From: Cloacibacillus porcorum
GTDB lineage: Bacteria > Synergistota > Synergistia > Synergistales > Synergistaceae
Length of the DNA stretch: 64,000 bases
Assembly: GCF_001701045.1 (NCBI RefSeq)
Contig: NZ_CP016757.1
Coordinates: forward strand, 885,501 to 949,500
Reading direction: 5' to 3'
In this document: piece by piece, positions 1-64,000 of the stretch
Layout: the number at the start of each line of letters is the position of its first letter
Position numbering within the stretch: the first letter of the stretch is position 1
Program-made: the position numbers and the translations under genes
The notes under the pieces: generated by a model
Database searches by the model: none
What the model was told of the DNA's origin: nothing
Seen by the model: only the letters and a program-made list of their open reading frames with translations

Positions 1-172
1 TTTATTTACACATGCATTTAGAAAAAGACTGACTATACGAAGTCAAGAGGAAAGTAACAAAAAAGAGTAAAAGAACTAGGAAAACATCGTACCTTGACAA
101 AAGCATACAGAAATTGACCTCTTCCCAAGCCAGAAGTCAGAAACGAGAAGTAGTTTGTGATGGCATCCTAAA

Positions 173-1360
173 TCAGGCAGCCATTGAAACGAATACCTCG
201 TTTGTATAAAGCATGTGGAATATAACGCGTATGAGTTTTTTTGAAAGATGTCCCAAAGCGACAAAGTAATGTTTTCCCTGGGCAATCTTGTGCTCCATAT
301 AGTTTCGAAAGTCACGGCAGTGGATAGAACAGAGCCTTGCCGCCTGCATCAGAGACCAGCGCAGATATGTCGAACCGTGTTTGACCATAGGCGTGTTCGC
401 CGCGTTGAACTTGCCGGATTGATATGTGGACGGGTCAAGTCCAGCGAAGGCCTGAAGCTGGTCAGGTTTTTTGAAGCGTCGTATATCGCCTATCTCCGCA
501 AGTATGACGGCGGCGGTACGAAAGCCAATACCAGGAATCGTCAGCAGCGGCGTATTTATTTCAGCGACCATAGCCGCGATCTGTCTGTCCAAAAACGCGA
601 TCTGTCGTTTAAAGAAACGTATCTGCTCAATGACCTGAGAGAGTTCTAAAGAAAGAGCCTTGCTTGTTCTGGCAATAGAATTCTTCGCCATTGATTTTAT
701 TGCCTCAGCCTTTTCTCTCCCATACCTGCCCTTTGATGCGTAACGCAGGATATTTGTCAGCCGGTCGATGCGACACGCGGCAATCATATCCGCCCCCGGC
801 AGTTCTGCCATAAGCGCCAGTGTAGACGCCTGCCCCGTTCTGAGCCCTAAAGAGGGCAGTTCTGGAAAAAGCAAGTCGACCATTCTGGACATGGAAACCT
901 TTGATCTGCTGCAAATGGCAACTAGCCTGTGCCTGTGGCGTGTAAGAGACTTTAGCTCCTGAATCTGGTAAGATACAGTGACAGGACTTGAGACTTCTGA
1001 CATCAGTATCCCCGCGATACATTTTGCGTCGGCCTTGTCTGTTTTTGTTCTGCGCAGTGAAATTGCCTGTCGATAAAGCTTCACGCGCAAAGGGTTGAAC
1101 ACCACGGGTTGAAATCCGCTGGAACGGAGGAAAGCCACAAGGTTTGCGCTGTAATGTCCGGTAGCTTCAAGTCCTGTCCTTATCTGAGAAGAGTCTGCGC
1201 TCTTTCCGGAAACAGCCGAAATGGCGGCAATGAGCTTTGAAAAACCTTCCTTGTCGTTCGAAAAGGAGAAAGACTCCCGCAGACACGTGCCAGAATCGCC
1301 AAGAATGCAGCAGTCATGCTTATCCTTGGCAACATCAATACCAACATAAATCAAGACCAT
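173..1360 (-). mobile_element. IS110-family transposase (DEDD recombinase)
   Basis: Transposase of about 395 residues. The N-terminal RuvC-like DEDD domain shows YVGIDVAKDKHD, the Glu in GLEATGHY and the KTDKADA acidic pair. The C-terminal Transposase_20 domain shows LLTIPGIGFRTA and FAGLDPS followed by QSGKF, which carries the family's second catalytic Ser. IS110 enzymes insert elements guided by a structured bridge RNA made from the element's own end. The reading frame looks intact. The start is uncertain: ATG at 1360 has no spaced ribosome site, while TTG at 1354 sits five bases after GGGGA. The DNA upstream (1373-1540) holds the long non-coding end; 1-172 lies downstream of the stop and I saw no gene in it. 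Exact element ends cannot be fixed without an empty site. Confidence 0.9.
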
Positions 1361-1424
1361 CCCCACTTTCAAAAAGAAACAGCACGCTGGGAAACCACAT
1401 ACTTTTTACCAACGGATCCTCGTT

Positions 1425-1540
1425 ATATATAAACCGTCGAAGCGGTATCTGACTAATCACCGGTCAAGTAAAAAGCTGTGGCTGGAGCCTTTAGGAAACC
1501 GTCTATGCGGTAGGAGGTTATACCAGCCCACAGCGTCTGT
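1425..1540 (-). ncRNA. candidate IS110 bridge RNA region
   Basis: Upstream of the transposase, GCTGTGGCTGG (1475-1485) pairs with CCAGCCCACAGC (1523-1534) with one bulge, enclosing a 37-base loop. Inside that loop is ACCG-TCTATG-CGGT. A related 17-mer occurs twice: AAACCGTCGAAGCGGTA at 1431-1447 and AAACCGTCTATGCGGTA at 1496-1512. IS110-group bridge RNAs lie in this position and have two guide loops. The assignment is inference from position and foldability. Confidence 0.45.
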
Positions 1541-1683
1541 ATGTTTTGTACAAGAACAATACTATGAAACGTGCTCTTGAACAACTAACTTATTATACGA
1601 GGAGGTTTGAATTTATTTGCGGCGGTGGGCGCGAGGGCGCGTTTGAAGGTTGGTATGTGACATAAATGAAAGGAGCAATCAAT

Positions 1684-3105
1684 ATGGGAGAAATAGCACC
1701 GAAGGGAATAATCTCGTTAATACCGGTATTCATTACTTTGATTCTGGCGTTCAAAACAAAGGACGCCGTATTTTCTCTGCTTATTGGATGTATATCCGGC
1801 GTGATGGTCGCGGGATTTTATAACCCGGTGTTTGGTCTGGCGCAGCTTTTCCAGGCGGCGCTCGGCAATGCCGACTTCATCTGGGTCGTGATGATAGAGG
1901 TCGTGATGGGGATAATGATCGCCAACTACCTGCGCGCCGACGTTATCAGCGGCGTGGCGAAATGGGGGCGGCAGATGGTTAAGAGCCGCCGCGTCGCCTA
2001 CGGCTTCGGCTGGATCGTCGCGCTGTTCGTCTTTTTCAGCGATTATTTCAGCCCTCTCTTCACGGGGCCGATCGCGAGGCCGATAACCGACGAGTATAAA
2101 GTCCCGCGGGAGATGCTCGCATATCAGCTCGACTCGACGAGCGGCCCGCTATGCACCATAACCCCGATCTCCGCCTGGGCTGTTTATATGGCCGGACTTC
2201 TCAAAGGGCACGGCCCCATTGAGACGGCGGATCAGGGAATGGCCCTCTTTATCCGCTCTATCCCCTTCAACTTTTATGGACTGGCCGCCGTCATCGTCTG
2301 CGGCCTCTTCGCCTTCCAGATACTTCCGCCCTTCGGCCCGATGAAAAAGGCGATGCGGCGGGCCGACGAGACCGGCGAGGTGATACGCCCCGGCTCAACG
2401 CCGCTTATGGGGGACGAATTTAATTCTATCCAGCCGATACCGGGCAAGGGTACGCATATGGTGATCCACCTCGTCGTGCCGGTCCTTCTTTTGATAATGG
2501 TGGCGGTCGGCTCGTTCTTCATCTACGGCGGCGTCAAGATTCTTGAAGCGTTTATCTCCGTGGTCCTCTATCAGTCCGTCGTAATGGCCGCGGGCGGATA
2601 TTACCGGAGCATAAAGGATTTTATCGATACGGGGACGATGGGCATCAAGGCGGTCCTTCCGGCAATCTTTATCCTTGCACTGGCCTACTGCATCAACACG
2701 ATATCGAAGAGCCTCGGGGCGCAGCAGTATGTCTTGGAGCTGACGCGGCACTGGATGACCCCGGCGATGCTGCCGGCGATAATCTTCGCGGCGGGAGCGG
2801 CGATCTCTTTCTTCACGGGAACCTCATGGGGTACCTACGCGCTGCTTGTTCCCTTCGCCATTCCCATCGCTTTCGGACTCTCAGGCGGAGAGGTAAACAA
2901 TCTCGTCGTCGTAACGGTCGCCGCGATCATGGGCGGCGGGCTCTTCGGTGACCACTGTTCGCCGCTATCCGATACCACCTGTCTCTCCTCGTTCGGAGCC
3001 TCATGCGACCACATGGACCACGTGGCGACGCAGCTGCCATATGCGCTGGCTATCGCGCTCTTCTGCGAGGTGCTTTTTGTCATCTGCGGCGTAACGATGC
3101 TGTAG
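1684..3105 (+). CDS. NhaC-family Na+/H+ antiporter-type carrier
   Basis: A polytopic membrane protein of 473 residues with about a dozen hydrophobic segments. It has the NhaC-superfamily pattern, including a GDHCSPLSDTT loop near residue 430 and a matching half-site SDYFSPLFTGPIARP near residue 125. Such proteins exchange Na+ for protons or act as amino-acid/amine exchangers. The first ATG in frame (1666) overlaps the ribosome site AAGGAG (1670-1675), so the ATG at 1684, eight bases further on, is the better start. A racemase and a saccharopine-dehydrogenase-like gene follow closely, suggesting an amino-acid substrate. That link is inferred from context. Confidence 0.8.
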   Translation: MGEIAPKGIISLIPVFITLILAFKTKDAVFSLLIGCISGVMVAGFYNPVFGLAQLFQAALGNADFIWVVMIEVVMGIMIANYLRADVISGVAKWGRQMVKSRRVAYGFGWIVALFVFFSDYFSPLFTGPIARPITDEYKVPREMLAYQLDSTSGPLCTITPISAWAVYMAGLLKGHGPIETADQGMALFIRSIPFNFYGLAAVIVCGLFAFQILPPFGPMKKAMRRADETGEVIRPGSTPLMGDEFNSIQPIPGKGTHMVIHLVVPVLLLIMVAVGSFFIYGGVKILEAFISVVLYQSVVMAAGGYYRSIKDFIDTGTMGIKAVLPAIFILALAYCINTISKSLGAQQYVLELTRHWMTPAMLPAIIFAAGAAISFFTGTSWGTYALLVPFAIPIAFGLSGGEVNNLVVVTVAAIMGGGLFGDHCSPLSDTTCLSSFGASCDHMDHVATQLPYALAIALFCEVLFVICGVTML

Positions 3106-3118
3106 GGCTGGCGAAGAT

Positions 3119-3862
3119 ATGGAAGCGATGAAGGCCGAGATCGCCGTTCTCTGCTGGGAGGAGGGGCATGTGCCGAAGGGGCTTATGCAGCTTGAGTCTC
3201 TGGCGGGCAACAGCACGAATCCCGACTCGTATCCTTTCCCGGTGCATTTTTGCCGGATTAAAGGCGCCAATGTCGAAACGGTGCTGGAGAATCCCAGCGG
3301 TGAGGTGCTGCGGCGCATGATAGAGGCGTCGAAGAGACTCATCGCCGGCGGAGTGCGGGCCATAACGACCAGCTGTGGCTTCAACGCAATCTTTCAGAGG
3401 GAGCTTGCCTCGGCTCTGCCGGTGCCGGTCTTCTCGTCCAGCCTGCTGCAGGTGCCGCTCGTCCATCGGATGATCTCGGCGGAGAGAAGCGTCGCCGTGC
3501 TGACGGCGAAGAAGAGCGCGCTCCGCGGCGAGCACCTTGCCGCCGTAGGGATCACAAAAGAGATGAGGGTCAATGTCCTGGGGATGGAAGAATCTCCCGA
3601 GTGGAACAAAATATTTACCGCTCCGGAAGAGCCGGTCGACCTTGGGAGGATCGCGAAGGATACTGTGGCCGCGGTGGAAAGGGGGATCGCGGAGCATCCC
3701 GAGACTGGAGCCGTAGTCCTGGAATGCACGGACCTGCCGCCGTTTGCCCAGTCAATAAGAGAGGCCGTCGGGCTGCCGGTATTTGATTTTATCACGCTGA
3801 TGGGAATGACAGCCGCTTCGATCGGCGTGGCAAGACCGTACTGGGGCCTGGCTGGCAGATAA
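3119..3862 (+). CDS. Asp/Glu/hydantoin racemase family protein
   Basis: A 247-residue protein with the two-cysteine layout of cofactor-independent racemases: a first Cys in ITTSCGFNA (about residue 84) and a second in VVLECTDLPP (about residue 200). Family members racemise aspartate, glutamate or hydantoins, or act as maleate isomerases, through two thiols. The start is 13 bases after the antiporter stop, and the next gene begins 18 bases after this one ends, so the three appear to form one operon. The true substrate is unknown. Confidence 0.75.
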   Translation: MEAMKAEIAVLCWEEGHVPKGLMQLESLAGNSTNPDSYPFPVHFCRIKGANVETVLENPSGEVLRRMIEASKRLIAGGVRAITTSCGFNAIFQRELASALPVPVFSSSLLQVPLVHRMISAERSVAVLTAKKSALRGEHLAAVGITKEMRVNVLGMEESPEWNKIFTAPEEPVDLGRIAKDTVAAVERGIAEHPETGAVVLECTDLPPFAQSIREAVGLPVFDFITLMGMTAASIGVARPYWGLAGR

Positions 3863-3880
3863 AACAAAGGAGTGTTCTCT

Positions 3881-5200
3881 ATGAAAACAGTACTGCTGTT
3901 GGGTGCGGGACGAATCTCCGCCCCGTATGTCGATTATCTTCTGCGCAAAGGCAGCTGCAAAATAGTTGTCGCCGATGTGTCCGAAGAAAACCTGAAGGCC
4001 ATCTCCGCGCTTTCTCCGGCGGTCGAAACGGTAAAGGCGGACGTGGCAAGAGAGGCGGGGGCGCTGATAGATAAGTACCGCCCGGAGGTCGCCGCCCTGT
4101 TTTTGCCGCCGGAGCTTCTTACCGGGGCTTCGCGCACCTGTCTTGAAAAGCGGGTTAATGTGGTGCATCCTGTTTACCTCACGGAGGAGACGCGCGCCAT
4201 GGCCGACGAGATTAGGGAGGCGGGGCTGATATTTGTCGCGGAGCTTGGGCTGGACCCCGGCATCGACCATATGTCGGCGTCGCAGAATATCAACGAGATC
4301 CACGCGGCGGGCGGTAAGGTGCACTCCTTCCGCTCCCTCTGCGGCGCGCTGCCGGCGCTGGAATCGAACACTAACCCGTGGGGGTACAAGCTTTCGTGGT
4401 CGCCCTCCAGCCTTATTGGGGCCAGCAAGCGGACGGCGAAAATTTTACAGGATGGAAAAGAGATACTTTGGCCGGACGGAGAGACATACGAGCATGCCTT
4501 CCTGTACGAGGTCCCGCGGCTCGGCGTCTTCGAGGCCTACGCCAACGCCGATTCGACCGTCTATAGGGAAAGCCACAATATTCCCGAGGCTGAATCGATA
4601 TATCGCGGCACGCTGCGTTTCCAGAGCTGGTGCGAAACTATCTGTTACATGAATCAGATCGGTTTCTTTGAAACGGAGCCGCAGAACACGGAAGGAATGA
4701 CCTTTGCCGGATTTACGGCCCGCCAGTGCGGTTATGAGGGCATGGAGGCGAAGGATGCCCTCTGCAGGCGCTTCGACCTCAAAGGCTGGTCCGCCTTTGT
4801 CCTGCGTATGGGCTGGCTTGGCTTCTTCGACGACAGGACGCTGCCCTTTGCGAGCGCCTCGGCGCGGGACGTGGTATCGTACCTCTTTGCCGAGAAGCTG
4901 AATTTCGCCCCGGACGAGAGAGATCTCGTCGTGCTCTGCGATGAGATCGTCGCCTCCTTCCCGGACGGAAGCACGAAACAGTATAATTCCGTGCTGATAG
5001 ATTACGGCATCCCCGGAAAATGGACTTCCTGCTCGCGGACCACGGGCGTTCCTCCGGCAATCGCGACGCGTTTCATCCTTGAGGGGCGGATAAAGACGCC
5101 GGGACTGCATGTCCCGATGTCTCCCGAAATATACGAACCGGTGCTCGCCGAGCTGAAAAACGAGGATATCGTTCTGGAAGAGACTGTCGTATCGCTTTAG
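3881..5200 (+). CDS. saccharopine dehydrogenase-like oxidoreductase
   Basis: A 439-residue protein with an N-terminal Rossmann fold (VLLLGAGRISAPYVDYL, residues 3-19) and the saccharopine-dehydrogenase C-terminal region with ELGLDPGIDHM (about residue 125). Family members reductively couple or split saccharopine in lysine metabolism using NAD(P). AAAGGAG at 3866-3872 sits eight bases before the ATG at 3881, which is preferred over the upstream GTG at 3872. It is the last gene of the antiporter-racemase operon, ending at a strong hairpin. In an amino-acid fermenter a lysine-related or amino-acid dehydrogenase role is plausible but unproven. Confidence 0.75.
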   Translation: MKTVLLLGAGRISAPYVDYLLRKGSCKIVVADVSEENLKAISALSPAVETVKADVAREAGALIDKYRPEVAALFLPPELLTGASRTCLEKRVNVVHPVYLTEETRAMADEIREAGLIFVAELGLDPGIDHMSASQNINEIHAAGGKVHSFRSLCGALPALESNTNPWGYKLSWSPSSLIGASKRTAKILQDGKEILWPDGETYEHAFLYEVPRLGVFEAYANADSTVYRESHNIPEAESIYRGTLRFQSWCETICYMNQIGFFETEPQNTEGMTFAGFTARQCGYEGMEAKDALCRRFDLKGWSAFVLRMGWLGFFDDRTLPFASASARDVVSYLFAEKLNFAPDERDLVVLCDEIVASFPDGSTKQYNSVLIDYGIPGKWTSCSRTTGVPPAIATRFILEGRIKTPGLHVPMSPEIYEPVLAELKNEDIVLEETVVSL

Positions 5201-5225
5201 CGGAGGCGTTTTCTTAAACTAAAGA

Positions 5226-5258
5226 GCAGGCGCCCCCAAGATGAGAGGGGGCGCCTGC
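5226..5258. terminator. 12-bp perfect hairpin between convergent genes
   Basis: GCAGGCGCCCCC and its exact complement enclose a nine-base loop. It lies between the convergent saccharopine-dehydrogenase-like and Fe-ADH genes. There is no long T-run, so it may end transcription weakly or stabilise 3' ends in both directions. Confidence 0.6.
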
Positions 5259-5295
5259 CGCGTAATAGGTTTTCCGTCGTTTTGCTTTCCGCCTG

Positions 5296-6369
5296 TTATT
5301 TTATCCGGCCGCTGTATTCGTCCAGCTCCATAATTCCGGAGATTATCATATCTTTGGTGACCTCGTAGGGGTATTTCCGCACGTCGATTCCCGCGAGCGC
5401 CTTCTCCGCCACGGCGGGGAGGTCGGCGGGCGACGCGTGGATATCGGCGAGGCGCGTCGGCAGCCCGATGGAACGGCTGAAGCGCAGGACCTTGTCGCGT
5501 TCGTCAAACTGTCCGTCGGCGGTGAGCATCGCCAGGATGCCGAAGGAGACCACCTCGCCGTGGAGGTGATGGTTTGCCTCCGTGCTCGGCAGTACGGTGA
5601 AGCCGTTGTAGATCGCGTGCGCCATGCCTGTCGTATAGTCCACCTGTACAAAGTTTGAGACAAGGCCGGTGGAGACGATGATGCTGAGAATCACCTCGGA
5701 GAGCTCGTAGGTGACGCGCCCGGCGCGGCAGTCCGCGAGGGCCTTTTCGCCCCAGCGTAGGATCGGCGCGGAGCACATGGGGCTGAGGGCGATGCCCATG
5801 GCGTCGGAATGCGAGGGGGTGTCTCCGCGGGAAGAGATCGTACACTCATAACACTTGGCCATGGTGTCGCCCATCCCGGCCCAGAGGTAACGGTCGGGAG
5901 CGTCGGCGATGATCTGCGTGTCGATAAAGATATGGCTTGGAGGAACCTTGGAGAAGGAATAGTCCCGCAGGCTCCCGTCCGGGTTATAGACTATCCCCAG
6001 GCTTGTGCACGAGGCGCAGGTCGAGGCGATGGTGGGGAAGGTGAAGAAGGGCCGTCCCGTGCGGTGCGCCAGCACCTTGCATGTGTCGATGGCTTTGCCG
6101 CCTCCGACCGCGAAGAGCATGTCTGCCTCCCGCACCTGCGGTTCCAGCATGTCCACGTTCTCATAACTGCATTCGCCGCCATACCAGAAACAGCCTAAAG
6201 ATTCGATAGACGAACCGTCGATAGCCCGGAGGATCTTATCCCGTGCGGCGGCAAGCGCCTGCTTCCCGCCGATGATCGCGGTCTTCTTTCCATATTGGGC
6301 GCAGATGTTCACGATATCGTCATAGGCGTCGGTCCCGATGGTATAGCCGGGAATTAATGTTCTTTCCAT
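5296..6369 (-). CDS. iron-containing alcohol dehydrogenase family protein (GldA-like)
   Basis: A 357-residue protein of the Fe-ADH / glycerol dehydrogenase superfamily. The NAD-binding glycine motif is FAVGGGKAIDTCK (about residues 90-102), followed by FPTIASTCASCTSLGIVY. Metal-ligand histidines are expected in GMAHAIYNG and in EANHHLHGEVVSFG. It lies 30 bases downstream of the T-box-controlled permease gene and is probably cotranscribed with it. The combination suggests reduction of an aldehyde derived from an imported amino acid, but the substrate cannot be read from sequence. Confidence 0.75.
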   Translation of the reverse strand: MERTLIPGYTIGTDAYDDIVNICAQYGKKTAIIGGKQALAAARDKILRAIDGSSIESLGCFWYGGECSYENVDMLEPQVREADMLFAVGGGKAIDTCKVLAHRTGRPFFTFPTIASTCASCTSLGIVYNPDGSLRDYSFSKVPPSHIFIDTQIIADAPDRYLWAGMGDTMAKCYECTISSRGDTPSHSDAMGIALSPMCSAPILRWGEKALADCRAGRVTYELSEVILSIIVSTGLVSNFVQVDYTTGMAHAIYNGFTVLPSTEANHHLHGEVVSFGILAMLTADGQFDERDKVLRFSRSIGLPTRLADIHASPADLPAVAEKALAGIDVRKYPYEVTKDMIISGIMELDEYSGRIK

Positions 6370-6399
6370 GTGTAACCAGTCCTTTCAAAAACCTGTCTT

Positions 6400-7629
6400 T
6401 TATTCCGCTTTTCCGGGTTCCGCCCGCTCGGGGGCGATCTTTTCGCCTATCCGCAGGAATCTCCCCGATATGGAAGAGCCGCGGTATTCCGGGTTGGCCT
6501 CCAGGAATTTTCTGTTTTTATAGATGCCGGCCGTCATAAAGGGGATGATGACGACGGCGATGGCATAATAGCCGCAGTATCCGTAGCCGTATTTGATGAT
6601 GTTGGTCAGCCCAGCGAGGGAGATGCCCATGGAGAGCGCGATGATGAAAGCTGCGACGATGGCGCTTCTGACCGTCGAGGAGGAGATGCCGCGGAAGAGC
6701 GGCAGCTTTTCAAACCTTGCCACAAAGCCGAAGGTCGTCGTGACGCCGGTGGAGATCAGGCACAGCAGCAGGCAGATCCCGTACATCACCGTCAGCCAGC
6801 CGATACCCATCTCCCGGCAGGAGGTCAGCGTGGGGATGACGGAGCCGCCGGCCACCGACGTATAGAAAGGCTTCCAGCAGAGCAGCATCAGCACGGAGAG
6901 CACCAGCGCCACGGTGTTCATGACGAAGGATACCCACATCGAGCTGTCGCAGGCCTTTTTGTTTATCAGCGGCGTTCCGCAGGCGACCATCGTCGGCAGC
7001 GTCACGCACTGGAAGGCGGCATAGGTGAAACCGTTAAGGATCGCCTGGGGAAGGCCGGAAAATCCGCTGGACTTAAAATCCGCGGAGAGCACCGCGCCGA
7101 TGCCGCCGTTTTTAACGATGCCTATCAGATAGATCGTGACGGCGGTCGCGAGGATGGCGATTCCCATGTATGTCGTCGCCATGCGCACCAGCCGCGCGCC
7201 GAATATGGTGAGCGCCAGGACGATGGCTCCGACGATGACGATGCCCAGATAGTAATTGATGGCGAAGTACTCGCGCAGCGCGGAGGCCGCTCCGGAGATC
7301 GCCGCGGCTACGGCCATCAGCACCATGATATAAAAGAATATCTCAAACATGACGTACAGCCCGTCAAAGGGGTGGTAGAGGGTCTGAAAGAGCTCCTTGT
7401 AGGAGGAGAGCCCCCGTGAATTGTACATAAACATCGCCTCGCGCATGGTTATGGCCAACAGCAGCATGGCGAGAACGGCGGAAAAAGGTCCGAGCCAGCC
7501 GAGGCTGACATAGTAGGTATTAGCCTGGTTTCCGGTGGCGAAACCGCCGCCGGCGTGGGCGGAAAACAGCACTGAGCCAACGGAAAAGGCGATGGCAAAT
7601 GGTACTTTCGCAGATACGTCTTTGTTCAT
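6400..7629 (-). CDS. YkvI-family membrane transporter
   Basis: A 409-residue integral membrane protein of the YkvI group of the APC-like transporters, with about ten or eleven hydrophobic segments and the N-terminal signature GGGFATGNQ (about residues 26-34). Its longer frame extends into the leader, but the ATG at 7629 follows AAAGGA and matches the family N-terminus (MNKDVSAKVPFAIAFS). An upstream T-box riboswitch indicates control by uncharged tRNA and supports an amino-acid substrate. The candidate specifier codon is CTC, pointing to leucine. The downstream Fe-ADH gene is probably in the same transcript. Confidence 0.75.
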   Translation of the reverse strand: MNKDVSAKVPFAIAFSVGSVLFSAHAGGGFATGNQANTYYVSLGWLGPFSAVLAMLLLAITMREAMFMYNSRGLSSYKELFQTLYHPFDGLYVMFEIFFYIMVLMAVAAAISGAASALREYFAINYYLGIVIVGAIVLALTIFGARLVRMATTYMGIAILATAVTIYLIGIVKNGGIGAVLSADFKSSGFSGLPQAILNGFTYAAFQCVTLPTMVACGTPLINKKACDSSMWVSFVMNTVALVLSVLMLLCWKPFYTSVAGGSVIPTLTSCREMGIGWLTVMYGICLLLCLISTGVTTTFGFVARFEKLPLFRGISSSTVRSAIVAAFIIALSMGISLAGLTNIIKYGYGYCGYYAIAVVIIPFMTAGIYKNRKFLEANPEYRGSSISGRFLRIGEKIAPERAEPGKAE

Positions 7630-7724
7630 GTTAAAAATCCTTTCTTTCTTTTTTCTTGTGCCGCACGGCGGCCGCAGGCCGGGGTCACAGCCCCGGCGAA
7701 ATCCGTCTTTCGGAACAAAAAAAA

Positions 7725-7985
7725 CCCTTCCGTCTTTTCTGTTCCGAAACGGACAGAAGAGACGAAAGGGGAAGGCTTCCGCGGTACCACTCTTCATTCA
7801 TTCTAAAAGAATGCTCTTATACGGGATACTGACATATCCCTGCCGCTGTATCGGGCGGACCCGTCCGCGCTTACTGAAAAACTTCTGCGCAGCCGCTCCG
7901 TGACGAGTTCGGCAATATACTCTTCGGCTGCCTTGCACCAACCGGCACCTCTCTGAATCGGTATGATTGCTTACTGCTTCACATC
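7725..7985 (-). promoter_or_regulatory. T-box riboswitch leader
   Basis: On the minus strand the antiterminator core AGAGTGGTACCGCGG lies at 7793-7779. It is followed by a terminator stem at 7770-7725 that ends in eight T (7724-7717). Upstream is a Stem I-like region with CAGAGAGG and GGTTGGTGCAAGG (about 7956-7929) and GAA-CTC-GTC-AC-GGAG (7910-7896). By alignment with known T-boxes the specifier would be CTC (7907-7905), that is leucine. The T-box core is directly visible; the specifier assignment is less sure. Uncharged tRNA would stabilise the antiterminator and switch on the permease gene. Confidence 0.85.
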
Positions 7986-8010
7986 ATTGCGTTATTCTTA
8001 TTGACAAGCA

Positions 8011-8038
8011 ATTATAATAATTCATTTTTGAAAGTCAA
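8011..8038 (-). promoter_or_regulatory. sigma-70 promoter of the T-box operon
   Basis: TTGACT (8038-8033), a 16-base spacer and TATAAT (8016-8011) on the minus strand, just upstream of the T-box leader. Confidence 0.75.
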
Positions 8039-8181
8039 TAGTTATCTTAATGTTTTTACGTATTTTTACGTTAATGTTATCTCTGAAAATTTCACGCCGC
8101 GGCTGGCGGCGGATAAATATATCCCGTGATAAGTCGTTCTGTTACCGGCTTCGCTGCCGCTTTGCCTCACGGAATATATGA

Positions 8182-8212
8182 AAGAGGGCGCGGCTTCCGG
8201 CCGCGCCCTCTT
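8182..8212. terminator. GC-rich hairpin after the amino-acid ABC operon
   Basis: AAGAGGGCGCGGC and GCCGCGCCCTCTT form a perfect stem around a short loop, 44 bases past the stop of the ABC permease gene. It has only a weak T-run. The rest of 8041-8255 holds nothing else clear apart from a loose inverted repeat (ATCCCGTGA near 8121 and TCACGGAAT near 8167). Confidence 0.55.
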
Positions 8213-8255
8213 ATTGAACGTTAAATCTTTTCCGTTACCGTACTACGGTGTATAC

Positions 8256-9836
8256 CTACAGATATCTTGTACTGCTCCGGTAGATGTTTTCGCGGCGTCC
8301 CTGCTTGCCGTCGTTCTCCGCGGCGGCGAGGCGTTTCTCCGTGAAGCGCGCGAAGCGCACGAAGGGCAGGCCGAGGATCAGGTAGATTATCGCGACGATG
8401 ATGCCCGGGCCGAAGTAGTCGTAATAGGTCGCCGAGACCTGTCCGTAGACCTTCGTGAGGTCCACCATCGTGATGATCGAGACGAGCGACGAATCCTTGA
8501 GCAGCGAGATGAAGTCGTTCGTGATCGGCGGGATGACGACGCGGACGGCCTGCGGCAGGATGACCTCGCGCATCGCCTGCCATCTCGTCATACCGAGCGC
8601 GAGCGCCGACTCCCACTGTGTGCGGGGGATGGCGAAAAGTCCCGTGCGGTAGATCTCCGCCTCATAGGCGGCGTAGTTGAGGCCGAGGCCGATCGCTCCG
8701 GCCCAGAAGGGCGAGAATTTTATCCCCACCGACGGCAGGCCGTAGAAGATGAAGAAGAGCTGTATCAGCACCGGCGTGCCTCGCACGATCTCGACATACC
8801 AGGTGGCGATCAGCGCGAGCCAGCCTGGCGCGAAGACGCGCGTCACCGCGAGGATGAGGCCGAGCGAGATGGCGATCACCATCGCGACGATGGAGACCTC
8901 CATTGTGACGAGAGCGCCCTTCGCGAAGAGCGGCATCGCGTCCCAGTACCTCTCCATGCGCTTCTGCATCGTCAGGTTGGGCCTGTGGGCCTCCGCCCAC
9001 TCGTTGTAGTAGACCGGCTCGTACTTCGGCGGGTCGAAGTCGTTGAACTCCGTCGCCATTACCGGTGTCCAGAGGTTCCATTTATCATATATCTCGCGCA
9101 GCTTGCCGCTGTCGCGCAGCGCCACGAGCGCACGGTTGACCTCCGTCAGCAGCTCTTTGTCCTGCTTGCGGATGGCGATGGCGTAGGTTATTTCGCCGAT
9201 CGGCGGCCCTACGAATTTGATCTCGGGGTTGAAACCCGCCGAATAGAGGGCGATGGGCTGGTCGAAGAGCGCCGCGTCGAGGCGTCCGTTTGCGAGGTCC
9301 TCGTAGGTGTTGGCCTCGACGATGTAGGTGCGTATCTCAACGTCGCCCACCTCCTCGAGGACCATCTGCGCGTAGCTCTCCTTCAGCGTTCCCGCGACCT
9401 TACCCTTAAGGTCCTGGAGGTTCTTTACCGAATCATCCTTGCGGCGCACGGCGAGCTGCAGGTAGGTCTTGTAGTAGGGGATCGAGAAGTTGATCGCCTC
9501 TTCGTGCTCCGGCGTCACCTCAAGCCCGTTGATGGCGATGTCGTAAAGGTTGCGGTCAAGGCCGGGGATCAGGTTGTCCCAGGCGTTGTTGACATAGACC
9601 GGTTTGCGCCCCATCTCCTCGGCGAGCGCGTCGACGATGTCCACCTCAAAGCCGATGAGCTTCTTGGGGTCCTTCGGGTCGGGGAACATATAGGGAAAGC
9701 CGCCCTCGGAGTCTCCGCCCCAGCGAAGGATTTTTTCGCCGCTGTCCGCGGATACCGCCGCGGTCTCGCCGGCATATAGCGCCGCCGGTGAAAGCAGCGC
9801 AAGGATAAGCGCGGTAAGCGCGATTAACTTTTTCAT
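8256..9836 (-). CDS. fused amino-acid ABC substrate-binding protein/permease
   Basis: A 526-residue fusion. An N-terminal signal peptide (MKKLIALTALILALLSPAAL) leads into a type-3 solute-binding domain (about residues 30-265: GFEVDIVDALAEEMG, WDNLIPGLDRNLYDIAINGLEVTPEHEE). A HisM/GlnP-type permease domain follows (about 300-520) with the EAA-loop region ESALALGMTRWQAMREVILPQAVR. Polar amino acids are the usual substrates. The ATG at 9836 sits eight bases after GGGGGTG. The frame also stays open upstream to an ATG at 9959, through a 117-bp duplication described separately, so a 41-residue longer product is possible. The ATPase gene lies upstream on the same strand. Confidence 0.88.
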   Translation of the reverse strand: MKKLIALTALILALLSPAALYAGETAAVSADSGEKILRWGGDSEGGFPYMFPDPKDPKKLIGFEVDIVDALAEEMGRKPVYVNNAWDNLIPGLDRNLYDIAINGLEVTPEHEEAINFSIPYYKTYLQLAVRRKDDSVKNLQDLKGKVAGTLKESYAQMVLEEVGDVEIRTYIVEANTYEDLANGRLDAALFDQPIALYSAGFNPEIKFVGPPIGEITYAIAIRKQDKELLTEVNRALVALRDSGKLREIYDKWNLWTPVMATEFNDFDPPKYEPVYYNEWAEAHRPNLTMQKRMERYWDAMPLFAKGALVTMEVSIVAMVIAISLGLILAVTRVFAPGWLALIATWYVEIVRGTPVLIQLFFIFYGLPSVGIKFSPFWAGAIGLGLNYAAYEAEIYRTGLFAIPRTQWESALALGMTRWQAMREVILPQAVRVVIPPITNDFISLLKDSSLVSIITMVDLTKVYGQVSATYYDYFGPGIIVAIIYLILGLPFVRFARFTEKRLAAAENDGKQGRRENIYRSSTRYL

Positions 9837-9979
9837 CAGCATGTCACCCCCGCGTTGACGAATAAGCGGCGAACCAAAATCTTTGATTTTGTGCGAGCGC
9901 TTAGTCTCTTCATGTACAGGCCTTGTTTGCGTATGAACGACGTCGGCTCTCATCAGCATGTTACCCCCGCGTTGACGAA
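9833..9979. repeat. 117-bp duplication enclosing a 44-bp palindromic element
   Basis: A 30-bp sequence (beginning TCATCAGCATGT) occurs at 9833-9862 and again at 9950-9979 with one mismatch. Directly after the first copy lies a 44-bp palindromic unit (9863-9906): TAAGC, AAAATC-TTT-GATTTT, GCTTA, GTC. A 43-base spacer follows. The duplicated DNA is the 3' end of the ATPase gene, carrying the downstream gene's ribosome site. Without it the ATPase stop would overlap the permease start as TGATG. The insertion is 39 codons long, so the frame stays open through it. Confidence 0.8.
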
Positions 9980-10741
9980 ATGGCGCAGGAAAGCGCGCGT
10001 ACGGTCGTTCTTCGGATTGGCGAAGAGGATGTCTCCGTCCTCATATTCGACGATCTCGCCCTTGTCCATGAAGATGATATAGTCCGAGGCGTCCTTGGCG
10101 AACTTCATCTCATGCGTGACGATGATCTGGGTCATTCCCTCGGCGTCAAGGTCCTTCATGACCTGAAGAACCTCTCCGACCAGCTCGGGGTCAAGCGCCG
10201 AGGTCGGTTCATCGTAGAGCATCACGCGCGGGTTCATCGCCAGCGCCCTGGCGATCGCCGCCCGCTGGCTCTGTCCGCCGGAGAGCGTTGAGGGATATTT
10301 CTGCGCGAAGCCCTTGAGGCCGACCTTTTCGAGCATCTTCATGCCAAGTTCGTGGGCCTCGTCCTTCTTCATCCCTTTGACGACCATCGGCGCGAGCATG
10401 ATGTTCTGCAGCAGGTTCTTGTTCGGAAAGAGGTTGTAGCTCTGAAAGACCATGCCGACCTCGGTGCGCAGTTCATGGACCTTCTGCAGCATCTCGTCGC
10501 TCGGCACCTCGCCCGGCTTGCGCGAGACGGTGACGCCGGCTACGGTGACTGAGCCGGAGTCCATCAGCTCAAGACAGTTGATGCAGCGCAGAAAGGTCGA
10601 CTTGCCGCAGCCCGAAGGGCCGATTATTGAGGCCAGGTCTCCCTCGCGTATGGTAAAACTGATGTTTCTGAGAACGTCGCCGTCCTCGAAACTCTTACAG
10701 AGATTTTCGATTATTATCAATGGTTTGTTGATGGTGTTCAT
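9953..10741 (-). CDS. amino-acid ABC transporter ATPase
   Basis: A 262-residue ABC ATPase of the polar-amino-acid type. Walker A is GPSGCGKST (about residues 38-46), the signature is LSGGQSQRAAIARAL and Walker B is VMLYDEPTSALD, with the switch His in IVTHEM. The signature has Ser where most relatives have Gln (LSGGQQQ). GAGGAGGG lies just upstream of the ATG. It energises the fused binding-protein/permease encoded next. Its last ten codons are the sequence duplicated in the junction repeat. Confidence 0.92.
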   Translation of the reverse strand: MNTINKPLIIIENLCKSFEDGDVLRNISFTIREGDLASIIGPSGCGKSTFLRCINCLELMDSGSVTVAGVTVSRKPGEVPSDEMLQKVHELRTEVGMVFQSYNLFPNKNLLQNIMLAPMVVKGMKKDEAHELGMKMLEKVGLKGFAQKYPSTLSGGQSQRAAIARALAMNPRVMLYDEPTSALDPELVGEVLQVMKDLDAEGMTQIIVTHEMKFAKDASDYIIFMDKGEIVEYEDGDILFANPKNDRTRAFLRHFVNAGVTC

Positions 10742-11177
10742 CTATATGCCCTCCTCTGGATTTTTATACGAAGACCAAGGGAGCGTGTCATATACGAAGA
10801 TATTCGCCATATAACACAAAAGCTGACGTACCGGCAGCCTTAGCGATAAAGCCGAAAGCGGTTCGGCGTGAAGTTAACGGGCGGAAGTTTTGGAGTTTCG
10901 CTCCATGTCTGACACACCAGACACCAGTGTTTTTTTTCAATTTACGTCTCACGTCCCTTCCGTGTAGCGACATAGAATGCATAAAGCAGAAACAGTTTAA
11001 TTGTTTTCCCGATTAATTGCAAGGATATGTTGGGGCTGCTGCGGTAAATATTTGGCAAATATCAGGTAACATTTCAGTGGCGCAAGGAGATAGTTTTGCG
11101 AAGAGCGCCGATATCCTCCCGGAGAAAACTGAGTATAATAAAAGAAAATATAAAAACTTGTCCGGGGAGGCGCGTTT
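10742..11177. other. divergent intergenic region without a gene
   Basis: This region separates the minus-strand ABC operon from a plus-strand dehydrogenase. It holds an imperfect inverted repeat at 10785-10817 (GTGTCATAT with ATATAACAC arms) and a GGAG-TTTCG-CTCC hairpin near 10892-10904. A TATAAT at 11133-11138 may be the -10 of the plus-strand gene, though no good -35 is seen. I recognise no riboswitch or small gene. Confidence 0.4.
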
Positions 11178-12293
11178 ATGAAAGAGATAGTCTTAAAGAC
11201 GGAGCTGCACAGGTTTGAAAACTGCAGAGAATTTGCCGGGGAATTTTCCCTCGGCCGCGGGGACTTCATACTCACCATCCGTCCCATATATGAAAAATAC
11301 TTCGCCCCGCTGGGGCTGCCGCTCAAGAGCCTCTTTGTGGAGGACTTCGGCGGCGGGGAACCGACCGACGTGATGACCGACAGGATAATCGAGGCTGTGA
11401 TGGCGCTCGGTTTCGAACGCCTCATCGCCGTGGGCGGCGGCACGATCGTCGACATCGCGAAGATCGTTGCGGCCTCCGGCGGCAAAACTACCGACGAACT
11501 GTACGCCGCCCCCTCCGATATCAGACGCGAAGCGGGCTTTATCATCGTGCCGACGACCTGCGGCACCGGCAGCGAGGTGACGAACATTTCGATCATCAAC
11601 CGCACGCGCCTCGGCACCAAGATGGGGCTCGTATCAGACGCCCTCTTCGCCGACCAGGCGGTGCTCATCCCGGAGCTGCTGCGCGACCTGCCCTTCGAGG
11701 TATTCGCCGCGAGTTCGATAGACGCGCTCGTTCACGCCGTGGAGTCCGCGCTCTCGCCAAAGGCCACCGATTTCACCAGGCTGCTCTCTTACAGGACCGC
11801 CGAGATAATCATAAAGAACTATCTGGAGATAGCGGAGAGGGGCAGGGAGGCGCGCCTGCCGCTGCTCGGCTCCTTCCTCACCGCCTCCAACTACGCGGGT
11901 ATCGCCTTCGGCACCGCCGGCTGCGCCGCCGTCCACGCGCTCTCCTATCCGCTCGGCGGAAAATACCACGTCCCGCACGGAGAGAGCAACTACGCGGTAT
12001 TCACCGGCGTGATGAAGAACTACATCGAGATAAAAGATGACGGAGAGATATCGGTGATGATGGATTTCCTCTCTTCCCTGCTAGGCTGCCCCAAAGGCGG
12101 CGCCTGGGAGGCTCTTGAAACTCTGCTGGACAAGATACTCGCGAAAAAACCGCTGCGCGAATATGGCGTAAAGGAGGACGAACTGGACGAGTTCGCCGAC
12201 TCCGTGATGCAGTGCCAGCAGCGGCTGATGGCGAACAACTTTGTGCCTCTCGACCGCGGACGGGTGCTGAAGATATACAGAGAGCTCTATTAG
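11178..12293 (+). CDS. iron-containing alcohol dehydrogenase, 4-hydroxybutyrate dehydrogenase-like
   Basis: A 371-residue Fe-ADH. The NAD-binding motif is IAVGGGTIVDIAKIVA (about residues 83-98), followed by PTTCGTGSEVTNISI. The predicted metal region is DALVHAVESALSPKA with a later His in HALSYPLGGKYHVPHGESN. The overall sequence resembles clostridial 4-hydroxybutyrate dehydrogenase, which interconverts 4-hydroxybutyrate and succinic semialdehyde with NAD. No 4-hydroxybutyryl-CoA genes lie next to it here, so the substrate is inferred. GGGGAGG precedes the ATG. It stands alone, divergent from the ABC operon, and ends at a hairpin. Confidence 0.7.
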   Translation: MKEIVLKTELHRFENCREFAGEFSLGRGDFILTIRPIYEKYFAPLGLPLKSLFVEDFGGGEPTDVMTDRIIEAVMALGFERLIAVGGGTIVDIAKIVAASGGKTTDELYAAPSDIRREAGFIIVPTTCGTGSEVTNISIINRTRLGTKMGLVSDALFADQAVLIPELLRDLPFEVFAASSIDALVHAVESALSPKATDFTRLLSYRTAEIIIKNYLEIAERGREARLPLLGSFLTASNYAGIAFGTAGCAAVHALSYPLGGKYHVPHGESNYAVFTGVMKNYIEIKDDGEISVMMDFLSSLLGCPKGGAWEALETLLDKILAKKPLREYGVKEDELDEFADSVMQCQQRLMANNFVPLDRGRVLKIYRELY

Positions 12294-12356
12294 CGGCCTA
12301 TTTGCATTCCCGCGCGGCGGCGGGATTGCGGGAGCCATTTGCTGAGGTGAATTTAT

Positions 12357-12387
12357 GAAGGCGCGCCGGTAGTTCGGGCGCGCCTTC
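12357..12387. terminator. hairpin between convergent genes
   Basis: GAAGGCGCGCC and GGCGCGCCTTC form an 11-bp perfect stem around nine bases, between the convergent dehydrogenase and carboxypeptidase genes. Confidence 0.6.
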
Positions 12388-12443
12388 CAGCAACTGCATT
12401 CTATCAAAAGCCGGACATTGCGGGCCGGCCTGTGATAACTGAT

Positions 12444-14354
12444 TTACCTACGGTGCTTTTTTCTGATCAATGCCGCGCCGCCTGCTGCCAGCAACAACAT
12501 ACCGCCTGCGGCCGCACCTGCATTGCAGCCGCTCGAAGAGGAGCCGCCTTTGTAGGGCTCTGTCGATTCTATCGGGGCCGGCAGTGTTTCGTCATGGGCC
12601 AGCTTTTCCACCGGTGTCAGCTTTGACGCCGGGATGACGCTGAATTCGTGGAACTTCCACATGGGGAATACCACCCTTGCTTTGGATACTGAATCGCTGG
12701 TCATGAAACGGTCGTAGCGCGCCCCCTCAGTCGTGATCAGCTTGTCGAGATAGTTCCAGGAGACGAGTCCGTCGACGCTCTTGGGCTCAAGCAGCAGGGC
12801 GGCTAATGAGCCGTGCGGCTGGGCAGTTGAGACGACAAAGCTTCCGGAGGGTATCGTGAGGTCCTTCGAGGTTGTCCAGTCGCCGGAGACGACATTCATA
12901 TAATGCCCCTCGTAGAGCGATTTCTTTGTACCAAGGGTATCAATCTTGAACCATTCAAAGTCCGTTACCTCCACGTCCTCCGTGAGTCTGTCGACGGTGA
13001 TGCCGTGGCGGAGAAGGAGCTGCACCGCGTCGTCGGCGCCGGGGCGGAGGACATAGAGCGCCCCCATTTGCTCGGTGCCGGTCGGTACGAATTTGCCGTA
13101 ATAGGGGATGTGGTGCACGGCCTCTTTCTCAAAGTAAATGGCGGTTTTGAACCCGTCCTCATCGTAATCGGTGCTGGTTGGCTTAACCAGATCATCGCTG
13201 TCCACGGCGTACGAATCGACGCTGACATAACCGCCGTCGATCTCGTCCAGCGTAGCGAGAGACGAATTGAGGCAGACCTTATCGTCGGATGATATGCCAG
13301 CCGTCGTTCTCGCGAGTCCCCGCTCGTCGGCCCTCTTTATGAGGGCCTTGATCTTATCCTTGTCCTGCGCCACCGTCTGAAGTATTCCATAGATACAGGC
13401 GTACTGCGTATCCACACGCGTCTTGAAGTCGTCGTAGGAATAGACCTCCAGCAGCATCGCGAGACGGTTGCGGAGCCCCGCGTAGTTCGTCGTGTAGCGC
13501 GGATAATCCTCGAAAGTCCACCAGCCCTCGGAGACCTTGCCGCTGTAATTTTTCCCGAAATTGCCGTAGGGGATCGACTTATGTCCGAGCTTCTTATACA
13601 GGTACGAGTCAGGGCCGATGGCCTTGCGCGAGAACTCGCCGCGGTTGTAGTCCATGATGTCGGGATCGGTGTTTGGGTGCAGTCCCCAGTTGTAGGTGAC
13701 GGCGTGGCGCATATAGGAGCCGTTTGTCGCGTGCGCGTCCACGAAGATCACAGGGTCCCATTTGTTCATCACCTCGACCACCGCGCGCGACTCATAGGCC
13801 TCGAGCTTCGTCATATCGCGGTTCATGTTGAAGCCCTGGCCGTTGTACCGCGTTCCCACCAGCGCGGGGGTGAACTGGCTTCCCCGGCGCCAGGTCCCGA
13901 GGTCGTCGTTGCCGTCCGGGCTCATGTTCGGGGCAATTAAAATCACAAGGTCTTTGAGCAGATCGTCATGCTGCCCCAGCGCAACCTCCCGCGCGAAGAT
14001 GAGCATCGACTCCTTGCCCTCGACCTCGCCGGAGTGGATATTACAGTTCACATAGGCGATCGCCTTCTCAGCCGGCACCTCTTCCGGCGACTTTGGTGCT
14101 GGTGTGCCGATTACCAGCAGGGGAACGAGATTTCCCTTCGTCGTCCAGGCGATAAACTCCATGCGTATCCTGCCGCCGCTGTTCTTTGCCACCTGCGTCA
14201 GATAATCGATAACCTCTTCGCTCGAAGTGGTCCTCGTCCAGTTGGAAAGCTCCGCCGGCGTCTTCAGCTCTTCCAGCGGATTTGCCGCGAAAGCCGCCGC
14301 GGCGCTTAGGATTATGGTACTGATGATAAAAAGTATAACTGCTGACCTTTTCAC
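12444..14354 (-). CDS. secreted M14 zinc carboxypeptidase with Synergist-CTERM-like tail
   Basis: A 636-residue exported protein. A signal peptide (about residues 1-23) is followed by an M14 peptidase domain. Zinc ligands appear as His and Glu in NIHSGEVEGKES (about residue 110) and a later His in VDAHATNGSYMRH. Substrate-binding GFNMNRDMTKL is also present. The C-terminus has a Ser-rich stretch, CNAGAAAG, a hydrophobic segment and RKKHRR, which matches the layout of the Synergistota C-terminal sorting signal. The enzyme probably acts outside the inner membrane or at the surface, releasing amino acids from peptides or trimming peptidoglycan peptides. Confidence 0.85.
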   Translation of the reverse strand: MKRSAVILFIISTIILSAAAAFAANPLEELKTPAELSNWTRTTSSEEVIDYLTQVAKNSGGRIRMEFIAWTTKGNLVPLLVIGTPAPKSPEEVPAEKAIAYVNCNIHSGEVEGKESMLIFAREVALGQHDDLLKDLVILIAPNMSPDGNDDLGTWRRGSQFTPALVGTRYNGQGFNMNRDMTKLEAYESRAVVEVMNKWDPVIFVDAHATNGSYMRHAVTYNWGLHPNTDPDIMDYNRGEFSRKAIGPDSYLYKKLGHKSIPYGNFGKNYSGKVSEGWWTFEDYPRYTTNYAGLRNRLAMLLEVYSYDDFKTRVDTQYACIYGILQTVAQDKDKIKALIKRADERGLARTTAGISSDDKVCLNSSLATLDEIDGGYVSVDSYAVDSDDLVKPTSTDYDEDGFKTAIYFEKEAVHHIPYYGKFVPTGTEQMGALYVLRPGADDAVQLLLRHGITVDRLTEDVEVTDFEWFKIDTLGTKKSLYEGHYMNVVSGDWTTSKDLTIPSGSFVVSTAQPHGSLAALLLEPKSVDGLVSWNYLDKLITTEGARYDRFMTSDSVSKARVVFPMWKFHEFSVIPASKLTPVEKLAHDETLPAPIESTEPYKGGSSSSGCNAGAAAGGMLLLAAGGAALIRKKHRR

Positions 14355-14475
14355 GCTATAACCTCCTCTGCATCCCCAGACAAATTCGAGTTAAACAGGA
14401 TAGAACTCCGCTCGGTTCAATGGTTTTTATGATTTTTTTTGATGACCACACCCCCTCTGCGAAATATCTTTCCAG

Positions 14476-15234
14476 TTATTCCTCTCTCTCCTGCTTGAAA
14501 AAGACGAGCCCCTCCGCCTGCAGCACGCGGAGGTCATTCATCCGCCGCAGCATCAGAAGATCTTCTTCGGATACAGAATGACGGTCCTCCGTCATTTTTT
14601 TGATAAAAGAAAGCTGCGCCTCCCGGAAATCACGCCCGGCCTTTTGCGAGGCGAACTCCTCCCGCCGATAACGCTCCTCCATCAGATAAATATTTCGTGA
14701 GGCCCGCTCGTTGAACCTGCGCTTTTCGAGGTGTAGAGATTTTTCAGTGTCTGTGATTTTCAAAGGGGTAAAATTTCCCTTTGTCCAGCGGTCCAGATCG
14801 CTTATCCTCTGTTTATAGGAGGCGATAACTGCGTCGCGGCATATATTGGTTATCCGCTCTTTGCCTTTTACGCCATAAAAAACCTTCACGGGAGTGTCGA
14901 GCTGGGGAGTCAGAGTCTTCTGCAGAGAAAGAAGAAAAATATTCCATTTTGACTGACTTGCGGACAACAGCTCTTTTTCTTCTTTGTTGAGGGATCTGAG
15001 AAGCTTTTGATATTTGATGTCGCATAATTCTTTCAGCGATTTCGTTTCGCGCTCATATTCCCTTTGCGAAAGCCGTACAGAGGCGGTTTGCGGCGATGAT
15101 GAGGCAAAATTTACTGCGGGCAGCGGAATCAAGTGATCTGAAACCGCGGCGGAGGGAAGGGCCGCTAAATTTCCACTGAAACAGAGGCTGAGAAAAAAGA
15201 CAATACACATACACTTACGTCGCAAAACTATCAC
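14476..15234 (-). CDS. exported LprI/DUF1311-like protein
   Basis: A 252-residue protein with an N-terminal hydrophobic export segment (about residues 8-28). A charged helical body contains a stretch resembling the LprI-type (DUF1311) domain: LKELCDIKYQKLLRSLNKEE followed by LLSASQSKWN. Some LprI-like proteins bind or inhibit lysozyme; nothing here proves that role. It is divergent from an XRE regulator gene, and its promoter (TTGACA-16-TATACT) overlaps palindromes in the shared control region, so regulation by that XRE protein is likely. Confidence 0.5.
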   Translation of the reverse strand: MIVLRRKCMCIVFFLSLCFSGNLAALPSAAVSDHLIPLPAVNFASSSPQTASVRLSQREYERETKSLKELCDIKYQKLLRSLNKEEKELLSASQSKWNIFLLSLQKTLTPQLDTPVKVFYGVKGKERITNICRDAVIASYKQRISDLDRWTKGNFTPLKITDTEKSLHLEKRRFNERASRNIYLMEERYRREEFASQKAGRDFREAQLSFIKKMTEDRHSVSEEDLLMLRRMNDLRVLQAEGLVFFKQEREE

Positions 15235-15339
15235 TCTCTTTCGAATAATGTGCCGCGCCGTGTTTACTGAACTTATTTCTTTACAAAAATGCCTTTAATT
15301 ATGCTCTTCAGTTGGAACCAGTAAACTTCATGAAAAATA

Positions 15340-15425
15340 AATTTATGATTCATAAATAAGTATATTTATAAATCATAAATTGTCAATTAAATAATTTATG
15401 TTTCGTGATATTTAAATAAGAGGAA
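15340..15425. promoter_or_regulatory. divergent control region of XRE locus 1
   Basis: The minus-strand promoter reads TTGACA (15386-15381), a 16-base spacer and TATACT (15364-15359). Palindromes TTTATGATTCATAAA (about 15342-15356) and ATTTATAAATCATAAAT (about 15364-15380) overlap it. A block of about 33 bases (from about 15380) beginning GTCAATTAAATAATT and ending CGTGATATT-AAA recurs almost unchanged at about 20536, upstream of the second XRE gene. Confidence 0.65.
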
Positions 15426-15460
15426 GAATAAGAGCTTATAAATAACTGAGGAGCCGTAAA

Positions 15461-15868
15461 ATGCTCGGAGAAGAGATACGTGCGAGAAGAAAAAGACTGG
15501 GCCTGACGCAAAAGGCATTAGCAGCCTTAATAAACGTTAAACCTACGACAATGTGCCAGTATGAAAACGGCACAAATGAGATGTCGTTTGCCGTTTTGAA
15601 GAGCATAGCGGAGGCGCTCAAATGTTCCACCGTTGATCTCGCCTATGAGGAACTTGCCCTTCCTGGCAGCTCCGAAACCTTTGATGAAAAAATAAGAGGC
15701 GCAGCCGAGCAGAAAGAGGACGAACCGGCATTCGCCGACCCGCTGGACACGGAAATATTTAAACTCCTGAAAGACCTTGACAAAGTCGCCAAAGAAAAGG
15801 TCATCGCCTATATGAGAGATCAGAAGAGCCTTACCGTCTACTACAGCGCCGTCCGCAGGAGAAGATAG
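15461..15868 (+). CDS. XRE-family transcriptional regulator (copy 1)
   Basis: A 135-residue regulator with an N-terminal helix-turn-helix (residues 3-58: RKRLGLTQKALAALINVKPTTMCQYENG). Its C-terminal tail, FADPLDTEIFKLLKDLDKVAKEKVI followed by YMRDQK, is shared nearly word for word with the regulator at 20605. GAGGAG precedes the ATG. It is divergent from the LprI-like gene with palindromic sites between them. It has no peptidase domain, so it is not a phage-type LexA/CI repressor. The tail may mediate oligomerisation. A role as local repressor is inferred. Confidence 0.8.
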   Translation: MLGEEIRARRKRLGLTQKALAALINVKPTTMCQYENGTNEMSFAVLKSIAEALKCSTVDLAYEELALPGSSETFDEKIRGAAEQKEDEPAFADPLDTEIFKLLKDLDKVAKEKVIAYMRDQKSLTVYYSAVRRRR

Positions 15869-15910
15869 TTTTCCGGCGTGAAGTTTTCCACTTTGTCATG
15901 GCTGTATAAC

Positions 15911-15956
15911 TGCCCAAAGGCACGGACGCGCCAATCGCGCGCGGTGCCTTTGGGCA
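15911..15956. terminator. large hairpin between convergent genes
   Basis: TGCCCAAAGGCAC and GTGCCTTTGGGCA form a perfect 13-bp stem with a GC-rich inner region. It lies between the XRE gene and the convergent TRAP permease gene. Confidence 0.6.
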
Positions 15957-15985
15957 TGGTGGAGCATCTCCGGACGGTAGTTTAT

Positions 15986-17968
15986 TTATAATTTGTTCTC
16001 TAAGCGAGTTTTTGCTGCAAGGCTTTTTGTTTTATAAAAATAAACGGCCGCCGTTAAAAGCACGACTATAGAGCATACGCTTGCCGTGATGTCGTGATGT
16101 ATCGCGGCGACCGCCGCGGCGCCGATGACGGCGCGCTCCGCCACTCGAAGATCACGGAAGAGCCAGCCCTCAAGCGCTCCGGCGAGCATCATCACGCCTA
16201 AAAAAGCGGAGATTACGAGAATGGCCAGCTCCCAATATACCACCCTCTGCAACAGCAGCATGGGATTATATACGAAGCAGTAGGGGAGCATGAAGCTCGC
16301 GATCGCGATGCGCGTCGCCGTAAATCCTGTCTTAGAGGGGCTTGCCCCGGCGATTCCCGCGCCGGTGAAGGCGGCGAGACAGACTGGCGGCGTGATGTCC
16401 GCCATGATGCCGAAGTAGAATACGAAAAGATGCGCGGCAAGCGGCATGACCGACATACCGATGAGCGCCGGCGCGATTATCGTGCTGCATACGATGTAGT
16501 TTGCCGTGGTCGGCAGCCCCATGCCAAGGATGATACAGGCGCACATCGCCATGACGAGCGTAAGAAGCAGATTGCCGCCCGCGATCTCGATAATGTTGTT
16601 TGATATGGTGAGGCCGAGCGAGGTCAGCGAAGAGGTGCCGACGATGAATCCGACGAGGGCGCAGGCCATCGCGACGCCAAGCGCTCCTCGCGCTCCATCC
16701 TCCAAAGCCTTAAATATGGTGGCGAAGCTCATGCGCGTGTTCTTTTTCAGCGAACTCACGACTATGACGGAGATCACGCCGATGAATCCCGCCCGCAGGG
16801 GTGTGTATTTCATTAAGAGCGTCGCTATGATGACGATGACAGGAATCACCAGATGTCCGTCCGCCCTCATGACCTCCTTCAGTGCGGGTAGCTGTTCCTT
16901 TGGCAGCCCCTGAAGCCCTTTCTTCCTTGCCCTGATGTGCACGTTTGTGAAGATCGCCGCGTAGTAGAGAAAGGCGGGAATGACGGCGGCTCCGGCGATC
17001 GTGAGATATGGAATGCCGAGGAATTCGCTCATAATGAACGCTCCCGCCCCCATGATCGGCGGCATCAGCTGTCCGCCCGTCGAGGCGCAGGCCTCTACCG
17101 CCCCCGCGTAATAGGGCTGATAACCGACGCGCTTCATCAAAGGAATGGTAAAGGCTCCAGTGGTCGCGACATTTGCCACGGAAGAGCCGCTTATCGTCCC
17201 TAGGAGTCCGGAGGCGACGACGGCGACCTTCGCCGGGCCGCCGGGCCGGCCGCCTGCTACCGCAAGCGCGAGCTCATTGAAAAAACGAGCGCCGCCGCTG
17301 TGAGAGAGAAAGGCCCCGAAGATGATAAAGACGATGACGAAGGTTGCCGATACGCCAAGCGCGAGGCCGAAGATTCCCTCGGGGGTGAGATACATGTGCT
17401 GTATTATCCGGCTCAGCGAATACCCCCTGATCTGAAATATTCCCGGAACATAATTTCCGAAATAACAGTAAGCGAGGAAGATTATTGAGAGGCACGGCAG
17501 CACGTTGCCGACTATGCGGCGTCCGCCCTCGACGATAAGTACTATCGCGGCTATCCCCAGGTATATCTCCATATCGGTGGGATTGGCGCCTCGCCGTGAA
17601 ATTTCATTGAAAAAGACCACGATATAGCCGATGACGGCGAATCCGGCGGCGGCGAGCAGCCAGTCGTACCACGGCGTGCGGTCCTTAGCGCCCCTCCTTG
17701 TCGCGGGATAGAGTATAAATACCGCCGTTATCGCGAATGTCAGGTGCACCGCGCGCTGGATAGCGAGCGGCATAGTGACGAGCCCCGCGGTGGCGAGGTG
17801 AAACAGGGACATCGCCGCCAGCCACAGGCTGATCAATTTGCCCGGCAGTCCTTTCAGCGTCCGGTACCTGCTCTCGGCGTCGTACTTTTCGATGAGATTC
17901 GTTATCTCCTCATTGCTGTCCGTAAGCTCTTCCAGCAGATCGACTTTCTTATTTTCATTATCTTTCAT
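15986..17968 (-). CDS. TRAP transporter fused permease (TAXI type)
   Basis: A 660-residue polytopic protein in which the small (4-TM) and large (12-TM) TRAP permease subunits are fused. The DctM-like part shows VASGLLGTISGSSVANVATTGAFTIPLMKR and ASTGGQLMPPIMGAGAF, typical of TAXI-TRAP systems. The ATG at 17968 follows AAAGGAG and is preferred over the longer frame. It overlaps the 3' end of the alanine racemase gene by 11 bases. The TAXI receptor is encoded upstream on the same strand. The system imports a small organic anion or amino acid driven by an ion gradient. Confidence 0.9.
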   Translation of the reverse strand: MKDNENKKVDLLEELTDSNEEITNLIEKYDAESRYRTLKGLPGKLISLWLAAMSLFHLATAGLVTMPLAIQRAVHLTFAITAVFILYPATRRGAKDRTPWYDWLLAAAGFAVIGYIVVFFNEISRRGANPTDMEIYLGIAAIVLIVEGGRRIVGNVLPCLSIIFLAYCYFGNYVPGIFQIRGYSLSRIIQHMYLTPEGIFGLALGVSATFVIVFIIFGAFLSHSGGARFFNELALAVAGGRPGGPAKVAVVASGLLGTISGSSVANVATTGAFTIPLMKRVGYQPYYAGAVEACASTGGQLMPPIMGAGAFIMSEFLGIPYLTIAGAAVIPAFLYYAAIFTNVHIRARKKGLQGLPKEQLPALKEVMRADGHLVIPVIVIIATLLMKYTPLRAGFIGVISVIVVSSLKKNTRMSFATIFKALEDGARGALGVAMACALVGFIVGTSSLTSLGLTISNNIIEIAGGNLLLTLVMAMCACIILGMGLPTTANYIVCSTIIAPALIGMSVMPLAAHLFVFYFGIMADITPPVCLAAFTGAGIAGASPSKTGFTATRIAIASFMLPYCFVYNPMLLLQRVVYWELAILVISAFLGVMMLAGALEGWLFRDLRVAERAVIGAAAVAAIHHDITASVCSIVVLLTAAVYFYKTKSLAAKTRLENKL

Positions 17969-19112
17969 CAAACTTCTCCTTTGAAAGCTCCTTATCCATG
18001 TTGTACAGGCGCGGTATGCGTCCCCTGAATAAATTGAAGGCTTCACAGGCGCTTGTCCCGAGATATCCGCCAAGCTCCTCCGTCGAGATCTCCTCTTCGC
18101 CCTGCCTGCCGGCGAGGATGACCTCGTCGCCGACAGCCGCCCCCGGCACGCCGGTCACCTTCAGAAAAATCTGGTCGCAGCAGATGCTGCCTACGACGGG
18201 AACCCTGTGTCCGCGGACCAGCGCGTAACTCTTTCCCATGTACATCCGGCTGTAGCCGTCTGCATAGCCTATCGGCACCACCGCGATAAGGTCGTCGTCG
18301 CGGCAGACATAACGCAGACCATACCCGAAAGATTCGCCGATCGCGGCCATCCGTATGGAGGTTATCTCTGAGCGCACCTTGAAAGAACACTTTAGTTCGA
18401 CGGGTTTTTCAACGGTTTTCGGGCAGAAGCCGTAGAGTATTTTACCGACGCGTACCGCGTCAAGGTGCATCCGCGGATACAGCAAAGTGCCGGAGCTGTT
18501 GCAGATATGCCTCGTGCCGACGTTTATGCCTCTGGCCTCAAGCGTCTTCAATACCCTGGAAAAGCGTTCGAACTGCCGTTCCGTGAAGCCGCTGCGCCCC
18601 TCGTCGGCGACGGCGAAGTGGCTCATAATGCCCGCCGCCTCGATACCGGGGAGGGAATAGAACTTGCCGGCCTTTGCGAGAAAGTGCTCCGGGGCGAAAC
18701 CGCTCCTGCCAAGTCCGGTCTCTATCTTGAAATGTACCTTTACGCGCCTGCCCTGTTCGACGCCGCAGGCGTTCAGCTGATCGAGGAACCCTTCATCGGC
18801 ACAGACGGTCTCGATGTCATGCTTCACATAAAGCGGGGCGCAGCTGCCTATCGCCGGGCCGATCACCAGCACGGAGCCTCTAAAACCGGAGGCGCGCAGC
18901 TCGAAGGCCTCGTCGGGCGTGGCCACGGCGAAATAACGGCATCCGGCGTTTGCCAGCGCCCCCACCGTTGGCAGCAGCCCCATCCCGTAGGCGTTGGCCT
19001 TCACAACGGCGATGATCTCAGCGCCGTAGACGTACCTCTTTATATTCTTGTAATTTTCCTTTATCGTTTCCAAATCCACCTCTACCCACGTGGGGCGAAA
19101 GACAGGGGCCAT
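17958..19112 (-). CDS. alanine racemase family protein
   Basis: A 384-residue PLP enzyme of fold type III. The PLP lysine lies in AVVKANAYGMG (about residues 35-45), and the phosphate-binding region is RHICNSSGTLLYP. The C-terminal barrel includes VGSICCDQIFLKV, where the usual Met-Asp of alanine racemases reads Cys-Asp. The family interconverts L- and D-alanine or other small amino acids. Its place between the TAXI receptor and the TRAP permease, overlapping the latter, suggests racemisation of the transported substrate rather than, or as well as, cell-wall D-Ala supply. Confidence 0.85.
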   Translation of the reverse strand: MAPVFRPTWVEVDLETIKENYKNIKRYVYGAEIIAVVKANAYGMGLLPTVGALANAGCRYFAVATPDEAFELRASGFRGSVLVIGPAIGSCAPLYVKHDIETVCADEGFLDQLNACGVEQGRRVKVHFKIETGLGRSGFAPEHFLAKAGKFYSLPGIEAAGIMSHFAVADEGRSGFTERQFERFSRVLKTLEARGINVGTRHICNSSGTLLYPRMHLDAVRVGKILYGFCPKTVEKPVELKCSFKVRSEITSIRMAAIGESFGYGLRYVCRDDDLIAVVPIGYADGYSRMYMGKSYALVRGHRVPVVGSICCDQIFLKVTGVPGAAVGDEVILAGRQGEEEISTEELGGYLGTSACEAFNLFRGRIPRLYNMDKELSKEKFDER

Positions 19113-19204
19113 TGCCTCATCTCCTTATGGAAGAATACCTTGCTGAATGTCTGATTGATTGTTATATAAACTACGCGCCGCGCGTGTAGGGCTGGGGATA
19201 GGAG

Positions 19205-19235
19205 CGGGGGATAATATACCGCTCCCATCCTCAGC
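19205..19235. terminator. hairpin between receptor gene and racemase gene
   Basis: GGAGCGG and CCGCTCC arms enclose an AT-rich loop in the 140-base gap between the TAXI receptor gene and the racemase gene. It may attenuate transcription so the receptor is made in excess, as is common for binding proteins. Confidence 0.4.
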
Positions 19236-19252
19236 GGAGTTGGGAGAGTTAG

Positions 19253-20197
19253 TTACTTGATCACGCCGATCTCTTTATAGTACCGCATAGCGCCCGGGTG
19301 CAGAGGTATCATAATGTTCTTGGCGCCCTCTGGGGTCATGTTCTGCATATTGGAGGAGATAGTAACGAGGTCTTTTTTATTTTCAAAGGCCGTCTTTGTC
19401 ATCAGGTAAACGAGATCGTCAGGGATCTCCGCCGTGACGGTTATGATATTGGGCCCCGCATATGTCTTGACGGGGGCCGGCTGTCCCTTGTAAGTGTTTG
19501 TGGGGATCGTGAACTTGAACCAGTAGGGCGACTGCTTGATGACCTTCTCAATAATATCGTCGGGGATATCGATGAACTCGACAAGGCCGAGCGTCGACGG
19601 CTCCACAACGCCGCCCATTCCAAGCGCGCCGAGCATCACCGCCGCGTCGATATGCTTGTCGGCGAAGGCGCTTCCTGTATCGCCGACGCCGAGATTTTCA
19701 CCTTTGATATCCTTATCGGGGTCCAGCCCCGCGGCCTTGATCAGCTCGCGCGCACTGAGCTCCGTACCGCTGGCCACCGCGCCGATAGAGATACGCTTGC
19801 CTTTGAAATCCTTCAGAGATTTGATGCCGCTTCCCTTAGCCACCATTATCTGCACCGGCTCAGGATAAAGGGGGAGCATCCCGCGCAGGTATTTATGCTC
19901 CTGCCCCTTATATTTGAGCAGCCCGTTGTAGGCGTTGTAATAATTATTATCCATCGTCGCAGCCTGGATCTCCTTCTTCTCCATTAACTGAATATTGTGG
20001 ACGGTGCCGCCTGTTGACTGGGCGTCGGCCTTAAGATCCGGAACATACTTCGTCCATATCTTAGCAAGCCCGGCGCCGACGGGGTAATAGGTACCGCCGG
20101 TGCTTCCCGTGCCGATTGTGATAAAGGTAGTTGCCGCCATTGCCGATGATGAGATGATAAAGGTGAGGATCAAAACCGCTAAGATAACTTTTTTCAT
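19253..20197 (-). CDS. TAXI-family TRAP solute receptor
   Basis: A 314-residue periplasmic binding protein. A signal peptide (residues 1-21, ending SAMA) leads to the TAXI signature ITIGTGSTGGTYYPVGAGLAKI, with a later SIGAVASGTEL ligand region. TAXI receptors bind glutamate, glutamine or other small acids. It is the first gene of the receptor-racemase-permease operon. The mature protein captures substrate outside the cytoplasmic membrane for the fused permease at 15986-17968. Confidence 0.92.
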   Translation of the reverse strand: MKKVILAVLILTFIISSSAMAATTFITIGTGSTGGTYYPVGAGLAKIWTKYVPDLKADAQSTGGTVHNIQLMEKKEIQAATMDNNYYNAYNGLLKYKGQEHKYLRGMLPLYPEPVQIMVAKGSGIKSLKDFKGKRISIGAVASGTELSARELIKAAGLDPDKDIKGENLGVGDTGSAFADKHIDAAVMLGALGMGGVVEPSTLGLVEFIDIPDDIIEKVIKQSPYWFKFTIPTNTYKGQPAPVKTYAGPNIITVTAEIPDDLVYLMTKTAFENKKDLVTISSNMQNMTPEGAKNIMIPLHPGAMRYYKEIGVIK

Positions 20198-20276
20198 ATA
20201 GATACGCCTCCCGTTAAAATAAAAATTCTCGGTGCCAGATCAAGCTGTTGTGACTGAACTTTTCAGACACACTCTG

Positions 20277-20498
20277 TTACGAACGCCATTTTCTTTCACA
20301 TATCCCCAAATATTCCGCCAGCTTCTCACACTCCGCCTCAGTTGGAACGACATACCCCCTCTCAATACGCGAATACCTGCTGCACGAGATCCCGATGATC
20401 TCGCACATCTGCCGTTGAGTCAGGTTGTTTTTCAGACGCAGGTACCGCAGCTCATTTTTGTTCACGGATATTACCGCCTTTTTGAGAATTCCATACAT
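20277..20498 (-). CDS. small XRE-type helix-turn-helix protein
   Basis: About 73 residues, almost entirely one Cro/CI-type helix-turn-helix (LRYLRLKNNLTQRQMCEIIGISCSRYSRIERG), with no effector domain. The start is unsure: GTG 20501, ATG 20498 or an inner GTG before NKNELRY are all possible, and no ribosome site is clear. It diverges from the XRE gene at 20605 across a promoter with the palindrome TCTCGAATTCGAGA in its spacer. The two regulators may form a switch. Confidence 0.7.
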   Translation of the reverse strand: MYGILKKAVISVNKNELRYLRLKNNLTQRQMCEIIGISCSRYSRIERGYVVPTEAECEKLAEYLGICERKWRS

Positions 20499-20510
20499 CA
20501 CATAACGAGA

Positions 20511-20580
20511 TTAAATATAGTCTCGAATTCGAGAACTGTCAATTAAATAATTCACATTCCGTGATATTCAAACTATGTAG
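20511..20580. promoter_or_regulatory. divergent control region of XRE locus 2
   Basis: The minus-strand promoter reads TTGACA (20542-20537), a 17-base spacer and TATATT (20519-20514). The perfect palindrome TCTCGAATTCGAGA (20521-20534) fills the spacer, an ideal repressor position. The adjoining sequence repeats that of locus 1 (near 15380), implying descent from a common regulatory cassette. Confidence 0.7.
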
Positions 20581-20604
20581 AAACTATAAATGGAGGAAAA
20601 GATA

Positions 20605-21015
20605 ATGATTGGAAAAGAGGTTGTTGCAAGAAGAAAAAGAGTTGGATTGACTCAAAGAGAGCTCGCCAGATTGATAAACGTAAAGCCGAACACGATGAGC
20701 CAGTACGAAAGCGGAGTAAGAAAAATTCCCCTTGATGTTCTAGCCAATGTGGCAAAAGTATTGAAGTGCTCCGTTATGGATCTCGCCTATGAGGAGATGG
20801 GAATCGCCGTTGCTCCAGAAACAGAACGGCGGATAACCGATGGCAGACTCGCCGAACCGAAAGAGGGAGAGCTGATGTTCGCTGATCCGCTGGATAACGA
20901 AATAGTGGCTCTTCTAAAAGACCTGGACAAGATAGCGAAGGAAAAAGTGATCACATACATGAGAGACCAGAAGGTGATCACGGGATATTATCGGGCTGTG
21001 AGGGAGAGGGGATAA
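20605..21015 (+). CDS. XRE-family transcriptional regulator (copy 2)
   Basis: A 136-residue regulator with an N-terminal helix-turn-helix (RKRVGLTQRELARLINVKPNTMSQYESG) and the same C-terminal module as the copy at 15461 (FADPLDNEIVALLKDLDKIAKEKVI, YMRDQK). GGAGG lies eight bases before the ATG at 20605; the in-frame ATG at 20590 would overlap that site. The gene for a small membrane protein starts four bases after its stop, so the two are probably cotranscribed. It likely governs the accessory genes that follow. Confidence 0.8.
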   Translation: MIGKEVVARRKRVGLTQRELARLINVKPNTMSQYESGVRKIPLDVLANVAKVLKCSVMDLAYEEMGIAVAPETERRITDGRLAEPKEGELMFADPLDNEIVALLKDLDKIAKEKVITYMRDQKVITGYYRAVRERG

Positions 21016-21019
21016 TAAT

Positions 21020-21616
21020 ATGTGCTGGTGGAAAGATAAGTCGTGTGTTACATTTATAAGTATTATAGTAACGGCAATTGTTTCATTGTTGTCTGTTATA
21101 GTAGGTGGATATGTAAAAACAAATGGCGAATTATCCATCATAAGAGAGAATTACGAACGGGAACAAAAATCATTAGCTAACGCATTTGCTGGAGAAATTA
21201 CAATTATTTTGAGTTCTATGGAAGCTAGAGAATATCATAAAATTTTTATTAACATTCTTAAAAACATTGAAAATGATGTTATGCCGTTAAGTGACTTACC
21301 ATTATTTTCAATAAACCTTGACGTCGCCTTTCCAATGTATAGAACACGCATAGGGGATGTTGGGTTATTACCGGCTGATGCATCGAAGAAATTAGTGATG
21401 TTCTACGGATATGTTTTCTCTTTGTTAGAAGATGTTCAAAATAGCCCCAAATTGTTCTTAGCTTCATCAAAGGAAATTGCAACAGACGAGAGTGAGATAA
21501 AAAGGAATTATTATCGCATGTGGAAAATGACGTGTGAACAAGACCTAAAGATTTTAAATAAATTATTTACGCTTGGAAATTGTTTGATTAATGATTTAGA
21601 AAAATTTGCAAAATAA
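21020..21616 (+). CDS. hypothetical protein with one N-terminal membrane segment
   Basis: A 198-residue protein I do not recognise. Residues 9-32 form one hydrophobic segment, followed by a mostly helical, charged soluble domain. AGGGG precedes the ATG. Base composition is much more AT-rich than in neighbouring housekeeping genes, a sign of horizontal acquisition. It sits between an XRE regulator and a broken AIPR gene, a context typical of phage-defence cargo, but no defence domain is visible. Confidence 0.55.
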   Translation: MCWWKDKSCVTFISIIVTAIVSLLSVIVGGYVKTNGELSIIRENYEREQKSLANAFAGEITIILSSMEAREYHKIFINILKNIENDVMPLSDLPLFSINLDVAFPMYRTRIGDVGLLPADASKKLVMFYGYVFSLLEDVQNSPKLFLASSKEIATDESEIKRNYYRMWKMTCEQDLKILNKLFTLGNCLINDLEKFAK

Positions 21617-21700
21617 TTATATACTATTAAAATGGACGTATGAAAATAATAAATGGATGTTACTTTTAGATGATTGCTAATATACGTGGAGGGGTTTGTT

Positions 21701-23404
21701 ATGAGTAAAGTGTTAAGCAATAATCAAATATTGTTAGATGAAGTTATAGAACAAGAGTTTGATGAATATTCACAGTTTCAATCAAAAGATGATTTCTTCG
21801 AATTTTTTGTAGCTCAACAGATATTAAAAGATTACGATCTCAGTTATGAAGAAATAGAACATGGCCTTACTGGTGGTGGCTCTGACGGAGGCTGTGATGG
21901 TATATATTTATTTGTCAATGATGATTTAATAAGAGAAGATAATGACGTATCAGAAAAGTATATGAAAGATGTAAAGTTGACATTAGCAATCATTCAGGCA
22001 AAAATACTAATTCTTTCAATGAAGATGTTATTTTGAAATGGAAAACAGTATGTGATAATTTGCTTGATCTGAATCACAAAATTTTCGATTTTCGAGGAAG
22101 GTATAATGAGAAAATTCTTCAAGCTTTTGAATTGTTCAATGATACATATATAAGACTTATTAGAAAAAAGCCTAAGTATAGATATCAGGTTTTACTATGT
22201 ATCAAAGGGACTTGATGTACATCCAAATGTTCAGGCTCAATCATTAGAATTGCGTGCTGGAATTAAGCAATTATTACCTAACCCCAATGTCTCTGCAGAT
22301 GTTATTTTTGTGAATGCCGACAAACTTATGGATCTTGTGGGAACCCAATCAAACAACGAGTTTTTCTTAAAGCTTACTGAAGCTCCAATTACGATATCAT
22401 CTCAATACGTGTTTGTTACTCTTGTAAATTTATCTGATTATTTTAATTTTATAACTAATGAAAATGGTGAAATAATAAAGCATATTTTTGAGTCTAATGT
22501 TCGTGATTATCAAGGACATACGTCAGTTAATAAGGATATTCAAGAATCGCTTGAAAATCCATCGACAGAAGATTTTTGGTGGTTAAATAATGGTGTAACG
22601 ATTCTAGCATCCAAGGCTAGTTTGACTACTGGAAAGGAAATTGGAATTACTGATCCTGAAATAGTGAATGGGTTGCAAACTTCAACTGAAATATATAAAT
22701 ATTTTTGTACCGCCATAGAGAGATTGAATCAAGAAAAAAGAAATATATTGGTAAGAGTAATAGTTCCAGATAGTGAAGAATCTAGAGATAAGATAATTCT
22801 AGCAACAAATAGCCAAACAAATATTCCTAAAGCATCTTTAAGAGCTACGGATAGTATTCACAGACAAATTGAGATGTACTTGAGAAATAGAAATCTATAT
22901 TATGACCGTAGAAAGAACTATTATAAAAATCAGGGGAAAAAAGTAACATAAATAGTAAGTGTTTCGTTTTTAGCTCAATGCTTAATGTCTACTTTATTGC
23001 AAAAACCAAATTACGCAAGAGCAAGGCCTTCTACAATTATATCAAATGATGATGAGTATACCAAACTTTATATAGAAAACCAAAACTTAGATACATTCTA
23101 TGTTGCTGCATGTGTAAGTAAAGAAGTAGAACGTATTTTAAAGAAAAATAATGAAATATATTCTGTTTCTGCACGCTCAGATATTCTTTTTTATGTAATA
23201 TTTTTAGTGACGGCAAAAGCTTTGAATTCGGTAAATATTACAAAAGAAACAATGGCGAAACTAGATCTTAAGATGATAACAGAAAATCTTATTGTTGAAA
23301 GTGCAAAAGAAATATTTTATATATATCAAGAATTAGGCGGGAACGATAAAGTTGCTAAAGGTAGTGATTTAATTAAAAAAGTCGTTGACAAATTTAATTA
23401 TTAA
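21701..23404 (+). pseudogene. AIPR (abortive infection) family protein, broken
   Basis: Three segments together make one AIPR-like protein of about 565 residues. The N-terminal part (FEFFVAQQILKDYDLSYEEI, GGGSDGGCDGIYLFVND) runs in one frame to about 22000. The frame then shifts at a five-A run, which seems one A short: an extra base restores KNTNSFNEDVILKW. The frame shifts back near 22190 in a four-T run, restoring YYVSKGLDVHPNVQAQ. The core (DFWWLNNGVTIL, VNGLQTSTEIY) then meets an in-frame TAA at 22949, after which ISV-type sequence FLAQ..LMSTLLQKPNYARARPS continues in frame. The two shifts lie in homopolymers and could be sequencing errors; the stop is harder to dismiss. GGAGGGG precedes the ATG. 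Confidence 0.8.
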
Positions 23405-23464
23405 ATAAAGAAGTAAATTCACTCAAAATTGCGCTGATTAAAGAGAATATGTGTCGGTCCTTAA

Positions 23465-23936
23465 TTTTTTTGCCAAATTTTTTGCGATAGGCCGTGATGA
23501 GGTCGTATATTATTTTTATGCTTAACTTCGGCGCGATAATATGTCTCCGGTAATGTTTAAGGAGGTAAGTTATAGAAAAGTTTTCTTCGATTACCATTAT
23601 ATATGTATGGGAAAGGATGCGTTGGCGGATGTGGTAGGCGGTGCTCGGCGGGGTTTTATCGTCTCCGACCCATTTATGGTTTCGAGCGGCAAGATATCTT
23701 ACTGTCACCGATTATCTAGCGGGGACGGAGCTCGTATCGTTGAGTTCAAGCCGGACCATGTGGTCGTGCTTGGCGGCGGTTTTCCGATCGACTCGGCGAA
23801 GACGATCGTCTTTTTTGCGCACCAGCATGGGCTATCCCCCTGTCCCTTAACAGTGATCCTGACGACAAGCGGCACGGGGTCGTCTGTGAGCGGCTTCGCC
23901 GTCATCACGGATCATAATAAAGAACTTATAGACTAA
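23465..23936 (+). pseudogene. truncated copy of the EutG-like dehydrogenase gene and its leader
   Basis: This stretch matches 24847-25377, starting in the T-run of the terminator and covering the leader, the ribosome site and the first third of the dehydrogenase gene. The start codon has become ATA (23572-23574). There is a one-base insertion near 23703, a deletion of about 66 bases near 23722, and similarity ends near 23920 after VITDH. It cannot make a functional enzyme. With the intact copy it brackets the toxin-antitoxin pair. Confidence 0.85.
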
Positions 23937-23973
23937 GACACAATGTCTGCACCCCTAGAATAAATGCAGCTCC

Positions 23974-24014
23974 ATGACAAAACCTCATATGTACGTTATA
24001 ATGTACATATGAGG
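23974..24014 (+). promoter_or_regulatory. promoter and operator of the toxin-antitoxin module
   Basis: -35 ATGACA (23974-23979), a 17-base spacer and -10 TATAAT (23997-24002). A perfect 12-bp inverted repeat, CCTCATATGTAC and GTACATATGAGG (23983-23994 and 24003-24014), surrounds the -10 and ends in the antitoxin ribosome site. This is the arrangement expected for antitoxin autorepression. Confidence 0.8.
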
Positions 24015-24022
24015 TGATCGAA

Positions 24023-24271
24023 ATGTTAAATACTAATGCAACTACGCTGCGCAAAAACCTTTTCGGCATATTGGAACAGACAATCAAGTATAACGAACCC
24101 GTGAACGTCAGCACCAAGGACGGCAACGCGGTTATTCTGAGCGAAGATGACTATAATAGTATGATGGAAACGCTGTACCTGGCTTCTATCCCTGGAATGC
24201 GGGAAAAAATAATAGACGGCCTAAATACGCCGATCGAGGAATGCGTTCCGGAGGATAAGGTTGTCTGGTGA
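24023..24271 (+). CDS. Phd/YefM-family antitoxin
   Basis: An 82-residue antitoxin. The N-terminal Phd/YefM DNA-binding part (NATTLRKNLFGILEQTIKYNEPVNVSTKDGNAVILSEDDYNSM) is followed by a C-terminal segment that would wrap the toxin. ATG 24023 sits six bases after GAGGTG. The stop overlaps the toxin start (TGATG), so the two are translationally coupled. The palindrome over its promoter is the probable operator bound by the antitoxin or the complex. Confidence 0.88.
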   Translation: MLNTNATTLRKNLFGILEQTIKYNEPVNVSTKDGNAVILSEDDYNSMMETLYLASIPGMREKIIDGLNTPIEECVPEDKVVW

Positions 24272-24534
24272 TGTACGAAATTGTGTATACCAAAAAGGCG
24301 GTTAAAGATATTCTCCTCCTGAAAGCTGCGAAGCTTGATGAAAAAGCCAAGGCTTTAATAGAACTCATAAGAGAAGATCCCTATAAAACGCCTCCCAGAT
24401 ACGAGACTTTGCGGGGAGACATGGCGGGAGCTATATCACGGCGTATCAATATCAAACATAGGTTTGTGTATGAAGTGCAGGAAGAGATAAAAACGGTAAA
24501 GATAATCAGCATGTGTTCTCGCTATGACATTTAA
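24271..24534 (+). CDS. Txe/YoeB-family mRNA interferase toxin
   Basis: An 87-residue RelE-superfamily toxin of the Txe/YoeB type: YEIVYTKKAVKDILLLKAA, then PPRYETLRGDMAGAISRRINIKHRFVYEV and a closing SMCSRYD. Members cut mRNA at the ribosome and are held inactive by the partner antitoxin. The key Glu, Arg and terminal His/Tyr region of YoeB appears intact except that the final residues read RYDI rather than the usual HY-type ending. The start is ATG overlapping the antitoxin stop; GTG 24268 is an alternative. Confidence 0.88.
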   Translation: MYEIVYTKKAVKDILLLKAAKLDEKAKALIELIREDPYKTPPRYETLRGDMAGAISRRINIKHRFVYEVQEEIKTVKIISMCSRYDI

Positions 24535-24960
24535 AATTCTAGGCCGACGCTGAAAATGAACATCATCGTTACCGGGTAACAAATCTATTTTTTTAAGTTG
24601 TTGCTACACGGTAATACTGTGTCTCCCAGTAGTTCCTAATATCTCGCCATCGCCGACCATGTGCCGGTACGGTGGGCGAGGCTGTAATTTTTTTAAGTAT
24701 TTGTTAAGTTAAAGATATTTACCTTAATCATTCAGTTTATGCAGCTTTAATTTCGGCTAAAATTATTCTTACCAAGAAATTCGTCCAACACAGGATCTGT
24801 GCTTCATTTGTCCGGTCTCACTGCGGAAAACACGCAGGGAGACCGGCTTTTTTTGCCTAATTTTTGCTGAGTAGATAGGCCGTGGTGAGGCCGTCTATTA
24901 TTTTTATACTTAACTCATGCATGATAAATATGTCTCCGGTAATGTTTAAGGAGGTAAGTT
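24535..24960 (+). other. leader region of the eut operon
   Basis: No gene is seen. It holds AT-rich DNA and, at 24815-24852, a strong intrinsic terminator (CCGGTCTC, CTGCG, loop, CGCAG, GAGACCGG, then TTTTTTT). The segment from the T-run to the dehydrogenase start is duplicated at 23465. A conditional terminator about 110 bases upstream of a eut operon recalls EutV-type antitermination, but I could not find the paired AxxG-loop hairpins needed for that call. Confidence 0.5.
24815..24852 (+). terminator. intrinsic terminator upstream of the eut operon
   Basis: A 13-bp stem with single bulges, a seven-base loop and seven T. It may simply end transcription from the toxin-antitoxin module, or form part of a regulated leader of the eut operon. 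Confidence 0.8.
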
Positions 24961-26097
24961 ATGGAAAAGTTTTCTTCGATTACGACTATATATATGGGAA
25001 AAGATGCGTTGGCGGACGCGGTGGGCGGTGCGCGGCGGGTCTTTATCGTCTCCGACCCGTTTATGGTTTCGAGCGGCAAGATCTCTTACGTCACCGATTA
25101 TCTGGAGGGAACGGGCGCGGAGTATGAGATATTCTCCGACGTGCAGGCGGACCCAGATATCGAGACCGTCGCCGCGGGTACGGCGCGCATCATAGAGTTC
25201 AAACCGGACCATGTGGTAGTGCTTGGCGGCGGCTCGCCGATCGACGCGGCAAAGGCGATCGTCTTTTTCGCGCATCAGCAGGGGGCTATCCCACCCTGTC
25301 CCTTCACGGCGATCCCGACGACGAGCGGCACCGGGTCGGAGGTGAGCAGCTTCGCCGTCATCACAGACCATAAGAAAAATGTCAAATACCCGATGGTCGA
25401 TGACAGCCTGCTGCCGACCTCGGCGGTGCTTAACGCGGAGTTGGTGATGAGCGTGCCGCCGAAGGTGACGGCCGACGCGGGGCTCGACGTGCTGACGCAT
25501 GCGATAGAGGCCTTTGTTTCAACAAACCGCACGGATTTTACAGACGCGATGGCGGAGAAGGCGATCAAGCTCATTTACCGCTATCTGCTCACCGTCTATC
25601 AGGAGCCGGATAATTACGAGGCGCGACAGCGCGTTCACAACGCCTCCTGTATGGCGGGCATCGCCTTTTCCAACGCGGGGCTGGGGCTTAACCACGCGAT
25701 GGCGCATACGCTCGGTGCGAAGTTTCATATCGCCCATGGGCGCGCGAACGCAATCCTGCTGCCATATGTGATGAGTTTCAACGCCGGCTGCGCGACGCAG
25801 CTGACGGATACAGCCCAGCGTTACGCTAAGATCGCCTATCTCTGTGATATTTCGACGGCAAGCGTCAGGCAGAGCGCGCTGAACGTGATCCGCATGATAC
25901 GCTCCTGGACCAAAAAGATGGATATTCCGCCGACGATCAAGGCGGCCGGCGTCAGCACGGAGGATTTTCAAGCGGAGCTGCCGGAGATGGTGGAGGACGC
26001 CCTCGCGGACGCCTGTCTCACGTCCGCGCCGCGCCGCTGTACGAAAGAGGATATCCGCCAGGTCTTTGAAAACGCCTATATCGGCAAGCTGCCATAA
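24961..26097 (+). CDS. eutG: EutG/PduQ-like Fe-dependent alcohol dehydrogenase
   Basis: A 378-residue Fe-ADH. The NAD motif is VVLGGGSPIDAAKAI (about residues 85-99), followed by IPTTSGTGSEVSSFAVIT. Metal ligands are expected at Asp in TADAGLDVLTHAIEAF, His in that segment, and His residues in GLNHAMAHTLGAKFHIAHG. As first gene of the microcompartment operon it would reduce acetaldehyde to ethanol and regenerate NAD+ inside the shell. AAGGAGG precedes the ATG. Its stop overlaps an ATG (TAATG) that begins the first of three truncated eutS copies. Confidence 0.88.
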   Translation: MEKFSSITTIYMGKDALADAVGGARRVFIVSDPFMVSSGKISYVTDYLEGTGAEYEIFSDVQADPDIETVAAGTARIIEFKPDHVVVLGGGSPIDAAKAIVFFAHQQGAIPPCPFTAIPTTSGTGSEVSSFAVITDHKKNVKYPMVDDSLLPTSAVLNAELVMSVPPKVTADAGLDVLTHAIEAFVSTNRTDFTDAMAEKAIKLIYRYLLTVYQEPDNYEARQRVHNASCMAGIAFSNAGLGLNHAMAHTLGAKFHIAHGRANAILLPYVMSFNAGCATQLTDTAQRYAKIAYLCDISTASVRQSALNVIRMIRSWTKKMDIPPTIKAAGVSTEDFQAELPEMVEDALADACLTSAPRRCTKEDIRQVFENAYIGKLP

Positions 26098-26159
26098 TGT
26101 CTGAATTTGAGAATAAACAGCGAATAATACAGGAATTTGTGCCGGGTAAGCATAAGTGA
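26097..26159 (+). CDS. mini-ORF 1: truncated EutS N-terminal peptide
   Basis: A 20-residue open frame identical in sequence to the EutS N-terminus through residue 18, then His-Lys-stop. It is translationally coupled to the dehydrogenase by a TAATG overlap and uses TCT for Ser2 where later copies use AGT. Whether it is translated is unknown. Confidence 0.5.
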   Translation: MSEFENKQRIIQEFVPGKHK

Positions 26160-26215
26160 GATCGGAAATCTTCGATTTCCGTAATCGAACTTAGTCATCC
26201 CGCCGGAGGCAGCCG

Positions 26216-26278
26216 ATGAGTGAATTTGAGAATAAACAGCGGATAATACAAGAATTTGTGCCGGGTAAACATAAGTGA
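26216..26278 (+). CDS. mini-ORF 2: truncated EutS N-terminal peptide
   Basis: Second 20-residue copy, preceded by GGAGG with good spacing. It uses CGG for Arg9 and CAA for Gln12, both silent. Confidence 0.5.
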   Translation: MSEFENKQRIIQEFVPGKHK

Positions 26279-26334
26279 GATCGGAAATCTTCGATTTCCG
26301 TAATCGAACTTAGTCATCCCGCCGGAGGCAGCCG

Positions 26335-26397
26335 ATGAGTGAATTTGAGAATAAACAGCGAATAATACAGGAATTTGTGCCGGGTAAACATAAGTGA
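26335..26397 (+). CDS. mini-ORF 3: truncated EutS N-terminal peptide
   Basis: Third 20-residue copy, also preceded by GGAGG. The following palindromic unit carries the only visible non-coding difference (AGATAGG for AGATCGG). Confidence 0.5.
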   Translation: MSEFENKQRIIQEFVPGKHK

Positions 26398-26453
26398 GAT
26401 AGGAAATCTTCGATTTCCGTAATCGAACTTAGTCATCCCGCCGGAGGCAGCCG

Positions 26454-26804
26454 ATGAGTGAATTTGAGAATAAACAACGGATAATACAGGAATTTGTGCC
26501 GGGTAAACAGGTTACTCTCGCGCATGTGATCGCCCACCCGGTGGAGGAGCTTTACGGCAAGCTCGGGCTCTTTGAGACGGGAGGGGCGATCGGCATCTTT
26601 ACGATTACGCCGAGCGAGGGCGCGATGATCGCCGCGGACGTCGCTTCGAAGGCGGCCAATGTCACGATCGGCTATGTGGACCGCTTCAACGGTTCTCTGC
26701 TTATCACGGGGGATGTGGCGGCGGTGGAGGCGGCGATGCGCGACGTCATGTCGGTGCTCTGCGACCTGATGGGCTTTACCCCCGCGCGCATCACGCGCAC
26801 CTGA
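26454..26804 (+). CDS. eutS: EutS microcompartment shell protein
   Basis: A 116-residue BMC-H shell protein of the circularly permuted EutS/PduU type: [24 protein letters not shown] at the N-terminus, then the BMC core [27 protein letters not shown]. EutS hexamers are bent and help shape shell edges. The full-length copy follows three truncated copies of its own 5' end and shares their GGAGG ribosome site. Its stop overlaps the eutP start (TGATG). Confidence 0.95.
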
Positions 26805-27259
26805 TGGCAGCCGCGGACAAGAGGCGGCGCGTCATCTTCATCGGGGCTTCGATGGCGGGCAAGACGACGCTGACGCAGGCGATGATGCGCGAAGAGCTGC
26901 GCTACCGCAAGACGCAGGCTCTGGATATCGTCGGCGGCTTCATCATCGACACGCCAGGTGAGTATCTTGAGCGGGGCGGGATGCGCGGGGCGCTTTCTGT
27001 GGCGGCCGCGGAGGCGCGGCTCATCGTCTTTCTTCAGAGCGCCTCCGCCGCGCAGAGCTTTTTCCCGCCCTCCTTCGCCTCGATGTTCGGCAAGCCGGTA
27101 GCCGGGGTGGTGACGAAGGCGGACATCGCCTCACCGGAGGAGATCGCGGAGGCAAAGATACGGCTTACGCGCGCGGGGATAGGACGGATATTTGTCACCA
27201 GCGCCTACACGGGCGAGGGGATTCAGGAGTTTGTGGAATTTATTGATTCGTTAGATTGA
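26804..27259 (+). CDS. eutP: EutP/PduV-type small GTPase
   Basis: A 151-residue P-loop protein. The Walker A motif is FIGASMAGKTTLTQ (about residues 12-25), with DTPGEYLERG as switch region and VVTKADIA as the base-recognition motif. EutP-family proteins are linked to Eut microcompartments, and some have acetate-kinase-like or GTPase activity. It is coupled to eutS by the TGATG overlap and followed 20 bases later by eutA. Confidence 0.92.
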   Translation: MAAADKRRRVIFIGASMAGKTTLTQAMMREELRYRKTQALDIVGGFIIDTPGEYLERGGMRGALSVAAAEARLIVFLQSASAAQSFFPPSFASMFGKPVAGVVTKADIASPEEIAEAKIRLTRAGIGRIFVTSAYTGEGIQEFVEFIDSLD

Positions 27260-27278
27260 TTAAGGAGATGAGCTGAGG

Positions 27279-28715
27279 ATGGGCGGAGAGACGATCACAA
27301 GCGTCGGCATAGACGTCGGCACGTCGACGACGCAGCTGATTTTCAGCAAGATAAGGATAGAGAACCGCGCCAGCTCCTATACGGCTCCGCGTATCGCCAT
27401 TGTCGGCAAGGAGGTCTTTTACCGGAGCCCCATATATTTCACGCCGCTGCTTTCGCCGACGGAGATCGACGCGGAGGCGGTGAAGCGGATTGTCACCGAG
27501 GAGTATAAGAGGGCGGAGATGACGCCGTCCCAGGTAAACACGGGGGCGATCATCATCACGGGCGAGACGGCGCGCAAGAAGAACGCCAATCAGCTGCTTT
27601 CGGCGCTTTCGGCTTTAAGCGGGGACTTTGTGGTGGCGACGGCGGGGCCGGATCTGGAGTCGGTGCTCTCGGCGCGCGGCGCCGGTACGGACAAGATATC
27701 CGAGGATAACCGCGCGGTCGTCGCGAATCTCGATGTCGGCGGCGGTACTAGCAACATCGCCTTTTATGAGAGGGGAAATCTGCGCGGCGTCACCTGTCTC
27801 GACATCGGCGGCCGTCTCGTGAAGGTGGAGAATGACTTGATCACCTATGTCTATCCTAAGATAGAAAGGATCGCCGCCGACAACGGCCTTGCGGTAAAGG
27901 CCGGCGCGAGAGCCGATACGGAGCAGCTGCGCGGCCTCTGCCGCCTGATGGCGGGGTATCTCGCGGAGGCGGTCGGCCTTCTGCCGCAGTCGGAGACGTG
28001 CCGTTATCTATATACGAACGACGGCAAAGGGCTTCCCTCCGGACTTCCGGCGCTTACGGGGGTGACATTTTCGGGGGGCGTGGCGGACTTCGTCTACAGC
28101 CCCTCTCAGGGAGACCTCTTCCGTTTCGGTGACATCGGCGTGATTCTCGGGGGCGAGATAAGGAGGCATCCCGCTTTTTCAGGTGTAGAGCTTTACACGC
28201 CGCTGGAGACGATCCGCGCGACGGTCGTCGGCGCGGGGACCTGCGCCACGGAGATCAGCGGCAGCACTATCGCCTACACTCCGGGGATACTGCCGATAAA
28301 GAACGTCCCGATCCTGCGTGTGCCGGAGGCGGACGAGGCGACGCCGGAGGGGGTGGAGCGTTCGATAAAGTTTCAGATGCCGCTTTTTATGCCGGAGGGA
28401 CGCCAGGAGCAGATCGCGGTCTCGCTCTCCGGCGGGCTATACAAGTCTTTTGCGGCGGTACAGCGGCTGGCCGAGGCGGTGATCTCGGGGGCGCGCGGCG
28501 TGGTAGAGGGCCCCTTCCCGCTGATCGTCGTCGTGGAGGCGGATATCGGCAAGGCGCTTGGACACGCGCTCAATGTAAAGCTGGAGCACAAAAAGCCGGT
28601 GATCTGTATCGACGGCATACATTCAGACAGCGGAGATTATATAGATTTGGGCGAACCGGTATTTGGCGGACATGTGCTGCCGGTCGTCATCAAGACATTG
28701 ATTTTCAATTCCTGA
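27279..28715 (+). CDS. eutA: ethanolamine ammonia-lyase reactivating factor EutA
   Basis: A 478-residue actin-like ATPase-fold protein: VGIDVGTSTTQLIFS at the N-terminus, LDVGGGTSNIAFYERG mid-protein and FSGGVADFVYSP. EutA removes damaged B12 from inactivated ethanolamine ammonia-lyase using ATP, restoring activity. The length is usual for the family. It precedes the lyase genes eutB and eutC, a conserved order. GGAG lies upstream of the ATG. Confidence 0.95.
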   Translation: MGGETITSVGIDVGTSTTQLIFSKIRIENRASSYTAPRIAIVGKEVFYRSPIYFTPLLSPTEIDAEAVKRIVTEEYKRAEMTPSQVNTGAIIITGETARKKNANQLLSALSALSGDFVVATAGPDLESVLSARGAGTDKISEDNRAVVANLDVGGGTSNIAFYERGNLRGVTCLDIGGRLVKVENDLITYVYPKIERIAADNGLAVKAGARADTEQLRGLCRLMAGYLAEAVGLLPQSETCRYLYTNDGKGLPSGLPALTGVTFSGGVADFVYSPSQGDLFRFGDIGVILGGEIRRHPAFSGVELYTPLETIRATVVGAGTCATEISGSTIAYTPGILPIKNVPILRVPEADEATPEGVERSIKFQMPLFMPEGRQEQIAVSLSGGLYKSFAAVQRLAEAVISGARGVVEGPFPLIVVVEADIGKALGHALNVKLEHKKPVICIDGIHSDSGDYIDLGEPVFGGHVLPVVIKTLIFNS

Positions 28716-28779
28716 ACGGGAAATATTTATCCCGTTCTCAGATTGGCAGTCACATTAGAAATGGAGAGGTGATAGCTGC

Positions 28780-30150
28780 ATGAAGCTCAAGACAAAACTT
28801 TTGGGCCATACCTATGAATTCAAGTCACTGCGCGAGGTGATGGCCAAGGCGAACGAGGAGAAGTCGGGCGACAAACTTGCCGGGATCGCCGCGGAAAACG
28901 CGGAGGAACGGGTCGCCGCGAAGGTCGTCCTTTCCGAAGTGACGCTCGCGGAGCTGCGCAACACCCCCGCCGTGCCCTATGAGCAGGACGAGGTTACGCG
29001 CATAATCCAGGACGACATCAGCGAGAGGATCTACGACGAACACAAGAATATGACGGTCAGCGAATTCCGCGAATGGCTTTTGCAGGAGGAGACGACGACG
29101 GCGATGATCCACCGCGCCTCCCGCGGCCTTACCTCGGAGATGGTATCGGCCGTCTGCAAACTGATGAGCAATCTCGACCTCATATACGCGGCGAAGAAGA
29201 TTCCCGTCACGGCCCACTGCAACACGACGATCGGCCTTCCGGGGACGTTCTCTTCGCGCCTGCAGCCCAACAACACGACCGACGACCCGAAGGGGATCGC
29301 CGCCTCGCTGATGGAGGGTTTCAGCCTCGGCTGCGGCGACGCGGTGCTCGGGCTCAACCCCGTTGACGACGGCGTCGAGTCGGTGGCGCGCATCCTCAAG
29401 CTGTTCGACGAGTTCAAGAACAAGTGGGAGGTGCCGACGCAGATCTGCGTTCTCGCGCACGTGACGACTCAGACGGAGGCGGTGCGCAAATTCAACGCGC
29501 CGATCGACCTTATGTTCCAGTCGATCGCTGGTTCGCAGAAGGGCAACGAGGCCTTTGGGCTGACCTCCGCGATGCTGGAGGAGGGGCGTGACATGATGCT
29601 CCACCACGGCACCTCGACGGGGCCGAACGTCATGTATTTTGAGACGGGGCAGGGCTCGGAACTCTCCTCCGACGCGCATAACGGCTGGGACCAGCTGACG
29701 ATGGAGGCGCGCTGCTACGGCTTCGCCCGCCACTATCATCCCTTCCTGGTCAACACCGTCGTCGGTTTCATCGGGCCGGAGTATCTTTACGACGCGAAGC
29801 AGGTGACGCGCGCTGGGCTCGAGGACCATTTCATGGGCAAACTCTCGGGCGTCCCGATGGGCTGCGACGCCTGCTATACGAATCACATGAAGGCCGACCA
29901 GAACGACATTGAAAACCTCGCGGCGCTGCTCGTGGCCGCCGGCTGCAACTACATCATGGGCGTCCCCCAGGGCGACGACTGCATGCTCATGTACCAGTGC
30001 ACGGGTTATCACGAGGCGCAGACGCTGCGCGAAATATTCGGCCTGCGTCCCATCAAGCCCTTTGAAGAGTGGCTGGAGAAGATGGGCTTCCTCAAAGACG
30101 GCCGTCTCACGCCGCTGGCGGGGGATGCCTCGGTCTTCGCGGGCAGATAG
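28780..30150 (+). CDS. eutB: ethanolamine ammonia-lyase large subunit
   Basis: A 456-residue TIM-barrel catalytic subunit with family landmarks HCNTTIGLPGTFSSRLQPNNTTDDPKG, SLGCGDAVLGLNPVDDGVESV and YFETGQGSELSSDAHNG. With EutC and adenosylcobalamin it converts ethanolamine to acetaldehyde and ammonia by radical chemistry. The length matches known EutB. GGAGAGG precedes the ATG. The eutC start lies 12 bases after its stop. Confidence 0.97.
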   Translation: MKLKTKLLGHTYEFKSLREVMAKANEEKSGDKLAGIAAENAEERVAAKVVLSEVTLAELRNTPAVPYEQDEVTRIIQDDISERIYDEHKNMTVSEFREWLLQEETTTAMIHRASRGLTSEMVSAVCKLMSNLDLIYAAKKIPVTAHCNTTIGLPGTFSSRLQPNNTTDDPKGIAASLMEGFSLGCGDAVLGLNPVDDGVESVARILKLFDEFKNKWEVPTQICVLAHVTTQTEAVRKFNAPIDLMFQSIAGSQKGNEAFGLTSAMLEEGRDMMLHHGTSTGPNVMYFETGQGSELSSDAHNGWDQLTMEARCYGFARHYHPFLVNTVVGFIGPEYLYDAKQVTRAGLEDHFMGKLSGVPMGCDACYTNHMKADQNDIENLAALLVAAGCNYIMGVPQGDDCMLMYQCTGYHEAQTLREIFGLRPIKPFEEWLEKMGFLKDGRLTPLAGDASVFAGR

Positions 30151-30162
30151 GAGGCTTTAAAA

Positions 30163-31086
30163 ATGGTAGATCAGAACGCGCTTAAAGCGATCATAGAACA
30201 GGTGCTGACGGAGATGAACATCGGGAACGCCGCGGCTGCCGCCTCGCCCTCCGCCGCCGAAGCGGTGAAGGCGGGAGAAACCCCAGCCGCTCCCGCGGCG
30301 GAAGGCGTTGTGAAGGTGGACGACGGTTTCATTCCCGACGTCTCGGAGATCGACATCCGCAAACAGTATCTTGTGGAAAATCCGGTAAACGGCGAGGCCT
30401 ATTACGACCTCAAGCAGTACGCGCCGGCCCGTCTGGGTATCGGCAAGGCCGGGGCGCGCTACAAGACGCTGCCGGTGCTGGAATTCCGCGCCGCGCACTC
30501 CGCGGCCCAGGACGCTGTATTCTCACAGATGGACCTTGAGTTTGTCGAAAAGCTGGACCTCTTTGTCGTGCGCACCATGTGCACCAGCAAGGACGAATAT
30601 CTCACGCGCCCGGACCTCGGCCGCAAGCTGAATCCTGAGGGTGTGGCGATGATAAAGGAGAAATGCAAAAAAAATCCCACCGTGCAGATATTCGTCTCCG
30701 ACGGCCTCTCTTCGGCGGCGGTGGTGGCGAACATCCCCGACCTGCTTCCGGCCCTCATGCAGGGGCTTCAGAGCTATGGTATCGACGTGGGCACGCCGTT
30801 CTTCGTTGAATATGGGCGTGTCGGCGTCGAGGACGAGATCACCGAGCTTACGGGCGCGACCGTCACCTGCGACCTTGTCGGCGAACGTCCGGGGCTGATA
30901 ACCGCCGAGTCGATGTCGGCATACATTACCTACAAAGGGACGGTCGGCATGCCGGAGGCGCGCCGCACGGTGATTTCAAATATCCACAAGGACGGCACGC
31001 CGCCGGTCGAGGCGGGAGCCCACATCGCGGAAGTCATCAAGATAATGCTGGAAAAGAAGGCCAGCGGAACAGATTTGAAACTGTAA
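30163..31086 (+). CDS. eutC: ethanolamine ammonia-lyase small subunit
   Basis: A 307-residue subunit that completes the B12-binding and active site with EutB. The first 20 residues ([16 protein letters not shown]) form an amphipathic helix followed by an Ala/Pro-rich linker, the form of a microcompartment encapsulation peptide. The catalytic part begins near residue 55 with [10 protein letters not shown] and later shows [12 protein letters not shown]-like and GRVGVEDEI motifs. It lies between eutB and eutL. Confidence 0.96.
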
Positions 31087-31103
31087 CAGGGGAGGCACGG
31101 GTT

Positions 31104-31754
31104 ATGAAAAGAGATCCTTTAAAGGCTAATGTACTTGCGACACAGATAATTCCCAACGTTGACCCCTCTCTCGCCAAAGAGCTCGGCCTCGCGCCGTCCC
31201 AGCGTTCGCTGGCGCTCATCACCTCTGACTCCGACGACGTGACCTACACGGCGCTTGACGAGGCGACGAAGGCCGCGGACGTGCAGGTCGTATACGCGAA
31301 GAGCATGTACGCGGGAGCGGGAAACGCGACGACGAAGTTCGCGGGAGAGATAATCGGCATCCTCGCGGGGCCGAACCCCGCAGAGGTCAAGAGCGGCCTC
31401 GCCGCCGCGGTGGATATGATTGAAAACGTGGCGCACTTTGTCTCGGCGAACGACGACGACTCGGTGCCATACTACGCCTTCTGCATATCGCGCACCGGCT
31501 CCTACCTCTCGAAGATGGCGGGCATCGCCGAGGGAGAGGCGCTCGCCTATCTCATCGCGCCGCCGCTGGAGGCGGTTTACGGCATAGACGCCGCGATGAA
31601 GGCCGCGGACGTCAGCATGTGCGTATTCTACGCCCCGCCCTCCGAGACGAACTTCGGCGGCGGCCTCCTCACCGGTTCGCAGTCGGCCTGCAAGGCTGCC
31701 TGCGACGCCTTCGCGGCGGCGATAGAGTACGTGGCGGAGAATCCCAGGGTCTAA
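31104..31754 (+). CDS. eutL: EutL trimeric shell protein
   Basis: A 216-residue tandem BMC-domain protein of the EutL type (permuted repeats), forming trimers with a gated central pore. Landmarks are LGLAPSQRSLALITSDSDDVTYTALDEATKAADV and GGGLLTGSQSACKAACDAF. EutL is proposed to admit large solutes such as cofactors into the shell. The next BMC gene starts three bases after its stop. Confidence 0.95.
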   Translation: MKRDPLKANVLATQIIPNVDPSLAKELGLAPSQRSLALITSDSDDVTYTALDEATKAADVQVVYAKSMYAGAGNATTKFAGEIIGILAGPNPAEVKSGLAAAVDMIENVAHFVSANDDDSVPYYAFCISRTGSYLSKMAGIAEGEALAYLIAPPLEAVYGIDAAMKAADVSMCVFYAPPSETNFGGGLLTGSQSACKAACDAFAAAIEYVAENPRV

Positions 31755-31757
31755 ACG

Positions 31758-32324
31758 ATGAAGGCGCTGGGGCTGATGGAATTTCTCGGATACCTGCCCG
31801 CGGTCGACGGGCTGGACGCCGCGCTGAAGGCCGCCGACGTCCGGCTGCGGAGCTGCCGGCGCGACGGCGGCGGCCTCGTATCGCTGCTGATAACGGGCGA
31901 GGTGTCCGCGGTCAAGGCTTCGCTCTCCGCCGTGCGCGGCGCGGCGGAGGGGGCGCTGCTCTCGGCCTCCGTGATCGCGCGCCCCTCCGACCAGCTCGCC
32001 GCCATGATCGAACGGATGTTCCCCTCGCCGCTGAGAGAGCGCCGCTCTAAAAAGAACGGTGCGGAGGGAAAAAAGGCCGGGAAAGGCTCCCTGCTTCCGG
32101 CGGCCCTTCCAAAAGAGCGGGAAACGGCGGCCGCGCCCCTTAAAGAACTTGAGGGAGAGCTGGCGCGCGAAAAGGAGACCATTGATAAAGAACTCGGCGC
32201 AATGACGCTGGGAGAGCTCCGCGCGCTGGCGCGGCGGATGAATCTCCCTATGGGCGTGGAAAAGATCGGCCGGGCCAACAAGAGGACCCTCATTGCGGCG
32301 ATAGAGAGAGAACAGGAGAGATAA
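31758..32324 (+). CDS. BMC shell protein with a SAP-like C-terminal tail (EutK-like)
   Basis: A 188-residue two-part protein. Residues 1-95 are a BMC-H domain (ALGLMEFLGYLPAVDGLDAALKAADV, SLLITGEVSAVKASL). A charged linker rich in Lys and Glu spans about 96-150. The last 38 residues (MTLGELRALARRMNLPMGV, then NKRTLIAAIE) resemble SAP/Rho-N-type helix-extended-loop-helix modules that bind nucleic acid. Enteric EutK likewise joins a BMC domain to a nucleic-acid-binding-like tail of a different fold. Role inferred: scaffold or nucleic-acid contact inside the compartment. The next gene follows after one base. Confidence 0.75.
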   Translation: MKALGLMEFLGYLPAVDGLDAALKAADVRLRSCRRDGGGLVSLLITGEVSAVKASLSAVRGAAEGALLSASVIARPSDQLAAMIERMFPSPLRERRSKKNGAEGKKAGKGSLLPAALPKERETAAAPLKELEGELAREKETIDKELGAMTLGELRALARRMNLPMGVEKIGRANKRTLIAAIEREQER

Positions 32325-32325
32325 T

Positions 32326-33813
32326 ATGCAGCTGCGTGATAAAGATCTTCTGTCCGTTCAGGAGGTGCGCGAGCTGGTCGGCGCGGCGAAAGCGGCGCAG
32401 GCGGAACTCGCCGGCAAGAGCCAGGAGTACGTGGACCGGCTGGTGAAGTCGATCGCCGGCGCGGGCGTGAGAAACGCCGAGCGTCTCGGCCTCATGGCCT
32501 GCGAAGAGACCGGCTTCGGCATCCCCGCGGACAAAAAAATAAAGAACGTATTCGGAAGCCGCGCGGTCTATGAATATATAAAAGATATAAAGACCGTCGG
32601 CGTAATAGACTGGGATGAGAAGAAAAAGGTGCGCACTATCGCCGTCCCGCTGGGCGTCATCGCGGGGATCATCCCCTCGACGAACCCAACCTCGACGACC
32701 TTTTACAAGGCGCTCATCTCAATAAAGGCGGGCAACGCGATCGTCTTCTCGCCGCACCCGCAGGCAAAACGCTGCATCATGGAGTCCGTCAAAGTGATAA
32801 AGCAGGCGATCAGCGAGGCGGGCGGCAACGAAGACCTCGTCGGCTGTATCTCCATGCCGACCATGCAGGCGACCGAGTCGCTGATGCGCCATCCCCATGT
32901 CGCGCTCATTCTCGCGACGGGCGGCGCGGCGATGGTGCGCGCGGCCTACTCCTCGGGAAATCCGGCGATCGGCGTCGGCCCCGGTAACGGCCCCTCATTC
33001 ATCGAACGCTCGGCAGACCTCAAAGAGGCGGTGGCGCAGATAGTCGCCTCCAAGACCTTTGACAACGGCACGATCTGCGCCTCCGAGCAGTCCGTGATCT
33101 GCACGGACGACTACCGCGGCGAAGTGCGGGCCGAGATGGAACGCCAGGGCTGCTACTTCCTTAACGACGCCGAACGGGCCCAGCTCGGGAGATATATCCT
33201 CCGCGCCAACGGTACGATGAACCCCGAGATCGTCGGTAAAAGCGCGCAGGTCATCGCGAAGCTCGCGGGGCTCACAATTCCGGAGGGGACGAAGATCATC
33301 GTCGCGCCGGAGGACGGCGTCGGCTACGGCCACCCCTACTCGAACGAGAAGCTGGCCCCGATACTCGCCTTCTACAGCGCCCCCGACTACAAAGCGGTGT
33401 GCGAAAAATGCGAGGAGATACTTCACTACGAGGGAGCGGGGCATACCTTCTCCATCCACTCGCAGAACGAGGAGATCGTCTCCTACTTCTCGGCGCGCGT
33501 CCCCGTCTCGCGCATCGTCGTGAACGCGGGCAGCACGCTGGGCGCGATCGGCGCGACGACCGGGCTGGTACCGGCGCTGACCCTCGGCTGCGGCGCGGAG
33601 GGCGGCAGTTCGACCTCGGACAACGTCGGGCCGCTGAACCTGATAAACCGGCGTCTCGTCGCCTATCCGCTGCGGACGCAGGCGGAGGTGCGCGCCTCGA
33701 TGCCAGACTGCCCCGACGGCATCTGCGAAAGCGGCATCGGGGAGCCGGAGCGGTTTGACAACGTCGACGTCAACGCCGTGGTCGCGGAAATACTGAAAAG
33801 GCTGCGTTCCTGA
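32326..33813 (+). CDS. eutE: CoA-acylating acetaldehyde dehydrogenase EutE
   Basis: A 495-residue aldehyde dehydrogenase that turns acetaldehyde, NAD+ and CoA into acetyl-CoA. The catalytic Cys lies in [13 protein letters not shown] (about residue 245), and cofactor-binding motifs are [16 protein letters not shown] and [15 protein letters not shown]. The N-terminal 20 residues form a helix suited to encapsulation. It lies directly after the shell genes, and its NADH output is matched by the EutG-like alcohol dehydrogenase. Confidence 0.95.
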
Positions 33814-33885
33814 CAGCGCACGTAATGTTCGTTAATAGACCAACAGAGATTTAGAAGATATTAAATATAAATGGAGGAATGAACG

Positions 33886-34176
33886 ATGATGAATCAGCAG
33901 GCACTTGGAATGATCGAGACAAAGGGACTCGTCCCCGCCATCGAGGCGGCGGATGCGATGGTGAAGGCGGCCAACGTCAGCCTTATCGGCAAGGTACAGG
34001 TGGGCGGCGGACTTGTGACCGTCATGGTGCGCGGCGACGTCGGCGCGGTAAAGGCCGCGACGGACGCTGGCGCGGCGGCGGCGGAGCGCGTAGGCGAACT
34101 GCTCTCCGTCCATGTGATCCCGCGTCCCGCGGATGACGTGGACTACCTCCTGCCGTCACTCAAGACAGAGGCGTAA
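33886..34176 (+). CDS. eutM: EutM-type hexameric shell protein (copy 1)
   Basis: A 96-residue canonical BMC-H protein: [49 protein letters not shown] and [15 protein letters not shown]. Hexamers tile the facets of the shell. GGAGG lies upstream; the start may be ATG 33886 or 33889. It is almost identical to the next gene, so the pair arose by recent duplication or is kept alike by conversion. Confidence 0.95.
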
Positions 34177-34259
34177 AGTACCGCCGGCTGCACGCCGGCA
34201 TTATTGAAACATCCTCCTCACTGATATGAGGAAAAGATAAAAACAAAGGAGTGGCTGAA

Positions 34260-34544
34260 ATGGCAGACCAGCAGGCGCTTGGAATGATAGAGACAAAGGG
34301 GCTCGTCCCCGCGATAGAGGCCGCCGATGCGATGGTGAAGGCGGCTAACGTGAACCTCATCGGCAAAGTACATGTCGGCGGCGGCCTGGTGAGCGTTATG
34401 GTGCGCGGCGACGTCGGCGCGGTGAAGGCGGCGACGGACGCCGGAGCGGCGGCCGCCGAGAGGGTGGGCGAGCTTCGTTCCGTCCATGTGATCCCGCGTC
34501 CCGCGGCGGATGTCGACTACCTTTTGCCGACACTAAAAGATTAA
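34260..34544 (+). CDS. eutM: EutM-type hexameric shell protein (copy 2)
   Basis: A 94-residue BMC-H protein differing from copy 1 at only a few positions ([12 protein letters not shown] for [17 protein letters not shown] for LSVHV). AAAGGAG lies before ATG 34260, preferred over the GTG at 34251. The His for Gln change beside the pore loop could alter pore properties. The 80-base gap before it contains a GCCGGC-GCCGGC hairpin. Confidence 0.95.
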
Positions 34545-34572
34545 GCCGGGACGCTCTTAGGAGTTGATTCCC

Positions 34573-35340
34573 TTGAAAGTTATCACAGAGGCGATGCTGC
34601 GCGATGAACTGAAAAGAAGCGAAATCACGGAGTACCGCGTGCCGGATGGCATGATGCTTTCGCCCGCGGCGCGCGAATACCTGCAGCAGAGAAAGATAAA
34701 GATCAGCCGGGAGTCCGCCTCCGAGCGTCAGAAGGAGGCGGCGGTTCCCGCCGAAAGAACACCCGAAATGGCGGCGCCGCTGCAGGCGAAATACAGGGAT
34801 TACGAGACGGGCGCGCTCTACCTTGAAAAGCCGGAGTACATGACGCAGATCGAGGGCGACATGCTGGTGGTGAAGAACCATCCGCGGATAGCCTTCCGCG
34901 GCAAGCTGGACAGCCTTCAGGCACTCATCGTACTCGACCAGGCGATACTTAATGAGAAGACGGGCTACGGCAAAATGATCGCGGATCTTGACGACATCCT
35001 CGGCGTGCTGCGCGAAATAATGCGCTGCGACGCCCTTAACGAGCCGCTGCGCGTGGAAAAGATAATCGGCCTCACATCCGCCGAGCTGCGCGAGCGCTCG
35101 CACGCGCCGATGAAGTTCTTCCACGTGAAATACATGCGCCTGCCCGATTACAAAATGGGAATCGCCTACGCCCTGTTGAACCAACTGCGCACCGCGGTGC
35201 GCGAAGCGGAGGTGACGGCGGTGAACGCCTTTAAAAACGGAACGAACTACGAGCGGCAGGATATCCTCGAAATATTCAACCGCCTCTCAAGCGCCGTACA
35301 CATCATGATGTGTACCTATCTGCAGGAGAACAACATATGA
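34573..35340 (+). CDS. eutT: EutT-type corrinoid adenosyltransferase
   Basis: A 255-residue ATP:cob(I)alamin adenosyltransferase that makes adenosylcobalamin for EutBC. Residues 1-40 show the EutT N-terminal ITEAMLRDEL region. The PduO-like helical core contains LDSLQALIVLDQAILN, VLREIMRCDALNEPL and LNQLRTAVREAEV. The CCxxC metal motif of Salmonella EutT is absent here, so it may be a metal-independent form. TTG 34573 lies nine bases after GGAG and is the likeliest start. Its stop overlaps the pduL ATG. Confidence 0.88.
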   Translation: MKVITEAMLRDELKRSEITEYRVPDGMMLSPAAREYLQQRKIKISRESASERQKEAAVPAERTPEMAAPLQAKYRDYETGALYLEKPEYMTQIEGDMLVVKNHPRIAFRGKLDSLQALIVLDQAILNEKTGYGKMIADLDDILGVLREIMRCDALNEPLRVEKIIGLTSAELRERSHAPMKFFHVKYMRLPDYKMGIAYALLNQLRTAVREAEVTAVNAFKNGTNYERQDILEIFNRLSSAVHIMMCTYLQENNI

Positions 35341-35990
35341 GCGGCGCGGCGAACGGAATAACGGCGGCGGTCGTTGACCGCGTGATGGAGGCGATCGCGA
35401 AGGCCGGGCTCGTCGAGGTCGAGGTCTCGGCGCGCCATGTGCACCTCTCGCAAAAGGACTGGGAGGCCATATTCGGCACGGAAAAAAGCGACCTGACGCC
35501 GAAACGCCCCCTCTCCCAGCCGGGACAGTACCTCTCCGAGGAGCGCGTCAGCCTCATTACGCCGAAGGGACGGATGGACAGGGTCGCGGTGCTCGGCCCC
35601 TTCCGCGGACAGACGCAGGTGGAGCTCTCAAAGAGCGACTGTATCGCCCTCGGCATCGCCGCGCCGATACGCGAGTCGGGCCACATCGACGGCAGCGGCC
35701 GCATCACGATCGAGGGGCCGCGTGGGGCGGTGACGATTCCCCAGGGCGTGATAATCGCGAAGCGCCACGTCCACGTGCCGGAGACGACGGCGCGGCACCT
35801 GGGCTTTAAAAACGGCGAGATCGTCAGCGTCCAGCTCTTCACCGACCGGCCGGTGATCCTCCAGGACGTCGTGCTGCGCGTGAGCGATAAATTCAGCTAC
35901 CGCATGCACATAGACTTCGACGAGGCGAACGCCGCCGACGTGCGCGGCTTCACGCTGGGACAGATACTCAAACAGGAGCCGGTCAAATGA
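35337..35990 (+). CDS. pduL: PduL-type phosphotransacylase
   Basis: A 217-residue enzyme converting acetyl-CoA to acetyl-phosphate. Two PduL half-domains carry the zinc histidines SARHVHLS (about residue 34) and AKRHVHVP (about residue 145). The N-terminal helix (GITAAVVDRVMEAIAKAGLV) is a typical encapsulation peptide, placing it inside the shell. It replaces EutD, which is absent here. ATGA overlaps with eutT and with eutJ mark a tightly coupled run. Confidence 0.93.
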   Translation: MSGAANGITAAVVDRVMEAIAKAGLVEVEVSARHVHLSQKDWEAIFGTEKSDLTPKRPLSQPGQYLSEERVSLITPKGRMDRVAVLGPFRGQTQVELSKSDCIALGIAAPIRESGHIDGSGRITIEGPRGAVTIPQGVIIAKRHVHVPETTARHLGFKNGEIVSVQLFTDRPVILQDVVLRVSDKFSYRMHIDFDEANAADVRGFTLGQILKQEPVK

Positions 35991-36805
35991 TGGATCTGAA
36001 GAGGATAAACGCCTATATGGCGAAGGTGGCGGCCTCCGAAAAGAGGTGCTTCAAACCGGCGGGGAAAAAACTCAAGGCCGGGCTTGACCTCGGCACCGCC
36101 TATATAGTCATCGTCGTTCTCGACGAAAACGACAACCCAGTCGCCTGTGAAAAAGAGGCGGCGGGCGTGCTCCGCGACGGCGTCGTCGTCGATTACCAGG
36201 GGGCGCTCTCCGTCGTGCGGCGGCTCAAAGGCGAGCTCGAGCGGCGGCTGGGCACGGAGCTGACAAAGTGCGCGATCGCGATGCCCGCCGGCACCGAGGG
36301 CAGCGTCCGCACCCACCAGTACATCGCGGAGGGCGCGGGCTTCGAGGTTACGGAGATACTGGACGAGCCGACGGCGGCGAACTCCGTCTACAAGATAGAC
36401 AACGGCGTGGTCGTGGACATCGGCGGCGGCACCACAGGTCTCGCGGTCTTCAAAGACGGCGTCGTGGAAAAGATATATGACGAGCCGACCGGCGGGACTC
36501 ATCTGAGCCTCGTCCTCTCGGGAAACTACCGCATACCCTTTGAGCAGGCCGAGGCGGTGAAACAGGACTATAGAAAACACGGGGAGATATTCCCCATCGT
36601 ACGCCCCGTGATCGAAAAAATGGCGACGATCGTGGCGCGCAGCATAGACAGGAACGAGGCCGACACCATATACCTCTGCGGCGGGACAAGCTGTCTCACC
36701 GGTATTGAAGAGGTCTTTGAAAAGGTAACCGGCATCCATACGGTGAAGCCGGACGATCCCTTCCTCGTCACACCGGCGGGGATTGCGATGAACTGCAAGG
36801 TATAG
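35987..36805 (+). CDS. eutJ: EutJ chaperone-like protein
   Basis: A 272-residue Hsp70/actin-fold protein: AGLDLGTAYIVIVVLDENDN, VVDIGGGTTGLAVFKDG and LCGGTSCLTGIEEVFEK. EutJ is found in many Eut and Pdu loci and may aid assembly or enzyme repair; its exact function is not established. The start overlaps the pduL stop. A 9-bp hairpin (CTCCGGCGG / CCGCCGGAG, 36828-36860) lies in the gap that follows. Confidence 0.9.
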   Translation: MMDLKRINAYMAKVAASEKRCFKPAGKKLKAGLDLGTAYIVIVVLDENDNPVACEKEAAGVLRDGVVVDYQGALSVVRRLKGELERRLGTELTKCAIAMPAGTEGSVRTHQYIAEGAGFEVTEILDEPTAANSVYKIDNGVVVDIGGGTTGLAVFKDGVVEKIYDEPTGGTHLSLVLSGNYRIPFEQAEAVKQDYRKHGEIFPIVRPVIEKMATIVARSIDRNEADTIYLCGGTSCLTGIEEVFEKVTGIHTVKPDDPFLVTPAGIAMNCKV

Positions 36806-36917
36806 CCGGCCGCTGATCAGATGCGCCCTCCGGCGGGCAAAGTAAGTTCGGCCGCCGGAGATATGGTTTATTTTTGCGGCGCAAATCAGCGGCTATACAG
36901 GAAAGGAGGCTGCCCGG

Positions 36918-37205
36918 ATGAATTACGAAAAGCTGATCGCGGAGATTGTAACGCGCGTCATTGAAAAGCTGGAGGCGCTCGAAAGAGAAAAAGCTCCCTG
37001 CGCGCCCTCTTCCCACGTCCCTGAAAGGGAGCGGGAGACCCCGCGCGCGGAGGTACGGCTTGAAAAACGGGTAATAACGGAAAAGGACATCGTCGAGGCA
37101 CGCAGAGGCGGGGCCTCGGCGGTACGGATCGCGGAACGCGCGATAATGACGGATCTGGCCAAAGAATACGCGCATGCGCACGATATAGCCGTAAAACGCG
37201 GCTGA
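36918..37205 (+). CDS. small microcompartment-associated protein
   Basis: A 95-residue protein not assigned to a named family. Residues 1-22 (YEKLIAEIVTRVIEKLEAL) form an amphipathic helix like encapsulation peptides, joined by a Pro/Glu-rich linker to a short segment ITEKDIVEARRGGASAVRI, then ERAIMTDLAKEYAHAHDI. A similar ITPLAKDYAKEHGI-type segment occurs near the ends of several microcompartment enzymes. AAAGGAGG precedes the ATG. It may be an adaptor or a detached domain; function unknown. Confidence 0.7.
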   Translation: MNYEKLIAEIVTRVIEKLEALEREKAPCAPSSHVPERERETPRAEVRLEKRVITEKDIVEARRGGASAVRIAERAIMTDLAKEYAHAHDIAVKRG

Positions 37206-37219
37206 CGGAGGAATGAACG

Positions 37220-37504
37220 ATGAAGGTCGCAAGAGTGATAGGCAATATATGGGCTACGCGCAAGGAACAGAAGCTCTCCGGCTTCACCCTCTTGATCCTT
37301 CAGCGCATAAACATAACGACGGGAGAGGACGACGGAGCGCCGATCGTCGCGGCGGATATGATCGGCGCGGGCTGCGGCGAAATGGTGCTCTTCGTCGGAG
37401 GCAGTTCGGCGCGCAGCGCCGCGGGCGACATGTCGCTCCCCGTGGACGCCACCGTCGTGGCGATAGTCGACAACTTTGAGCTGCCCGGCTGCAAGAGGGA
37501 GTGA
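37220..37504 (+). CDS. eutN: EutN pentameric shell protein
   Basis: A 94-residue BMC-P (CcmL/EutN) protein: MKVARVIGNIWATRKEQKLSGFTLLIL, then GAGCGEMVLFVGGSSAR. Pentamers cap the vertices of the icosahedral shell. GGAGG precedes the ATG. The pduS-like gene begins four bases after its stop. Confidence 0.95.
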   Translation: MKVARVIGNIWATRKEQKLSGFTLLILQRINITTGEDDGAPIVAADMIGAGCGEMVLFVGGSSARSAAGDMSLPVDATVVAIVDNFELPGCKRE

Positions 37505-37508
37505 AAAG

Positions 37509-38855
37509 ATGGAATTATTAGAGGCGATAAAATGGGCCGGCGTGGTTGGCGAGGGCGGCGCGGGCTTCCCGACCTACGCGAAACTCAATACCAGGGCCGA
37601 ATGCTTTATAGTGAACGGGGCGGAATGTGAACCGCTCATCGAGACGGATAAATACCTCATGCGCACCTTCCCCGAAGAGATCATCGCGGGTACGGCCGCG
37701 GTATCCGCCCATCTCGGCGCGAAACGCACCGTCGTCGCCCTTAAGGAAAAATACGAGGCGGAGGCGGCGGCCCTCTCGGCGGCGATCGAAAAAAGCGGCG
37801 CGGACATTGAGATCGTGAAGATGCCCGCCTTCTACCCCGCGGGCGACGAACATACGATGGTCTACTACGTGACGGGGCGCAGCATCCCCGCGCGCGGCAT
37901 CCCGATCAGCGTCGGCTGCGTCGTGGACAACGTCGGCACGATGCGCAGCGTCCACGAGGCGCTTGAGGGCCGTCAGGTGACGGACAAATACCTCTCCGTC
38001 ACGGGAGCGGTGCGCGAGCCGGTGATGCTCCGCGTGCCGGTCGGCACCTCCTTCCGCGAATGCGTGGCTCTCGCGGGGACGAAGCTCTCCGAATACGCCG
38101 TGATAAACGGCGGCCCGATGATGGGGCTGGTCCTCTCGGAAAAAGAGAAGATCGACGCCGCCGTCGTGACCAAGACGACGGGAAACATCCTCGTCCTGCC
38201 GCCGGACCACTACCTCGTGGGCCGTTCAAAACTTAAAATGCAGCGGATACGCCTCCAGTCGCGCAGCGCCTGCATACAGTGCCGCTACTGCACCGACCTC
38301 TGCCCGCGCTGGCTGATCGGCCAGGAGATGGAGCCGCATATGGTGATGCGCGGCCTCTGGATGGAAGGGCAGATAAAGGACGACGCGGAATTCGTGCGCG
38401 CCTTCGGCGATGCGATGAACTGCTGCAGCTGCGGGATATGCGAACTCTACGCCTGCCCGATGAATCTCTCTCCGCGCCGCGTCAACGAATACTTTAAAGG
38501 GGTACTGCGCTCGCGCGGCCTTGAATCGCCGGTCGATCCGCATCCCGAGGCGCGCGGCTCTTTCAGCGACAGGCTGATACCGACCGAGAGGCTTGTCGCG
38601 CGCCTCGGCCTCCGCGACTACTATCCGGGACACGCGGAACGCTGCCTTGAATACCAGCCGAGGACGGTCTACATACCCTTCCGGCAGAGCATCGGCAGGG
38701 CGGCGGAGGCGGTCGTGGCGGAGGGCGCGGCGGTGCGGCGCGGCGACCTGCTCGCGAAGGCCGCGGAGGGGCTCTCCTCAAATATCTACGCGAGCATAGA
38801 CGGAACGGTAAGAGATATCAGCGTGCAGGGCGCGCGCATAGTGAGCGGGGTGTAA
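37509..38855 (+). CDS. pduS: PduS-like Fe-S/flavin corrinoid reductase (RnfC-like)
   Basis: A 448-residue RnfC-type protein. The N-terminal flavin/NADH part begins VVGEGGAGFPTYAKL and includes VNGAECEPLIETDKYLM. Two 4Fe-4S motifs follow: CIQCRYCTDLCP (about residue 258) and CCSCGICELYACP (about residue 303). PduS reduces cob(III)alamin and can pass electrons through the shell. GGGAGTG lies before ATG 37509, chosen over the upstream start inside eutN. Pairing with the PduT-like protein downstream suggests an electron conduit in this Eut compartment. Confidence 0.9.
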   Translation: MELLEAIKWAGVVGEGGAGFPTYAKLNTRAECFIVNGAECEPLIETDKYLMRTFPEEIIAGTAAVSAHLGAKRTVVALKEKYEAEAAALSAAIEKSGADIEIVKMPAFYPAGDEHTMVYYVTGRSIPARGIPISVGCVVDNVGTMRSVHEALEGRQVTDKYLSVTGAVREPVMLRVPVGTSFRECVALAGTKLSEYAVINGGPMMGLVLSEKEKIDAAVVTKTTGNILVLPPDHYLVGRSKLKMQRIRLQSRSACIQCRYCTDLCPRWLIGQEMEPHMVMRGLWMEGQIKDDAEFVRAFGDAMNCCSCGICELYACPMNLSPRRVNEYFKGVLRSRGLESPVDPHPEARGSFSDRLIPTERLVARLGLRDYYPGHAERCLEYQPRTVYIPFRQSIGRAAEAVVAEGAAVRRGDLLAKAAEGLSSNIYASIDGTVRDISVQGARIVSGV

Positions 38856-38861
38856 ACGAAG

Positions 38862-39401
38862 ATGGGAAACGCCATAGGAATGATAGAGCTATCGAGCATC
38901 GCGGAGGGTATCAACACCGCCGACGCGATGGTGAAGGCGGCGAATGTCGAACTTATCCACGCCTCGACCATCTGCCCCGGCAAATACATAACGATAGTAC
39001 ACGGGGAGGTCGGTGCGGTGCGCGCCGCGATGAGCGCGGGGCAGACGGCGGCGGGACACTACGTCGTCGACGAACTGCTGATACCGAACATCGATCCGCA
39101 GATATGCCCGGCGATCATGATGACCACCCGCCCCGGCGAGATAGAGGCGGTCGGCGTCATGGAATACTTCTCCGTCGCCTCGGCGATAACGGCGGCGGAC
39201 ATCGCGGCGAAGGCCGCTAACGTGAGACTCATAGAGATACGCATCGGCTTCGCGATCGGCGGCAAGGGCTTCGTCACCCTCACGGGCGACGTCGGTTCTG
39301 TGCGCGCCGCCGTCGCCGCGGCGACGAAGGAGGAGGCGCTGCTGGTCTCCAAGACGGTCATCCCGCGCCCCTCCAAACAGCTCGTCGAGAAACTTATATA
39401 G
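38862..39401 (+). CDS. pduT: PduT-like tandem-BMC shell protein with pore cysteine
   Basis: A 179-residue protein with two BMC domains (about 1-90 and 95-179) forming trimers. Cys38 in STICPGKY matches the residue that ligates a 4Fe-4S cluster in the central pore of PduT. It would pass electrons between the cytosol and the lumen, with PduS as partner. The gene starts six bases after the pduS stop. Confidence 0.92.
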   Translation: MGNAIGMIELSSIAEGINTADAMVKAANVELIHASTICPGKYITIVHGEVGAVRAAMSAGQTAAGHYVVDELLIPNIDPQICPAIMMTTRPGEIEAVGVMEYFSVASAITAADIAAKAANVRLIEIRIGFAIGGKGFVTLTGDVGSVRAAVAAATKEEALLVSKTVIPRPSKQLVEKLI

Positions 39402-39467
39402 ACGCGGGTAAAAATGGGAAACGGCGGCGCGGCCGCTTTGCGAAAAACAGGAAAGAGGGAATGGTAA

Positions 39468-40691
39468 ATGTTTGACGAACTGATCGGCAACCTTTCAAAC
39501 ATACAGGTGTTCACGGAAAGCCTGCACAGCTGGATCAGCAATCTATCGGTCAACTCGGCGATCATCTTCGTGATGATGATATTCATGCTGCTCGGCGCGA
39601 TAGACAAAATACGCGGCAACAAATGGGGCTACGGGGAAGAGTTCGACAATGGCTTCAACGCGATGGGGCCGCTTGCCATCGCGATGGCTGGCGTCGTCGC
39701 CGCCGCGCCGGTGCTGGCGATAATCCTCAAGCCGATAATCGTCCCCATCTACGGCATGGTCGGCTCCGACGCCTCGATGTTCGCGACGACGCTGCTCGCC
39801 TGCGACATGGGCGGGTACCCGCTCGCGATGAAGCTCGCCGCCAACGATTCGATCGGAAACTTCTCAGGGCTGATACTCGGCACGATGATGGGGCCGACTA
39901 TCGTCTTCACGATCCCCGTCGCGCTCTCGATCATCAAGGTGCAGGACCGCCCCTATCTCGGCGCGGGCGTCCTCGCGGGGCTCATCACCATTCCGCTCGG
40001 CTGCATCGCGGGAGGCCTGCTGATGAACATGACCCCCTACAAGATAAATCTCGCGACGATCCTCGTGAACCTCATCCCCGTCATCATCATCGCGGGACTT
40101 ATCTGCGTCGGCCTCTGGTTCCGGCCGCAGAAGATGATAAACGGCTTCAACGTCTTCGGCTCGGCGGTCACGATACTGATAACGATCCTCACCGCCATCG
40201 CGGTATTTGAATACCAGACCGGCATCCACTTCCCGCTCTTTGACCAGATGGTCGTCCCCGCGGAAGAGGGCGGCAGCATACCGCTGGAAGACGGGCTGCT
40301 GATCTGCGGCCAGATCGCGACCGTGCTCATCGGCGCCTTCCCGATGGTCAAGTGGATCACGCGCACCTTCGGCGGCGCGCTGGAGGCGGTCGGACGCCAC
40401 CTCGGAATGAACGAGGAGGCGGCAGCCGGTATGGTCGCGAACCTTGCCAACAACATCGCGATGTTCAATATCTTTGAGAAGATGGACCCGAAGGGCAAGC
40501 TGCTTAACGTGGCCTTCACCGTATCGGCGGCCTTCGTCTTCGGAGACCACCTCGGATTCACCGCGGGGGCCAACCCGGAGATGATCTTCCCCGTAGTCGT
40601 CGGCAAACTCGTCGCCGGTATCACGGCGGTGATCCTCGCGAACTTCCTCGCGCCGATGCTGCTCGCGAAGATAAAAGAGGCAAAGGCCTGA
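39468..40691 (+). CDS. eutH: ethanolamine permease EutH
   Basis: A 407-residue membrane protein with about ten to eleven hydrophobic segments. Family landmarks are RGNKWGYGEEFDNGFNAMGPLAIAMAGV, LACDMGGYPLAMKLA and VFGDHLGFTAGANPEM. EutH imports ethanolamine, mainly when it is protonated and scarce. It is the only transporter in the operon. A GC-rich hairpin lies just before its ribosome site. Confidence 0.95.
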   Translation: MFDELIGNLSNIQVFTESLHSWISNLSVNSAIIFVMMIFMLLGAIDKIRGNKWGYGEEFDNGFNAMGPLAIAMAGVVAAAPVLAIILKPIIVPIYGMVGSDASMFATTLLACDMGGYPLAMKLAANDSIGNFSGLILGTMMGPTIVFTIPVALSIIKVQDRPYLGAGVLAGLITIPLGCIAGGLLMNMTPYKINLATILVNLIPVIIIAGLICVGLWFRPQKMINGFNVFGSAVTILITILTAIAVFEYQTGIHFPLFDQMVVPAEEGGSIPLEDGLLICGQIATVLIGAFPMVKWITRTFGGALEAVGRHLGMNEEAAAGMVANLANNIAMFNIFEKMDPKGKLLNVAFTVSAAFVFGDHLGFTAGANPEMIFPVVVGKLVAGITAVILANFLAPMLLAKIKEAKA

Positions 40692-40758
40692 TGTCATGCC
40701 GGGTCTCTGCGAGGGCGGCTGCGCAGGCTGCCCGATAGTCAAAGAGGAGGCAAAAGAA

Positions 40759-41214
40759 ATGGAAAATACAAATAAAATGAACGTCAGCGAACAGATGCTG
40801 CGGGAGATAGTGACCGAGGTGATACAGGGCCTCGCCGCCCGCCGTCCCGAGTCCGGCGGCTTCACGAAGGTCGTGGACCCGAGCGGCATAATCCTCATCA
40901 AGAGCGAGACGGTAAAATGTGAGCCCTTCCAGGGCGAACCAGGAGTGAGGCTCAAGGATGTTGTGACGCTGGAGGAGGCGCCGCGCATCGGCGCGGGCAT
41001 CATGGAGCTTGACGGGGCGAACTTTGAGTGGACGCTGACCTACGACGAATACGACGTGGTATTCGAGGGGGTCCTCGAAATAGAGATCGACGGCCGCGTC
41101 GTGACCGGTAAGCCGGGGGACATCATATACATCCCGAAGGGGAGCCACATCCACTTCCGGACGCCGAAGACCGCGAGGTACGCGTATTTCGTTTATCCCG
41201 CTAACTGGCAGTAA
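40759..41214 (+). CDS. eutQ: EutQ cupin protein
   Basis: A 151-residue cupin of the EutQ family, some of which act as acetate kinases. An N-terminal amphipathic helix (SEQMLREIVTEVIQGLA) is followed by the cupin barrel (GAGIMELDGANFEWTLTYDEYDVVFEGVLEIEIDG, GDIIYIPKGSHIHF). GAGGAGG lies eight bases before ATG 40759. A longer frame starts at ATG 40696 and would add a Cys-rich leader (CEGGCAGCP). If used, the protein would have a possible metal site. The stop is embedded in the left end of the hairpin element that follows. Confidence 0.88.
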   Translation: MENTNKMNVSEQMLREIVTEVIQGLAARRPESGGFTKVVDPSGIILIKSETVKCEPFQGEPGVRLKDVVTLEEAPRIGAGIMELDGANFEWTLTYDEYDVVFEGVLEIEIDGRVVTGKPGDIIYIPKGSHIHFRTPKTARYAYFVYPANWQ

Positions 41215-41219
41215 ATCGG

Positions 41220-41348
41220 TAAATCGGCGTTTATAAGCACGATTTGCGTCATAAAACGGTGGCTCCGAATCCTCGCCGTATGAAGATACGGCTCCGGTAT
41301 CGGAACCACCATTTTATTTAGCAACTCGCACTTCTAAACGCCGATTTA
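41220..41348. repeat. inverted hairpin element, left copy
   Basis: A 129-bp imperfect palindrome. The ends are TAAATCGGCGTTTA and TAAACGCCGATTTA. The apex is CTCGCCGTAT-GAAG-ATACGGCTCCGG. The middle stem is GGTGGCTCCGA with TCGGAACCACC. It lies directly after the eutQ stop and is an inverted relative of the copy at 41560-41687. Confidence 0.9.
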
Positions 41349-41559
41349 CCATCCTGGCCGTAAAGGCAAAGCTATCATTTGCCATAGTCTTGTCGCTCCG
41401 GCCTCCGAGCCGGAGCCCAGCGCCTTCAGGGCTGACTACGAAATGCGAGAAAAACAAGACTCTGGATGCCGGGTCAAGCCCGGCATGACAAATCAAACAA
41501 AAATACATCGTTTAGTCTACCGGAGCTAAACTGCTATTTATCATTGACCCCATCGAAGA
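41349..41559. repeat. hairpin cluster with a dispersed-repeat signature
   Basis: Between the two inverted elements lie further hairpins: AGTCTTGT / ACAAGACT arms (about 41388-41462) enclosing CTCCGGC-GCCGGAG, and ATGCCGGG / CCCGGCAT (about 41466-41486). Sequences of the form GGATGCCGGGTCAAGCCCGG are common intergenic repeats in bacteria, and their translation (CHAGLDPASR) is a known source of false ORFs. No gene is supported here. Confidence 0.7.
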
Positions 41560-41687
41560 TAAATCGGCGTTTAGACGTGCTGGATGCTAAATAACTTGCC
41601 CCCTGAGTACCGGAGCCGTATTTGCATACGGCGAGGACACTCAGGGGGCAAGTTATGACGCAGACAGTGCGTATAAACGCCGATTTA
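41560..41687. repeat. inverted hairpin element, right copy
   Basis: A 128-bp imperfect palindrome, inverted with respect to 41220-41348. It has the same ends and apex (CCGGAGCCGTAT-TTGC-ATACGGCGAGG), but the middle stem is ACTTGCCCCCTGAGT with ACTCAGGGGGCAAGT, unrelated in sequence to the left copy yet perfectly paired. It ends five bases short of the metQ stop. Confidence 0.9.
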
Positions 41688-41692
41688 CAGAT

Positions 41693-42469
41693 TTAGAAGG
41701 CGGGAATGACACCCTTGGCCGACAGCTTCTCGTTGATGAACTTCTTCACCTCCGGTGAATTCAGCGCCTTCGCGAGCGCCTTTATCTTAGCGCTGTCCTT
41801 GTCGCCGCTGCGGCAGGCGAGCACGACGGCGTAGGGGGAGTCCTTCGACTCAAGCGCGAGGGCGTCTTTCGAGGGGTTGAGCCCCGCGTCGACGGCGAAG
41901 TTCATGTTGATGACGGAGATTGTCGTGTCGGGAAGTGTGCGCGGCAGCTGCGGCGCTTCAAGCTCCCTTATCTTAAGCTTCTTGGGGTTTTCAACGATGT
42001 CGGCGGCGGTCAGCTTGTTGCCGGGCTTCATCTTGAGCAGCCCTTCGCGCTCAAGCAGCTTGTAGGCGCGGAAGCCGTTTGTCGGGTCGTTGGGAACGGC
42101 GACTACCGACTTTTCTTTAACGTCTTTCAGCGACGTTATTTTTTGCGAGTAGATGCCGATGGGGAGCAGGTGGACCTTTACGAGCGGCACGATGTCAAGC
42201 TTTTTTTCGCTCTTCATGTTCTCAAGATAGGGGATGTGCTGGAAGAAATTGGCGTCGAGGCTCTTGTCCTCCAATGCGAAGTTCGGCTGCACGAAGTCGG
42301 TGAATTCTTTGATATCCAGTTTGTAGCCCTGTTTTGCCAGCACCTCTTTGGCGACGTCCGCGATCTCTTTCGCGGGGAAGGGGGTGACTCCGAGGACGAT
42401 CTTTTCCGCCGCGAAGGCGGATGACGAGAGTACGAGCAATGCTATGGCCGCAAGAATTATTTTTTTCAC
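41693..42469 (-). CDS. metQ: MetQ/NlpA-family methionine-binding protein
   Basis: A 258-residue substrate-binding protein of the methionine ABC family: signal peptide (residues 1-20), then VTPFPAKEIADVAKEVL, DANFFQHIPYLENM, VAVPNDPTNGFRAYKLLEREGL and LPDTTISVINMNFAVDAGL. The usual lipobox Cys is absent (SSSAFAAEK), so it is probably a free periplasmic protein. No metN or metI lies next to it. It follows a Met-rich leader peptide and terminator that would link expression to methionine supply. Confidence 0.9.
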   Translation of the reverse strand: MKKIILAAIALLVLSSSAFAAEKIVLGVTPFPAKEIADVAKEVLAKQGYKLDIKEFTDFVQPNFALEDKSLDANFFQHIPYLENMKSEKKLDIVPLVKVHLLPIGIYSQKITSLKDVKEKSVVAVPNDPTNGFRAYKLLEREGLLKMKPGNKLTAADIVENPKKLKIRELEAPQLPRTLPDTTISVINMNFAVDAGLNPSKDALALESKDSPYAVVLACRSGDKDSAKIKALAKALNSPEVKKFINEKLSAKGVIPAF

Positions 42470-42571
42470 AGTGATACCTCCAGTAGTTTTATATATTCAT
42501 AATTAAAAATTGCCTGCTGTCTTTTGACCAGTCTCTTATCTCCTCTCCCGTAAATTTTTCAAAAGACATAA

Positions 42572-42606
42572 AAAAGACCGGACCCGCAGCGGCGGACCCG
42601 GTCCTG
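42572..42606 (-). terminator. attenuator terminator of metQ
   Basis: On the minus strand GACCGGGTCCGC and GCGGGTCCGGTC form a 12-bp stem (two G-U pairs) with a four-base loop, followed by six T. It sits between the leader peptide and metQ. The 3' arm sequence GCGGGTCC also occurs inside the leader ORF, allowing an alternative pairing. Confidence 0.85.
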
Positions 42607-42624
42607 TAATGACAACGCGCGTAC

Positions 42625-42708
42625 TTAAGCGCCGGTCAGTTCAGGAGAGGACCCGCAGTGAGCGCACATCATCATGTACATTATCGAAATATGGCTTGCT
42701 GAATACAC
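42625..42708 (-). CDS. methionine-rich leader peptide of metQ
   Basis: A 27-codon ORF starting GTG at 42708, six bases after a strong AAGGAGG site. Its codons 10-15 read ATG TAC ATG ATG ATG TGC: four Met in five codons, then Cys. Codons 18-20 (TGC GGG TCC) contain the bases that can pair with the 5' arm of the terminator. A ribosome stalled for lack of Met-tRNA would leave this segment free to form an antiterminator; fast translation would cover it and allow termination. The peptide itself probably has no function. Confidence 0.8.
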   Translation of the reverse strand: MYSASHISIMYMMMCAHCGSSPELTGA

Positions 42709-42759
42709 GGCGTTTCCTCCTTCCCTCCAAAATAGGCGCTGAAAAATCATTGGTGAGAT

Positions 42760-42787
42760 TTTATACTCATCAGCCGAATAATGTCAA
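42760..42787 (-). promoter_or_regulatory. promoter of the metQ leader
   Basis: TTGACA (42787-42782), a 16-base spacer and TATAAA (42765-42760) on the minus strand, about 50 bases upstream of the leader ORF. Confidence 0.75.
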
Positions 42788-43162
42788 GTACGCCGTTGAT
42801 TATTTCCGGGCAGCGCGTCAGTCCCCTAACAGAAACATTGAGCAGCCCGCGCTGCCGGGCGGCGGCATTTTTCGCTCTCACATGGCAGTGACAGACTGCG
42901 GTGAACATTTACAGGGGGGAAAGCGCGTGATTTTTTAATATCTCTAAGGTAATTTACGGCGAACGTTGTGAAAGCGCTAAAAATGGCGCTGCCCGGCGGC
43001 ACGGGCGTTGGCGGCTGGCTTTCATTTGTTTGTCCCGATGATTATTTTGACAGATTGCCGTTAAAAGTATTTTTACGAAAAAATACTAGGTACACAATGC
43101 TGTGCCTGAAAACTGAATTTGTATTATAATAAAAAAAGTTATAGAGAAATTGGAGTGTTTTT
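42788..43162. other. intergenic region without a gene
   Basis: Between the metQ promoter and the L,D-transpeptidase gene I see no coding sequence. It contains a short AT palindrome GTATTTTT-ACG-AAAAAATAC (43067-43086) and a TATAAT at 43125-43130 that may be the -10 of the downstream gene. Confidence 0.4.
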
Positions 43163-43699
43163 ATGAAAAGGATATTCATCACCGCGTTAGTTTTTATCTT
43201 CGTCAGCGCGGCCGCGGCCTGCGCGGCGGCTCCCTGGTCGCCGAAGGCGGGGGAGTACTGGATCAAGATCAACAAGCAGCAGCTGAGGCTCACGCTCTTT
43301 AAGGGCGGCGAGGTCGTGAAGAGCTGGCCCGTCTCGGTCGGCAAGGGGCGCGGCAAGACCAAGACCTCGCGTATGGACCTCATCACGCCGACGGGAACCT
43401 TTACGATCTACCGGGTGATCCCCGACGCCACGAAGCTGGTCTTTGACCCCGCCTGGTTCAACGAGCCCGGAGAGGCCGCTCCCGGAGCCTACGGTTCGAA
43501 GCTGATCTCCTTTTACAACAAATGGCAGATCGCGATCCACGGCACGAACAACCCCGGCTCTGTCGGGCGCTGGGCGACACACGGCTGCGTCAGGCTCAAG
43601 AATCCCGATATCGAGGATCTCGTCACCTATGTCAAGCCGAAGATGCGGGTCGTGATCGTTGACGGCGACGATATGCCTTTTTCAAAGGAGACTATCTGA
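43163..43699 (+). CDS. exported L,D-transpeptidase (YkuD domain)
   Basis: A 178-residue secreted enzyme. A signal peptide (residues 1-22) is followed by a YkuD domain with the catalytic signature IAIHGTNNPGSVGRWATHGCVRLKN; the nucleophile is the Cys of THGC (about residue 149) and the His residues complete the site. It forms 3-3 peptidoglycan cross-links or anchors proteins to the wall. It appears to be a single-gene unit. Confidence 0.93.
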   Translation: MKRIFITALVFIFVSAAAACAAAPWSPKAGEYWIKINKQQLRLTLFKGGEVVKSWPVSVGKGRGKTKTSRMDLITPTGTFTIYRVIPDATKLVFDPAWFNEPGEAAPGAYGSKLISFYNKWQIAIHGTNNPGSVGRWATHGCVRLKNPDIEDLVTYVKPKMRVVIVDGDDMPFSKETI

Positions 43700-43768
43700 A
43701 CGGCGAATGACGGGTAATGAATTGGTGTAAGCGCGAGTTTTAATGCAGAATCATCGAAGGGAGGCGGT

Positions 43769-44005
43769 ATGCCCATGAGCCGCGCATTTGTGAAAGAGGA
43801 TGACGGAGAACGCGGAAACACCGTCGCCGATATACAGTTCCGCGAGGCGAAGGTCGAGTGGCTCAAGATACAGGAGAAAAAGCTCGACACGCTGCTGAAC
43901 GACCCAAAGTCCAAGAAGATAAAGCCGGAGACGCTCGCCCGCTGGATAAAGGAGACCGAGGCCGACATCGCAAAGACGAAAAAGGAGCTTGGATACGAGG
44001 GGTAA
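43769..44005 (+). CDS. small highly charged helical protein
   Basis: A 78-residue protein with no recognised domain. It is very rich in Lys and Glu and is predicted to be one or two long helices (DIQFREAKVEWLKIQEKKLDTLL, ARWIKETEADIAKTKKEL). GGGAGG lies upstream; the start may be ATG 43769 or 43775. A bidirectional terminator follows. Function unknown. Confidence 0.6.
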   Translation: MPMSRAFVKEDDGERGNTVADIQFREAKVEWLKIQEKKLDTLLNDPKSKKIKPETLARWIKETEADIAKTKKELGYEG

Positions 44006-44026
44006 AGGGTAAATTGACAAACGACA

Positions 44027-44058
44027 AAACTCCCGCCGTTTTATTGGCGGGAGTTTTT
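44027..44058. terminator. bidirectional intrinsic terminator
   Basis: AAAACTCCCGCC and GGCGGGAGTTTTT form a 12-bp stem with T-runs on both strands, between the small charged protein and the convergent FAD oxidase gene. Confidence 0.85.
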
Positions 44059-44089
44059 CATGTCTTTATGCGGCCGGAGCCGTGCGATT

Positions 44090-45520
44090 TTATCTTTCCC
44101 AGTCCACGAGCTTTCCGGGGTTGAGGATGTTCCGTGGGTCGAAGGCGAGCTTCACGCGCTTTATCAGCTCAAGCTGTGCCTCGTCGAGGAAGAACTTCAT
44201 GTAGCCTTTGCGCTTGAAGCCGATGCCATGTTCGCCGGAGAGGGTGCCGCCCATCTTGATTAGTTCGGCGTAGATACGTTCCTGCGCGGCGTGCAGCCGT
44301 TCGTGCCAGTCGGCGCAGTCGGGGGAGATGATCGTGCAGTGCATGTTGCCGTCGCCCGCGTGGCCGTAGGCTATCCATTCGAGGCCGTCGGCCTCGGCCT
44401 TTTCGCGGATCATCTCAAGCAGCCGCGGCACCATCGCGGTGGGGACGGCGAGATCCTCTTTCGTGTAACGGCTGTAGAAGAACGATACGGCCTCCGGCAC
44501 CGATTTGCGGGCCTGCCAGATGCGGTCTTTCGTGCTGCGGGTATCGGCGACGTAGACCTCGACGGCCCCGTGTTTCTGGGATAGTTTGCCGATCTCCTCG
44601 AACTCCTTTTCGATGAGGTCGGCGTCGTTGTTTTCCAGCTGGATGATGAGGGCCGCGCCCGCATTTCCCGCGGGGACCTCCGTGTTGAGGTATTTTTCCG
44701 CTAGCTTCAGCGCCTTATGGTCGAGGAATTCTATTGACGCGGGGATGAGGCCGCCCTCGGTGATGATGCGCGGCACGAAGTCGATCGCGCTTTGCGTGTC
44801 TGGGAAGGCGGCGAGCAGATCGACGGAGTGGCGCGGCAGCGGCATCAGCTTGAGCACCGCCTTGGTGATGATCCCGAGTATGCCCTCGGAGCCGGCCATA
44901 AGGTGGACGAAGTCCAGCCCCGTTACGTCTTTGCGGCGTTTGCCGCCGAACCAGGTGACGGAGCCGTCCGGGAGCACCACTTCAAGGGCGAGCAGCTGTG
45001 CGCCGGTCGCGCCGTATTTTATCACCTTGTTGCCGCCGGCGTTTTCGGCGATATTGCCGCCGATGAAGGAGGCGTCGCCGCTGCAGGGGTCTCCCGCGTA
45101 GAGCAGGCCGTGCTGCGCCGCCATGCGGCTGATCTCCGCCGTTACGACGCCGGGCTCGGTGGTGATGGTGAGGTTTTCCTCGTCGAGTTCGAGGATGCGG
45201 TTCATCTTTTCAAAGCTCATGACGATGCCGCCCCAGGCGGGGAGCGCACCGCCGGAGAGCCCGGTGCCAGCGCCGCGCGGCGTTACGGGGATTTTATGTT
45301 CATAGGCGATTTTCATTATTTCAGAGACGTGTTCGGTGCTTTCGGGGAAGAGGAGCAGCTCCGCGGTATATTTTTTGTCGTAGGCGTTCTGCGGCACCTC
45401 GTCGTGCGAGTAGGCCTCTAGTTTTTCTTCGTCCGCGCAGACGTTGTGCGCGCCTATTTTTTCTTTAAGGGCCGCGGTGATTTCCGCCGTAATTTTATTG
45501 TAAGAAAAGATATCGTTCAT
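44090..45520 (-). CDS. GlcD-type FAD-linked 2-hydroxyacid dehydrogenase
   Basis: A 476-residue flavoprotein with an N-terminal PCMH FAD-binding domain (PVTPRGAGTGLSGGALP, then YAGDPCSGDASFIGGNIAENAGG) and a C-terminal FAD-oxidase domain (AYGHAGDGNMHC, GEHGIGFKRKGYM). Relatives oxidise glycolate, D-lactate or 2-hydroxyglutarate. No GlcE/GlcF-type Fe-S partner is adjacent. GGAGG lies seven bases before ATG 45520. In an amino-acid fermenter a hydroxyacid intermediate is a likely substrate. Confidence 0.88.
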   Translation of the reverse strand: MNDIFSYNKITAEITAALKEKIGAHNVCADEEKLEAYSHDEVPQNAYDKKYTAELLLFPESTEHVSEIMKIAYEHKIPVTPRGAGTGLSGGALPAWGGIVMSFEKMNRILELDEENLTITTEPGVVTAEISRMAAQHGLLYAGDPCSGDASFIGGNIAENAGGNKVIKYGATGAQLLALEVVLPDGSVTWFGGKRRKDVTGLDFVHLMAGSEGILGIITKAVLKLMPLPRHSVDLLAAFPDTQSAIDFVPRIITEGGLIPASIEFLDHKALKLAEKYLNTEVPAGNAGAALIIQLENNDADLIEKEFEEIGKLSQKHGAVEVYVADTRSTKDRIWQARKSVPEAVSFFYSRYTKEDLAVPTAMVPRLLEMIREKAEADGLEWIAYGHAGDGNMHCTIISPDCADWHERLHAAQERIYAELIKMGGTLSGEHGIGFKRKGYMKFFLDEAQLELIKRVKLAFDPRNILNPGKLVDWER

Positions 45521-45645
45521 TGACATACCTCCGAACCTAATATCAGGATATAATAACATAAAGGTGACGCCGGTTAAATCGCTTTGCACAGTCGATCTTC
45601 GACGTGTATGGTCGGCGGAACCTTGAGATGCTGGAGGCGATGAAC

Positions 45646-47577
<1,932 letters not shown>

Positions 47578-47753
47578 CGTTTCTTTCTGAGCTGAGGATA
47601 ATTTTTTCAGAATCGCGAAGGCCGGTTCCCGTGGGAGCCGGCTTTCGCAGTGTCGCGGCGGGTGGGGCCTCTTTTGCCTCTGTAGCCGGTATGTGATTTG
47701 CATGTATAATATAAAAATGTTGGTCTGATATCGTGTCATCGGAGGGGCTTTAT

Positions 47754-49310
47754 TTGTCTAGTTCACGCAGAAGCGGAGTTCTCTTGCATATATCGTCGCT
47801 GCCTGGCGGCTGGGGCGTAGGTGATTTCGGCTCCGGCGCCAGAAGGTTCGCGGATTTTCTCCAGGGAGCCGGTTTCACTATATGGCAGGTGCTGCCGCTC
47901 ACTCCGGTGCTTCCGGTCTTTGGCAATTCGCCGTACAGCAGTCCCTCCGCCTTCGCGGGTAATCCACTCTTCATAAGCCCCGAGGGGCTCTGCGAAGAGG
48001 GACTTGTTTCAATGAATGATATAACGGCGCGGGTTTTTCCCTCCGCGAGGGAGGCGGATTTTGCCGCGGCCGAACTTTGCCGCCGCGGGCTGCTCTCGCT
48101 TGCCTGGGAGAATTTTAACGCTCAGCCGGAGTCTTTCGCGGAGCTGCGCCGGGACTTTGAGTGTTTCCGCGCGGAGGAGAGCTGGTGGCTCCGTGATTAC
48201 GCCCTCTTTTCGATATTGAAGGAAAAAAACGGCGGCCGCTGCTGGACGGAATGGCCGCGTGAATTTTCCGCGCGCGTGACGGAGGCCCTGGCGGCCTTTG
48301 CCGCAGAGAACGGAGACGGCATCTCCTTTGTTGAATTTACACAATTTATCTTTTACCGTCAGCTGGCCGCTCTCGCCTCTTACTGCGCCGAGCGCGGCGT
48401 TACGCTGATGGGCGACCTGCCGATATATGTCGCCTGGGACAGCGCGGACGTTTGGTCCGCTCCCTCTCTTTTCGACCTTGATACTGACGGAGCGCCGCGC
48501 TGCGTCGCCGGCGTGCCGCCCGATTATTTCAGCCCCACCGGGCAGCGCTGGGGCAATCCCCTCTACAACTGGGAGGCGATGCGCGCCGACGGCTTCGCCT
48601 GGTGGCGCGGCAGGCTGTCACACAGCCTTAAATACTGCGGGCTGATGCGCGTCGACCACTTTCGGGGGCTGTGCGCCTACTGGGAGATACCCGCCTCCGA
48701 GCCGACGGCGCAGAACGGCTGCTGGCGTCCCGCGCTGGGGCGTGAGATGCTTGAGGCCTTTCACGCCGAGCGCGGCCTCTCCGCGGAGGAGCTGCCGCTC
48801 ATCGCCGAGGATCTGGGAATCATCACGGACGACGTGCGCGCGCTGATGGAGGATTTTTCCCTTCCTGGAATGAAGGTGCTGATGTTCGCCTTTGGCGGCG
48901 ACGTCGCGGATAACCCCTACGCGCCGCATAATATAAGGCCGCGCAGTGCCGTCTATACTGGGACGCATGACAACGATACCGCCGTCGGCTGGTGGCGCGG
49001 GAGTTCCACGGTGCGCGAGCGGATAAATTTTGCCGCCTATGCTGGGCAGGAGGTCACGCGGGAGAATGTGAGCCGCGTAATGGCGCATATGGCGCTCGCC
49101 TCCGTCGCGGAGATCGCGGTGCTGCCGGCGCAGGATATACTCGGCCTCGACGGCTCGTGCCGCATGAACAGGCCGGCGGAGGCGGCGGGCAACTGGGGCT
49201 GGCGGCTGCTTCCCGCGGAGCTTGATTCGCTTTTGCCAGGCTCGCATGGTTTTCCTGAAAAGCTAAGGTCTCTGAATATATTATATGGACGTTTTAAAGA
49301 GGTAAATTAA
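47754..49310 (+). CDS. malQ: 4-alpha-glucanotransferase
   Basis: A 518-residue GH77 enzyme: SGVLLHISSLPGGWGVGDFG, GDLPIYVAWDSADVW, the nucleophile region LMRVDHFRGL, the acid/base region LIAEDLGIITDDV and TGTHDNDTAVGWW. It transfers malto-oligosaccharide units. GGAGGGG lies six bases before TTG 47754, chosen over the GTG at 47733 that overlaps the ribosome site. The next gene starts right after the stop. Confidence 0.93.
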   Translation: MSSSRRSGVLLHISSLPGGWGVGDFGSGARRFADFLQGAGFTIWQVLPLTPVLPVFGNSPYSSPSAFAGNPLFISPEGLCEEGLVSMNDITARVFPSAREADFAAAELCRRGLLSLAWENFNAQPESFAELRRDFECFRAEESWWLRDYALFSILKEKNGGRCWTEWPREFSARVTEALAAFAAENGDGISFVEFTQFIFYRQLAALASYCAERGVTLMGDLPIYVAWDSADVWSAPSLFDLDTDGAPRCVAGVPPDYFSPTGQRWGNPLYNWEAMRADGFAWWRGRLSHSLKYCGLMRVDHFRGLCAYWEIPASEPTAQNGCWRPALGREMLEAFHAERGLSAEELPLIAEDLGIITDDVRALMEDFSLPGMKVLMFAFGGDVADNPYAPHNIRPRSAVYTGTHDNDTAVGWWRGSSTVRERINFAAYAGQEVTRENVSRVMAHMALASVAEIAVLPAQDILGLDGSCRMNRPAEAAGNWGWRLLPAELDSLLPGSHGFPEKLRSLNILYGRFKEVN

Positions 49311-51215
49311 ATGAATCTTCTTCTGAGTTCCAGGGCAGTCTACCGGGTGGCGGGGCGTGACTACCGCGAGCTGATCTTCTTCTCCTTTATGGCCGCCGCT
49401 CTCTTTTTCAAGTTCTATTTTCTTGAGTACGAAGTCTCGCGGCTCGTTGTGCGCGTGCCGCTCTCCGTCGCCGCCTCGGCGGCGATCGTAGCGATGTTCG
49501 TCCTCTTCGTTTCGCTCTTCTGGCGCCGGGGGCGGTTTGCGCTGGCGCTGCTGCTGGATTTTCTGCTGACGGCGCTGGTGATAACGGATATTCTGCACAT
49601 GCGCTATTATTCCGATCTCTTTACCTTCCATAATCTGGGGCTCTCGACCCAGGTCGGCGAGGTCTCGGAGTCTGTCTTCGCCCTCTTTTCAGTGAAGGAT
49701 CTGCTCTATTTTATTGACATTCCTCTGCTATTCGGCTATTTCAGGATATTTCGCCGCATCTCGGTGCATCCTTTTTTTCACCGTATCACCCTCCGGCGCT
49801 GTTTCTGGACGCTGCTGCTCTTTGCCGCCGCCGTCGCCGTGCTCTCCTTTCATATAAGGACCTATAATAAAAAGGTCCCCGGCGTGCTGCGTTCAATGTG
49901 GGACCGTCCAGCGGTCTGCAATAATGTCGGCGCGCTGACCTATCACGCGGTTGACAGCTGGAATACGCTGACCGACAGGGCCGCGCGCCCGAAGCTGTCG
50001 GCCTCCGAGCTGGAGGAGGTCAGGGACTGGTTTGGCGAAAATCTCGCGAGGCAGCGCCGCCCGCAGGGGGTATTCGGCGTCGCCAAAGGCAGGAATCTCA
50101 TCGTCATACAGGTTGAATCACTCCAGAGCTTCGTCATCGGCCTAAAGGTCGGCGGGCGCGAGGTGACGCCGAACCTCAACGCCTTTGCGAAGGAGGCTTC
50201 GCTGGCCTCCAACGTTTACAATCAGACCGGTTCAGGCAACAGCTCCGACGCGGAGTTCCTCGCGAACGCCGCGCTCTATCCGGCGGCCTCCGGCGTTGCC
50301 TATACACGTTTTGCCGGCAATCATTACGAGGCGTTTCCCAAGACGCTGCAGGACAACGGCTACCGCGTATTCGCGATGCACGGTGACCGCCCGGGCTTCT
50401 GGAACCGGGGACACATGTATCCCGCGCTTGGTTTTGAGAAATTTATCAGTAAGAAGGATTATGTAAACGACGAGTCTATCGGTATGGGGCTCAGTGATAA
50501 GAGTTTCTTCCGCCAGTCGCTGGAGATGCTCACTCAGGAGCGGCAGCCATTCTATTCCTTTATGGTGACGCTCACAAGCCATTACCCCTATAATTTCCCC
50601 AGGCTGATGGAACAGGCCGATTTCGATGCCGGCGAATACAAAGGTACGGTGGTAGGCAGCTACCTCGCCGCCATCCACTATCTTGACCGGGAGTTCGGAG
50701 TCTTTATCAAGGGATTGAAAAGCTCCGGCCTCTATGACCGGAGCGTTATCGCGCTCTACGGCGACCATAACGCCATCCCCCGCTGGGATTCCCCGACACT
50801 CTCGAAGCTGCTGGGGACAGATTTCACGAAGGACTATAATTGGCGCTATGTACAGCGCGTGCCCCTCATGATAAATGTTCCCGGTGTAAAGAGGCTCGTC
50901 TGGAACCGGAAGATGGCCTTGGGGCTTGTCAATCTTCCGCGCTCGCTGGCGCTGCTGTTGGGAATCGATTTCAACAGCGGTCTGGGGACAGACATCTTCG
51001 ACGATTCAGAGGCTCCGGTGATCTTCCGCAACGGCTCTTATGTGGCGGGGGAGATATTCGTCGAGCCCGCGAAGAAGAGCGCCGTCAACGTGAAGAGCGG
51101 AGAGCCCAAGGATTACGCGGCATATGCCGGGATGACGGAAAAGGTCAGAAAGATACTCGACGTCAGTGATAAGATATTGGAATATGATCTGATGCCCGAA
51201 CTCTATCGTAAATAG
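49311..51215 (+). CDS. LtaS-like membrane sulfatase-fold transferase (copy 1)
   Basis: A 634-residue protein with about five N-terminal membrane segments and an extracytoplasmic alkaline-phosphatase-fold domain. Metal and active-site landmarks are VIQVESLQSF, NQTGSGNSSDAEFLANAALYP and IALYGDHNAIP. LTA synthases carry a nucleophile Thr where this protein has Ser (GNSSD). Such enzymes move phosphoglycerol or phosphoethanolamine onto surface glycans. The ATG abuts the malQ stop, and a paralog follows. Confidence 0.88.
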   Translation: MNLLLSSRAVYRVAGRDYRELIFFSFMAAALFFKFYFLEYEVSRLVVRVPLSVAASAAIVAMFVLFVSLFWRRGRFALALLLDFLLTALVITDILHMRYYSDLFTFHNLGLSTQVGEVSESVFALFSVKDLLYFIDIPLLFGYFRIFRRISVHPFFHRITLRRCFWTLLLFAAAVAVLSFHIRTYNKKVPGVLRSMWDRPAVCNNVGALTYHAVDSWNTLTDRAARPKLSASELEEVRDWFGENLARQRRPQGVFGVAKGRNLIVIQVESLQSFVIGLKVGGREVTPNLNAFAKEASLASNVYNQTGSGNSSDAEFLANAALYPAASGVAYTRFAGNHYEAFPKTLQDNGYRVFAMHGDRPGFWNRGHMYPALGFEKFISKKDYVNDESIGMGLSDKSFFRQSLEMLTQERQPFYSFMVTLTSHYPYNFPRLMEQADFDAGEYKGTVVGSYLAAIHYLDREFGVFIKGLKSSGLYDRSVIALYGDHNAIPRWDSPTLSKLLGTDFTKDYNWRYVQRVPLMINVPGVKRLVWNRKMALGLVNLPRSLALLLGIDFNSGLGTDIFDDSEAPVIFRNGSYVAGEIFVEPAKKSAVNVKSGEPKDYAAYAGMTEKVRKILDVSDKILEYDLMPELYRK

Positions 51216-51229
51216 GTGATTGTTGACAG

Positions 51230-53143
51230 ATGTTTCCTCCTCCTAAAGACCGGCCTGTTTTTATAAGCGGATATCTTTTTACGGCGATTGTCGCCGCGGC
51301 AATCTGGCTCAAGTTCATTTCGGTAGACTATGCCGTCGCCGACGTGCTCAACTGGCCCACCTTCGGCGTGCTGACGATGCACGCGCTGCGCCATACGACG
51401 CGCGCGCTCGCCGTTTCGCTGCCTTCGCTGGGAGCCATCCTCTGCCTGCTTCTGCCGCTGATGTTCTTCCCGCCCAGGCGGCGCGCGGCGGCGCTCATCG
51501 TCATGGATATGCTGCTCTCGGCACTGGTGCTGACGGACCGGCTCTTTATCCGTTACTACGCGGACATCTTCATCTTTCATGACCTTATGCTGGTGCCTCA
51601 GACTGGGCTTATCGCGAAATCGATCTGGGCGCTGCTTAAACCGTGGGATTTTCTGATCTTTGCCGACCTCCCGCTTCTTGTCTGGCTGCTGCGCAGCGGC
51701 CGGTTACGTGTGGAATTCCGCCGGGAACGGCGCCGGGATGCGCTGGCGCTGCTTGCTCTCTTCCTGATCTCGGTCGCGGTGCAGGGGGCGTCCATCTGGC
51801 ACCTGAAAAGGTTCCGTCCCAACATCATCAACGCGATGTACGACCGCCTCTCCGTCTGCGCCTGGGTCAGTACCTCCACCTTTCACTGGTGGGACTTCTT
51901 CTCGCTGACGCGCAAGGCGCTGGAGCCGCAGGACGTTCCGCCGGAGACGGTGGACGAGATCGGACTCTGGTTTAAAGCGCACCGCCCAAAGCCGCACCCC
52001 GGTACGCGCGCTAAGAACCTCATCCTCGTGCAGTGCGAGGCGCTGCAATACTTTGTCGTAGACCTTGAGATCGGCGGCGTACCCGTGACGCCGAACCTCA
52101 ACCGCTTCAAAGAGGAGTGTCTCTATTTCCCCAACACCTGGAGTCAGGTGGCGGCGGGCAACAGCTCGGACGCGGAGTTCATGGCCAATACGGGACTTTT
52201 CCCCGCCGCCTTTGGCGCCGCCTATACGCTCTACGCGGATAACGACTATAATTCGCTGGCGCGCGCGATGCGCAGCAAACGCGGGGCGAGGGCCGTCGTC
52301 GTGCAGGGTACGCGCAGCGCCTTCTGGAACTGCCACCGTATGCACCCGAAGCTCTGGTTTCACCGGCAGTACAGCCAGAATACCTTTCCCCACGACGAGG
52401 TGATCGGTCTCGGGCTCAGCGATGAGGTAATATTCTCACGGGCGCTTCAGGTCTTTAAGGAGATGAAAACCCCCTTCCACGGCTTCATCGTCACCCTCTC
52501 GAGCCACCACCCCTTTGATTTTGCGGAGCTGCCGCGCGGGACGCTGCCTCTGCCTCCTGAGCTGCAGGGAACGCTCATCGGCAACTATCTTCTCTCGATA
52601 AATTATTTTGACCAACAGTTTGGCCTATTCATCGACGAGCTCCGCAGGTCGGGGCTGCTCGATAAGAGCCTTGTCGTCGTTTACGGTGACCATCCCGCGA
52701 TCCCGATCGCCTACCGGGAAGATATGGAGAAACTGCTCGGCAAGAAGATAGAGGAGGCGGTAGACTGGAAGGAGACGCGCCGTATCCCGCTCTTCTTCCG
52801 CTCGCCGGAGACGGCGAAAAGACCGCGCGTCGACGAGAGAAATGTTGGGCAGATGGACATCCTGCCGACGGTATCGGGGCTGATGAAGCTAAACATCGAT
52901 ACAGTTTTCGGAAAGGATCTTCTGAGCAAAGAGAGCGGCGATCCGGTGATCTTCCGCAACGGCAGCTATATCGTGGGCGACGTCTATGTTGAACCGGCCG
53001 CGGGACGCGCCACCAAGTTGGGTACCGGCGAACATCTTGACTGTTCGGCCTATGACGCTATGACAGACGAGGTCGAGCGTCGTCTCAAATACAACGACCT
53101 GGTACTGGAAAAAAATCTGATAGAAAAAATTATCGGCAGATAG
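51230..53143 (+). CDS. LtaS-like membrane sulfatase-fold transferase (copy 2)
   Basis: A 637-residue paralog of the preceding protein with the same layout: N-terminal membrane segments, then VQCEALQYF, SQVAAGNSSDAEFMANTGLFP and VVYGDHPAIP. The nucleophile position is again Ser. It starts 14 bases after the first copy. Two divergent copies side by side suggest different acceptors or sequential steps in modifying an envelope glycan, with the glycosyltransferase gene that follows. Confidence 0.88.
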   Translation: MFPPPKDRPVFISGYLFTAIVAAAIWLKFISVDYAVADVLNWPTFGVLTMHALRHTTRALAVSLPSLGAILCLLLPLMFFPPRRRAAALIVMDMLLSALVLTDRLFIRYYADIFIFHDLMLVPQTGLIAKSIWALLKPWDFLIFADLPLLVWLLRSGRLRVEFRRERRRDALALLALFLISVAVQGASIWHLKRFRPNIINAMYDRLSVCAWVSTSTFHWWDFFSLTRKALEPQDVPPETVDEIGLWFKAHRPKPHPGTRAKNLILVQCEALQYFVVDLEIGGVPVTPNLNRFKEECLYFPNTWSQVAAGNSSDAEFMANTGLFPAAFGAAYTLYADNDYNSLARAMRSKRGARAVVVQGTRSAFWNCHRMHPKLWFHRQYSQNTFPHDEVIGLGLSDEVIFSRALQVFKEMKTPFHGFIVTLSSHHPFDFAELPRGTLPLPPELQGTLIGNYLLSINYFDQQFGLFIDELRRSGLLDKSLVVVYGDHPAIPIAYREDMEKLLGKKIEEAVDWKETRRIPLFFRSPETAKRPRVDERNVGQMDILPTVSGLMKLNIDTVFGKDLLSKESGDPVIFRNGSYIVGDVYVEPAAGRATKLGTGEHLDCSAYDAMTDEVERRLKYNDLVLEKNLIEKIIGR

Positions 53144-53220
53144 AGGCGGGAAGTTGTCATTCACCCTTTCTGAGGGTATGATAACACTGTATGTGAAAAT
53201 GAAACAGGGGTGGCTTTATC

Positions 53221-54534
53221 GTGGATAAGACGGAACTTTTTTATTGGCTGATATGGTGGGGCTGGTGGCTGATCCAGTTCATCCTCTATACATTGCTCGG
53301 TGCGCTGATGTGCGACGGCGTTTACCAGATAATCGTCAGCCTGCGCGGCTTCTGGAGCCAGAAAAAGATGCCCCAGGCCAAGCGCTACCGCCGTTTCGCG
53401 GTGCTGGTGCCCGCGCATAACGAGGCGATGGTCATCGTGCCGCTCCTTAAGAGCCTCGCGGGACAGAACTATCCTAAAAATTGTTATAAGGTCTACGCCT
53501 CCTGCGACAACTGCACCGATAATACGGCGGAGCTGGCGCGCGAGAACGGCGCCGTAGCGCTGGAACGCTTCGACGACGAGCACAACGGCAAGACATGGAA
53601 CGTCCGCTGGGCGCTGACGAAGATCCCTTTCGAGGAATATGACGCGCTCGCAATGTTCGACGCCGACAACCTCGCCGACCGGAACTTTCTGATGTCTATG
53701 AACAATTATATGGAGCTCCACCCGGAGGCCGAGGCCATCCAGGGGGTGCTTGACGTCAAGAATCCAGACGACAACTGGCTGACGCGCTCCTACGCGCTCG
53801 CCTATTGGTTCACGAACCGCTTTTGGCAGCTCGCGCGCGGCCTATGGGGGCTCTCCTGCACGCTCGGCGGCACGGGGCTCGTCATCCGCACCGCGACGCT
53901 CGAAAGGATCGGCTGGAACCTCCAGAGCCTCACGGAAGACCTGGAGATGTCGACGCGCCTGATCCTCTCCGGCAGCCGCGTCCACTGGAACGACGCCGCG
54001 GTGATCTACGACGAAAAGCCGCAGGATATCGCCATCTCAAAGCGTCAGCGCACGCGCTGGATGCAGGGACACTACTGGGTGTTCTGGAATTACGGATGGG
54101 ACTCGCTAAAGGCCTTCTTCGTGACGCGCAAGCTGCAGTATCTGGACCTCTTTCTCTACCTGCTCGCGCCCGCGAAGTCCTGCCTGGGGATCATCATTAT
54201 GATCGCGGGCATGGCCTTCACCCTGGTGAACAATATGGTGCTCTATCCCTCGTCGGATATCCCGCAGTCGATGCTTGAGTGGACGCTCTTCTTCGGCCTG
54301 CCTGTATTTTCGATCATCGCCTTCTGCCTGCTCTGCGCCATCGCGGGGCCCTCGATGCACGAAAAGAAGTTCACGCTGCGCTACGTTAAGGACACCTTCG
54401 CCTACTTCTGGTTCGGCCTTACCTGGATACCGATCCTCTTCAAGGCGGCCTTTCTCGCCAAGGACCAGGGCAAATGGGTGAAGACGGAACACACGCGCGG
54501 CATCTCGCTGGATGATGTAAAGACAAAAAGCTAA
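53221..54534 (+). CDS. family 2 membrane glycosyltransferase
   Basis: A 437-residue processive-type GT2. A first membrane segment (about 8-30) is followed by the GT-A domain: VLVPAHNEAMVIVPLLKSL, the DxD-type site MFDADNLADRNF, the base TEDLEMSTRL and QRTRWMQGHYWVF (QxxRW). At least three C-terminal membrane segments follow. It would build or extend an envelope polysaccharide. The start is GTG after AGGGGTGG. It lies between the LtaS-like pair and a flippase-like MFS gene. Confidence 0.88.
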   Translation: MDKTELFYWLIWWGWWLIQFILYTLLGALMCDGVYQIIVSLRGFWSQKKMPQAKRYRRFAVLVPAHNEAMVIVPLLKSLAGQNYPKNCYKVYASCDNCTDNTAELARENGAVALERFDDEHNGKTWNVRWALTKIPFEEYDALAMFDADNLADRNFLMSMNNYMELHPEAEAIQGVLDVKNPDDNWLTRSYALAYWFTNRFWQLARGLWGLSCTLGGTGLVIRTATLERIGWNLQSLTEDLEMSTRLILSGSRVHWNDAAVIYDEKPQDIAISKRQRTRWMQGHYWVFWNYGWDSLKAFFVTRKLQYLDLFLYLLAPAKSCLGIIIMIAGMAFTLVNNMVLYPSSDIPQSMLEWTLFFGLPVFSIIAFCLLCAIAGPSMHEKKFTLRYVKDTFAYFWFGLTWIPILFKAAFLAKDQGKWVKTEHTRGISLDDVKTKS

Positions 54535-54547
54535 GGGGGAGAATATC

Positions 54548-55831
54548 ATCGAAACGCAATTCTCCCTCTTCACGAAGCGCCGCTTTCTGCCGCTGTTTCT
54601 GACTCAGTTTCTCGGGGCCTTCAACGACAATCTCTTTAAGAGCGCGCTCGTGATCCTCATCACCTTTCATCTCGCGGAGCTGTACGACGTCAACGCGCAG
54701 ATCATGATCACGGCGGTCGCGGGACTCTTCATCCTGCCGTTTTTCCTCTTTTCATCGCTTGCGGGGCAGATCGCCGACAAATATGAAAAGTCCTTCCTTA
54801 TCCGCATAATAAAGTTTGTGGAGATTGTTCTCATGTGTCTCACGGCCGCGGCCTTCGAGACGATGCACCTCTGGTGGCTCGTCTTTTTGCTCTTCTGCAT
54901 GGGGACGCAGTCCACCTTCTTCGGCCCGCTCAAGTTCAGCATCCTGCCGCAGCTTCTTAACGACGAGGAGCTGGTGGCCGGCAACGGTCTGGTGAACGCG
55001 GGGACCAATATCGCGATTCTGACTGGTACGCTCTGCGGCGGCCTCTTCATCCTCTCGCCGCTCGGACGCCACTACATATCGGCGGGCGTCGTCGGCGTGG
55101 CGGTCGCCGGATACGCCGCGAGCCGCTTCATACCGCTGGCCGCTCCCTCCTCTCCGAAGCTCCGGATTGACCGCAACCTCTTTCGCTCCACCTGGGAGAT
55201 GCTTGTCTATCCGTTATCGAATAAAGACGTATTTCGTTCGATAATCGGCATCAGCTGGTTTTGGTTTCTCGGCTCGGTCTTTCTCGCGCAGTTCCCCTCG
55301 TTCGCCAAAGACACGCTGGGGGGAGACGAACAGGTATCGACGCTCTTTCTCGTCATCTTCTCCGTCGGCGTCGGCGCGGGGGCGACCCTCTGCAACAAGC
55401 TGCTTAAGGGCCGTGTTTCGGGGAGGTATCTCTCCTACAGCCTCATAGGGATGAGCGTATTTATCGGGATGCTCTATATGTTCAGCGCCTCCGCGCCCGC
55501 GGGAGAGGGGCTGATGTCGGTCTGGGAGTTTCTCCGCGGGCCGCGGGCCGCAGGGATAGTCTTTTCGATGTTCATGATCGCCCTAAGCGGCGGACTCTAC
55601 AGTGTACCGATGTACGCGATGATGCAGCGGATGACGCCGGAATCGCACATGGCGCGCGTAATCGCCTCGCTGAACATCATCGATTCGCTGGGAATGGTGC
55701 TGGCTGCGGCGCTTACGGCGCTGATGATCGCCGCCGGCATGTCTATATCGGGAATATTTTTTGCAATGGCCTTCATCAACTTGCTGATGCTGCCGCTGAC
55801 AATAAAATTATCGAGGATAAATTATGACTGA
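54548..55831 (+). CDS. LplT-like MFS transporter with non-canonical start
   Basis: About 428 residues with twelve membrane segments. The conserved N-terminus of this group, FLPLFLTQFLGAFNDNLFKSALVILIT, is encoded from 54548 but contains no ATG, GTG or TTG before GTG 54650, which would delete most of the first helix. ATC codons at 54545 and 54548 stand three to six bases after AAGGGGGAG, so initiation at ATC is likely. LplT-type proteins flip lysophospholipids across the inner membrane. The 3' end overlaps the aldolase gene by eight bases. Confidence 0.8.
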   Translation: METQFSLFTKRRFLPLFLTQFLGAFNDNLFKSALVILITFHLAELYDVNAQIMITAVAGLFILPFFLFSSLAGQIADKYEKSFLIRIIKFVEIVLMCLTAAAFETMHLWWLVFLLFCMGTQSTFFGPLKFSILPQLLNDEELVAGNGLVNAGTNIAILTGTLCGGLFILSPLGRHYISAGVVGVAVAGYAASRFIPLAAPSSPKLRIDRNLFRSTWEMLVYPLSNKDVFRSIIGISWFWFLGSVFLAQFPSFAKDTLGGDEQVSTLFLVIFSVGVGAGATLCNKLLKGRVSGRYLSYSLIGMSVFIGMLYMFSASAPAGEGLMSVWEFLRGPRAAGIVFSMFMIALSGGLYSVPMYAMMQRMTPESHMARVIASLNIIDSLGMVLAAALTALMIAAGMSISGIFFAMAFINLLMLPLTIKLSRINYD

Positions 55832-56465
55832 TCTTGAAATAAGAGAGGATATCATCAATACGGCCTGCGTTATGCTGCAAAAGGGTCTCGTGCAGGGCAC
55901 GGGTGGTAATTTCAGCGCCCGCTGCGCCCAGGGCTTTATCATCACGCCGAGCGGTATGGATTATACAAAGCTCGTCCCCGGCGACCTGCCGAAGCTGTCC
56001 CTTGACGGCGCGGTGCTGGCGGGAGAGCGGCGGCCTTCGATAGAGAAAGAGCTGCACCGTTTCGTATATCGCGCGCGCCGCGACGTCGGCGCCGTGGTCC
56101 ATACGCATTCCGTATACGCCTCCGCGGCGGCGGCGATGCGCCTGCCGCTTCCCGTGCTGACGGATAATCAGGCGGTTTTGTTTGGCGGGGCGGTCCCAGT
56201 ATCGGAATACGCGCCGATCGGCACGCCGGAGCTCGCCTGCAATACGGTGAGGGCGCTGGCGGATGGCGGCGGCGTGCTGATGGCCAACCACGGGGCGCTC
56301 TGCGTCGGCGCCACGCTTGCGGAGGCGGCTCTGCGCTGTGAGATGCTTGAGATATTCGCGAAGATATTTTTCCTGACGAAAAGCTGCGGCGGAGGAGTAT
56401 CTCTTACCGCCGACGATGCCCGCCGCGAGGCCGCCGATGTCGCCGAACGTTACGGGCAGCGCTGA
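55824..56465 (+). CDS. class II aldolase (FucA/AraD-like)
   Basis: A 213-residue class II aldolase/adducin domain protein. Landmarks are GLVQGTGGNFSARC, TPSGMDYTKLVPGD, the catalytic Glu in PSIEKELH and zinc histidines in VVHTHSVYA and MANHGALCVG. Relatives cleave fuculose-1-phosphate or act on other sugar phosphates. It overlaps the MFS gene and ends before a bidirectional terminator. The substrate is not readable from sequence. Confidence 0.85.
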   Translation: MTDLEIREDIINTACVMLQKGLVQGTGGNFSARCAQGFIITPSGMDYTKLVPGDLPKLSLDGAVLAGERRPSIEKELHRFVYRARRDVGAVVHTHSVYASAAAAMRLPLPVLTDNQAVLFGGAVPVSEYAPIGTPELACNTVRALADGGGVLMANHGALCVGATLAEAALRCEMLEIFAKIFFLTKSCGGGVSLTADDARREAADVAERYGQR

Positions 56466-56494
56466 ACCTGGAAGGAGAAATGGTTAAATAAAAA

Positions 56495-56528
56495 ACAGGC
56501 CGAAGATTCATTCTTCGACCTGTCTTTT
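56495..56528. terminator. bidirectional intrinsic terminator
   Basis: ACAGGCCGAAGA and TCTTCGACCTGT form a 12-bp stem with one mismatch and have T-rich DNA on both sides, between the convergent aldolase and ferredoxin genes. Confidence 0.8.
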
Positions 56529-56552
56529 TATTTTTTCCGTAAGATAAAAAAC

Positions 56553-56726
56553 TTACTGGGAAATCGCGCTTACCGGGCAGGTAGCTACGCAGGCGCCGCA
56601 CTCTACACATGTATCGCTGTCGACGTGAGCCTTGCCGCCGTCCATCGATATCGCTGATGTGGGGCATACGCCTACGCAAGCCTCGCAGCCTACGCAAACT
56701 GACTGATCAACTGTTGCTTTAGCCAT
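56553..56726 (-). CDS. 2[4Fe-4S] ferredoxin
   Basis: A 57-residue clostridial-type ferredoxin. Two cluster motifs are visible: CVGCEACVGVCP (residues 11-22) and CVECGACVATCP (residues 40-51), each CxxCxxCxxxCP. It carries low-potential electrons for fermentative oxidoreductases such as 2-oxoacid:ferredoxin oxidoreductases. GGAGG lies upstream of ATG 56726, and a clear promoter precedes it. It is a single-gene unit between terminator and promoter. Confidence 0.95.
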   Translation of the reverse strand: MAKATVDQSVCVGCEACVGVCPTSAISMDGGKAHVDSDTCVECGACVATCPVSAISQ

Positions 56727-56792
56727 AGTAAGAAGTCCTCCTTCAAATTTTTACTCACTTGATTATGCGGGACGATTTTCCGCATACGCTCT

Positions 56793-56821
56793 ATTCTAGC
56801 GTGAAACCTCAGAACCTTCAA
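56793..56821 (-). promoter_or_regulatory. promoter of the ferredoxin gene
   Basis: TTGAAG (56821-56816), a 17-base spacer and TAGAAT (56798-56793) on the minus strand. The rest of 56822-57035 is AT-rich with no gene; TAGACA-16-TATAAA near 56915-56945 may serve the antiporter downstream. Confidence 0.75.
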
Positions 56822-57035
56822 CTATTTTTTTGCCGCATTTTTAAAATGTGAACATAAAGATAAAAAAAGTTAAGATATATCAGCTGTATATATGGTATTC
56901 ATAGTCTAAAAGTATAGACAAATTGAATGGAAAAGTTATAAAATAATTGAAGAGGTTGGGCCTGAGTTTTTATATTCGCCGTTTTCTGATTTTCCAGTTA
57001 CATATTTTGTGTTCTTCTCTCATGGGAGGTGATAA

Positions 57036-57149
57036 TTGAAGGTCGATAAGCACCGTTATTTTTGCTTTGTCTTTGCACTATCTTCACAAAATGAAAGGAG
57101 AGTTGTTTTATTATGGAACAGGCTAAAGAACCGAAAATACCATCGTTAG
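57036..57149 (+). CDS. possible upstream ORF overlapping the NhaC-type gene
   Basis: A 37-codon frame starting TTG at 57036, just after an almost perfect ribosome site (GGGAGGTGAT). It runs past the antiporter start in another frame. Codons 6-13 read His-Arg-Tyr-Phe-Cys-Phe-Val-Phe. It could couple or modulate antiporter translation in response to aromatic aminoacyl-tRNA, but no terminator pairing is seen. Tentative. Confidence 0.3.
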   Translation: MKVDKHRYFCFVFALSSQNERRVVLLWNRLKNRKYHR

Positions 57150-58660
57150 GTTTATCTGTTTTAGTTTTTCTTGCGGTTGCGGCGATGATCGCGGCGGCGG
57201 TCCTCATTTATGAGACCGATATTCACATCATCCTTATCTTCGGTGCGCTTCTTGCCGGCATTGTCGGCGTCTTCTATCTGGGAAACCCCTACTCAAAAAT
57301 TGAAAAGGGCATCATTGACGGTATCATGGTCGGTATGCAGGCCTGCCTTATTCTTTACACGGTCGGTCCGCTAGTCGGTACCTGGATCGCCAGCGGTGTC
57401 GTGCCGAGTATGATCTACTACGGACTGTCGATTCTCTCCCCGTCGATCTTCCTCTTCGCGACCCTCTTCATCTGCTCCGTCGTCTCCCTTGCCACCGGCT
57501 CTTCATGGGCCACGGCGGGTACTGTCGGTATCGCCCTGCTGGGCATCGCGCTCGGCCTTGGCGTTCCCGCGCCGCTGACGGTCGGCATCATCATCTCCGG
57601 AGGCTACTTCGGAGACAAGATGTCCCCCCTCTCGGATACGACGAACCTTGCCCCCGGCGTCGCCGGAACGGACCTTTTCCAGCATATCCGCGCGATGTGC
57701 TGGACCTCGGGGCCGACCTACATCATCGTCATCTGCATCACCCTCTTCCTCGGATTCCGTTATTCCCAGGGCGAGCTTGACTACACGAAGATTGAGGCCC
57801 TGAAGACTATTCTTTCACATGAGTTCTGGATCAGCCCGATATCGTTCGTTGCGCCTCTCGTGGTCATTGTTCTCTCAGCGATGCGCAAACCAGCGCTGCC
57901 CGCTCTGTGGGTCGGTATCTTTATCTCCGTCATCTTCGCCGTCGTTGAGGGCGTAGGTATCGGAGACCTTCTCAATATTATGCAGAACGGCTACGTTCCC
58001 ATGCTCTCGGCGGAGATCGCCGGTACCGGCGAAGACGCGGCGGCCCTCGCCAAGATCTTGGCCGACAACAGCATCACCATTGATCCTCAGGTCGCCCTCG
58101 AATCGGCGAAGGACATCGTATCCCTCATGGAGCGCGGCGGTCTCCAGTCTATGAACTGGACGATCTCCCTCATCCTCTGCGCCTTCACCTTCGGCTCGAC
58201 AATGGATGTCTGCGGATTCCTCAGGGTCATGCTTGAAGCGATAATGAAGCCGATCAAATCGGTCGGCGGAATGATCACGGCGGTCATCCTCTCCTGCTTC
58301 GTCTGCGACATTTTCCTCGGTGACCAGTACCTCTCGATCGCGATGCCAGGAACGATGTTCAAGAGCGAATTCGACAGGGTAGGACTCCATCCGAGGATGC
58401 TTTCGCGTTCGCTTGAGGATGCCGGTACGCTTCTCTCGGTCCTTGTTCCCTGGAACACCTGCGGCGCTTACCACTCCAGCGTTCTCGGAGTTCCCACCTT
58501 CCACTACCTGCCTTTCGCCTTCTTTAACTACCTCAACCCGATCGTGGCCATTACAATGACCTACCTCGGAATCGGTATATTCTGGCGCGGCAAGGACGGC
58601 GAGCCTGTTAAGGGCGGAAAGACACGCCCCGCGGAGCTCGGACCGAAGATAGATTTCTAA
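57113..58660 (+). CDS. nhaC: NhaC-family Na+/H+ antiporter-type carrier (second)
   Basis: A 515-residue polytopic protein, closer to classic NhaC than the one at 1684. Landmarks are LATGSSWATAGTVGIALLGIALGLG, GGYFGDKMSPLSDTTNLAPG and FVCDIFLGDQYLSIAMPG. It exchanges Na+ for H+ or an organic cation or acid. AAAGGAG precedes the ATG. A short ORF with a stronger ribosome site overlaps its start. A small membrane protein gene follows 36 bases later. Confidence 0.85.
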   Translation: MEQAKEPKIPSLGLSVLVFLAVAAMIAAAVLIYETDIHIILIFGALLAGIVGVFYLGNPYSKIEKGIIDGIMVGMQACLILYTVGPLVGTWIASGVVPSMIYYGLSILSPSIFLFATLFICSVVSLATGSSWATAGTVGIALLGIALGLGVPAPLTVGIIISGGYFGDKMSPLSDTTNLAPGVAGTDLFQHIRAMCWTSGPTYIIVICITLFLGFRYSQGELDYTKIEALKTILSHEFWISPISFVAPLVVIVLSAMRKPALPALWVGIFISVIFAVVEGVGIGDLLNIMQNGYVPMLSAEIAGTGEDAAALAKILADNSITIDPQVALESAKDIVSLMERGGLQSMNWTISLILCAFTFGSTMDVCGFLRVMLEAIMKPIKSVGGMITAVILSCFVCDIFLGDQYLSIAMPGTMFKSEFDRVGLHPRMLSRSLEDAGTLLSVLVPWNTCGAYHSSVLGVPTFHYLPFAFFNYLNPIVAITMTYLGIGIFWRGKDGEPVKGGKTRPAELGPKIDF

Positions 58661-58696
58661 GTTCCTGTAACCTATTTGTTTGAAAGAGGAATGTAA

Positions 58697-59161
58697 TTGG
58701 CAGAAAAACTGACGCCCTTAGAGAGCCTTCTGGTCTCCGCCTCCGGCAGAGAGGCCGGGAAGTGGAAATCAATCTCCTTTGTGATCATCGCTGTCTACCT
58801 GTTTTTTACGGCGGGATGGCAGTTCACACACGGAGGGATGACGCAGAAGGCTCTGCTCAACCTTTTTCTCGGCTGCTGCAGCGTGATGGTGATAAAATAT
58901 GAGAAGCGGATCTACGTATCGCCGCTTGGTTTTGTGAAGGAGACGCATACTTGGATATCGCATCACCGGGAGCTTCTTCCCTGGAACGAGATAAAGTATG
59001 TCACCCTTACCACGAAGGGGAATCGTATGATGACCCTTATTGAAAAAGACGCCATTGGCTGGAAGCTCTTCTTCGCGAAGGACGATCACGCGAAGCTCAA
59101 GGAGATCCTCAAGCGGTATGCGCCGAAGGTTCCCGTAAACGATATAAGCCCAAGATTCTAA
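58697..59161 (+). CDS. hypothetical membrane-anchored protein
   Basis: A 154-residue protein with two hydrophobic segments (about 24-42 and 51-66) and a C-terminal soluble part (IYVSPLGFVKETHTWISHHRELLPWNEIKYVTLTTK) that resembles small PH-like bacterial domains. TTG 58697 follows AAAGAGGA. Probably cotranscribed with the NhaC-type gene. Function unknown. Confidence 0.6.
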   Translation: MAEKLTPLESLLVSASGREAGKWKSISFVIIAVYLFFTAGWQFTHGGMTQKALLNLFLGCCSVMVIKYEKRIYVSPLGFVKETHTWISHHRELLPWNEIKYVTLTTKGNRMMTLIEKDAIGWKLFFAKDDHAKLKEILKRYAPKVPVNDISPRF

Positions 59162-59189
59162 AGAGGCTTTGGCGCTTAAAAACACATAA

Positions 59190-59233
59190 AAATGGCTGCC
59201 GTTATGATCAATATCATATGGCAGCCATTTTTA
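59190..59233. terminator. bidirectional intrinsic terminator
   Basis: AAAATGGCTGCC and GGCAGCCATTTTTA form a 12-bp stem, with A/T runs on both sides, between convergent genes. Confidence 0.8.
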
Positions 59234-59254
59234 TATATTATCTGCGTTTGTTCG

Positions 59255-59986
59255 TTATGTATTAACTTTTTTCGCGAGATAGGGGGCGGCGACCCTTCGC
59301 GGGATCTCAAACTCTGGGCTGCCCGCGGCGCCCGGGGCCACTTCATATTTATCAAAGCAGATGACGATGTTGCCCTTGTCGTTGATGAAGAAATTCTGCT
59401 TCGCTTTGATGGAGCGGAAACCCTGCTCGTCTTTGGGCGCGATCCAGAAGATACCCTTCTCTTTTTTATTGATGCGGCGCATCTCTCCCAGAATATAGTC
59501 GTTGATCACCTTCGTATAATCCGCCTTTTCGTTGAAGAGATCTCCAAGCTCAATCAGCTTGCCGCTCTTCTTGTCAAAGTTATAGAAGGCGTGCACAGTC
59601 GAGGATGAGCCCGCGATGTTCATTTCGTAAATATCGACCGCGAGCACCTTATCGTTGTCAGTGCGCACCTTGTAGTCAAGCACCACGCCCATATGTCCGT
59701 CGAATGCGGGGTCGTCCTTCATCATCTCGCTGACGTTCTTTTCGAAGTCGGCGGCGAGCTGGCGCGCACGCTGCATGAAAGCGTCGTTCAGTTCGTTCTG
59801 TACTTCGTCGACGGCGAGACCGGTGACGATGGGCGTTACGATCTTCACCTCAAAGCCGCGAAATTCTGACTGATAGGTGCTAAGCGTCGCGATGTGCACG
59901 TCGATGTCTTTGGCAAAGGCCGCCGTTGTTCCGCTAAACAGCAGCGCAAGCGAAAGCGCCGCGGCGGCGCTTCGAAATAGTCTCAT
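59255..59986 (-). CDS. exported DUF3298/RsiV-like protein
   Basis: A 243-residue protein: signal peptide (residues 1-25), a DUF4163-like part (EFRGFEVKIVTPIVTGL, LNDAFMQRARQLAADFE) and a C-terminal DUF3298 domain (GKLIELGDLFNEKADYTKVINDYIL, NFFINDKGNIVICFDKYEVAPGAAGSPEFEIP). RsiV relatives bind lysozyme; whether this one does is unknown. It starts nine bases after the flavodiiron gene and is probably in its operon. Confidence 0.75.
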   Translation of the reverse strand: MRLFRSAAAALSLALLFSGTTAAFAKDIDVHIATLSTYQSEFRGFEVKIVTPIVTGLAVDEVQNELNDAFMQRARQLAADFEKNVSEMMKDDPAFDGHMGVVLDYKVRTDNDKVLAVDIYEMNIAGSSSTVHAFYNFDKKSGKLIELGDLFNEKADYTKVINDYILGEMRRINKKEKGIFWIAPKDEQGFRSIKAKQNFFINDKGNIVICFDKYEVAPGAAGSPEFEIPRRVAAPYLAKKVNT

Positions 59987-59995
59987 TTTCCGGCC

Positions 59996-61207
59996 TTATT
60001 TCGCTTCGGCGGCCTTGACGGCCTCCGCCATATTTCTGCCGAGCTCGCGGCACAGTTCAAGGTCGGTCTCAGTGGGGGAGGACTTGACCTCGATCGTCGG
60101 CTCGACGAGCTTCCAGTCGCCTCCCTGCTCCGCGAAGACCTGCAGCTCCGCTAAGGCCCCCTTGCTCCAGCTGTAGGAGCCGCAGATGCCGAGCACGCGG
60201 TTCTTCATCATCTTATTCTTGAGCGCGCGGCAGAGCGTCGCCATCGGGGGGTAGAGCTCCGTGTTATAGGTGCAGCTGCCGAGGACGAGGCCGCGGTATT
60301 TCCAGATGTCGCGCACAATATACGAAAGATTGGAGCGCGAGGCATCGTGGACGATGACGTCCTTCACGCCGGCCTCGCAGGCGGCGCGCGCGATGGTGTC
60401 CGTCATGAATTTCGTGTTGCCGTACATCGAGCCGTAGACGACGACGATACCCTCGTCGGTCTTGTGGCTGCTCCACTTATCGTAGAGGTCTACGATATGC
60501 TGCGGGTTCGAGCGGAGGATGGGGCCGTGAGCGGGGCAGATGATTTTAAGGTCGAGGGCGCGGACCTTGGCGATCGCCTTCTGCGCCGGTCCCGAGTAGC
60601 GGCCGACGATGTTTGCGAAGTAGCGCAGCGTCTCGTCCTCGTAGAGCGCCATGTCGAGCTCGTCGTCAAAGATGCCGCCCTCCAGCGCGCAGAAGCCGCC
60701 GAAGGCGTCGGTGGAGAAGAGCACCTTCTCGCTCGTCTCATAGGCCACCATGCTCTCGGGCCAGTGGACCATGGGGATCATCGCGAACGTCAGCTTGTGG
60801 CGGCCGAGGTCGAGCACGTCTCCCTCTTTGACCTCGATCATACCCTCTGTGATTCCATAGAAGGCGCCAATCATCTCAATCGTCTTTTTGTTGCCGACGA
60901 TCTTCATTTCAGGATAAAGTTTGCGGAGTATGCTGATGGAACCCGAATGGTCCGGCTCCATATGGTTGACGACGAGGTAGTCGATAGTGCGCCCCTCCGG
61001 CATGATAGAGACAAGCCGTTCCATATAGGCAGAGAGCTTGTCGGCCTTGATGGTATCGATGATCGCGCACTTTTCGTCGTTGATAAAATAGGCGTTGTAA
61101 GCCACGCCGCGGGGTAGTTCCCAAAGACCCTCGAAGAGGTCGGTCTCGCGGTCGTTGCCGCCTATCCAATATATAGAATCAGTTACCTTGATCGCCTGCT
61201 GCATCAT
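59996..61207 (-). CDS. flavodiiron protein (FprA-like oxygen/NO reductase)
   Basis: A 403-residue protein with a metallo-beta-lactamase di-iron domain (NHMEPDHSG about residue 79, MVHWPESM, FSTDAFGG, CPAHGPI) and a C-terminal flavodoxin domain (VVYGSMYGNTKFMTDTIA, LGSCTYNTELYPP). Flavodiiron proteins reduce O2 to water or NO to N2O, protecting anaerobes. All ligand positions look intact. AAGGAGG precedes the ATG. The DUF3298 gene lies downstream. Confidence 0.95.
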   Translation of the reverse strand: MMQQAIKVTDSIYWIGGNDRETDLFEGLWELPRGVAYNAYFINDEKCAIIDTIKADKLSAYMERLVSIMPEGRTIDYLVVNHMEPDHSGSISILRKLYPEMKIVGNKKTIEMIGAFYGITEGMIEVKEGDVLDLGRHKLTFAMIPMVHWPESMVAYETSEKVLFSTDAFGGFCALEGGIFDDELDMALYEDETLRYFANIVGRYSGPAQKAIAKVRALDLKIICPAHGPILRSNPQHIVDLYDKWSSHKTDEGIVVVYGSMYGNTKFMTDTIARAACEAGVKDVIVHDASRSNLSYIVRDIWKYRGLVLGSCTYNTELYPPMATLCRALKNKMMKNRVLGICGSYSWSKGALAELQVFAEQGGDWKLVEPTIEVKSSPTETDLELCRELGRNMAEAVKAAEAK

Positions 61208-61372
61208 TTTTGCAGTTCCCTCCTTAAAAATATTGCCTATGTGTCATATTATATAACAACGAGTTCAGTTTGCACGGTGACAAATTGCCAGTTTTATAAG
61301 CTAAATAAACGGGGTTTGATAGCGTTGGTAAAAATTGAATGGATTGACTTGTCTGAAATTAATGGTCAAATG

Positions 61373-61401
61373 TTGCAATTTCGACGGAGTTGGGCAATAA
61401 T
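61373..61401 (+). promoter_or_regulatory. candidate promoter of the methylmalonyl-CoA mutase operon
   Basis: TTGCAA (61373-61378), a 17-base spacer and AATAAT (61396-61401), about 90 bases upstream of the mutase start. The rest of 61208-61489 shows no gene. Confidence 0.5.
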
Positions 61402-61489
61402 AACAGCGTGTGGTTTTTTGTAAAATCTACTAGTGTGCTGATGGTCATTTATACGGTGACCTCATATGTTTCGCAAGGAGGCGGAGTAA

Positions 61490-63169
61490 TTGTTCGAACC
61501 AACACAGCTCCAGGAAGTAGCAGAAGGAAAGAAGGCCTACGAAGCGGCTGTTGAAAAGGCGCTTACCAAAGGTCCCGAGAGAAAGGAAAACTTCACCACA
61601 GGCGGCGGTATTCCTCTTAAGAGGACATATACCCCGGAAGATGTCAACGGCGTAGACTACGCCAAAGATCTTGGATTCCCCGGCGCGTATCCTTACACCC
61701 GCGGCGTCCAGCCCACAATGTACAGAGGCCGTTTCTGGACGATGCGCCAGTATGCGGGCTTTGCTACGGCGGAGGATTCCAACAAGCGCTATCGTTACCT
61801 GCTGAGCCAGGGAACGACTGGGCTCTCTGTCGCTTTTGACCTTCCGACACAGATCGGCTACGACTCGGACGACCCCATGGCGGTGGGTGAGTGCGGTAAA
61901 GTCGGCGTCGCCGTCGACAGCCTTGCCGACGCGGAGATCCTCTTCGGCGGAATCCCCCTCGACAAAGTATCGACCTCGATGACGATCAATGCCCCTGCGT
62001 CAGTGCTTCTTTCAATGTACATCGCCGTTGCCGAAAAGCAGGGCGTACCGATGAACGCACTCTCAGGAACGATCCAGAACGATATCCTCAAGGAATACAT
62101 AGCGCGCGGCACATATATCTTCCCTCCCAAGCCGTCAATGCGTCTCATCACCGACATTTTTGACTTCTGCTCGAAGAATATCCCGAAATGGAACACCATC
62201 TCGATCTCCGGCTATCATATCCGTGAAGCCGGTTCGACCGCGATCCAGGAAGTGGCCTTCACGCTTGCCGACGGTATCGCCTACATTGAAGCGGCCATCA
62301 AGGCCGGACAGGACCCGAACGTATTCGGAAAGCGCCTCTCCTTCTTCTTTAACGCGCATAACGACTTTATAGAAGAGGTTGCGAAGTTCCGCGCGGCGCG
62401 CAAGGTTTGGGCACGCATTATGAAGGAGCGCTTCGGAGTCACCGAAAAGGGCGCCCAGATGCTCCGCTTCCACACCCAGACCGCCGGATGCACGCTGACG
62501 GCGCAGCAGGCAGAGAACAACATCGTCCGCGTCGCCATTCAGACGATGGCGGCGGTATGCGGCGGCACCCAGTCGCTGCACACCAACAGCCTTGACGAAG
62601 CTCTCGCCCTTCCGACGGACAAGAGCGTCCGCATCGCCCTCCGCACGCAGCAGATCGTCGCTTATGAGTCAGGCGTTACGAGCGTTGTAGACCCGCTTGC
62701 CGGCAGCTACGCCATCGAGGCTCTTACAAAAGAGATCGAAGATGGCGCGTGGGAGTACATCAAGAAGATCGACGAGCTCGGCGGCATGATGACGGCCATC
62801 GAGAAGGGATATCCGCAGAAGAACATCCAGGATGCGGCGTACCAGTATCAGAAATCTATCGAATCAGGCGACCGTATCATCGTTGGCGTCAACAAGTTCC
62901 AGATCGAAGAAGACATGTCAGAGCGCAAACTCCTTAAGGTCGACGCAAGCGTAGGCGTGAACCAGATTAAGAAGCTCCGCGAAATGAAGGCGAACCGCGA
63001 CAACGTCAGAGTCAAGACGACGCTTGACGCAATCCGCGAGGGCGCGAAGGGCGACGCGAACCTTATGCCGCTCATCCTCGACGCCGTACACGCGTACGCG
63101 ACAGAGGGCGAGATCTGCGGCGTGCTCCGCGAGGTCTTTGGCGAGTACCAGGAGAACGTGGTTCTTTAG
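61490..63169 (+). CDS. methylmalonyl-CoA mutase large (catalytic) subunit
   Basis: A 559-residue TIM-barrel subunit: [76 protein letters not shown]-type substrate region and [23 protein letters not shown]. It lacks the B12-binding domain, which the next gene supplies. The pair interconverts succinyl-CoA and methylmalonyl-CoA. TTG 61490 follows AAGGAGGCGG. With the epimerase gene downstream this is a propionate/succinate segment. Confidence 0.95.
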
Positions 63170-63201
63170 AATCGCGAGTGCTTTTTAAGGAGGAAGAAAT
63201 T

Positions 63202-63615
63202 ATGGACCGTAAAATTCGCGTAGTTGTTGCGAAACCAGGACTTGACGGCCACGACCGTGGCGCGAAGGTCATAGCTAGAGCATTCAGAGACGCCGGCATG
63301 GAGGTCATCTACACAGGTCTCCGCCAGACACCGGAACAGATAGTTGCCACAGCGATCCAGGAAGACGCTGACGCCATCGGCATCAGCATTCTTTCGGGAG
63401 CGCATGAGTACTGCTTTAAGGCCATCATCGATCTTCTCAAAGAGAAGCACGCGGAGGACATCATCGTCTTCGGCGGCGGAGTCATTCCCGAAACTGACTA
63501 CCCGACGCTCCTCAGCTTCGGTGCAGGCGCGATCTTCGGCCCCGGAACGCCGACCACGGAGACGATTGAATGGCTCGAAAAGGCGGTAGCCGAAAAGAGA
63601 GCGAAAGAGGCGTAA
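63202..63615 (+). CDS. methylmalonyl-CoA mutase B12-binding subunit
   Basis: A 137-residue cobalamin-binding domain protein. VVVAKPGLDGHDRGAKVIARAF holds the lower-ligand His of the DGHDRG motif; SILSGAHEYCFKAIIDLL and FGGGVIPETD complete the B12 site. It partners the catalytic subunit encoded 32 bases upstream. AAGGAGG precedes ATG 63202; the longer frame from 63178 overlaps that site. Confidence 0.95.
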   Translation: MDRKIRVVVAKPGLDGHDRGAKVIARAFRDAGMEVIYTGLRQTPEQIVATAIQEDADAIGISILSGAHEYCFKAIIDLLKEKHAEDIIVFGGGVIPETDYPTLLSFGAGAIFGPGTPTTETIEWLEKAVAEKRAKEA

Positions 63616-63619
63616 AATT

Positions 63620-64000
63620 ATGGAAATTAAAAATGTAGATCATATCGGAGTAGCCGTAAAGAGCATCGACGAAGCTCTTAAATTCTGGGAGGATACCCTC
63701 GGCGTGAAGTGCCACGGCGTTGAAGAAGTCGCCGAGCAGAGAGTCAAAACAGCCTTCCTGCCCATTGATGACACGGAATTCGAGCTTCTTGAGGGAACGA
63801 CGGAGGACAGCCCTGTCTCAAAGTTCATTGAGAAAAACGGACAGGGAATCCAGCACGTCGCGGTCAGAGTCGCCGACATCGAAGCGGCGCTTGCCGAACT
63901 CAAAGAAAAGGGCGTGCGCCTTATCGATGAAAAGCCTCGTATTGGCGCGGGCGGCGCGAAGATCGCCTTTGTTCACCCGAAGGCCAGCGGCGGAGTGCTT
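63620..64000 (+). CDS. methylmalonyl-CoA epimerase (cut by window end)
   Basis: The first 127 residues of a VOC-fold enzyme: VDHIGVAVKSIDEALKFWEDTLGV, FELLEGTTEDSPVSKFIEKNGQGIQHVAVRV and AFVHPKASGGVL. Metal ligands are visible as His in VDHIG, Glu in EFELLE and His in QHVAV. It converts (S)- to (R)-methylmalonyl-CoA for the mutase. The start is four bases after the small-subunit stop; the 3' end lies outside the window. Confidence 0.92.
   Translation, partial: MEIKNVDHIGVAVKSIDEALKFWEDTLGVKCHGVEEVAEQRVKTAFLPIDDTEFELLEGTTEDSPVSKFIEKNGQGIQHVAVRVADIEAALAELKEKGVRLIDEKPRIGAGGAKIAFVHPKASGGVL

Follow-up and report, generated by a model that had tools for sequence, protein, structure and literature searches.

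A real, conserved methionine attenuator precedes metQ in Cloacibacillus porcorum, and as far as the open-access literature shows, the regulon to which it belongs is the first of this type with good support. Very likely, one and the same device, a methionine-responsive, ribosome-mediated transcription attenuator, stands at metQ, metNIQ and metYX, where the decoy leader and its terminator probably let the cell turn on methionine uptake and synthesis only at methionine shortage. The controls usually described for methionine genes are SAM riboswitches, T-boxes or repressors, not leader-peptide attenuation, which is itself an old, classical mechanism class, and methionine attenuators seem to have been hardly described, with one proposed Streptomyces case found in the open-access literature.

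Architecture of the leader before metQ

The window, that is, the whole 64,000-nt stretch of DNA analysed, comes from a genome consisting of a single contig of 3.585 Mb. The leader and the gene behind it comprise the following features:

42758..42787 (-), sigma-70-type promoter TTGACA-18-TAAAAT, 11/12 consensus matches
42709..42728 (-), leader ribosome-binding site (RBS) GGAGGGAAGGAGGAAACGCC, also region 1, which can pair with region 2
42625..42708 (-), leader ORF MYSASHISIMYMMMCAHCGSSPELTGA, GTG start at 42708, 27 codons, stop codon TAA at 42627-42625
42664..42681 (-), regulatory codons ATG TAC ATG ATG ATG TGC, codons 10-15
42642..42656 (-), region 2, GCGGGTCC-TC-TCCTG, partner of region 1 or region 3
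42592..42606 (-), region 3, CAGGA-CC-GGGTCCGC, the terminator 5' arm plus one preceding base, partner of region 2 or region 4
42570..42605 (-), intrinsic terminator (regions 3:4) with a 14-pair stem, 4-nt loop and T-run, fold -21.3 kcal/mol
41693..42469 (-), metQ-family gene (NlpA/MetQ substrate-binding protein), PF03180 E=1e-86

An earlier, sequence-only reading had proposed a methionine-attenuation leader at this place. The promoter and strong ribosome site that it described were both recovered (TTGACA-18-TAAAAT and GGAGGGAAGGAGG, respectively), the latter being a double and strong RBS, and boxes of the form TTGACA..TATAAAAT, resembling the window promoter, lie upstream of most orthologous leaders. 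The 27-codon ORF with ATG TAC ATG ATG ATG TGC as codons 10-15 was likewise borne out, with its start codon corrected to GTG. A terminator with a T-run does stand before metQ, with a stem of 14 pairs and not 12 as first counted; nine of these pairs are G-C and two are internal G-U pairs. The terminator starts ~20 bases 3' of the leader stop codon, and metQ follows ~100 nt beyond it. As had been pointed out, GCGGGTCC is present twice, once within leader codons 18-20 and again in the 3' arm of the terminator. The alternative pairing with the terminator 5' arm also holds, not over 8 bp but as a bipartite 13-bp helix in which GCGGGTCC..TCCTG pairs with CAGGA..GGGTCCGC. The duplex energies in the metQ leader are -19.8 kcal/mol for 1:2 and -19.9 kcal/mol for 2:3. 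The third helix, between the leader RBS and region 2, completes the classical 1:2/2:3/3:4 layout. The sequence-only reading had missed this helix, as well as the regulon and the way in which it relates to the SAM riboswitches of sister lineages.

The Pfam match (PF03180, E=1e-86) placed the downstream gene in the metQ family, and the best NCBIfam models were MetQ as well, with scores under their curated cut-offs. The encoded protein (41693-42469) has a signal-peptide-like N-terminus in which the lipobox cysteine is absent. The gene has no adjacent metN or metI and thus encodes an orphan binding protein; a second MetQ, 58% identical to the window MetQ, is encoded elsewhere, in metNIQ.

Sister leaders in the same genome and in relatives

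A density of at least four Met in six codons was found in one of the 163 RBS-preceded small ORFs in the window, namely the metQ leader only, and in none of 7074 small ORFs from 30 block-shuffled windows. The motif GGAG-N22..52-ATGATGATGTGC was present in 32 of 101 genomes (C. porcorum and relatives), compared with 0/101 for the reversed control pattern. A looser pattern, GGAG..ATGATG, gave 477 matches in the C. porcorum genome, too many to be useful, and was discarded. ATGATGATGTGC occurs at eight sites in this genome, three of which are leaders (metQ, metNIQ and metYX); at the other five sites, a leader-like context was absent.

The metNIQ leader of C. porcorum encodes MRSSTGYFANNMMMCMYTQGSSCDLPDA and the metY leader MRNFSYMQMCMMMCDSGRATLRQ, each followed by a terminator, and metX lies directly downstream of metY. 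The order of parts is identical in the three leaders, while the terminators, alternative pairings and sequences differ. This recurrence of the same design before metNIQ and metYX supports the amino-acid attenuation logic that the sequence-only reading had put forward for metQ. For metH in C. porcorum, no leader of its own was found.

Using one extraction procedure, we assembled a main set of 47 leaders from C. porcorum and its relatives (20 metQ, 16 metNIQ and 11 metY), in all of which the presence of a terminator was a selection criterion of the extraction. Two metY loci failed the extraction criteria and were left out: in L153 the ATG run and the apparent start are in different reading frames, and L154 encodes a shorter Met-containing peptide. 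Ten further leaders, mostly from other families, were found beyond the 47. The Met cluster is present in 47/47 leaders, and the leader ORF is conserved in the 20 metQ leaders, with indels that are multiples of three in an alignment of 14 sequences. A comparison of orthologous leaders, which had been suggested as a check, revealed that the Met run is kept and the alternative pairing is re-formed with different sequences. The leader is missing at metN or metY in some relatives, and in another family a Met leader also stands upstream of metX. Every candidate target of leader control that could be assigned to a family serves methionine uptake or synthesis.

Alternative pairings are conserved by compensation

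As two pairing registers are mixed in the metQ alignment, an alignment-free swap test was used, in which the pairing energies of cognate regions were compared with those of regions swapped between leaders. For the 47 leaders, with kinship ignored, the cognate 2:3 helices had a mean of -19.4 kcal/mol, compared to -14.5 kcal/mol for all swaps (0/2000 permutations as good) and -16.8 kcal/mol for swaps within gene families (0/2000). In the metQ set alone, 10/2000 permutations were as good, again ignoring kinship. The cognate 1:2 helices averaged -18.8 kcal/mol in the 47 leaders, compared to -16.0 kcal/mol when swapped (0/2000) and -17.4 kcal/mol for within-family swaps (0/2000), likewise with kinship ignored. 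Ten later leaders, outside the test set-up, gave -18.8 for cognate and -15.5 for swapped pairs with kinship ignored, and most of them were, taken singly, not above their own shuffles at 5%.

Column covariation of 2:3 was equalled in 0/500 shuffles for metN and 6/500 for metY, and that of 1:2 in 0/500 for metY. The column-shuffle test was not significant in the metQ set alone, including the mixed 20-sequence alignment, because there is little base variation in the main group and the two registers are mixed in the larger set; nor was 1:2 significant in metN alone, where this helix is nearly invariant. Over the leaders as a whole, the antiterminator 2:3, which cannot coexist with the terminator, is kept through compensatory changes.

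Geometry and model folding

Ribosome footprint sizes from general knowledge were used to interpret the spacing of the parts. Counted from the first base of the last Met codon, the antiterminator in the 47 leaders starts at a median of +13 nt (IQR 11-16); a ribosome awaiting Met-tRNA would therefore halt just short of region 2. The antiterminator ends at a median of 15 nt (IQR 12-15.5) before the stop codon, a distance that would put the trailing edge of a ribosome at this codon level with the 3' end of region 2.

When the upstream RNA was masked as by a stalled ribosome, model folding formed 2:3 in 47/47 leaders before region 4 exists, and for the full unmasked leader 3:4 formed in 44/47. In these models, a ribosome stalled at the regulatory codons would free region 2. 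At equilibrium, 3:4 was still the stabler helix in most full-length masked (stalled) models, and in most unmasked leaders 2:3 was predicted to form ahead of region 4 synthesis. Equilibrium folding alone does not choose the state, and therefore switching has to depend on kinetics, which is also the case in classical attenuators.

Alternative explanations

In 43/47 leaders, a TGC (Cys) codon comes immediately after a Met run (in the window at 42666-42664), and Cys makes up 6.5% of the leader residues in this set. The leader may therefore sense sulphur amino acids generally, stalling the ribosome at the Met run or at the following Cys, so that cysteine shortage would open the operons as well; the available part of a report on Streptomyces lividans (PMC8079986) describes a proposed metNIQ leader that likewise mixes Met and Cys (CMCRRMCAF). 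However, Arg replaces Cys after the last Met in six metQ leaders (L004, L005, L006, L008, L010 and L012), the Met cluster being retained in all. A stall at Cys would moreover cover the first bases of the antiterminator, whereas its start at +13 nt fits a stall at Met, and the common TGC could stem from shared descent of the three leaders. We consider general sulphur sensing unlikely, with a minor chance of being right. That the nascent peptide is an arrest peptide which, while in the exit tunnel, senses free methionine or SAM, instead of codons sensing charged tRNA, appears quite improbable. The metQ leaders have the tail G-S-S-P..GA in common, and metN leaders share part of it, but its codons coincide with region 2, so that RNA pairing accounts for their conservation. 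The metY tails differ (GRATLRQ, GSFLMR) yet re-form the same pairing, and the N-terminal halves of the leaders are poorly conserved.

The strength of the terminator would also suit an ordinary constitutive terminator, or a processed 5' UTR, where a Met-rich ORF is present by coincidence. This is very hard to reconcile with a Met run, RBS, geometry and co-varying pairings that are kept at three operons and across families, or with a Met density that none of the 7074 shuffled small ORFs reached, and we give it a very low probability. A SAM riboswitch or T-box concealed within the metQ leader would have a parallel in the SAM-I elements at the corresponding position before metY or metQ in sister lineages. 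Yet no relevant Rfam match was obtained at the leader, either at the gathering threshold or at E<=1, and the same scan does detect a T-box elsewhere in the window (7755-7996), which makes a concealed element almost inconceivable; for the known SAM riboswitch and T-box families, the Rfam scans together with the SAM-I-free genome refute their presence at the leader. A sub-threshold match to L10_leader away from the leader (Rfam E<=1, 6 kb around the leader) was judged to be due to chance.

Proposed mechanism

Ribosome-mediated attenuation sensing charged Met-tRNA is the best reading of these data, and we infer that translation of the leader, stalling, termination and readthrough take place in the cell. 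Transcription would begin at the promoter, and a ribosome would load onto the leader ORF. When Met-tRNA is charged, the ribosome would reach the stop codon, where its trailing edge would touch the 3' end of region 2; after the ribosome has moved on, region 2 could also fold back on the leader RBS (1:2), region 3 would pair with region 4, and RNA polymerase would terminate before metQ. When charged Met-tRNA is scarce, the ribosome would stall in the ATG run and keep regions 1 and 2 apart. Its front edge would lie at the start of region 2, leaving this region free to form 2:3 before region 4 is made, upon which transcription would read on into metQ. With the same device presumably acting at metNIQ and metYX, uptake and homocysteine synthesis would rise together on methionine shortage.

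SAM-I riboswitches at the same genes in relatives

Infernal searches detected no SAM-I riboswitch (RF00162) in the whole C. porcorum genome or in that of its congener, and detected SAM-I in 27 of the 61 genomes searched. It lies directly upstream of metY in G003, G006, G023, G032, G044, G045, G053, G054 and G060, and the sister-lineage metY loci L161, L163, L165 and L167-L172 carry SAM-I in the position of the Met leader. Upstream of metQ homologs, it was found in G041, G048 and G056. In three genomes from another family of the order, G048 (L219), G056 (L050) and G095 (L218), a complete SAM-I riboswitch, including a terminator of its own, stands immediately before a Met leader with a second terminator, after which comes metQ; the Met leader of the G056 tandem encodes MRLSDSNMMMCDMMCCLCGAPDGEYGG.

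The tandem looks like a two-input gate and an evolutionary intermediate. We lean towards the wider view that an attenuation regulon comprises the methionine genes of Synergistota, with the Met-codon leader in the place of SAM-I, and that the stacked arrangement in G048, G056 and G095 is an RNA gate made of an aptamer and a stalling leader, which would turn metQ on only if SAM and charged Met-tRNA are both low. With SAM-I kept at the same genes in sister lineages and both elements present in some genomes, it becomes traceable how one RNA sensor took over from the other, and SAM sensing becomes separable from the sensing of charged Met-tRNA.

Relation to known systems

The Synergistota leaders share with the trp, his, leu, thr, ilv and phe leaders of Proteobacteria a peptide rich in the regulating amino acid, the mutually exclusive helices 1:2/2:3/3:4, an intrinsic terminator and cognate targets. 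They differ from these classical attenuators in their Met codons, in occurring in Synergistota, in a region 1 that is the leader's own RBS, and in a region 2 that is part of the leader's coding sequence, its end being a median of 15 nt short of the stop codon. With SAM-I (S-box, RF00162) before metY and metQ homologs in Synergistota and Bacillota, they have in common the targets and the transcription-termination output; SAM-I differs in that its aptamer senses SAM, and it is absent from the C. porcorum genome.

The available part of the S. lividans TK24 report proposes a leader, metL, upstream of metNIQ (PMC8079986), which resembles the present leaders as a Met-containing peptide (MSTTSDRTPATEATTTPGARCMCRRMCAF) before a methionine importer operon. 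As described there, metL differs in its leaderless transcript, its scattered Met and Cys codons and the lack of a typical intrinsic terminator; this part of the report describes no alternative pairing, and the sequence given has no evident similarity to the Synergistota leaders (PMC8079986). Histidine leader peptides of Firmicutes, as far as the accessible text of the two sources goes (PMC9413887, PMC2965389), are similar in representing attenuation outside Proteobacteria, where T-boxes are usual, but they concern histidine, another phylum and unrelated sequences. A survey of Actinobacteria reported that methionine operons there are not preceded by conserved RNA structures (PMC1262725), and the accessible portion of a survey of premature terminators makes no mention of a methionine leader peptide (PMC2965389). 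No report of a methionine attenuator in Synergistota was found in the open-access literature, and priority is thus uncertain. In Synergistota, a Met-codon attenuator that is complete and conserved appears to govern both uptake and synthesis.

Further observations

A T-box leader (RF00230, 118 bits) lies at 7996-7755 (-) in the window, upstream of a 465-aa ORF (7797-6400) resembling a membrane protein, which had no Pfam match as called.

In one relative, a Met-run leader with a terminator (L217, G091:C26) precedes a gene for a 420-aa protein (910-2169) that had no Pfam or NCBIfam match, and this protein is possibly the product of an unrecognised methionine-related gene. The leaders make it possible to predict regulon members, among them this uncharacterised protein, in a phylum that has received little study.
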